From a virus: a stretch of 28,465 nt of DNA. The DNA is taken from positions 1 to 28,465 of IMG/VR virus record IMGVR_UViG_3300037200_000367, one strand, 5' to 3'. The notes below the pieces were generated by a model. It had not been told where the DNA came from. It ran no database searches and worked only from the letters and a program-made list of their open reading frames with translations. The translations under genes and the position numbers were made by a program. Shown here piece by piece: positions 1 to 28,465 of the stretch (within the stretch, counting starts at the first letter, position 1; each line of letters starts with the position of its first letter).

Positions 1-264
1 ATGAAACCCGAGACAGACGCCGAGAGCAAAATAAAAATCGGTGACAAGGTGCAACTCACAATAGCGGCCAGAGCGCGGGGAGTGCGGCTTACGAAAACCG
101 ACACTGACCGCACACCTGCGACAGGAACCGTCACAGGAGTCACCGGATTCGCCAGAGAGGGCCAGCGCTGCCATGTGTGCGCGGACGGTTCCAGGCAAAT
201 AACCCGATACGCCATCGACTCTCTCGAAAAAGTTGTAGAGACGCCCGAGGGAGAGACTGCGTGA
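1..264 (+). CDS. Hypothetical protein, 87 aa, small beta-rich
   Basis: I do not recognise this protein. It opens with ATG at the first base of the window, so the promoter and ribosome site are not visible and a longer upstream form cannot be excluded. After a charged N-terminus, the stretch IKIGDKVQLTIAARARG followed by GTVTGVTGF and a Cys-x-x-Cys-like HVCADGS segment resembles a small barrel (SH3/KOW-like) fold, but that is only an impression. It is the first of a run of short, closely packed plus-strand genes that ends with the double-HTH regulator, and its 3' end overlaps a possible tiny ORF. It is probably an accessory gene of the phage early or regulatory region. Confidence 0.55.
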   Translation: MKPETDAESKIKIGDKVQLTIAARARGVRLTKTDTDRTPATGTVTGVTGFAREGQRCHVCADGSRQITRYAIDSLEKVVETPEGETA

Positions 265-367
265 AAAAGTCCGGCGCGCCGGCGGCAACCATGACGACTT
301 TGTACACCTACAGGAAGCCGGCGGGGTGATTGCCAAGTTGTTCGATGCACGCAAGGAGGGTTCATGA
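257..367 (+). CDS. Possible 36-aa protein, non-standard start
   Basis: This frame is open from a stop near base 235 to a TGA that overlaps the ATG of the next gene as ATGA, the arrangement expected of coupled genes. The translation (REKVRRAGGNHDDFVHLQEAGG and on to FDARKEGS) looks like a real helical peptide. No ATG, GTG or TTG occurs near the 5' end. The only candidate there is CTG at 257, about five bases after a GAGGGAGAG purine tract; a GTG at about 328 would leave only a stub. An alternative frame starting GTG at 262 encodes just 22 residues. It is a tentative call based on the coupling and the composition. Confidence 0.28.
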   Translation: MREKVRRAGGNHDDFVHLQEAGGVIAKLFDARKEGS

Positions 368-729
368 CCCGTGGCGAAATGACGCCGGAGCGGGAACTGC
401 AGGCGCTGATGCAGCGGCTGGAGGCGGAGGTGGACGAAACGTACAGCATTCCCGTTACGCTAACGCCACAAGCCGCGATATGCCTCATCGGACAATTGCA
501 GCTCGCCTTGCGGCACCCCGGCAACACAGGGGCGGCCGCCCATGTCGGACGGAAGATGATCGAAGGCTTGCTCGCCCGGTTGCGGGAGGGCGGCTTTCCG
601 GCGCATGCGGAGTTGGCGGAAATGGGGAATGAGGTGGAGCCGATGTGCGCACACTGCGGACATTGCGGCGCGCCGATCCGCAACGCCGAAGAAGCCCGAG
701 AGCACGTGTGCCGGTTCGATGCTTGCTGA
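364..729 (+). CDS. Hypothetical protein, 121 aa, Cys/His-rich C-terminus
   Basis: This is an unrecognised small phage protein. The start is well supported by AGGAGG five bases upstream of ATG. Residues 1-80 look mostly helical and soluble (MTPERELQALMQRLEAEVDETYSI, then LTPQAAICLIGQLQLALRHPGNTG and VGRKMIEGLLARLREGG). The last 30 residues hold Cys at CAHCGHCGAP and a distal HVCRFDAC, a pattern that could bind one zinc ion. It follows the 5' genes with an ATGA overlap and is followed after 25 bases by another small ORF. A regulatory or nucleic-acid-binding role is possible but not shown. A minus-strand ORF of 224 aa covers the same bases, but its Ser/Pro/Arg-rich product looks like a shadow. 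Confidence 0.65.
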   Translation: MTRGEMTPERELQALMQRLEAEVDETYSIPVTLTPQAAICLIGQLQLALRHPGNTGAAAHVGRKMIEGLLARLREGGFPAHAELAEMGNEVEPMCAHCGHCGAPIRNAEEAREHVCRFDAC

Positions 730-754
730 AAATGTAAGCTGAAAACACGTTGCC

Positions 755-1120
755 ATGGCCGAAGACGACAGGACCTTCGCGGAGCACTGGCTATCCACCA
801 TCAACGCGCTGACGGCACTGGAGCTAGCAAAGCGGGGCAAAACGCATGAGCGCGATACTGGATGGGACCAACAAGGTCGTGAAATGGGAGCCAAGAATGG
901 CAGCGAAACTGAAAACGGACGCGAGCAAATCGTCCAAAAAGAAAACACCGCCCAGTCCGCGCAACAACCGAGTACTCGGCCACAAGACAGCGGAGGCGAT
1001 AGTGCTGAACGCGCCGGCGCCATCGACTTTGAGCGCAAACGCGGCGATGGCCAGGGTTTCAGCAGCGATGGGCCTGAAGAAGAAGTCCGCGCGCGCGAAA
1101 GCGGCGGCAGGCTAGACTGA
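755..1120 (+). CDS. Hypothetical protein, 121 aa (competes with 846-1115)
   Basis: The first 33 residues (MAEDDRTFAEHWLSTINALTALELAKRGKTHE) look like a genuine acidic helical protein. After about base 850 the translation becomes a Gln/Gly/Glu/Arg-rich, low-complexity chain, and a second ORF starting at 846 covers the same bases in another frame. Either this protein has a disordered tail, or only its 5' part is real and a frameshift joins it to the second frame. No clear ribosome site precedes the ATG. It belongs to the plus-strand block of small unknown genes. No function is proposed. Confidence 0.35.
   Translation: MAEDDRTFAEHWLSTINALTALELAKRGKTHERDTGWDQQGREMGAKNGSETENGREQIVQKENTAQSAQQPSTRPQDSGGDSAERAGAIDFERKRGDGQGFSSDGPEEEVRARESGGRLD
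846..1115 (+). CDS. Small basic Ala/Lys-rich protein, 89 aa
   Basis: This ORF encodes a lysine- and alanine-rich protein with Lys clusters (KLKTDASKSSKKK near residues 22-33, LKKKSARAKAAAG at the C-terminus) and a middle section (HKTAEAIVLNAPAPSTLSANAAMARVSAAMG) that could form short helices. Such composition is typical of small nucleic-acid-binding or disordered proteins, but no named family is recognised. A GGGG tract lies about nine bases before the ATG. It overlaps the 755-1120 frame almost entirely, and only one of the two is likely to be translated over this stretch. I slightly favour this one for the distal part because its composition is more protein-like. Confidence 0.42.
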   Translation: MSAILDGTNKVVKWEPRMAAKLKTDASKSSKKKTPPSPRNNRVLGHKTAEAIVLNAPAPSTLSANAAMARVSAAMGLKKKSARAKAAAG

Positions 1121-1170
1121 AAGAGCGCGGCCATGTCCGCGTAATCCCTCTAGCATTTTTGTTGACTCCA

Positions 1171-1197
1171 CGGGCGTCCCCTCAAACGGGACGCCCG
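1171..1197. repeat. Perfect 10-bp hairpin
   Basis: CGGGCGTCCC and GGGACGCCCG are perfect complements separated by a 7-base CTCAAAC loop. The structure follows the small genes ending at 1115-1120. No T-run follows it on either strand, so it is not a standard intrinsic terminator. It could be a Rho-linked or processing hairpin, or a protein-binding dyad. It lies inside the 5' extension of the next ORF, which argues that this gene starts downstream of it. Confidence 0.6.
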
Positions 1198-1224
1198 CTC
1201 CATTTGCTGCCGGCGTTTCGCGAG

Positions 1225-1440
1225 TTGAGCGAAAATGGTGGTGGAAATGCAATCGCGTTCGACTATCAGCGTCTGCATGATCGTTGGTTTGAAGACGAAA
1301 GTCAGCAACGATTAGAGGAAGTGCAAAAGCGCGCGCTCGAGGTGTCGGAAATTGCGGTGTCAGAAGCCCCGTACAAAAGAGCCCTGATCGACAAGTGGAC
1401 CAAATTCGTTTACAGTCGCTACGAGGGCAATTCCGTTTGA
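1225..1440 (+). CDS. Hypothetical protein, 71 aa
   Basis: I do not recognise this protein. The frame is open from 1159, but its first 20 codons run through a perfect 10-bp hairpin, so I place the start at TTG 1225; this is uncertain and no strong ribosome site is visible. The product (FDYQRLHDRWFEDESQQRLEEVQKRALEVSEI, then SEAPYKRALIDKWTKFVYSRYEGNSV) is a plausible charged helical protein. Its TGA overlaps the TTG start of the next tiny ORF as TTGA, which suggests coupled translation. It probably belongs to the same plus-strand operon as its neighbours. Confidence 0.45.
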   Translation: MSENGGGNAIAFDYQRLHDRWFEDESQQRLEEVQKRALEVSEIAVSEAPYKRALIDKWTKFVYSRYEGNSV

Positions 1441-1535
1441 CCGACGGCGAAAAACGCGGCGATTGGCCGCCAATCAACAAGCCTGCACCGAAGCCACCGC
1501 CACGGCCAGCACCACCGCCCAAACCGAAGACGTAA
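1437..1535 (+). CDS. Proline-rich 32-aa microprotein
   Basis: This short ORF begins at a TTG that overlaps the preceding stop (TTGA) and encodes a 32-residue peptide whose last 20 residues are nearly all Pro, Lys, Ala and Arg (INKPAPKPPPRPAPPPKPKT). The sequence immediately before it includes GAGGG, a weak ribosome site. Such Pro/Lys tails resemble polyproline-helix peptides. The opposite strand carries a Gly-rich shadow frame, so the composition could be coincidental. It is supported mainly by the coupled start and the ordered PxPxP periodicity. Confidence 0.4.
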   Translation: MTDGEKRGDWPPINKPAPKPPPRPAPPPKPKT

Positions 1536-1562
1536 CGAGGGGTCCAGTACCGCGGGCTGTTG

Positions 1563-1612
1563 CATTTAGGCCATCAGTTCTGATGTCATCACAGAATGAA
1601 GAAATCATCGCT
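1563..1612. repeat. 50-bp operator-like repeat, copy 1
   Basis: These 50 bases match 23455-23504 at 45 positions without a gap; the first 23 are identical. The shared core contains the dyad CATCAG-TT-CTGATG, followed by another CATC half-site. This copy covers the last 33 bases upstream of the double-HTH gene and its first 17 coding bases (the ATG is at 1596). The second copy lies directly upstream of terS. A regulator binding at its own start and at the packaging genes would explain the arrangement; a packaging-site role is an alternative. Confidence 0.85.
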
Positions 1613-2213
1613 AGAACAGATACCCGCAGTTGTGGCTAGCGTCTCGCCTTCCATTCTCGATAGCGAGTGGCTGACCATGACCGAAATCATGAAAGTCCTC
1701 GACAAGTCGCGCAGCTCAGTCGAACGCCTAGCGGCTGCTGGGGTCATTGCGACCAGAGTGGAACCCCGCCCACACCGCAAACCCGAGCGCATGTACAGCG
1801 CGACCGATGGGAAAAAAGTGGCGGCGAACGAACGCGAAACGGGAGTTCCTCTGCGCTTCGCGAAGCCGCCGGTTTCAACACAACTGGCGATTCCGATGGA
1901 GGCGATTTCATCACTGCGTGACGTGACGACGGGATTGGGAAATGCAGCTACGTCATCACTGCGCGAGCTGATGAAGGAATGGCAAAATATGCCGGATCGC
2001 ATCGGGCCGCGCGAAAAACTCTGGCTCACAATCGACGAAGCGGTAGAACTATCGGGCCGCTCGTACGCGTGGTTGTTGCGGGCGTGTCGGGAAGGACTGA
2101 TTACGGCAGAGAAGGATAGTGGGTGGAAAATACTGCGTCACTCGCTTGAAGCGTTCACGGGTGAGTCCACTCGCAACTCCAAGTTGCTGCGCCACGTGGC
2201 GGCCGCGAAATAA
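1596..2213 (+). CDS. DNA-binding protein with two helix-turn-helix domains, 205 aa
   Basis: This is a probable sequence-specific DNA-binding regulator. The N-terminal part (about residues 24-60: EWLTMTEIMKVLDKSRSSVERLAAAGVIATR) and the C-terminal part (about 140-185: LWLTIDEAVELSGRSYAWLLRACREGL, then GWKILRHSLEAF) each look like the winged HTH of the excisionase/MerR/HTH_17 type. A linker with two similar SSLR segments joins them. A two-domain protein could contact both halves of a dyad. The start codon lies inside the 50-bp repeat that also precedes terS, so autoregulation and control of the late operon is the simplest hypothesis. It is the last gene of the left plus-strand block; a terminator follows at 2363-2397. 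No clear Shine-Dalgarno precedes the ATG. Confidence 0.72.
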   Translation: MKKSSLEQIPAVVASVSPSILDSEWLTMTEIMKVLDKSRSSVERLAAAGVIATRVEPRPHRKPERMYSATDGKKVAANERETGVPLRFAKPPVSTQLAIPMEAISSLRDVTTGLGNAATSSLRELMKEWQNMPDRIGPREKLWLTIDEAVELSGRSYAWLLRACREGLITAEKDSGWKILRHSLEAFTGESTRNSKLLRHVAAAK

Positions 2214-2217
2214 AGCC

Positions 2218-2252
2218 CATTCAGTCCATCAAGTCTGCTGTGATGACGAAAT
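2218..2252. repeat. Degenerate third copy of the 50-bp repeat
   Basis: The segment starts CATTCAGTCCATCAAGTCTG, resembling the beginning of the 50-bp repeat, and ends with GATGACGAAAT, which is identical to 23487-23497. Relative to the terS copy it carries a few substitutions and appears to lack about eight bases in the middle. It lies just after the stop of the double-HTH gene. The similarity is partial and could be a decayed or weaker binding site. Confidence 0.4.
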
Positions 2253-2310
2253 GCGGAAATTGGGTCTAGAGTGCCAAACCGTGTTTTCCTTCGGTACACT
2301 GAAACCGACC

Positions 2311-2397
2311 TACAATGCACAAAGGGTGATGCGATTTCCCGAGTCTCATCCGGGAATCGAAGAGGCCGCGTTTCCTCAGAGGCGCGGCCTTTTTTTT
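2311..2397 (+). ncRNA. Candidate small RNA ending in a strong terminator
   Basis: A good -10 box (TACAAT, 2311-2316) is followed by about 75 bases holding two hairpins and no convincing ORF. The first hairpin (2333-2358) pairs GATTTCCCG with CGGGAATC with one bulged T and a nine-base loop; the second is the terminator at 2363-2397. The -35 region is poor, so the promoter is uncertain. The segment could instead be the 3' untranslated end of the double-HTH mRNA. No known RNA family is recognised. Confidence 0.35.
2363..2397 (+). terminator. Rho-independent terminator
   Basis: AGGCCGCG (2363-2370) pairs with CGCGGCCT (2383-2390), with an inner CCT/AGG extension. Eight T residues follow at 2390-2397. 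It ends the transcript of the double-HTH gene, or the candidate small RNA, and separates that unit from the DUF4160/DUF2442 pair. Confidence 0.85.
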
Positions 2398-2426
2398 CGG
2401 CGGTTGAAATTTGTCAGCCTCACCTG

Positions 2427-2455
2427 TTGCAATAATCAAACATGCTTGATATCAT
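2427..2455 (+). promoter_or_regulatory. Sigma-70-like promoter of the DUF4160/DUF2442 pair
   Basis: TTGCAA (2427-2432) and TATCAT (2450-2455) are separated by 17 bases. Transcription would begin at about 2461-2463, practically at the ATG of the next gene (2462), and no Shine-Dalgarno is present, so the mRNA is probably leaderless. The strong terminator just upstream makes a separate promoter necessary. Confidence 0.6.
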
Positions 2456-2461
2456 ATAAGC

Positions 2462-2695
2462 ATGCCGACAGTTCTTCGGGTCGAGGGTTTCCGGTTCTTC
2501 TTCTGGAGCAACGAAAGAAACGAACCCGCCCACGTCCACGTAAAACGGCAAGATTGCGAAGCAAAATTTTGGCTTACCCCCGTTTCACTCGCTTCGAACG
2601 AGGGATTTAACACAGCCACCCTGAACCGACTGCAGCGGCTCGTCAGAGCCAACCGAAATTCAATTCTGGAGAAATGGCATGAGCACCTTAGCTAA
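2462..2695 (+). CDS. DUF4160 family protein, 77 aa
   Basis: The product matches the DUF4160 pattern: MPTVLRVEGFRFFFWSNERNEPAHVHVKRQDCEAKFWL, with the characteristic NEPAHVHV segment, then a C-terminal helix ending in ILEKWHEHLS. DUF4160 proteins are usually found next to DUF2442 proteins, as here, and the pair has been suggested to work as a toxin-antitoxin-like module; the biochemical activity is not established. It overlaps the DUF2442 gene by 17 bases. The start lies at the expected +1 of the promoter at 2427-2455, implying a leaderless message. It is a likely cargo gene of the phage. Confidence 0.85.
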   Translation: MPTVLRVEGFRFFFWSNERNEPAHVHVKRQDCEAKFWLTPVSLASNEGFNTATLNRLQRLVRANRNSILEKWHEHLS

Positions 2696-2921
2696 AACCG
2701 GGCCCGAAGCCCGCGCCGTGCGCGTCACTTTTACGAAGGACAGTTTTACCGTGTATCTCAACGACGGCCGCGCCTTATCCGTCCCCTTCAAGTACTCGGC
2801 AAGGCTCGCCGCCGCCACCGCGAAACAGCGGACCGACTACGAACTGATCGGCCGCGGCATAGGGATCCACTGGCCGCAAATCGATGAAGATTTGTCCGTC
2901 GCCGGGCTGCTTCGAGGATGA
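2679..2921 (+). CDS. DUF2442 family protein, 80 aa
   Basis: The sequence has the DUF2442 pattern: an RAVRVTFTKDSFTVYLNDGRALSVPFKYSARLAAAT strand-rich core, then a tail with YELIGRGIGIHWPQIDEDLSVAGLL. These proteins are small beta-rich partners encoded beside DUF4160 proteins, and are thought to be the antitoxin-like member, though this is inference from gene pairing. The ATG overlaps the end of the DUF4160 gene by 17 bases, which indicates coupled translation from the same leaderless message. A third small gene follows after six bases, so the unit may have three genes. Confidence 0.88.
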   Translation: MSTLAKTGPEARAVRVTFTKDSFTVYLNDGRALSVPFKYSARLAAATAKQRTDYELIGRGIGIHWPQIDEDLSVAGLLRG

Positions 2922-2927
2922 GAGTCG

Positions 2928-3152
2928 ATGCAATACAAGCCTACTTGGGACTTGCAATCGATTCCCGATGATGTCTTTCGCTCGGAGATTGGCAGGCGCA
3001 GTGCGGCGCGGCGCAAGACTGCCGGCGGCTATCGCGAGAACGCCGGCCGGAAGCCCGAGATGGTTCCCTGCCCGCGCGGTTGCGGCCAAATAGTCAGCAA
3101 GACGGAAGCGCAACGCGGGCACGGCTGCCAGCTAAATCATTTGCCGAAATGA
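2928..3152 (+). CDS. Hypothetical 74-aa basic protein with a possible zinc site
   Basis: I do not recognise a family. The protein has an N-terminal segment (PTWDLQSIPDDVFRSEIGRRSAARRKTAGGYRENAGRKPEM) rich in Arg and Lys, followed by CPRGCGQIVSKTEAQRGHGC. That final part has two Cys close together and a His/Cys pair 13-15 residues later, a plausible one-zinc site. It sits six bases after the DUF2442 gene and probably shares its message. Its TGA lies inside a perfect palindrome that also supplies the TGA of the converging receiver-domain gene, and the two genes overlap by 16 bases. A DNA-binding role is plausible but unproven. Confidence 0.65.
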   Translation: MQYKPTWDLQSIPDDVFRSEIGRRSAARRKTAGGYRENAGRKPEMVPCPRGCGQIVSKTEAQRGHGCQLNHLPK

Positions 3153-3154
3153 TT
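3135..3154. terminator. Palindrome at convergent gene ends (possible bidirectional terminator)
   Basis: AATCATTT-GCCG-AAATGATT is a perfect 8-bp inverted repeat with a 4-base loop. It contains the TGA stops of both the plus-strand gene ending at 3152 and the minus-strand gene ending at 3137, so both proteins end in Lys plus TGA from the same symmetric bases. The stem is AT-rich and no T-run follows, so termination would be weak. A protein-binding dyad is the alternative. Confidence 0.45.
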
Positions 3155-3742
3155 AAACAGCGCTTCGATCACAATGAGCCCGCCGGCGATCATGGCCACC
3201 TTGAGGATGACGGAGTCGAGTCGTCCTTCAATTTTGGTCAGACGGGGTTCGAGGGTTTCCTGGTCCGCTTTGGCGGAGACCAGCGCGCGCGCCTCGTTCA
3301 GTTGGACCGTCACCATGTCGAGTCTGACGTCGATCCGTACCAGCAAATCGTGATCACTGTAAGTATCGGGCATAGCGTGGCTGGTTCCTCTTTCAATCGC
3401 TGCTAGCAAATCCTTAAACTCAAAGGGCTTGATGAGATAGCCGGCGGGGTGCGCCAACTTCGCTTGTTCGAGCGTGTCCCCATCGTCGTGCGCCGACATA
3501 AAAATCACCGGCAAGCCAGGCCTGGCGACGCGCAAACGAGCCGCCGCTTCGACGCCGCTCATGCCATCTCCCAGGCTGATATCCATCAGCACCGCGTCGA
3601 ACGGCGCCACTGAGAGATCAGTGGCAGCTACAATTGCATCGACACCGCGGACGGCTAACGTTACGTCCACATTCGCCGCGCGCAGCCGGTCTACCCAAAA
3701 GTCGCTTTGTTCCGTACAGTCCTCGACGAACAGGACCCGCAT
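3137..3742 (-). CDS. Receiver (REC) domain fused to a coiled coil and C-terminal membrane segment, 201 aa
   Basis: Residues 1-118 form a complete CheY-like receiver domain. The acidic pocket is E7/D8, the phospho-acceptor is D54 in VLMDISLGDG, S83 lies in FMSAHD and the conserved lysine is K105 in LIKPFEF. No HTH or enzyme output domain follows. Instead, residues 125-176 look like a charged coiled coil (LVRIDVRLDMVTVQLNEARAL, then LEPRLTKIEGRLDSV), ending in a hydrophobic stretch at about 178-196 and a short FNHFGK tail. The coiled-coil plus single-TM end resembles small phage membrane proteins such as XhlA- or holin-like ones. It is the last gene of the late operon, 15 bases after the tail-fibre gene. 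Its role is unknown; signal-dependent control of lysis or of host signalling is a guess. Confidence 0.85.
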   Translation of the reverse strand: MRVLFVEDCTEQSDFWVDRLRAANVDVTLAVRGVDAIVAATDLSVAPFDAVLMDISLGDGMSGVEAAARLRVARPGLPVIFMSAHDDGDTLEQAKLAHPAGYLIKPFEFKDLLAAIERGTSHAMPDTYSDHDLLVRIDVRLDMVTVQLNEARALVSAKADQETLEPRLTKIEGRLDSVILKVAMIAGGLIVIEALFNHFGK

Positions 3743-3757
3743 TTTAGAATTTCCTCA

Positions 3758-4921
3758 CTATGCCGTTTCCACGATGAAGTAATTGAACGTCGCCACGTCC
3801 GTCGCGAGTGAAGATTTGACCGTAAAACCGCTACCGGCCGTTTTCGTTGTCACCGCGAGCACCCCGGAGGTCGTGGAAGAACTCGAAGTGGGAGTAACGA
3901 AAATCATCGAGTTTGCCGTGACCGATGTATTGCTGATCGTCACCGTGCCGGCGACCAGCGTGCCCGAGCCGGTTTTGGTGTTGCTGCCAGCTGTGATGTC
4001 GAGCGAGAGGCACTTAACGTCACCACTGGAATCGACCGAGAACGCAGAGCCAACGCAAAATAGGAATCCAGGCGCAGTGTTGCCGATGCCGACATTCCCT
4101 CCTGATAGAATCCGCATTCTCTCAGTCGTGTTACTCATGAAGATCAGTGGTGAGGCAGCGTAAGTGCCGACTAGAAGCCCGGCTGTGGAGCTTGTTTCGA
4201 GGATTGCTAGACCAGCCAATGACAACCCCGCAAGCGTGCCAGATGTCGCCGAGCCACGGATTTGCAGGTTGGCGTTCTGAGACAAGTCGTTAAAAACTCC
4301 AACGAATGCCTCGCCAGCAGTGGAGGAGCTTGTTAAGACTTCGATAGCGGCGATTCCCGCCGTGGAAACGATTTGCGTAGTTGTGAACGTATTCGATGCG
4401 CTCAATGAAGGGATACCCGCGCTTAGGAGCGAGGTTGCTCCAGTGCCGCCGTTTGCGATTGCCACCGTGCCGGTAACGTTGGCCGCCGTCCCGCTGGTGT
4501 TCTGATTCAGCGTGGGGATATCAGCAGAGACAAGGGAACGCAGAGACGAAACGCCGCTTGAGCCATTCGGAGTGGCGAGCACTTGATTCCCGGAACCGGA
4601 GGGCGCTGGTCCGGCAGGTCCAGTGGCGCCAGTCGCTCCGGTGGCTCCGGTGGGCCCCATGGCCCCGGTCGGTCCAGCTGGCCCGGTAGCTCCGCCTGGT
4701 CCGACTTCCCATGTCCCATCCGCTTTCAGGAACTTCCCGGCCGCGGCAGCGCCGGCAGCCGGGGCGGGAGCATTACCCGCTTTGCCTCCAGAGCCTGTAT
4801 CGCCCACCATCGCCGGGTCGGTTGCGCTTACATGGCCCGCGGTTCCATCGGTCGCGAAGACAATATTCTGTGTGCCGCTTGCTGCTGCCGGCGTCGTCGA
4901 ATTAAAGTTGGGTGCCGGCAT
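3758..4921 (-). CDS. Collagen-like phage tail fibre protein, 387 aa
   Basis: This is a probable receptor-binding fibre at the tail tip. Residues about 65-72 carry the KADGTWEV motif common in tail-fibre proteins, followed by collagen-type Gly-X-Y repeats at about 74-105 (GPAGPTGAMGPTGATGATGATGPAGP) that should trimerise. Then come the LVSADIPTLNQNTSG and IANGGTGATSL motifs typical of phage fibres, and a beta-rich C-terminal part from about 170 onward with small, polar residues, likely the distal tip. The gene begins directly at the stop of the gpJ-like gene and precedes the receiver-domain gene. The C-terminal end (FTVKSSLATDVATFNYFIVETA) is complete. Confidence 0.85.
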   Translation of the reverse strand: MPAPNFNSTTPAAASGTQNIVFATDGTAGHVSATDPAMVGDTGSGGKAGNAPAPAAGAAAAGKFLKADGTWEVGPGGATGPAGPTGAMGPTGATGATGATGPAGPAPSGSGNQVLATPNGSSGVSSLRSLVSADIPTLNQNTSGTAANVTGTVAIANGGTGATSLLSAGIPSLSASNTFTTTQIVSTAGIAAIEVLTSSSTAGEAFVGVFNDLSQNANLQIRGSATSGTLAGLSLAGLAILETSSTAGLLVGTYAASPLIFMSNTTERMRILSGGNVGIGNTAPGFLFCVGSAFSVDSSGDVKCLSLDITAGSNTKTGSGTLVAGTVTISNTSVTANSMIFVTPTSSSSTTSGVLAVTTKTAGSGFTVKSSLATDVATFNYFIVETA

Positions 4922-7003
4922 CTAGCCTACTGTCGTACCGTTTACTTGCAGTGTTGAAGTGGTGATAATGCTGCCGGTGTTCGCCACCGTGATCGAGCCT
5001 TGCACCCAGACCGAGTAAGCTCCGGAGGTGTTCACCGCCCGGACCTGCACCGTATAATTTACGCCGTCGTTCACCTGCCCGAGATACGCCTGTGTGATCC
5101 CGCCGTCGAATTGTGACCAGGGTGCCCATGAGGCAGCGCCGGTAACCTGATATTGCAGTTCGATCTTGCCGCCCCGCGTGATGAACGCATCGGTTGGATT
5201 CACCCAACTCACCTTGATCTGGCTGCGTTGAAGGCCATCGGCCCCGGTGATCACCGTGGACGCATCGCTCTCCAGCGTGATACTCGAAGGCGGCTGGCAA
5301 TAGGCCATGTTCGGCAGCGTGGGAGGCAGATTGTCATTCAGCGGCAGCTCTTCGGTCACACTCCATGAGTAGACAGACGGATCCGTTTCCGCCACATCCA
5401 TCTCTAAAAAAATGCGCGCGGCCTCGCCCTGCTTGGGTTCGGTGATGTTGAGCCGGGTCTGTTGCACCTCGAAAAGCTTGTTCGACCAGCCGAAGCGCGG
5501 GTAGGTGAATTCGAACACATCGAGCGGCTGCAGCTGGTAAGCGGCGAGGGAGCAAGTGAGCACCCCCGTGCCCTGTTGCCGGTTGCGCAACAGCGCGATT
5601 TTCATCAAGCGCTGGGCAGTGGCCACTGAGATCGTAAACGGGAATCTGGTATCGAGCCAGAGCTTCACATTGTTGTCTGCCGCTAAGTTGGCGTCCGATG
5701 AGTAGCCGTGTTGCACATCTTGCGCATAGTCCGGCGCATCGGTCTGATGCCACTCCCCGTCGAAGATGCCGCTGATTTTTTGCCCGAAGGGAAGGCCAGG
5801 TCCAGCGCTGACGTAAGGATAGGTTGGGCACACAAAGCTGGCCTTCACCGCGTTCACCAGATCGCGGTATTTGCGTTTGAATTTGTATTTGATGGGGGCG
5901 ATCAGCGCCGTCTGGTCAAGCGAGAGCGCCACTCCAGGGAAGTAGCCGGCGTAGATGTTCCACGCCCCATCCACGCATGTCATGCGACCCGCCATGCTGT
6001 CCACGATCCCGCGCAGAATATCGCCAGGGGGCAAGTTCGTGCTGATGATTCCGTTGCAGGAGTAAGTGGGTTCATAACCCGAAGAGGCCAGTGCGATCGA
6101 TTCGTCGCACACATTGGCGGAGGCGATGAGCTGGGCCTGGTTCACTTCGTTGGCATAGACGCACTGCAAACCATAGCTGGAATTGCAGAGGACGTCCGCC
6201 GCGATGAGAGCGGGATTCTCCGAATACCCGTGCAAGCCGGTGCGCGGGTCGAAGATGTCATTCTTGCCGACGATGTCCACGCGGATCCCCGGCAGGCCGT
6301 TCGGAAAGGTGTTCGCATCGTAATTGAGCTGGATGTAGCTGCAGCAATGACCCGCCACCGTGGCCGTCGCCGGCCAATTGGGATCGTCCACTGTGAGGTC
6401 GGCGAACGTGGCTTGCGTGGCCGTCCCAGGCCGGGTCTCCCAGTAGACGTGGCCGCCGAAATTGTAGGGATTGCCGCTGGCGTCATAATGTTGAAGGCCG
6501 TCATCTTGGTAGCTCACCACTGGAATTGGAGAACAGGAGACAGTGGAAAACAACGACGTTGCGGTACTCAGGGGCAGAGGAATCGAAGTTCCTGGAATGT
6601 AAACAGGCGCGCCGCTCGGGTTTGCGAACCACACTTGTTTGCCGTCGAGATAGAGCGCCACGACCCCTTGGCAGGAGTGACTCGCATGAACAACGACGCT
6701 GTTATAGTGCTCATTGCCGTGCGTGATCGACTCATAAATAATGGTTCCTCCCACGCGCGAACGGCCGTAGACAATGGTCTGATCCGCCGCCGCCTGGCGC
6801 GTGGCTATGGTGGTTCCGAGTTGGTGCTGCAGCGCTTGCGCGATGCCGCCGACGATCAGGGAGGCCCCAACCGACAGGCCTGCGATCGCAAGGTTCGCCA
6901 TCAGAGAAGCCGTCGAGAAGAAGATCCCGAGACTCACGCCCGCTGTCAACGGAATGGCTATGATCGCAGCGATCAACGCCACGCCGGCAACGATTTTAGA
7001 CAT
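4922..7003 (-). CDS. gpJ-like tail hub / host-specificity protein, 693 aa
   Basis: The position after the tape measure, distal tail and NlpC-like genes, together with its size, fits the central tail hub of lambda-like phages (gpJ family, including the phage-tail and fibronectin III domains). The N-terminus has a long hydrophobic stretch (about residues 3-60, VAGVALIAAIIAIPLTAGVSLG and on), as is common in the gpI/gpJ region. The middle has the conserved Cys-rich YATYSC-type segments and the QLQPLDVFEFTYPRFGWSNKLFEV motif seen in hub proteins. The C-terminal 120 residues form a fibronectin III-like domain (IKVSWVNPTDAF, then VNYTVQVRAVNTSGAYS). I chose ATG 7003 because it overlaps the upstream stop as TAATG and has GGAG upstream; the longer form would need TTG at 7021. 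Confidence 0.82.
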   Translation of the reverse strand: MSKIVAGVALIAAIIAIPLTAGVSLGIFFSTASLMANLAIAGLSVGASLIVGGIAQALQHQLGTTIATRQAAADQTIVYGRSRVGGTIIYESITHGNEHYNSVVVHASHSCQGVVALYLDGKQVWFANPSGAPVYIPGTSIPLPLSTATSLFSTVSCSPIPVVSYQDDGLQHYDASGNPYNFGGHVYWETRPGTATQATFADLTVDDPNWPATATVAGHCCSYIQLNYDANTFPNGLPGIRVDIVGKNDIFDPRTGLHGYSENPALIAADVLCNSSYGLQCVYANEVNQAQLIASANVCDESIALASSGYEPTYSCNGIISTNLPPGDILRGIVDSMAGRMTCVDGAWNIYAGYFPGVALSLDQTALIAPIKYKFKRKYRDLVNAVKASFVCPTYPYVSAGPGLPFGQKISGIFDGEWHQTDAPDYAQDVQHGYSSDANLAADNNVKLWLDTRFPFTISVATAQRLMKIALLRNRQQGTGVLTCSLAAYQLQPLDVFEFTYPRFGWSNKLFEVQQTRLNITEPKQGEAARIFLEMDVAETDPSVYSWSVTEELPLNDNLPPTLPNMAYCQPPSSITLESDASTVITGADGLQRSQIKVSWVNPTDAFITRGGKIELQYQVTGAASWAPWSQFDGGITQAYLGQVNDGVNYTVQVRAVNTSGAYSVWVQGSITVANTGSIITTSTLQVNGTTVG

Positions 7004-7425
7004 TAGTAAGGGACTCTCCAAATGCGTCGAATGGCGCTCAGCGGCTTGATGGCCAGGCCCTGCGTTGTCACATAGACCGCGTGCAAGCCATCGAGGTGAA
7101 CAATGCCAAAGAGTCCTTCGTCGAGCATGACCAAATCGCCACGGTGATGGTGTTGGGCCGGAACGGGCGTCATTCCATGCGACGCGGCGATGCTCTCGAC
7201 CAGCTCCAGCAACGTCTGGCAGGAATGCGCCTTCACCACCTTCGCTGCCCCCAGATCAGTCGAGTACTTGCCGCGAAACTCCACAGCCGGATCGGTGCCC
7301 GTGATGGCTTCGATAAACGTGCAGGCTGCCAAAATGCAATCGTGAACCCCGGACTGGTAAGGCGTGTTCTTGTACTCGATCAATTTCTGATGGAGCTTCA
7401 CCGGCCAGTCGCTATGCCGTGTCAT
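7003..7425 (-). CDS. NlpC/P60-like tail peptidase (DUF6950-like), 140 aa
   Basis: In phages of this class, the gene between the distal tail proteins and gpJ encodes a tail-tip cysteine peptidase of the NlpC/P60 type, thought to help cell-wall penetration or tail assembly. Here the probable catalytic Cys is C30 in SGVHDCILAACTFI, a match for the W/H-D-C-x-x-F/A motif. It is followed by a GDLVM segment (about 96-100) and His at 110 and 115 in GIVHLDGLHAVYV; one of these could be the catalytic His. I chose ATG 7425, which overlaps the upstream stop as ATGA, over the 15-residue longer form. The product is short but the core fold seems complete. Confidence 0.72.
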   Translation of the reverse strand: MTRHSDWPVKLHQKLIEYKNTPYQSGVHDCILAACTFIEAITGTDPAVEFRGKYSTDLGAAKVVKAHSCQTLLELVESIAASHGMTPVPAQHHHRGDLVMLDEGLFGIVHLDGLHAVYVTTQGLAIKPLSAIRRIWRVPY

Positions 7426-7976
7426 TTCGCACCCCAGGCCCCGTTCCAATCCATGAGTTGCGCCGTCCACTTAAAGGCGTCGTCGCTGGGGAAACGTTGC
7501 CGCTGGTCGGAGTCCGTGAGCCGGTGATTTTGCGCCCGCTGCAGATCGCTCAAACGGCTTTCGACGCTGATCGTGATAGTGCTCGATTCCGGGCCCTCGT
7601 CAATGTCAGCGCCGTCCATCAAGCCGTTGAAGCAGCCGATGGAATCGACCGGCACACCCGCCGCGCTCATCAGCACAATCCAGACCTGGCACGGCAATCC
7701 CTGTTTGATTTCCGTGGTGGCCTCCGTCAATAAGGCCGAGCGCACGCCGGCGAGAGAGAGGGTGATCCCTTGCGCGGTGAGGTTGCTGTCCTCCGTGACG
7801 GTCGACAGTTTGCCGAAATCTCCGACCCCCGTCCAGGTCTGGCCATTCCAACTGATGGGGCCAAGACCGGTCCAGATATACTCCGTGCTGTTTGCGAACT
7901 GCATCTGGACAAAGAGGCCCACCGCCACGTAATTCGACGAAATGATGCTCTGCGCGAGCGTAGTCATGGGTCTCAT
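7422..7976 (-). CDS. Phage tail-tip protein (DUF2163/lambda gpL-like position), 184 aa
   Basis: This is a structural protein of the tail tip. Its segment YIWTGLGPISWNGQTWTGVGDFGKLSTVTEDSNLTAQGITLSLAGV is a recurring pattern in siphovirus minor-tail proteins encoded just before the NlpC-like gene. The rest is beta-rich (VWIVLMSAAGVPVDSIGCFNGLMDGADIDEG, then STITISVESRLSDLQRAQNHRLTDSDQRQRFP). The final TDxDQ-x-RFPxD motif is also typical. Start codon alternatives are ATG 7976 or ATG 7967, three codons later. It overlaps the NlpC-like gene by four bases. The gpL-like function is by position; no Fe-S Cys cluster can be seen. Confidence 0.7.
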   Translation of the reverse strand: MRPMTTLAQSIISSNYVAVGLFVQMQFANSTEYIWTGLGPISWNGQTWTGVGDFGKLSTVTEDSNLTAQGITLSLAGVRSALLTEATTEIKQGLPCQVWIVLMSAAGVPVDSIGCFNGLMDGADIDEGPESSTITISVESRLSDLQRAQNHRLTDSDQRQRFPSDDAFKWTAQLMDWNGAWGAK

Positions 7977-7982
7977 GGTTTG

Positions 7983-8609
7983 CTAAAGAGCCTCTTCCAC
8001 TTTGAAGGCGATGGCATACAGCCTGTTGACGCTAATGCTGTAACCACGTTCGTTGCTGGCCAGCCGGAACAAACCTTGCGCATTGTGAAGGGTCACGGCC
8101 GAACCCGAGGCTGGAGACTCGCGCAAACGCGGCCAGATGTTGAGGGTGGCCGAACCGGTCCCGTCGCTGTTCACCACGTCCAGGTTTTGATGCAGCCGCG
8201 CGCCCACCTGCAGATAGTCGCCAGGGAGAAGCTGGCGTTGAGTGTTCGCAGTCAGACCGGTAATGGCGAGTAAGGAGGATCGGCTGGCGTTCACACCAGC
8301 AGTCACCGCTACACCGTGCGCCCATCCTGTAGGTTTCGCCCCCATGGGGTCACCGAGATAAAAAGCCGCACCCATGCCGCGCAGTTCGGCCAGGAACGCG
8401 ATCCACGCTTGCGCCTTGCCTCGCTGCATGGGTGGCAGCGATACCTGTCCGCTCCACCAGTCGGTTTGCCAGTCGATCGTTTGTGCCTGATGGGTGAACG
8501 GCGACGTGTTGGCAGACACCGAGTCGCTCATCGTGAACTCGACTTGGGAATAACCGGGGCTCGCAGGAACGGCCACGATGTTCCACCCGTTGAATGTGCC
8601 AGTGATCAT
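7983..8609 (-). CDS. Distal tail structural protein, 208 aa
   Basis: This is a probable minor or distal tail protein that links tube and tip. The N-terminal region is beta-rich with a conserved-looking segment (QTIDWQTDWWSGQVSLPPMQRGKAQAWIAFLAELRGMGAAFYLGDP), followed by LLPGDYLQVGARLHQNLDVVNSDGTGSATLNIWPRLRESPASGSAV. The pattern LPGDYLQVG, then LH, then IWPRLR, recurs in distal-tail proteins of lambda-like phages. The gene starts directly after the spike gene (ATG 8609 next to the stop at 8610). The last residues, YSISVNRLYAIAFKVEEAL, are complete. No enzymatic motif is seen. Confidence 0.7.
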   Translation of the reverse strand: MITGTFNGWNIVAVPASPGYSQVEFTMSDSVSANTSPFTHQAQTIDWQTDWWSGQVSLPPMQRGKAQAWIAFLAELRGMGAAFYLGDPMGAKPTGWAHGVAVTAGVNASRSSLLAITGLTANTQRQLLPGDYLQVGARLHQNLDVVNSDGTGSATLNIWPRLRESPASGSAVTLHNAQGLFRLASNERGYSISVNRLYAIAFKVEEAL

Positions 8610-10979
8610 TTAAGGCACCGTCACCGCGTTCCAGGTGTTGGCCGGATAGCAGACATAGAGGGAGGTGGAGGCACTCGTCGCCGCGAAGTTCGAGTAGAGG
8701 GACGATGCCACGCAACTGCCCGAGGGAGCGCCGCTGCCCGCCTTCCAGGTGGTGTTGCCGATGTTGACGAAGCCCTGCTGCCCGGTTACGGCGCCGTGGA
8801 AAGTGCCGTTGCCGCTTTCATCCACCAGGAGGTCGTTTTGCGTGCCCGCGTTGTTCTGCACGATCAAGTCATAAGTCGTACCCGCGCCGCCTCGGATCGA
8901 AGCTCCCGCGCCGGCCGGGCCGTAGATAATACCGGGGACGGTGAGGTTCCCGCTGACATAACCGAAGCCCAACACGTTCAGCGTTGAGCCCGCGTCCACC
9001 ACATCCAGGTTTGGCTCCACGTAGTCGATGCCCGCGAGATTGACAAGGCTGTTATTGACGATGTGAAACGGATGGTCGGAAACGGTGTTCGACGAGTTCC
9101 AGTTATAGAGGTCTAAGTTACTGCCGCTGATCTGGGACGGTGATGCACTCAGCGCCTTCATGCCCGCAATGACCGAGAAATTCAGCGGTACGCCGATCGA
9201 CGCCGGGAACATATTGCCCGCGCCCGCGTTGCCCGCACAAGCGATGCCCGTGATCTGCACCGCCGTGATCGTGTTGGCTCCCGTGCCGGTGGAATTCAAA
9301 CACGTGCCCACCGCGAAGCCGAGGCCCGACTGCGTAAAGCTGTAGTTGAAGTTCGACACCTGCACCTGGCTGATGTACCCGTTCGTCGGCGTGGTGCTGT
9401 TGGTTAAGAAGTTGAGGCCGACCGCGGAGTTGTCGCAGGTCGCGTTGGAGAGAGTGACGTTCGCGAGCGGCACATTCGCTTCCGCATCCAGCGCCACACA
9501 GTTATTCAGGAAGGCGGAGGAGGTCAAACTCTCGCCATAGAAATCGTCGATGATGAGATTGCCCGTCGTGGTGTAGGCGTCCGTCTTGATATCCAATCCT
9601 TCCGACTGGTTGCCGTGCGAACGCAGATGCGCGGCCTGCACGTGCGTCGACTTGAAAACCGTCCCATGCACGCCCAGCCAGGTATCGGTCTTCAGCACGC
9701 GCACGTTATTGGCGTGCTCGACCAGGATGCCATGAAACGCCACGCCGCCGCTCGACAGCAGGGTAGTCACATTCTCCACATACGGGGAATCGACGATCGG
9801 GTCCGAAAGGTTTGAGCCGCCGCTCGTTCCGTTGATGTCTAAAGCGTCTGTGGTGGAAGTGCCGGCATAATTGCTCCCCACATCAAAGCCCAGATCCGTC
9901 ACTTTCACGCGGTACGCACCGCAAAACGTCACTCCGCCCTGCACTACCGAGCCATTCTGCAATTTCGTCGGCGCAGTGAGGCTATCAACCTGAGGCTGCT
10001 GGTTCCCCTTCAGCCAAACGTTGTTCTTGTTGATGCAAGTAGTGCCCGGCGTCGTGAACGCGGTAAGCGAACTCAGGTAGGTATTCGGCAGATCGATGAT
10101 GCCGCCCGCCGATCCGAGGGCGTTCACCACCGTGTCATTGAGGTTGGCGCTGCCGAACATTTCCGGCTGAACCTCGGATAGCCCGGTGATCGTGCCGGGG
10201 CCGTTGAAGATTTGCTGGCCGCGTATCCACCGGACCGGGCCTCCGGAGAACGTCACGGTCGCGCCCGATCCCGGTATGATCTGCCCGCCTTGAAAATCCA
10301 CCGTTACGCTGGATGGGATCGTCATGTTGGCGCTTGGCTTGACGATGCCGTTGATAATGAGCGTGACGCTCCCGGTGAAGGTCAGCGAGGTGACCTTATA
10401 AGTGCCATTGGGGAACCAGACAGGCAAACCCGTGCCGGCGGACGAAGCGAGGCAGCTATTGATCGCGGCGGTGTCGTCCGCGGTGCCTCCACCCGTGGCT
10501 CCGCAATTGATCACGCTGTTACCCCCGCTCGAACCTCCTGCCGGTCCCGCGGGCCCGGTGGGACCTGGCTGGACGATGGCGAGCGGAGTAGAGGTCGGCA
10601 CATAACTATCAAAATCCCAGCTATAGCCCGAGATCTGTGTCGGAGCGGTCTGAATCACAACATTCCCGGTTGCATTGTCCGTCACCGTAATCACGTAAGT
10701 GACATTCGCGGGTGTCGTCAGGTTCGAGTTCGCAACCGATAGCGAGCTCAGAACGCCATTCGCCACGGTCGCACAGGCCGGTGTGGTTTGCACGATGCCG
10801 CCGCCGCCCGCTTGAAAGATAAACGGTGTGTTGCCCGTGATGGCCTGCACGCAAAACTGGCCGGACGGGAGAAGAGCGCCGGAAGCGTCCTGGATATGGG
10901 AGGCCGTGACGGCCGTGAAATTCTGCGCGCAGAGCGGCGAGGCTACCGCGATACAAAGCCAGAGAAGTTTGTGTTTCAT
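8610..10979 (-). CDS. Secreted-looking beta-helix tail spike (pectate-lyase-like), 789 aa
   Basis: Residues 1-18 (MKHKLLWLCIAVASPLCAQ) look like a Sec signal peptide with an LCA-Q cleavage site, which is odd for a virion protein. Residues 20-115 form a beta-sandwich-like domain. A short collagen-like GPTGPAGPAG lies at about 139-149. From about 156 the sequence is pectate-lyase superfamily-like (VINCGATGGGTADDTAAINSCLASSAGTGLPVWFPNGTYKVTSL), followed by a long right-handed beta-helix region. The C-terminus resembles fibre tips. Spikes of this class bind or cleave surface polysaccharide. The gene lies between the tape measure and the distal tail proteins, not after gpJ where fibres usually map. 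It may be a real spike, or a cargo glycan-active enzyme exported by the lysogen. Confidence 0.82.
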   Translation of the reverse strand: MKHKLLWLCIAVASPLCAQNFTAVTASHIQDASGALLPSGQFCVQAITGNTPFIFQAGGGGIVQTTPACATVANGVLSSLSVANSNLTTPANVTYVITVTDNATGNVVIQTAPTQISGYSWDFDSYVPTSTPLAIVQPGPTGPAGPAGGSSGGNSVINCGATGGGTADDTAAINSCLASSAGTGLPVWFPNGTYKVTSLTFTGSVTLIINGIVKPSANMTIPSSVTVDFQGGQIIPGSGATVTFSGGPVRWIRGQQIFNGPGTITGLSEVQPEMFGSANLNDTVVNALGSAGGIIDLPNTYLSSLTAFTTPGTTCINKNNVWLKGNQQPQVDSLTAPTKLQNGSVVQGGVTFCGAYRVKVTDLGFDVGSNYAGTSTTDALDINGTSGGSNLSDPIVDSPYVENVTTLLSSGGVAFHGILVEHANNVRVLKTDTWLGVHGTVFKSTHVQAAHLRSHGNQSEGLDIKTDAYTTTGNLIIDDFYGESLTSSAFLNNCVALDAEANVPLANVTLSNATCDNSAVGLNFLTNSTTPTNGYISQVQVSNFNYSFTQSGLGFAVGTCLNSTGTGANTITAVQITGIACAGNAGAGNMFPASIGVPLNFSVIAGMKALSASPSQISGSNLDLYNWNSSNTVSDHPFHIVNNSLVNLAGIDYVEPNLDVVDAGSTLNVLGFGYVSGNLTVPGIIYGPAGAGASIRGGAGTTYDLIVQNNAGTQNDLLVDESGNGTFHGAVTGQQGFVNIGNTTWKAGSGAPSGSCVASSLYSNFAATSASTSLYVCYPANTWNAVTVP

Positions 10980-10986
10980 TTTGTTT

Positions 10987-13341
10987 TTAGCTGAACTTAG
11001 GTTTGCGACGGTTCATCTCGTCCTGCACGCCGACGGCCGACTGCACCGCGCTGCCATGCACGGCTACCAGCGCCCGCTGCACCCGGGCCTCCACGTCCGC
11101 GGCATTCGTGCCACGCGCGTCGATCACGTAAGTAGCACCGGCCGATGAGCGTAGCGCGTGATTCGGAATGATCGAGCCCGAGGTGCCTGGCGAGAAGAAC
11201 TCAGGGCCGTTTTCGCCCACCACATAGCCGTGGCCGGGATCCACATCTCCGCCCGAGGCCTTGAAGCCGCCGAACAGCTTCGCCAAAAACCCGCCGCCGC
11301 CGGCAGCACCTGTTAATCCACTGGCGAGTTGCTTCATGAGCGACGATTCGGCGATTTGCAAGGCGAACTGAGCGAACTCAGCCGCTATGCTCCGAAAGAA
11401 GGAAGACCAGCTGGTCTTTTGCCCGGTCACTAGCGCCGTCAGCTGCTGGTTTAGGCCTTGGAAGGCGCCGCCGAGTGATTTCTCGACCATCTGCCCGGTT
11501 GTTAGAGTCTGCGCTTGAAAATCCCGGAAGAAGTCACGCACGCCATCCGATGCCGTCTGTGGCACTTTCTCCATCTGCGAGCCGAGAGTGTTCTGTCCCA
11601 CCTGAATTTTGGCCGCGTTGGCGGAATCGAGAGCAGCTTTCGCGCGCTGCGCGTTCTGATCGATCAGCCGTGACACAGCGGCCAGATCGCTTTTGATCTT
11701 GTCGATCGCTGCTTGATCGGAACCTACTTTGGCCAGCAGTTCCGTGGCGGTTTCCTCTTCCTTGGCCTTCGCTTTTTCGGCGTCCGCGTCGATCCGCATG
11801 AACTGCAGGTCCTGGCTTTTTTCGATATATTCTTTTTCGATTTCGAACTTGGCTGCTTCCACCTGGAGTTTCTTTTGCGCGGTTTTGGCATTGAGCGCAT
11901 CGAGCGCACTGATCCGCAGATCGCGCTCCTGGTTGATGCTTTGCTGGGCATACTCCAAGCTCTTGTCGTTTTGCGCGTCGCTGATTTCGGCTACGTGACT
12001 GTCGTAGGTATTGGCCGAGGCCGCGTTCTTCAACTGGTCGTTGACGTTATCGGAGAAGCCTTTGTTGGACTGCTCAACGTTGGTGTTCTGATCCTTCTTC
12101 ACTCCGGCCCGGATCTCGCCGGCGAGTTGCAGCGTGTAGGCCCCGCGCGTATTCATCACCGCTTTGAGACTGGCGACACCGCTTTTGTTGAGTTCGTCCA
12201 TCTTGCGAACGAAATCTTCGGTGGCATGAGTCACACCACCGTACACTTGCGTGGCCGCGCGCTGCAGATCCTGCACCGACTGCCGGTCTAATTCCGCGCG
12301 CTTGTCAGCACCGGATCTGTCGACGTCTTTCAGTCCGGAGACGGTTGATTTCTGCGCTTGAATCGTCGCAAGGATGCTTCGATTCGTAATGAGGTCGTTA
12401 ACGTTTTCCAGCAGTCCGGAAGCCTCGCTGATCCGCGCGCCTTGCGTGGCGGGATCCCGTCTGATCGGGACGTCATTGATATCCCGTTCATCCGCGCGTC
12501 CTTTGGCGTCGGCCTCGGCTTTCTTCGCAGCGTTGATGACGTCCAGCGAATACGTCCGAACTTGCGCTAATAATGCGGATTCATCGGCCGTTTTTTGCTT
12601 CTCGATGGCTGCGATCTTTTCAGCCGCGCCCACCGCTCTGGGATCGCCCACCGCCGAAATGCCGGCTGTGGCGTTGGTCTCAATTTTTCCATATTGAGTC
12701 CGGTAAGCCTGGATCTTGTCGTCAATGTCGCTGGTGCTGGCCTGCCCGGTGACCAGACCGCCCCAAAAGCCAACGCCCTTGCCTTCCACCACTTTTTGCA
12801 GATCGTCGAAGTTCTTGCGGAGGCTTTCCGATAACTCGCGCGAGGAAGCAATCGATTCATCGAGCGCGTCCTTCAGACCGTTGTGCGGTTTGCCGTTGAG
12901 ATTGTCGATTTCTTTCTGCAGCGCATCGCTCTGTACCTGGAGTTTGGCGTTTGTCAGAGCTAACGACTGATTCAGACCCTGAAAACCGGCGGCGAGTTGG
13001 TTGGGAGCATCCTTGACTTTGAGATAGGCCTCCCGCAGCTTGTCGGCCTTGCCGATCATCTCGGACATGACGCCGAGCAGAGCAATGCCGCCGACTAAGG
13101 GAAAGGCAGCCTGCATGATCGACCCTACGCCCTTCAGCGAACCCAAGAAGCGCTCCGCCGCACGGATGTTCGAAGTCATGTTGCCCTCGAGCACACGGAG
13201 GGCGGCCGAGGTGGCTTGCATGTTCGAAACGCCATGCGCGCCCAGTTCGCCAAACTTGCGTTTCGCTTCGTCCAAGCCACCGCTGAGAGAGCCGGTGTTG
13301 GCTTTGACGTCGATCGAGATGACTGCGGCTGGTTTGCCCAT
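10987..13341 (-). CDS. Tape measure protein, 784 aa
   Basis: The length, the position after the G/GT chaperone pair and the composition all fit a siphovirus tape measure protein, which sets tail length and leaves with the DNA. The N-terminal 200 residues hold a conserved TMP-type region (FLGSLKGVGSIMQAAFPLVGGIALLGVMSEMIGKADKLREAY) with hydrophobic segments. The centre is a long series of heptad-like helices (for example AQKKLQVEAAKFEIEKEYIEKSQDLQFMRIDADAEKAKAKEEE). The C-terminal section, about residues 620-784, matches the lambda-type tape-measure C-terminal domain (TSWSSFFRSIAAEFAQFALQIAESSLMKQLASG, then GGDVDPGHGYVVGENGPEFFSPGTSGSIIPNHAL). It starts directly after the GT stop (TAAATG). Confidence 0.93.
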   Translation of the reverse strand: MGKPAAVISIDVKANTGSLSGGLDEAKRKFGELGAHGVSNMQATSAALRVLEGNMTSNIRAAERFLGSLKGVGSIMQAAFPLVGGIALLGVMSEMIGKADKLREAYLKVKDAPNQLAAGFQGLNQSLALTNAKLQVQSDALQKEIDNLNGKPHNGLKDALDESIASSRELSESLRKNFDDLQKVVEGKGVGFWGGLVTGQASTSDIDDKIQAYRTQYGKIETNATAGISAVGDPRAVGAAEKIAAIEKQKTADESALLAQVRTYSLDVINAAKKAEADAKGRADERDINDVPIRRDPATQGARISEASGLLENVNDLITNRSILATIQAQKSTVSGLKDVDRSGADKRAELDRQSVQDLQRAATQVYGGVTHATEDFVRKMDELNKSGVASLKAVMNTRGAYTLQLAGEIRAGVKKDQNTNVEQSNKGFSDNVNDQLKNAASANTYDSHVAEISDAQNDKSLEYAQQSINQERDLRISALDALNAKTAQKKLQVEAAKFEIEKEYIEKSQDLQFMRIDADAEKAKAKEEETATELLAKVGSDQAAIDKIKSDLAAVSRLIDQNAQRAKAALDSANAAKIQVGQNTLGSQMEKVPQTASDGVRDFFRDFQAQTLTTGQMVEKSLGGAFQGLNQQLTALVTGQKTSWSSFFRSIAAEFAQFALQIAESSLMKQLASGLTGAAGGGGFLAKLFGGFKASGGDVDPGHGYVVGENGPEFFSPGTSGSIIPNHALRSSAGATYVIDARGTNAADVEARVQRALVAVHGSAVQSAVGVQDEMNRRKPKFS

Positions 13342-14063
13342 TTATGGTTTTCTTTGTACTTGGCCCATCAGGAACCCTCGGACTTTATCCACAATGCGTT
13401 GCCGGTTGATGCGCGGCGCTTTGGTTTTCTGTTTCGCCCATTGACTCGGCATGAAGTCCGCCGGCAGTGCCGGTTTCGGGGGTTCACTGGCGAAGCTGTA
13501 AAGAGCGTTGCGGATTTCCGATGCCACAATGCCCGAGAGCAGCTCCTGATGTTCGCGCAATTCGTGCTGGCGGTCGATCAGGAGCCGGTAGCGGCGCGGG
13601 GTGAGCCGGAAGAACTCATCGTCGGATAGACCGAGATGAATCCGGGCGGCCGACCAGCAGCGCTCCCAGAGGTTGTCTTTGTTTAGGCCGGGGTCACCGG
13701 CTCGGGAGGGTTTGCGCTTGTAACTTCCTCCCGCTCAGGCATCGAAAGAACGTAGGCTTCCGCCAACCCGTCTTTCCAGAGGCCCAACGTTTGAAAGTTG
13801 ATGAGATTGCCGGCATCCTGAAGCGTGAGCTTTGGATGCGCTGTGCTTAAGGCTGCATACAGCAAGCCGCGGAACTGCGCCGCCGACAGCGACAGCAGGT
13901 TCTCGATCCCCTCCAGCAAGTTCACTCCGCAATGAACTTCCGCGAGCGCGATCGCGTTGAAGGAAAAGGCGAGCTTGTACGTCTTTCCCTCCGCCTCGAC
14001 CCTTGCGAAGCGAATAGTGGGATCGATGGCAGTCTGCGCCACCGTGCTTTTCTTTAGAGGCAT
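13342..14063 (-). CDS. Tail assembly chaperone GT fusion (via -1 frameshift)
   Basis: The reading frame that follows the short G protein has no start codon before its first homologous residues. It is open from about 13738 downwards and encodes NLWERCWSAARIHLGLSDDEFFRLTPRRYRLLIDRQ, the characteristic motif of the T part of the chaperone. The frame is -1 relative to the G gene, and the two overlap by about 55 bases. The heptamer A-AAC-CCT at 13707-13713 (minus-strand sense) has the X-XXY-YYZ form and lies just before the G stop. A fraction of ribosomes would therefore make a G-T fusion ending at 13342, as in lambda and HK97. The fusion tail ends 1 base before the tape-measure ATG. Confidence 0.75.
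13683..14063 (-). CDS. Tail assembly chaperone G, 126 aa
   Basis: This is the short, unshifted form of the tail assembly chaperone, which is needed in tail assembly but is absent from the mature tail. The sequence contains RFARVEAEGKTYKLAFSFNAIALAEVHCGVNLLEGIENLLSLSAAQFRGLLYAALSTAHPKLTLQDAGNLI, the domain typical of tail tube-associated chaperones such as those in HK97-like phages (TAC family). It starts just three bases after the tube-protein stop. It carries the slippery heptamer 13707-13713 near its end, from which the GT fusion is made. A minus-strand alternative frame of 149 aa in the same region is a shadow. Confidence 0.85.
   Translation of the reverse strand: MPLKKSTVAQTAIDPTIRFARVEAEGKTYKLAFSFNAIALAEVHCGVNLLEGIENLLSLSAAQFRGLLYAALSTAHPKLTLQDAGNLINFQTLGLWKDGLAEAYVLSMPEREEVTSANPPEPVTPA
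13707..13713 (-). promoter_or_regulatory. Slippery heptamer for -1 ribosomal frameshift
   Basis: On the minus strand the bases read A-AAC-CCT in the G frame (codons AAC-CCT). After a one-base backward slip the tRNAs pair with AAA and CCC. The site is seven codons before the G stop, within the 55-base zone where both frames are open. CCC in the second position is not among the most efficient slippery codons, so the exact site is a best guess. Confidence 0.5.
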
Positions 14064-14066
14064 GAA

Positions 14067-14543
14067 CTAAGAGCCCGCAGCGTAGGTCACAGCGCCGGAA
14101 ACTTTCAGGGTCGCGTCGAACGTGCTGATCTTCTTCGGATTCAAAGCATAATTCAGCATTTCGATGAGCGCGGTGAACGACCATTCGTCGCCCTGTGTAG
14201 TCTGGCCATTCGTTTTCGGGAGGATGACCTGGAACATCTGCAGAGCGGGTGGAGTGGTGGTGAATGCCGCTTCCATCGCATATTGTCCGGGGTCTCTGGA
14301 TGTTGACGTGCCGGTGATGCGCGAGCCTTTCACGGCCCAGTTGCCGGGCGTCAAAAGAGTCGGCAGGAATTCTTCCGCCGTGCTCTGGAAGTTCGTAGCG
14401 CTTTCCGAGCCTACTTGCCGCCCCGTGAAACCAATGTCGGTGATTTCACCCACCGGCGTCCAGGTAGGTGTCGTGACCGAACCCGTATTGATGTTAAGAA
14501 TCGCCCCGATCGCAGTCGAGGACTTCGTTCCGTTGTAACTCAT
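14067..14543 (-). CDS. Major tail tube protein, 158 aa
   Basis: This is the main tail tube subunit. The sequence MSYNGTKSSTAIGAILNINTGSVTTPTWTPVGEITDIGFTGRQVGSESATNFQSTAEEFLPTLLTPGNWAVKGSRI is typical of siphovirus tube proteins: an N-terminal arm and a beta-barrel, the first half containing the TPTWTPVGEITDI motif. The C-terminal helix precedes the final strand, MLNYALNPKKISTFDATLKVSGAVTYAAGS. The length agrees with the usual 140-200 residues. Its position, between tail-completion genes and the G/GT pair, supports the call. It stops three bases before the G gene starts. Confidence 0.88.
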   Translation of the reverse strand: MSYNGTKSSTAIGAILNINTGSVTTPTWTPVGEITDIGFTGRQVGSESATNFQSTAEEFLPTLLTPGNWAVKGSRITGTSTSRDPGQYAMEAAFTTTPPALQMFQVILPKTNGQTTQGDEWSFTALIEMLNYALNPKKISTFDATLKVSGAVTYAAGS

Positions 14544-14573
14544 TGTCTTTGTCCTTTAAATTGATTTGCCTGC

Positions 14574-14963
14574 CTAGAAACTGAACTCAACCAGAAACTC
14601 GACCATGTAGCGGTAAATGCGTGAGTCGCTCTCAAAATCGTCGAGTTCGGCGCCTTGCGAAATGCTGAGCACGATATAGGCGTTTGGGAGCACACCCGTA
14701 AACGGAATGAGTGCCTGCATGATGGCGAGCTGAGCGTTCTTGCCGTCAAGATACCGGTTCGACCAGCAATCCATTTGAATGCGTTTGATCCCAACAACCG
14801 AACCGTCGAAAGCGTATTCTGGGGATCCACCAACGACTTGGTAAGTGAGGGCGGGAAGAACCAGGGCATCCACCGGCAGGGTCACTGGGTATATCCGCGT
14901 GCCCAGCAGATCGGTGACAGCCGTTGTCTCGGCGAGCAATTGCGCGATGCCAATTTCAACCAT
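14574..14963 (-). CDS. Tail completion protein (DUF3168-like), 129 aa
   Basis: The protein resembles DUF3168, the tail-terminator or tail-completion family of HK97-like phages: LAETTAVTDLLGTRIYPVTLPVDALVLPALTYQVVGGSPEYAFDGSVVGIKRIQMDCWSNRYLDGKNAQLAIMQALIPFTG. The pattern RIYP, then LPALTYQVV, then IQMDCWS is characteristic. It is thought to form the ring that closes the head-proximal tail end. The gene overlaps the end of the gp10-like gene by eight bases, and a 30-base gap separates it from the tail tube gene. Confidence 0.85.
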   Translation of the reverse strand: MVEIGIAQLLAETTAVTDLLGTRIYPVTLPVDALVLPALTYQVVGGSPEYAFDGSVVGIKRIQMDCWSNRYLDGKNAQLAIMQALIPFTGVLPNAYIVLSISQGAELDDFESDSRIYRYMVEFLVEFSF

Positions 14964-15432
14964 TCAATGCCTCGATACCCGCACCTAGCTCCGCCGCGAA
15001 CGCATCCACCGCCGTCTGCGCTGTGGCGTCTGCCGACTGGCGCATGAAAGGTATGGCCGGCACATTACCCAATGTTTTGCGATTGCGTTTCTTCCCGTGA
15101 CTGACCTTGGCGTGGCCATATTCGAGCCACACGGCGACATAAGCGGTCTCCGCGGAAGGGCCAATGCGGCAGGCGCCGGCATTGTTCTGCGGGTAAAGAC
15201 TCACCTTGGAACCGATGTCCGCCTTCAACGCACCATCCGGCAGACTGTTACTCTTAGGCCCGGCGTCTTTGGTCTTCACCGGACACCGCCCCACCATCTC
15301 CGTTTTCACTACCTGGCCCGCCACTTTCAGCGCGCGGCCAAAAACCTGCTTGGCAATTCGCGCCGGCAACTGACTGAGCATTTCGTTCAGCTCGGGGAGA
15401 CCATGCACTTCGAGAGAAATTTGGTCAGCCAT
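14956..15432 (-). CDS. HK97 gp10-like head-tail connector / tail completion protein, 158 aa
   Basis: The N-terminal half has the HK97-gp10 family pattern: ISLEVHGLPELNEMLSQLPARIAKQVFGRALKVAGQVVKTEMVGRCPVKT, followed by a beta-rich section (GSKVSLYPQNNAGACRIGPSAETAYVAVWLEYGHAK) and a C-terminal helical part with PFMRQSADATAQTAVDAFAAEL. In that family WxExG/WLEYGHAK and PxPFMRPAL-type motifs are conserved. It probably sits at the head-tail joint. I chose ATG 15432 (MADQ) because the preceding gene stops at 15434; the track's longer form would overlap it. Its neighbours on both sides are joining proteins. Confidence 0.85.
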   Translation of the reverse strand: MADQISLEVHGLPELNEMLSQLPARIAKQVFGRALKVAGQVVKTEMVGRCPVKTKDAGPKSNSLPDGALKADIGSKVSLYPQNNAGACRIGPSAETAYVAVWLEYGHAKVSHGKKRNRKTLGNVPAIPFMRQSADATAQTAVDAFAAELGAGIEALNG

Positions 15433-15433
15433 G

Positions 15434-15784
15434 TTAGTCGGTCCCGTCAATTTCGAGGCACTGGATGCGGTAGATGCGGTGTCTCTGATCCACGTCGTTC
15501 ACATCCTGCACGCTGAAGGTGTGAGTTCCAAAGATGATCCGCATGCCGGTCATAATCGCCGTAGGAGTCCAGCGGATGGTAACTTCCTGAGTGGACTGGC
15601 TGGTAATCAGCTGGCTCTGCGCCAACTCGCGCGCCGACATTTGGCGAATGGCCGCGCGCGTTGTCAGCACATTGTTCCAGGTCGAAACCGGCTGGCCAGC
15701 CGCATCCTGCGTTGTGGATTCGGTCTGGAACGTGACCAGGTGACGTAAGTCGCCGGCAGCCAGCGGTGTGAAGGTGTTCGCCAT
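15434..15784 (-). CDS. Phage head-tail adaptor (head closure), 116 aa
   Basis: This is a small head-closure or adaptor protein of the SPP1 gp16 / HK97 gp7 type. The pattern LAAGDLRHLVTFQTESTTQDAAGQPVSTWNNVLTTRAAIRQMSARELAQSQLITSQSTQEVTIRWTPTAIMTGMRIIFGTHTFSVQDVNDVDQRHRIYRIQCLEI is typical: the GDLRHLVTFQ start, the MSARELAQSQ segment and the V-x-I-RW strand followed by the final IxxxxC strand. I placed the start at ATG 15784 (MANTF), one base after the stop of the preceding gene, not at 15844, which would overlap that gene. Confidence 0.87.
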   Translation of the reverse strand: MANTFTPLAAGDLRHLVTFQTESTTQDAAGQPVSTWNNVLTTRAAIRQMSARELAQSQLITSQSTQEVTIRWTPTAIMTGMRIIFGTHTFSVQDVNDVDQRHRIYRIQCLEIDGTD

Positions 15785-15785
15785 G

Positions 15786-16466
15786 CTAGTGCGAGTTGTA
15801 ATCCATGCAGTGCACGGTAATGGTGTCCAGCAAAACGTCCACACCGAAGGGAATCGATTTCACGCTGACAGCCGAGGAAGCCTCTCTGTTTGCATACCAG
15901 TGCGACACCAGCAGCTGAATTGCCGTTGTCACCGTGCTGGGGCACGTGTTGACCTCCACGCCGTCGCCATAGCTTCCGCCAGTAAAGAGCACTTGCACGG
16001 ACCCTGGCAACATCGCTTGCGTCGTAGGCCAATACCTTCCGGGCACGGGAACGACTATCGCCGGCTCCGCTGTTGTGTCCACATAATAAGCACTGGAGGC
16101 GAGCGTCTGCTCCGTATTGGTGGTGTCCACATACGTGATGGAATCGACACTCACACAGGTTGGATTGGGCAGCAGGATGGCCGACTGCTTCATCCAGTAG
16201 GTGCCCAGCAGGTACTCCGTCCGCGAAACCGGCGAAACCGTTCCGTGTTCCGGCCACCAGACCGGGAAATTATTGAGAGACAGCCGCCACTGCTGATTGA
16301 AGAACGCGCGATGCGTGTAATTTTCCGCGTATTGCCGCGCGGCGGCGATCAGAGCCGAGACCAACCCATCGTCCTGCGTGAAAGACGCATCCAGGACCAG
16401 AAAGTTTTTGGCCACCGTCAGAGACACGGGTTCGACTGCCGGTCCAGTGATTAACTGCAGGTTCAT
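15786..16466 (-). CDS. gp6-like head-tail connector protein, 226 aa
   Basis: This matches the gp6-like (DNA packaging/connector) family: SLTVAKNFLVLDASFTQDDGLVSALIAAARQYAENYTHRAFFNQQWRLSLNNFP for the helical N-terminal part, and VTTAIQLLVSHWYANREASSAVSVKSIPFGVDVLLD at the C-terminus, which ends in the conserved I-PFGVxxLL motif. Such proteins extend the portal ring toward the tail. The start ATG 16466 overlaps the stop of the previous gene as ATGA. The region between the two conserved parts, about residues 70-170, is long and beta-rich compared with the shorter HK97 gp6 and may be an added domain. Confidence 0.88.
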   Translation of the reverse strand: MNLQLITGPAVEPVSLTVAKNFLVLDASFTQDDGLVSALIAAARQYAENYTHRAFFNQQWRLSLNNFPVWWPEHGTVSPVSRTEYLLGTYWMKQSAILLPNPTCVSVDSITYVDTTNTEQTLASSAYYVDTTAEPAIVVPVPGRYWPTTQAMLPGSVQVLFTGGSYGDGVEVNTCPSTVTTAIQLLVSHWYANREASSAVSVKSIPFGVDVLLDTITVHCMDYNSH

Positions 16467-16675
16467 CGGGTTTCCATCCGCTTGCGCTTCTTAGTCGTGG
16501 TTTCTTTTACTGGGGTGGCCATCGCCGCCTCGGTCGCGACTGCCGGCCTCAGCCTGGCTCGGCCGAGTTCGATCCAACGCACCGCTACCGCATTGGGCAC
16601 CTCGACGATGCGCCCCGGCAAAAAGCATGCGTAACCGGTAGCGAGCTGGCAGGGGAGTGTGATTTCAATTTGCAT
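16463..16675 (-). CDS. Small head-associated protein, 70 aa
   Basis: This is an unrecognised small protein between the capsid and connector genes, where HK97-like phages often carry a small head-associated or decoration gene. The first 40 residues (MQIEITLPCQLATGYACFLPGRIVEVPNAVAVRWIELGRARL) have the pattern of a short beta-strand unit with a membrane-free hydrophobic core; the C-terminal 30 residues are Lys/Arg/Thr-rich. I prefer ATG 16675 over 16726 because the hairpin 16688-16715 with its T-run lies between them; both are possible, and neither has a good ribosome site. The gene overlaps the gp6-like start as ATGA. Confidence 0.65.
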   Translation of the reverse strand: MQIEITLPCQLATGYACFLPGRIVEVPNAVAVRWIELGRARLRPAVATEAAMATPVKETTTKKRKRMETR

Positions 16676-16680
16676 AGGAG

Positions 16681-16715
16681 TAAAAGAGAGGGGCAACGCT
16701 GGCGCGCCACCCCTC
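16681..16715 (-). terminator. Attenuator/terminator hairpin after the capsid gene
   Basis: In minus-strand sense GAGGGG pairs with CCCCTC over a 16-base loop that contains the palindrome TGGCGCGCCA. TCTTTTA follows directly. It stands between the major capsid gene and the small next gene and could partly terminate the late message, so that downstream genes are made at a lower level than the capsid protein. Confidence 0.5.
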
Positions 16716-16735
16716 AACGTGGGCATGGCAGCTCA

Positions 16736-17935
16736 CTAAGCGTGTTGCGTCAACTTCACGACCGGTGCCACGGATCCCTGTAGCAGGGCGCCGCCAGACC
16801 GGGCGAAGCCGATGAAACCGACATCCCCCGAATCCATGAACCTTTCGTTGAGGCGCACGATCGAGATGCCGGGCTTCACGTTGCGTAGAACATATTGGCT
16901 GTGATCGCCGTACAGCAAGGTGATGTTGGTCGCAGCAACTGCCGCCATAAACGGGTTGACCACCACTCTCTTTCCCAGAATCATGTCGAACACGTCCGCC
17001 GATGGCGCGGGGACGTAGAGGGGACGCCCCAGAGAATCGGTCACCGTCAACAGAACGCCGCGCGTCACAGTGGCCATCGACCAGACGGCATTCGATTCAT
17101 AGGCTGGATCCAGAGACGCATACAAACCGGCGATGTCTGACCAGGCGATAGCTGTGGGAGCTGCCGAGGTTACGCCCGCGGCGGCTGAGGCGACAATCGA
17201 AGCGACGTTGGAAGTGTTGCCCAGCGTGACCATCTTCGAAAGACCGCGGAAGTAGCGTTTCAAGATCGACTGTTTCAAGAAGCTGTCCATATCGAACGCG
17301 CTGTCCTGCAGCGTCGCGATGGAAACTTTGATAACGCCCGTGCTCATGAAGTCGCTCGAGATGATGCCGCCGCTGAAGGACGGATCGGTCTCGGCGGCCG
17401 CGGTATCTTCGCCGAGAACCACCAAACCGTTAGCGGTGTCGTCAACCACCGCGTACTTGGTGGGCGCGCCGTTGTCCGCCGGCACGTTATTCACCACATT
17501 GAGGATGTTGCCGTAGTCCTTCATCGCTTCGGTCAGAATCGGCAGGAACGCTTGCGGAATCAGGTTGCCGGCCACGGAGGTGGTCACATCGCGATGCTCT
17601 CGCAACGCGCTGCGCAGTTCGGGATCCACCTGCCCGGTGCGAATGTATTGCTCGAAGGCTTTCTTCGAGCGTGCTTTCTCGGCCTCCGCTTCCTCTTTCG
17701 AGGGATCCTTCAGGCCACCGTCGGGATTGCCGCGCGGCGGTGTGTTGTGCGCGCGCTCCTCAGCCTGGCTCTTCTCTATTTTTTCGAGACTGGTGATGTC
17801 GGCTTCAAGCAAATCCACCTCTGCCAACATCTTCTGTGCGAATGCTCTCTTCTCGGCATCGGGGGAGGCCAGCAGAATTTGCTGTGCCTCGGTCAGTAGT
17901 TTATTGCGGGCATCCCGCATTTCGCGAATCGTCAT
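16736..17935 (-). CDS. Major capsid protein (HK97 fold), 399 aa
   Basis: This is the major head protein of the HK97 type. I start it at ATG 17935, preceded by AAGGA eight bases upstream, not at the more distal 18061. Residues 1-105 form the Glu/Lys-rich delta domain predicted to be a coiled coil (MTIREMRDARNKLLTEAQQILLAS, then LLEADITSLEKIEKSQAEERA), which the prohead protease should remove. The mature part from about 118 (TTSVAGNLIPQAFLPILTEAMKDYGNILNVVNNVPADNGAPTKYAVVDDTAN) and the C-terminal YGDHSQYVLRNVKPGISIVRLNERFMDSGDVGFIGFARSGGALL match the typical capsid core. The cleavage site is inferred, not shown. A 148-base gap precedes the gene. Confidence 0.93.
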   Translation of the reverse strand: MTIREMRDARNKLLTEAQQILLASPDAEKRAFAQKMLAEVDLLEADITSLEKIEKSQAEERAHNTPPRGNPDGGLKDPSKEEAEAEKARSKKAFEQYIRTGQVDPELRSALREHRDVTTSVAGNLIPQAFLPILTEAMKDYGNILNVVNNVPADNGAPTKYAVVDDTANGLVVLGEDTAAAETDPSFSGGIISSDFMSTGVIKVSIATLQDSAFDMDSFLKQSILKRYFRGLSKMVTLGNTSNVASIVASAAAGVTSAAPTAIAWSDIAGLYASLDPAYESNAVWSMATVTRGVLLTVTDSLGRPLYVPAPSADVFDMILGKRVVVNPFMAAVAATNITLLYGDHSQYVLRNVKPGISIVRLNERFMDSGDVGFIGFARSGGALLQGSVAPVVKLTQHA

Positions 17936-18083
17936 TTGAATTTCCTTTTTTTTCGAATTTGGGTACTGCTGGGTGGCGGGTTTGCTGGGTGCCCAGGCAC
18001 GGCATTTCCGTCGGCCGGATTGGTGGCTGCGATTGAACGCGCCCGCAGAAAGCAGGTCCAACCATCCGGCAAAACTTTTTTAG

Positions 18084-19013
18084 CTAGCCGAGCGTGTTGC
18101 TGTCCTCGTCGCGCGCCCGGAAGTAGCAGTCGATATCGTGGCGCAGTTGCGGCTTGTTGCCTGCCAGCTCGAGAACGCCGTAAGTGTTGCGCTTCAAGTC
18201 GGCCGAGGGATCGAAATGGTTGCGCTCGAGAATTTGCCAGCGGTCCACGTAAGCGCGCTTTTCTTTACTCCCGTGCCAGAGATGTTCGATGGTGCCGGGC
18301 ACGTAGCCGATATTTTGCGCGATGTGCGCCACGGCACGCGACTCCCAGCGAAACAGCGGGTCCGAGTACGCTGTGTGGAGCAGCGAGCCCGGGATACTGT
18401 CCTCGACGCGCCCGATCAGCGCCATCGCCATGTGATGATCGGCAGCTCCCATGGCCGCCGTTTCGACAAGGCCGCCCAGCCATTCGAGCGCCAGGCGCGT
18501 GTACGCCCAGGCGTAGCCGGGATGGCCGAACTGGTAGCTACCCGCCGCGTTGGGTCCTTGCTGAATTGGTTTGTCCTCGTGAACCTGCCGGCAAAACGAG
18601 CGATGCGCCGCCAGATGATCGTCGTTCGGCCCCAGGTCATAGCAATCGCTCCAAGGCTGCACGACGTCATACTGCTGGAGCGCGTGCACCGTTTCGGCGG
18701 CCCAGCCGTGCTTGCGGAAGCGGATATCGGCATCGAATGTGGCGATGTATTTCGCGTTCGGGAGGCGGGAAATTGCGATGGCCAGCAGATTTTCTTTGTT
18801 CCACACGAGGCTCTTCGCCCGAACCGGAATATGCTGGACGCCCGGTGTTCCGGCGCAGTCGTAGCCGCGGTCGCCATAGGCGCACTCGACGACGGTGAGT
18901 TGCACGCCGCTTTCGAGCATGTGCTGCTCGAATTGACGGTAAAGAGAAATGCGGCTCTGCCAGCGAATCGGGTTCGCGATCGCAGTGACGACATGGAGTA
19001 AGTTAGCTTGCAT
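18084..19013 (-). CDS. GT-A-type glycosyltransferase-like protein, 309 aa
   Basis: The core reads like a glycosyltransferase of the GT-A fold: HVVTAIANPIRWQSRISLYRQFEQHMLESGVQLTVVECAYGDR at the N-terminus, LVWNKENLLAIAISRLPNAKYIATFDADIRF with the probable DxD metal site D94-A95-D96, and EHLWHGSKEKRAYVDRWQIL near the C-terminus, where the HxWHG segment suits a catalytic or product-binding His. It lies between the prohead protease and the capsid gene, where HK97-like phages normally have no such gene. Candidate roles are capsid decoration, modification of a host glycan or DNA, or a cargo function. The start is uncertain: ATG 19013 leaves a 26-base gap after the protease stop; TTG 19049 would overlap it. 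No ribosome site is strong. Confidence 0.78.
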   Translation of the reverse strand: MQANLLHVVTAIANPIRWQSRISLYRQFEQHMLESGVQLTVVECAYGDRGYDCAGTPGVQHIPVRAKSLVWNKENLLAIAISRLPNAKYIATFDADIRFRKHGWAAETVHALQQYDVVQPWSDCYDLGPNDDHLAAHRSFCRQVHEDKPIQQGPNAAGSYQFGHPGYAWAYTRLALEWLGGLVETAAMGAADHHMAMALIGRVEDSIPGSLLHTAYSDPLFRWESRAVAHIAQNIGYVPGTIEHLWHGSKEKRAYVDRWQILERNHFDPSADLKRNTYGVLELAGNKPQLRHDIDCYFRARDEDSNTLG

Positions 19014-19039
19014 AAAAAAGTTTGGGTTGAATTTCTGGA

Positions 19040-19741
19040 TTAGCTCCAACGAAGTCGGCGGCGTTCTAAAACAGCCGCCAGTAACCTGTCACAGCGTTGC
19101 TGCTGGCAGCGGCACTCGGGATCGTTGCAATCGTCATCCGAGCAATCCTCACAATCGCCGGCCACGCATTCGGGGCAAAGGCACTCGCACCCGTTGGCGT
19201 TGGCAGCCGCGCGCGCCGCCGGAATTCCATCGGGAAACATCTTGCTCCGCAGGCTTACATTGGTTGCCTCATACGCCGGCATGCTCGTCACCGTGACGTC
19301 GAAAACATCGGCATCAACCACAGTGCGGATGGGATTGCCGTCCTGGTCTTTCGACCAGTTGTCCATCCGGCAATAAAATCCGAATGAGCAGCCCGCCAGA
19401 TCGCCGCGATCCACTGATACGGCCACATCATTTCCCAGAGTCGTTGCCGGCAGATCGCACTCGAAGATAAGGCCAGTGTCGTCGCTCTTTACCCGCAATG
19501 TTCCCGAGGTCGTTCGGCCGAGCAACCCCTGCCGCGGATCGTGCTCATGCAGGCAGCTGATATCCGGCGAGCTGGCCAGACAGCGCGTGAAGGCGCCGGG
19601 CGCAATCTGTTCAGTGAACCCCCCCAAGTCGCAGGACCGGCTGTTATAAACGGCAGCGTACCCGCTGAGCAGCTTGCCTTTGTCGGTTTGGGTAACCCGC
19701 AGCTCACGCGCGGCCACATACCGGAACTCTCTTTTATTCAT
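19040..19741 (-). CDS. Prohead protease (HK97 family, S78) with Cys-rich tail, 233 aa
   Basis: The first 170 residues match the HK97 prohead protease: YAAVYNSRSCDLGGFTEQIAPGAFTRCLASSPDISCLHEHDPRQGLLGRTTSGTLRV, followed by LAGCSFGFYC and VFDVTVTSMPAYEATNVSLRS. His65 or His67 and Ser119 are the probable catalytic residues. It would cleave the capsid delta domain and itself during head maturation. Residues 185-217 form an unusual tail with ten cysteines in 33 residues (CECLCPECVAGDCEDC and on), then a basic helix. This could bind metal or crosslink; no zinc-ribbon pairs of the usual spacing are obvious. The ATG overlaps the end of the portal gene. Confidence 0.9.
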   Translation of the reverse strand: MNKREFRYVAARELRVTQTDKGKLLSGYAAVYNSRSCDLGGFTEQIAPGAFTRCLASSPDISCLHEHDPRQGLLGRTTSGTLRVKSDDTGLIFECDLPATTLGNDVAVSVDRGDLAGCSFGFYCRMDNWSKDQDGNPIRTVVDADVFDVTVTSMPAYEATNVSLRSKMFPDGIPAARAAANANGCECLCPECVAGDCEDCSDDDCNDPECRCQQQRCDRLLAAVLERRRLRWS

Positions 19742-21350
19742 CTGACTTTCCTTCCAGTTGCTTCAATGCCGTTTGCGCACCGATTTCCCGGCCTACGTTG
19801 GCGACCATGCCGCGCACCAGGCGAATGAATTCCGGGCCCGCAATCTCATCCGCCTTCTCCGGAGTCCAATCGCCCGACCTTTTCTCGAAGGCCTTCAGCG
19901 CATCGCGGACCAGGCGCTCACAGACAACCGGATCCAACTCCGCCGAGCCTTTGGCGACCGCTAAAAGGCTGTCCAGTAAGGGCCGGAATATGCTTTCCAT
20001 CGCCCCGCAATCGCGCTTTTCGCGCGCCAGAAGACGGCCTAAACCATCCCGAAACAACCCGCCAAGAGCGGCGGCGTAATCCCCCAACGCGTTGCGATCC
20101 GCCGGCGTCGGTATAGTGGCGGCAGGCGCGCCCACCACTTGGAAATTCACCGGCATCCAATAGTCGTCGCCTCTCGCGCCGATGGGATTTTCGCCGAGGT
20201 CTTCCAGAATTTGATTCGTGTTGTAGAAGCCCCACTGCTTACCCACCGCGAAACCCGCCATGGTGGTGGCGAAGTCGCCGCGGAGTCTCTCCCGGACATC
20301 GAAGCTTACGAAGTACTTGCCCGCATTGCGGCCAGTGCTCGGCATCAGCTTCCGGTGAACTTCCTGCTCGATGCGGTTCAGGTAAGGCCGCAGCGTATCC
20401 GTCACAAAGCTTAATGACTGCTGTTCATGGTTCGAGTTACTAAGACGGGTGTTATCGCCCACCATGTGGGAGGGCACTCGAAACAGCGCGGCTATGTCAC
20501 AGCGGGCGAACTGGCGAGTGGCCAGGAACTGTGAGTCCTCGAGATTGATGCCAATCTGCTGATATTTCCAATCGCCCCAGAGGAGCGCCGTTTTGCCCTG
20601 ATTCTCGCCGCCGTTCGATGACTGCCAGGACGATTTCATGTCATCGTGCTGTTTGGGATTGAGGACGCTCGCCGTCGAGAGCACACCCGAAGGCCTGCCT
20701 CCGTTCGAGAAGAAACGCGCGCCGAACTTGGTTGCCGCTTTTGCCAGACCCAGATCCTGCCGGGCCATTTGAATCGGGCTCAATCCTTTCACACCATCAA
20801 AGGAAAAGAGCGGAATCGCCAGCATGTCATCCGGATCGATCAAACGGCTCGCTCCATTCGCCATGCCGTCCGACGTCTGGAACATGAGCTTGCCGGCAGG
20901 CGTGCGAACCGGCTGCGTCTTCAGCGGATGCAGTGGCCACAGGCCCTGCACTGTCGAACCACTGCGCTGAATCTGCGCGTAAGCGTTGCCGCAAAGTGCC
21001 AGCGATCCAACCAGAGTTTCAAAAAATGAAAACGCCGTCATCTCCGGATTGGGAGAAATTGTCAGCAGCTCATAGAGATCCTGATCGGTCGCTTCCTGGC
21101 GTCCGTTATCCAGCCGTTCATAAAGCTTCAGCGGCAGACTCGCTACCGACTCCGCCAAAACGCGCACACACGCATACACCGTCACGATCTGCAGCGCGTT
21201 GGTTTCGTTCACCAGCTCACCGGCCGCAGTGGGCTCGCCACCCGTCAGCCAAGCCCAGATGCCGGGACTGGTGAGGCTCATGCTCGGGTTATCGAGCGGG
21301 TTGCCTCTCAGCTCCCCGAAACTGCGTTGAATGCGTTGAAGAAGTCCCAT
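19734..21350 (-). CDS. HK97-family portal protein, 538 aa
   Basis: This is the portal protein, which forms the DNA-entry ring at one head vertex. The hallmark segments are present: IWAWLTGGEPTAAGELVNETNALQIVTVYACVRVLAESVASLPLKLYER at the N-terminus, YELLTISPNPEMTAFSFFETLVGSLALCGNAYAQI, then LFSFDGVKGLSPIQMARQDLGLAKAATKFGARFFSNGGRPSGVL, and DIAALFRVPSHMVGDNTRLSNSNHEQQSLSFVTDTLRPYLNRIEQEVHRKL. The length is at the high end for the family. The C-terminal 100 residues extend past the conserved core. It directly follows terL (ATG 21350, terL stop 21351) and overlaps the protease gene by eight bases. Confidence 0.95.
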   Translation of the reverse strand: MGLLQRIQRSFGELRGNPLDNPSMSLTSPGIWAWLTGGEPTAAGELVNETNALQIVTVYACVRVLAESVASLPLKLYERLDNGRQEATDQDLYELLTISPNPEMTAFSFFETLVGSLALCGNAYAQIQRSGSTVQGLWPLHPLKTQPVRTPAGKLMFQTSDGMANGASRLIDPDDMLAIPLFSFDGVKGLSPIQMARQDLGLAKAATKFGARFFSNGGRPSGVLSTASVLNPKQHDDMKSSWQSSNGGENQGKTALLWGDWKYQQIGINLEDSQFLATRQFARCDIAALFRVPSHMVGDNTRLSNSNHEQQSLSFVTDTLRPYLNRIEQEVHRKLMPSTGRNAGKYFVSFDVRERLRGDFATTMAGFAVGKQWGFYNTNQILEDLGENPIGARGDDYWMPVNFQVVGAPAATIPTPADRNALGDYAAALGGLFRDGLGRLLAREKRDCGAMESIFRPLLDSLLAVAKGSAELDPVVCERLVRDALKAFEKRSGDWTPEKADEIAGPEFIRLVRGMVANVGREIGAQTALKQLEGKSDE

Positions 21351-23141
21351 TTAGATAAACAGCGGAGTGAAATACCCTTGTGCTTGCGGCTCGCCGCCAT
21401 TCCCCAGCAATGCTCTCGACAAAGCCATCAGCGTGGCGACAACGCCGTCAATTTTTTGCTTCCGGTCTTTGGGCTTATTCGGCTTCACATTGCCGTTGCG
21501 GTCCTCATGGCAGACCGTGTTGCCGATGCACCAAGCCAGCACCGGATTGCCGTCATGCTCCACCCGGCCGTCCAGAATTAACGCTTCCAGCGTCTTCGTC
21601 GGATCGCTCAAAAACCGCGTTGTCTGCGGAATCTCCACAACAGGAGACGTTGCTTCCTTCGCTAGCCGGTTGATCGTCGAGCCCGCGTTCCATTGATCGA
21701 TCGCGATCTCACACACGGCAAATTGCTCGATATCCTGCACCGCGTCATCCGTCACCAGGTCGTAGTCGACCATCGAACCCTTGGTGGCCGTCAGGTAACC
21801 GCTCTTCTCCCACCCCGCGTAATAGGCCAGTGCCGGATCGTTCACTCGATCCTCGGGCAAATAGAAACGCGGGAAGATGCCGTAAGTGGACTTGCCGTCG
21901 TCGCCGGTTCTTTTGAAGACCTTGACGACAGCCGTCAAATCGATCTTCGAAGAAAGATCGATTCCCAGATAGCTAGGACAGCCAGCGAAATCCTCCGGTT
22001 TGAGATCCGGATTACCCAGCGCGTTCCACTTCGCCACGTTGAAATACGCCGAGTCCGTTCCGACCCAGACGTTCAAGTGCCGCGTCAGAAATGAATTTGT
22101 TAACCGCGCGTTGGCGATCGCATTCTTTTGCTGAGTCCGCAGGAACTCAGGAAAAATGCTGACACCCCAACCCGGATTCGCTTTCCGCAGCGTCTCTTCC
22201 GAGGTCCAATCGTCGCCTTCATCAATCCCGTACAGCAGCGCAAACAGTTCCGGACGGTCGAAGGTTCCGTCGAGCACCTTATGCGTTTCTTCGACCATTG
22301 CGTAACACGGTCCCTCGATCGAAGAACCCGCCGTCGAAATGAAAACCCCCAGCGGTTGCTCCCGCGCCGCGCAACCCGTCCTGAAGCAAGAAATCAGCGT
22401 GTCATCTAAATGCTGATGGACCTCATCCATCACGTAGCAGCTCGGACTCTGCCCTTCACCCGGATCTCGCACCACCGGCATGAACTTCCCGCCGGCCTCG
22501 AGCAGCAGCTGCCCAGACCAGATCTGCAGATGAAACGCGCTCTTCAGAGCCGGTTGAATTCTGACCATCTGCTTCGCCGGCGTGAAAACTTCCAGCGCCT
22601 GGCGCAGTGTCCGCGCGCCGCAGTACACCTCCGGGAACGCCTCGCCATCCGCACAGGTCATGTAGAGCGCGATCGCCGCCGCGAACAAAGACTTACCCGA
22701 TTTTCTGGGCAGCAAAAGAAACATCTCCCGGCAACGCCGCAATCCACTCTCACGATGCAAGAATCCAAACACCGCGCAAATCACGAAACACTGCCAGCCC
22801 TGCAGAACAATCGCTTCCCGTCGCTGCCGCCACACCCCTTTGGTATGCGGCAGCATTTCGATGAACTTACCCGCCCGATGCGCTTTCTGCTTCGAGTAGA
22901 TATAAGGACTCTCCGGAGACGCGCAATCCAGGAGATCGTCGAGAAAACGCTGGCAGGCGATACGGATCCACTTGCACGCCGGAATCCGGCCCGTGGTTAC
23001 GTCCTCGCAATAGCGAGCCGCGATCGCGCTGAAGTCTTTAGCGGTCGGCAGCTTTCCGGCACGTGCTTTGGCTTTAGCTGGCGAATTCGCTGAACGGGTT
23101 TTTGTCGTCTTTCGTCGAGACCGGCTGGGCAACTTTGGCAC
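21351..23141 (-). CDS. Terminase large subunit, 596 aa
   Basis: This is the DNA-packaging motor and nuclease. Walker A is LPRKSGKS at 144-151, Walker B is CYVMDEVH with D239/E240, and a likely coupling motif STAGSS lies near 269-274. The nuclease domain begins with YLGIDLSSKIDLTAV, where D395 is a probable metal ligand, and ends with further conserved Asp/His-rich segments such as WNAGSTINRL and NPVLAWCIGN. The architecture matches TerL of the HK97/P27-linked group. The gene overlaps terS by 68 bases, and ATG 23141 is the only early start. The basic N-terminal 45 residues are variable. The head-filling partner is the TerS at 23074-23457. Confidence 0.95.
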   Translation of the reverse strand: MPKLPSRSRRKTTKTRSANSPAKAKARAGKLPTAKDFSAIAARYCEDVTTGRIPACKWIRIACQRFLDDLLDCASPESPYIYSKQKAHRAGKFIEMLPHTKGVWRQRREAIVLQGWQCFVICAVFGFLHRESGLRRCREMFLLLPRKSGKSLFAAAIALYMTCADGEAFPEVYCGARTLRQALEVFTPAKQMVRIQPALKSAFHLQIWSGQLLLEAGGKFMPVVRDPGEGQSPSCYVMDEVHQHLDDTLISCFRTGCAAREQPLGVFISTAGSSIEGPCYAMVEETHKVLDGTFDRPELFALLYGIDEGDDWTSEETLRKANPGWGVSIFPEFLRTQQKNAIANARLTNSFLTRHLNVWVGTDSAYFNVAKWNALGNPDLKPEDFAGCPSYLGIDLSSKIDLTAVVKVFKRTGDDGKSTYGIFPRFYLPEDRVNDPALAYYAGWEKSGYLTATKGSMVDYDLVTDDAVQDIEQFAVCEIAIDQWNAGSTINRLAKEATSPVVEIPQTTRFLSDPTKTLEALILDGRVEHDGNPVLAWCIGNTVCHEDRNGNVKPNKPKDRKQKIDGVVATLMALSRALLGNGGEPQAQGYFTPLFI

Positions 23142-23457
23142 GATTCGACGGGTCCAAACCGAACTTCGACAGCAGGCTCACCAGAGAACTCAACTCACTG
23201 CCAGTCAAGGTCTCCGTGCGATAGCGGTGCATCAGGCCGGCAATCAATTCAAAACTGAAGCGGTCAGCGTTCCTGGCGACACCCAACGGCAAAAGAGCAG
23301 CCAGCTCTCTCCAAATTTGCTTCCGCGCCGGGTCGAGATGCGCTGGAGGCGCTCCCAATTCGCCGGTCGTTTTCGGATCTTTCCGCCGCCGCGCCGGATC
23401 CCGGTCGAACGACCCCTTGGCCTCCAGCAGCGCGGTTGGTTTACGCGGTCTAGCCAT
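23074..23457 (-). CDS. Terminase small subunit, P27 family, 127 aa
   Basis: This is the probable DNA-recognition subunit of the terminase. It has the P27-type pattern: basic N-terminus (MARPRKPTALLEAKGSFDRDPARRRKDPKTTGELGAPPAHLDPARKQIWRELAALLPLGVARNADRFSFELIAGLMHRYRTE), then LVSLLSKFGLDPSNRAKVAQP, matching the FGLxPxxRAKV motif of the family. Its 3' end overlaps terL by 68 bases. The ATG at 23457 lies at the edge of the 50-bp repeat, and the preceding stop TAA of a very short upstream frame touches it. The intergenic region upstream, with the dyad, is the best place for a packaging site or late operator. Confidence 0.9.
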   Translation of the reverse strand: MARPRKPTALLEAKGSFDRDPARRRKDPKTTGELGAPPAHLDPARKQIWRELAALLPLGVARNADRFSFELIAGLMHRYRTETLTGSELSSLVSLLSKFGLDPSNRAKVAQPVSTKDDKNPFSEFAS

Positions 23458-23504
23458 TTAGGCCATCAGTTCTGATGCCATCACAAGATGACGAAATCAC
23501 CGCT
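23455..23504. repeat. 50-bp operator-like repeat, copy 2 (upstream of terS)
   Basis: This matches 1563-1612 at 45 of 50 positions without a gap. The first three bases are the complement of the terS start codon. It carries CATCAG-TT-CTGATG, and immediately after it a second, shorter inverted pair, CATC-ACAA-GATG. The five differences are TtoC, GA to AG, A to C and T to C. In coding terms the two copies read MKKSSL and MTKSPL on the plus strand, so the substitutions change amino acids and the similarity is better explained as a DNA signal. Confidence 0.87.
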
Positions 23505-23621
23505 TTGCTCGAAAAACCCTCAAAATGCGAAAAAGTTCCATTTTGCGTAAGCGTTAATTGTGGCTGCGGTGCGGTCGTAGGACGTTCGGGCCCTAACTCG
23601 GTCGACCCCCTACCCCGTCCC
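23505..23621. other. HNH-terS intergenic stretch, cos/pac-like candidate
   Basis: No gene is visible here. Next to the repeat is an AT-rich inverted repeat, CAAAATG (23521-23527) with CATTTTG (23539-23545), separated by an 11-base loop. Further on come GGGCCC and pyrimidine-rich runs. In HK97-like phages the cos site commonly lies between the HNH gene and terS, so this is the position to expect a terminase-recognition site. No nick site can be named from sequence alone. Confidence 0.45.
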
Positions 23622-23969
23622 TCATTCCCCGCGCGCCGTCCTCTTCTTGTGGCATCGTCCACACAGACCGCGCAGGTTGCCTTCGTCATACTTCAACTCA
23701 GGGCAGTCGGCCAGCTTCAGCTCATGGTGCAAGTCGGTTGCCACCGCTCGCAGACAGTCTTTGCAGACTACGTTCTCCGCACGCGAGAAGTAACCTCGTC
23801 TGAACTTTCGCCATTGACCGTCGTAGCCGCGTTCGGTAGACGTACCACGCTGCCTGTCTTCTTCCACCCGGCTGATGGTCGCCTGCTTTTGATGCGCTGC
23901 ACAGTATCCGCTATCCACCAACGCCGCGCAGCCGTGCCTCAGGCATGGCCGTTTAGCTTTCGCCGGCAC
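23622..23969 (-). CDS. HNH endonuclease, 115 aa
   Basis: This is a small HNH nuclease, a common partner of TerL in HK97-like phages, where it takes part in packaging. The protein has zinc-type cysteines C69/C72 (VVCKDC), the HNH-core H81-H82 (LHHEL), Asn98 (GNLRGLC) and C103/C106-H107 (CGRCHKK). An N-terminal Cys/His region (PCLRHGCAALVDSGYCAAHQ) precedes it and could bind a second zinc. Its position, just upstream of terS in the same operon, is the standard arrangement. ATG 23969 is the only good start. Confidence 0.93.
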   Translation of the reverse strand: MPAKAKRPCLRHGCAALVDSGYCAAHQKQATISRVEEDRQRGTSTERGYDGQWRKFRRGYFSRAENVVCKDCLRAVATDLHHELKLADCPELKYDEGNLRGLCGRCHKKRTARGE

Positions 23970-23989
23970 CTTAATTAATTGACCGGTGC

Positions 23990-24406
23990 TTATTTTTCCG
24001 GCCGAGGATTGACCAGCGGGTTGACCAACAATGTGCGGCTGCCAGTCCGCGCTTTGCTGATGATGCTGGACAACGCCGAAGGCTGCAGATGCGCTTCGAG
24101 TGCTTTCATCGTCAGTGAAGCCGCTTGCAGAAATTTGGCCTTCCCTAACAAGGCGAAGGCTGCATTTATGCCGATTAATGTTGTGAGTTGCTTCGCTCCC
24201 AGAACCGCTTCATATTTTGTGCCCGTCGCCACCGCACCTAATTCCGCATCCGCATCGGCAAACCACGAGCGGATGACTTTGGCGAGTTCCTCCACGCGGC
24301 TCTGCTTTCCCTTGAATGGCGCCAGCTCTTCCACCAACGCGCCGTACTCGTCCACAATCGATTCGCGGAGTAGCTTTTCTTTCTCTTCGGCTTCTGCTTT
24401 AGTCAT
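23990..24406 (-). CDS. Hypothetical helical protein, 138 aa
   Basis: I do not recognise a family. The N-terminal half is highly charged and helical (MTKAEAEEKEKLLRESIVDEYGALVEELAPFKGKQSRVEELAKVIRSWFADADAELGAVATGTKYEAVLGA). The C-terminal half has a hydrophobic segment (LTTLIGINAAFALLGKAKFLQAASLTMKALEAHL) and ends with LLVNPLVNPRPEK, a short repeat. The order lysozyme - small ORF - this gene - HNH suggests a late function, perhaps a lysis accessory or head-packaging partner. A 20-base gap separates it from the HNH gene. Confidence 0.7.
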   Translation of the reverse strand: MTKAEAEEKEKLLRESIVDEYGALVEELAPFKGKQSRVEELAKVIRSWFADADAELGAVATGTKYEAVLGAKQLTTLIGINAAFALLGKAKFLQAASLTMKALEAHLQPSALSSIISKARTGSRTLLVNPLVNPRPEK

Positions 24407-24413
24407 AAACTTT

Positions 24414-24548
24414 TCAATTCAACCACCAACTCAACGCCGGAATCGAGCAGTCCATTGGCTCGAACTCGATTTCAAAACGCTTCCATGGCGGCATGGTTTT
24501 CCGCTTCTTCCGTGGCGCAGGCCTGCGCGCGGGTTCCCGGCGGCGCAT
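24414..24548 (-). CDS. Possible 44-aa basic protein
   Basis: This short ORF lies between the lysozyme stop (24560) and the next gene (24406). It begins with ATG 24548 and encodes MRRREPARRPAPRKKRKTMPPWKRFEIEFEP, then MDCSIPALSWWLN. The N-terminus is Arg/Lys/Pro-rich. An internal ATG could give a 26-residue form. The longer upstream frame seen through the lysozyme gene looks like a shadow. The composition of the C-terminal part supports a real peptide, but no ribosome site is clear. Confidence 0.35.
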   Translation of the reverse strand: MRRREPARRPAPRKKRKTMPPWKRFEIEFEPMDCSIPALSWWLN

Positions 24549-24559
24549 GGCGGCCCGCC

Positions 24560-25021
24560 TTAGCGTGCGACCGGCTTTCCCGTGCGAATCATTTCGGCCA
24601 GACGCCTCGCCCGCGCGCCAACTTGGGTGGCCCATTTCGAAGCGAGCATTTGGCTGCCGGCAAGTTGGTAATTGCCCGCCGCGATCAAACTGAGCGTCTC
24701 GTGAAAGCCGAGCATGCCGGCCACACCCAGATTGAACGCCATATTGATCAGTGCGCACTGGCGCACGTAATCGAGTGTTCCAAACCACGGCAACGCGGCG
24801 TTTAGCTGGTCGGAAACGCGCGTGATGTCGTTGTTCAGCAGAAAAGCGATCTCCTCGCTCGATATGCCGTTCACATCCAGAGCCCGCCCAACCCCAATGG
24901 TGGGATGGCCTTTGCAGACCATCCCGGGACACAGCCGCAAACCAGTGGCGTCGTCGTACACGAGGTGTCGTGACTGCTCGTCGTCGATTAACTCGGACAT
25001 CACGAAGTCGCGGTCGATCAT
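24560..25021 (-). CDS. Endolysin, lysozyme-type glycoside hydrolase (GH24-like), 153 aa
   Basis: This enzyme should cleave the glycosidic bonds of host peptidoglycan at lysis. Key positions are E15 in LIDDEQSRHLVYDD, D23 or D24, and T41 in GHPTIGVGRALDVNGIS, which match the E-D-T triad and the GxTIGxGR motif of T4-like and related lysozymes. The rest, including EEIAFLLNNDITRVSDQL, FGTLDYVRQCALINMAFNLGVAGMLGFHETLSLI and ASKWATQVGARARRLAEMIRTG, follows the family order. There is no signal peptide, so it needs the holin. It overlaps the holin gene by four bases (ATGA). Confidence 0.93.
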   Translation of the reverse strand: MIDRDFVMSELIDDEQSRHLVYDDATGLRLCPGMVCKGHPTIGVGRALDVNGISSEEIAFLLNNDITRVSDQLNAALPWFGTLDYVRQCALINMAFNLGVAGMLGFHETLSLIAAGNYQLAGSQMLASKWATQVGARARRLAEMIRTGKPVAR

Positions 25022-25566
25022 GACTTAGCCGGTGAACCCGCGATGATTTCCGTTTTGCGCTCGCTGCCGTTGGATGAGCCGAAGTAGTATCCAACGATGG
25101 AGACCCAGGCCGCCCCGAGCGAGCCGATCATAATGTTGAGCATGTCTTTCGACTCCTTAGGCACGGGGTGGAAACACATGAAGGCGAGAAGACAAAAGAA
25201 GCCCAGCGTTACACCAATGGCGAGTACTGCCGGCGTGCGATCTTTGACGCTGATTTCGCGCGCTCGGGCGTTGGCGCGATCCGCATCAGCGAGAGAGGCT
25301 ATGCTTTCCGCATCCGCAAAACCTAGCGCCGCCATCTTCGCCGCGAAGTCGTGATCGGCGTTATGCAACGCCAAGAGTTGTTCCTGTGTGGCTGAACCCA
25401 TAGCGGTGGCAATCGCATCCTGCCCCGCTGAGGTATTGCCTTTCGGCGCGAGGCCGAGCGTCGATTCAACAACCGAAATAGCGCTGCCAGCCAACGGGCC
25501 GCCAAGGGCAGCGGCGACGGTGGGAGCGAGTTTGGCTATAACACTGCCGACTTGATTCCATTTCAT
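25018..25566 (-). CDS. Holin, 3-TM family, 182 aa
   Basis: The protein starts at ATG 25566 (MKWNQVGSVIAKLAPTVAAALGGPLAGSAISVV), which is the N-terminal pattern of the three-TM holin family also found in gene-transfer-agent-like and phage clusters. Hydrophobic segments can be seen at about residues 10-32, 112-132 and 143-163; the central part (residues 40-105) is an Ala-rich helical linker. It would permeabilise the inner membrane to release the lysozyme. The gene overlaps the upstream unknown gene by four bases (ATGA) and the lysozyme by four bases. The 5' extension to 25623 given by the longest frame is not likely to be real. Confidence 0.9.
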   Translation of the reverse strand: MKWNQVGSVIAKLAPTVAAALGGPLAGSAISVVESTLGLAPKGNTSAGQDAIATAMGSATQEQLLALHNADHDFAAKMAALGFADAESIASLADADRANARAREISVKDRTPAVLAIGVTLGFFCLLAFMCFHPVPKESKDMLNIMIGSLGAAWVSIVGYYFGSSNGSERKTEIIAGSPAKS

Positions 25567-26051
25567 AAAGTTTCCACCAGGCAACTGAGCGGCACAGACC
25601 GGAAAATCAAGCGCACAAAACACTCCCGGTCCGCCTCGTCTTCCACGGGTTCACCCGCCTTTTGCTCCACATCCTGCCGGGGCGTTAATCGGCGGTGAGA
25701 CCACACCCGGCTCTCATGAATTTGTTCGACGTAGGAGTAGCGTGTGCCGAGGAGATTAGTCGACCGCAGCGGATTCCCACCGCCGGATTCCCTGAACTGC
25801 GCACTCACAATCCGTCCCTGCCGGTTGCGCACCGCCACGATGAGTGACAAACCCAGCAACCGCTTGATGGCGTCCGGCGAATAACCTCGCAGCCGCACTC
25901 CAGAGGCAGCGTAGGTTGGTATGCGTTTCTCTAGTTTTTTGGGCGCGGGACTCAAAAGAGGTGCCTCACAAAAGTGAAAGCGCGCGACAGAAGTATGGCT
26001 AAAGTCTGCCGGCAGTCGGAAATGTTTAACGAGCCTCCGGTGGGCTTCCAT
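25563..26051 (-). CDS. Hypothetical protein at the head of the late operon, up to 162 aa
   Basis: I do not recognise this protein. The C-terminal part from about residue 42 (KRIPTYAASGVRLRGYSPDAIKRLLGLSLIVAVRNRQGRIVSAQFRESGGGNPLRSTNLLGTRYSYVEQIHESRVWSHRRLTPRQDVEQKAGEP) looks genuine and its stop overlaps the holin ATG as ATGA. The N-terminal 40 residues are less convincing: the same bases encode another good-looking frame on this strand and one on the opposite strand. The true start may be a non-ATG codon downstream, for example TTG at about 25963. It is the first gene of the late transcription unit. Confidence 0.6.
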   Translation of the reverse strand: MEAHRRLVKHFRLPADFSHTSVARFHFCEAPLLSPAPKKLEKRIPTYAASGVRLRGYSPDAIKRLLGLSLIVAVRNRQGRIVSAQFRESGGGNPLRSTNLLGTRYSYVEQIHESRVWSHRRLTPRQDVEQKAGEPVEDEADRECFVRLIFRSVPLSCLVETL

Positions 26052-26180
26052 CTTCCATTTCGGCCCCTAAACACCAAGTCCGCAACCCTTTGGCCGTTAT
26101 GGTCCGATCCGGCTCGATGTGACCTCCTCAGAATCTCCTTGGCCGAAGGGTGTAGCCGCGCCAGCCACTAAGTAAACTGA
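25960..26180. other. Ambiguous divergent region with overlapping open frames
   Basis: Between the gene ending at 25563 and the plus-strand HTH gene at 26181, both strands stay open in several frames. The minus strand has a frame running from about 26165 to 25960 (LHPSAKEILRRSHRAGSDHNGQRVADLVF) with no ATG; the plus strand has an ORF at 25995-26171 ending in LRISLAEGCSRASH. A minus-strand GAGGAGG motif has no standard start after it. A TTTACT-16-TACACC pair on the minus strand is a weak promoter candidate. This could be a conserved non-coding element or a degraded gene. Confidence 0.4.
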
Positions 26181-26390
26181 GTGAACCCACCCGACACCAT
26201 TTCAGTGACGATCTCCGTGCCCGACTTAAGCGCCAAGGAGGCCGCCCGTGAACTGGCTATCAGCGAAACTAGCGTAAAGCGGTTGTTCCGGGCGGGCGTT
26301 TTGCGCAGCTATCGCGCCGGCAAGTTGTGGCGCACCACTTATGCCTGGCTCGATGCCTTTCGCAATTACGGAGGCGGAGGCGCCGCTTGA
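26181..26390 (+). CDS. Small helix-turn-helix protein (excisionase-like), 69 aa
   Basis: This is a compact DNA-binding protein of the excisionase or HTH_17 type. The core LSAKEAARELAISETSVKRLFRAGVLRSYRAGKLWRTTYAWLDAFRN carries the helix-turn-helix plus wing, with SVKRLFRAGV as recognition helix and wing-like RAGKLWRT. It begins at GTG 26181, without a strong ribosome site, and overlaps the next gene's TTG start as TTGA. It may regulate the divergent late operon or its own three-gene cassette, or act in excision with the integrase. Its family is clear; the target is unknown. Confidence 0.85.
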   Translation: MNPPDTISVTISVPDLSAKEAARELAISETSVKRLFRAGVLRSYRAGKLWRTTYAWLDAFRNYGGGGAA

Positions 26391-27055
26391 AAGAGTCCAG
26401 CCCCACACCCAGCGGTCCGCGCGCCGCCCCTGCCAACCGCCGCCTGCGATCTGTCGAGTCCTTCAAGGCCGCCGGCGACTGTATTGGACCCATTTCCCCT
26501 GGTGTCTCGCTTTTCGCCATGACACGCGGTCAATTCTCCATGATCGACGCCACTCTTTGGTGTCTCGACCAAGTCGGCCACGCGGCCGTTTCCATTTGGA
26601 CCTGGACCGTGGCCGATTACGAAATCGAATGTTTCGAGAGACTGCGCAAAGACGGCCGTCTGCGCACCGGCCTGCTAGTGATTGACGGCGCTGCGCGCAA
26701 CAAAAACTCCGCGCTCTTGAAGCGCTGGCAACAAGGCTTTGGCCCGGAGTCCATCCGTTTCGTGGTCAATCACTCCAAAATCGTGACTATCCAAACCGGC
26801 GAATACAAGCTGCTGTTGCGCGGCTCGATGAACCTCAACTTTAATCCGCGCTTTGAGCAGTTCGACCTTACCGAAGGCGGAGAAGACTTTGACCTCGTCC
26901 GCGCCATCGAAAGCGAACTTCCCATCCTGCCCGACACTTGCTCCGGAGCGGAGATTTACAAAGCCAGCCGCGTTTCCGATGCCTTCGAACCCGAGCAGCT
27001 CGCCTTCTTTCAAAATCTGCTGCCATTTCGCGGAGCAAAGCTGTGGCAAAAGTAA
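26387..27055 (+). CDS. Phospholipase D-like domain protein, 222 aa
   Basis: The protein contains a single PLD-type catalytic motif. NHSKIVTI has H129 and K131 (HxK), and GSMNLNFNPRFEQFD follows with G146, S147 and N149, the GSxN part. A strand-rich N-terminal part (MIDATLWCLDQVGHAAVSIWTWTVADYEIECFERLRKDGRLRTGLLVID) fits the same fold. Single-domain members act as dimers, commonly as phosphodiesterases or nucleases. I place the start at TTG 26387, preceded by GGAGG and overlapping the HTH stop. It lies between the HTH protein and a second TerS; nothing in the sequence shows a signal peptide, so action on nucleic acid in the cell is the favoured guess. Confidence 0.82.
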   Translation: MKESSPTPSGPRAAPANRRLRSVESFKAAGDCIGPISPGVSLFAMTRGQFSMIDATLWCLDQVGHAAVSIWTWTVADYEIECFERLRKDGRLRTGLLVIDGAARNKNSALLKRWQQGFGPESIRFVVNHSKIVTIQTGEYKLLLRGSMNLNFNPRFEQFDLTEGGEDFDLVRAIESELPILPDTCSGAEIYKASRVSDAFEPEQLAFFQNLLPFRGAKLWQK

Positions 27056-27435
27056 AGGCTACCTTGCCCGTCGATGTTGCCGCCCAACTCAGACTCGACA
27101 ACAAAACCTTACGCGCCGTGGACCTGAGAGTCTTTGCGGACGCCTTGTCCGCTTACTGCGAAGCTTCCGAAAATATCCGCAGAAACGGCACCATCGTCAT
27201 GCACCCGCGCACCGGCGCGCCTATCGAAAATCCTTACCTCAAAATCTCCAAGCAGGCCGGCCAACTCCTTACCAAAATGCGCCTCGTGAAGGCGGACCGC
27301 GTTCTTGCATTGCTGCACGCCAGCATCCTCGCAACCGCTAATCAAGCGACAGCGGACGCCGCGAAACAAGCTTCGGTTCCGAAGCCTGACAGACAATCTC
27401 GCGATCGCGGCCTACATCGACAAGCCGCAGCGTAA
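27043..27435 (+). CDS. Second P27-type terminase small subunit-like protein, 130 aa
   Basis: The protein starts at GTG 27043, with GGAG 8 bases upstream, and overlaps the PLD gene by 13 bases. Its sequence LRLDNKTLRAVDLRVFADALSAYCEASENIRRNGTIVMHPRTGAPIENPYLKISKQAGQLLTKMRLVKADRVLALLHA has the P27 pattern: the ENPYLKI-x-K-x-A segment is typical, but the usual FGLTPxxR end is weaker (MRLVKADRVL). The phage already has a TerS in the late operon, and the two differ markedly. Its tail overlaps the end of a minus-strand membrane-protein gene. It may recognise another packaging site, modulate packaging, or be an antagonist; this is inference. Confidence 0.72.
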   Translation: MAKVKATLPVDVAAQLRLDNKTLRAVDLRVFADALSAYCEASENIRRNGTIVMHPRTGAPIENPYLKISKQAGQLLTKMRLVKADRVLALLHASILATANQATADAAKQASVPKPDRQSRDRGLHRQAAA

Positions 27436-27982
27436 ACAACCGTGAGAACGTTGCCCCGCGCTGGTTTGTATAACGCACCGGGATCGTGATTGCTTCTCGA
27501 GACTCCTCGAGAATTTCTTTCATATAGCCAACTTCTGCCGTTCCGACACCGGTTTGACGATTGAAGATCGCCTCCACCACGCGCGTATCTCCTGGACCGA
27601 TGCTGGGCACTTCGATGCCATGGAGCCAAACAAGATCGCTGCGCGAAAACGCGCCCGCCACGATGTTAGTTGCGTATTCCGTCCCCCGATTGTGAAAGCC
27701 TATCGCGTCCGGCTCCACAGTGCTGAACGAAGAAGGTTCGCCGGAATGCCAATCGATCTGAATCTCGACGCCCCCAATGTTTCGCAGATACTCTTCGCGC
27801 CAGGCAAGGTAGCAACCCAAAAAGAGAAAGAACGCCGCGAGGGCCGCCGTCACCCCCACGGCCCACCGAACGTCCAGCCTTAGAATCGCGAGAACAACGC
27901 CTGCGATTGTGAAAACAGCACAACTCATCAATGTCCACCAGTGGGCAAGAACTGCCTTTGAGAAAGGCCACAACTCTCGCAT
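27338..27982 (-). CDS. Two-TM membrane protein, 214 aa
   Basis: I do not recognise this protein. Residues 10-35 (AHWWTLMSCAVFTIAGVVLAILRL) and 40-65 (AVGVTAALAAFFLFLGCYLAWREEYLRN) form two membrane segments. The remaining 150 residues (VEIQIDWHSGEPSSFSTVEPDAIGFHNRGTEYATNIVAGAF, then VPVRYTNQRGATFSRLFTLRLV) look like a soluble beta-sandwich with an IPVRYTNxRG pattern. The gene overlaps the 3' end of the second TerS by about 98 bases and converges on it. It lies between that cassette and the integrase, where morons and lysogenic-conversion genes are common, so it may be a lysogenic cargo gene or a host gene. Confidence 0.62.
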   Translation of the reverse strand: MRELWPFSKAVLAHWWTLMSCAVFTIAGVVLAILRLDVRWAVGVTAALAAFFLFLGCYLAWREEYLRNIGGVEIQIDWHSGEPSSFSTVEPDAIGFHNRGTEYATNIVAGAFSRSDLVWLHGIEVPSIGPGDTRVVEAIFNRQTGVGTAEVGYMKEILEESREAITIPVRYTNQRGATFSRLFTLRLVDVGRDREIVCQASEPKLVSRRPLSLD

Positions 27983-28019
27983 CTAAACGCCCTCTCCGAG
28001 CGCGTCAAAAGCGTGTTAG

Positions 28020-28062
28020 CCTGAGTTCGTACACAATCAGGCGATGCGCTTCAACGCGTCGC
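28020..28062. repeat. Tandem hairpins downstream of the integrase (attP candidate)
   Basis: Two hairpins stand side by side. CCTGA (28020-28024) pairs with TCAGG (28037-28041). The next stem pairs GCGATGCG (28041-28048) with CGCGTCGC (28055-28062) with one T-G wobble. With the terminator at 28076-28100 they form a compact structured stretch of about 80 bases. Attachment sites of temperate phages often lie next to int, and int's 3' end points here, but no tRNA 3' end or core is recognised. Confidence 0.4.
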
Positions 28063-28075
28063 GTAAATTTGGATG

Positions 28076-28100
28076 GGCGGCTTTTGCACAGCCGCCTTTT
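28076..28100 (+). terminator. Rho-independent terminator
   Basis: GGCGGCT (28076-28082) pairs with AGCCGCC (28090-28096) around a 7-base loop, and TTTT follows at 28097-28100. On the plus strand it would stop transcripts from the HTH-PLD-TerS2 cassette or of a small RNA. No T-run supports the minus orientation. Confidence 0.65.
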
Positions 28101-28312
28101 CCTATTTCCAGACTCGCATTTGGAGCAGACACACTACGAGTGTGCTGTTTTGAGTGACCGCTTTCATTGACGAGATCTCCGCGTCGGGAGATTTGGATGG
28201 TGATGAGAACCTAGTAACTGAACCGCGCAATGCGGCGAGCCGGGAGGCGCGAAGCCAGGCGAGAGTGGACAACTCCAACCGGCGAATCGCGCTTCTTGGC
28301 AACACCATTCGG

Positions 28313-28465
28313 TCACAGCACGCCCGCCAGCGGATCGCGCCGGAAACCGCCGGCCGAACGGACGTATTTAGCAATCGTTTCGAGGCGCTTGTGCCCAGTC
28401 CGCTCCTGGATCGCGATGACGTCCGCGCCGTTTTCGGCGGCTGCGGTGATCATTCCCGAGCGTAG
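28313..28465 (-). CDS. int: Tyrosine recombinase / integrase, C-terminal fragment (runs past the window edge)
   Basis: The complement of the last 153 bases reads LRSGMITAAAENGADVIAIQERTGHKRLETIAKYVRSAGG and on to the stop, the C-terminal end of a phage integrase. The Arg of the HxLR box is the second residue, the GHK motif follows, and the catalytic Tyr is in AKYVR. The rest of the gene and its catalytic domain start lie beyond the right edge. The enzyme would integrate and excise the phage at att sites. It points leftward, so its 3' end meets the hairpin region at 28020-28100. A plus-strand ORF over the same bases is a shadow. Confidence 0.88.
   Translation of the reverse strand, partial: LRSGMITAAAENGADVIAIQERTGHKRLETIAKYVRSAGGFRRDPLAGVL

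Follow-up and report, generated by a model that had tools for sequence, protein, structure and literature searches.

Classical autoregulated phage repressors bind an operator that lies over their own promoter, and the late activators of the P2 Ogr type are zinc-finger proteins. For the repressors of cluster A mycobacteriophages (L5, TipsytheTRex), more than twenty 13-bp operators or stoperators have been described, which are oriented with transcription (PMC9283540).

The locus described here lies in a window of 28,465 bp of viral DNA (IMG/VR record IMGVR_UViG_3300037200_000367), which is part of a prophage in the Bryobacterales MAG palsa_124, a genome of 9.4 Mb. The sole other phage found with a close two-HTH gene is L006 (IMG/VR 3300014499_000010), a related Bryobacterales phage. 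The relevant genes and copies of a repeat element in both phages are:

1563-1612, plus strand: copy A, over a promoter-like region and the first codons of the two-HTH gene; 45/50 to copy B
1596-2213, plus strand: gene of the two-HTH protein (205 aa), with HTH_17/excisionase-like DNA-binding domains
2218-2261, plus strand: copy C, after the two-HTH gene; 34/50 to copy A (compared over 2218-2267)
23074-23457, minus strand: terS, PHROG 83 terminase small subunit (E 1.2e-21)
23455-23504, plus strand: copy B, flanked by a cos-like region and by terS, whose start codon it overlaps
L006 9943-9981: A', at the two-HTH start codon; alignable to A with one extra base
L006 10864-10899: C', after the operon of the two-HTH gene; 86% identical to C over 36 bp

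As with a classical autoregulated repressor, copy A covers a -10-like region and the start of the regulator's own gene, but here further sites lie after the operon and at terS, and binding is predicted. With the cluster A stoperators the locus shares a small regulator with two DNA-binding domains (here two HTH_17 stretches, a likeness of architecture) and asymmetric sites that are repeated over promoters and at gene boundaries. It differs from them in having three long sites in the whole genome instead of more than twenty, and in orientation: A and C run along the transcription of the HTH gene, whereas B, on the plus strand, is reversed relative to the transcription of terS on the minus strand. 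The likeness to P2 Ogr-type activators is a lead only, in that the regulator gene ends the tail gene cluster and one site lies near late and packaging genes; the protein is of the HTH_17 and not of the zinc-finger type, and no site is placed, as an activator's would be, ahead of a recognised late promoter. The reading preferred here, with a probability of about 0.6, is that an element of ~36 bp is a phage-specific, autoregulatory operator of the two-HTH protein that was copied to the cos-terS boundary. It would represent a candidate regulator-operator pair, open to testing, in a prophage of the little-studied phylum Acidobacteriota.

Copies of the repeat element

The sequence-only reading had reported an ungapped match of A and B at 45 of 50 positions, and direct comparison bears this out at a level far above chance. 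The mismatches fall at positions 24, 32, 33, 38, and 46, so that the first 23 bases are identical. A and B form the best 50-mer pair within the window, followed by an unrelated pair with 36/50 matches in a repetitive tail gene, and the best 50-mer pairs in two simulated windows had 32 and 33 matches. The similarity is confined to these 50 bases; the flanks match at chance level only (10/50 and 13/50), leaving sharp ends. Both copies contain the start codons that they had been said to overlap, that of the two-HTH gene (1596) in A and that of terS in the first three bases of B (23457-23455, minus strand). Copy C begins just past the two-HTH stop (2213), and the degenerate copy recognised there in the earlier description is real, since it has the counterpart C' in L006.

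The dyad CATCAG-TT-CTGATG, to which attention had been drawn, is indeed exact in A and B and occurs nowhere else in the window, but the unit shared by all copies is a longer one. In the other copies CATCA and TGATG are present with a different spacing, and aligning A, B, C, and C' without gaps reveals an asymmetric unit of ~36 bp in common. Judged by this alignment, the conserved unit is this asymmetric element and not the 14-bp dyad. Its consensus is about CCATCAnnTCTGATGTnATGACGnAATGAnGAAATC, in which ATGANG-like units are spaced by 8 bp and CATCA/TGATG half-sites occur. An RNA hairpin as an explanation of A, B, and C was rejected, as folding was no better than for shuffles.

Conservation of the element and prophage setting

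Contig PMSX01000177.1 of MAG palsa_124 contains the window sequence, identical as far as compared, and a second contig of this MAG (G002:C179) overlaps the right end of the window by 839 bp and holds the remainder of the integrase. The sequence CAAACTCCGATTGT is common to both prophage ends (G002:C10 near 30371 and C179 1815-1831) and is the likely att core; these ends sit between a LOG-family gene and an acyl-CoA synthetase-like gene, the latter named by reading its translation.

With as many as three mismatches allowed, a consensus covering A, B, C, and C' was scanned against 257 genomes of the order. Exact matches in the MAG palsa_124 genome number three, all within this prophage (A, B, and C), and the six further matches across the 257 genomes have three mismatches each. 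With a shorter consensus, a scan of IMG/VR matched the L006 contig alone, on which the close two-HTH homolog is likewise found; three unrelated matches from an exact 18-mer scan of IMG/VR were set aside as apparently coincidental. A profile of the five copies gives E-values of 2e-9 to 9e-9 for A, B, C, and C' and of 2e-6 for A', all five having been used in building it, and the next match has an E-value of 0.003. The latter is a candidate element-like sequence (L028 14341-14371) at the end of a small ORF inserted in another prophage of palsa_124, and a match at L006 14806 (E 0.23) is a candidate only.

The alignment of C with C' stands where little else aligns between the window and L006; A' and C' compared directly show no significant similarity. 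No copy was found at other early promoters, around the HTH gene of the distant paralog prophage G002:C348 (27%), or near more distant two-HTH relatives (about 25-33%) in Bryobacterales genomes, and in distant homologs no significant repeats between start and end of the gene were detected. Element and close two-HTH gene were both found only in the same two phages, so the element travels with the gene in this sample of two; as only two phages with the close gene were found, conservation rests on one comparison. Conservation in relatives, a point raised by the sequence-only reading, is partial: L006 keeps the element at the gene start and after the operon, but the terS copy is absent.

The positions of the copies also bear on a role as excisionase or integration sites, with the HTH protein acting as Xis. 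The HTH domains are similar to the excisionase family, and in L006 the two-HTH gene comes after int, but the likely att core lies ~4 kb from A, and beside int at the other end, and no element is close to either att, which makes this role highly improbable.

The two-HTH gene and its start

The two-HTH protein matches Pfam HTH_17 in two stretches (E 8.9e-11), and its L006 homolog is 58% identical. A tblastn search of phage and plasmid collections with this protein gave no match, and its AlphaFold model (pLDDT 42.6) is too poor for a fold search. Two further features belong to this gene:

1560-1595, plus strand: promoter-like layout TTGCAT-N18-TGTCAT-N6-ATG, with the same spacing in L006
1905-1988, plus strand: possible internal element-like sequences between the HTH domains; tentative

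The layout in L006 is TTGATT-N18-TGTAAT-N6-ATG, which gives the common form TTGnnT-N18-TGTnAT-N6-ATG. An in-frame TGA lies five codons ahead of the ATG at both A and A', and the Shine-Dalgarno match at the two-HTH gene is weak in both phages. Since both phages share the layout and have no clear ribosome site, the element covers promoter-like sequence; this points to a promoter from which a leaderless or nearly leaderless transcript would start, with the element overlapping it. The hexamers at A are weak (8/12) and a consensus promoter scan called neither A nor A', so that we infer the promoter at A from the conserved spacing.

For the operator reading, the binder, repression, and any effect on terS are likewise inferred. 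The ~36-bp operator would most likely be bound by the product of the two-HTH gene beside it. Binding at A would cover the -10-like sequence and the start codon and thereby repress the two-HTH gene (autoregulation), and C, located after the operon, may serve as an auxiliary site for looping or as a road-block. Alternatively, the element could act as a phage-type promoter at several places instead of as an operator, in line with its asymmetry, its conservation over ~36 bp, and the -10-like TGTnAT six bases ahead of the ATG at A and A'. This is unlikely, because B is directed away from terS, C' in L006 leads into an inverted terminator, the -35-like TTG of A is missing at both B and C, and no phage RNA polymerase gene was noticed.

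An internal element site within the two-HTH gene is possible. Among the codons for amino acids 103-127, 17/20 are identical between the window and L006 genes, compared with 39/87 elsewhere (p 0.001, the region having been picked post hoc; best-window permutation p 0.03), and the internal sequences are weak profile matches (E 0.55 and 1.7). Sites at both gene ends, and perhaps inside, are reminiscent of origins within an initiator gene, so that the copies could be iterons of a replication origin or a partition site in or around the HTH gene. Very little probability is given to this, as both phages have a separate putative replication gene (L017 3849-5111 and L006 6908-8371, both guessed from position and sequence and named by no family hit), B is 22 kb away, and the internal sites are weak.

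The copy at terS

Copy B separates terS from the following region:

23530-23600, minus strand: cos-like region, with GGCCCGAACG and CGCAAAAT common to PotUPM1, and CGCAAAAT also in IPK

PotUPM1 (45%) and IPK (42%) are the relatives in TerS. If cos is located upstream of terS, the sharing of GGCCCGAACG and CGCAAAAT would be as expected for cos there. Neither PotUPM1 nor IPK has an element between CGCAAAAT and the terS ATG, a scan of viral contigs with TerS yielded no relative, and L006 has no detectable homolog of the window TerS; its TerL (402 aa) differs from the terminase large subunit of the window. Because it is absent from the TerS relatives, and L006 has no TerS match and a different TerL, B is regarded as a lineage-specific copy. 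It looks like a recent duplication of A, which in this lineage would have landed at the cos-terS boundary.

These comparisons also weigh on the alternative offered by the sequence-only reading, a terminase-binding site, in which the element would be a cosB-like TerS site that has additional copies close to the HTH gene. The position of B between the cos-like region and terS would suit such a site, but the element is not conserved with the terminase: PotUPM1 and IPK have the cos-like motifs without it, and L006 retains A' and C' next to a different TerL and without this TerS. A terminase-binding site is therefore very unlikely.

The common operator that had been proposed for the regulator gene and the packaging or late genes stands in one half. 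That the two-HTH gene has an operator of its own agrees with the element at the gene start and after the operon in both phages and with A on the conserved promoter-like layout. Control of terS and late genes finds no support in relatives, as B occurs only in this prophage, is reversed, lacks the -35-like TTG, and no promoter was found at B. Copy B may place terS under the regulator's control or be inert; bound there, the regulator could lower terS transcription or translation, or have no effect. Control of packaging by the regulator via B is possible, and B would then be a candidate example of operator duplication by which a packaging gene is drawn into a regulatory circuit that already existed. 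It is doubtful that a 50-bp operator module copied to cos-terS subjects packaging to a two-HTH regulator of early or lysogenic type, one that also controls itself from sites at the two ends of its gene and perhaps within it.

A sub-case compatible with the operator reading is that A and C are operators and B is a neutral recombination scar without a role for terS. The lack of B in relatives, the sharp 50-bp ends, and the failure to find a promoter speak for a scar, but B has kept the consensus, and the changes in its right half shift the sequence toward C' (ATGACGAAA). This sub-case is tentatively entertained, at somewhat less than even odds.

Neighbouring and shared sequences

Downstream of copy C, positions 2295-2395 form a structured module of 100 nt with a strong terminator at its end (fold z -3.86). 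An Rfam search of the window, including this module, gave no family at gathering score. The module is 75% identical in L006 (11019-10917), where it is inverted relative to the HTH gene. It is followed at 2462-2921 by a DUF4160 gene and an adjoining DUF2442 gene, which may form a toxin-antitoxin pair. Elsewhere, a gene of the structural cluster (18084-19017), glycosyltransferase-like on reading, has 79% nucleotide identity to L006 despite the different terminases, and 38 bp upstream of a small HTH gene (26012-26049) are 95% identical to L006 30-67.
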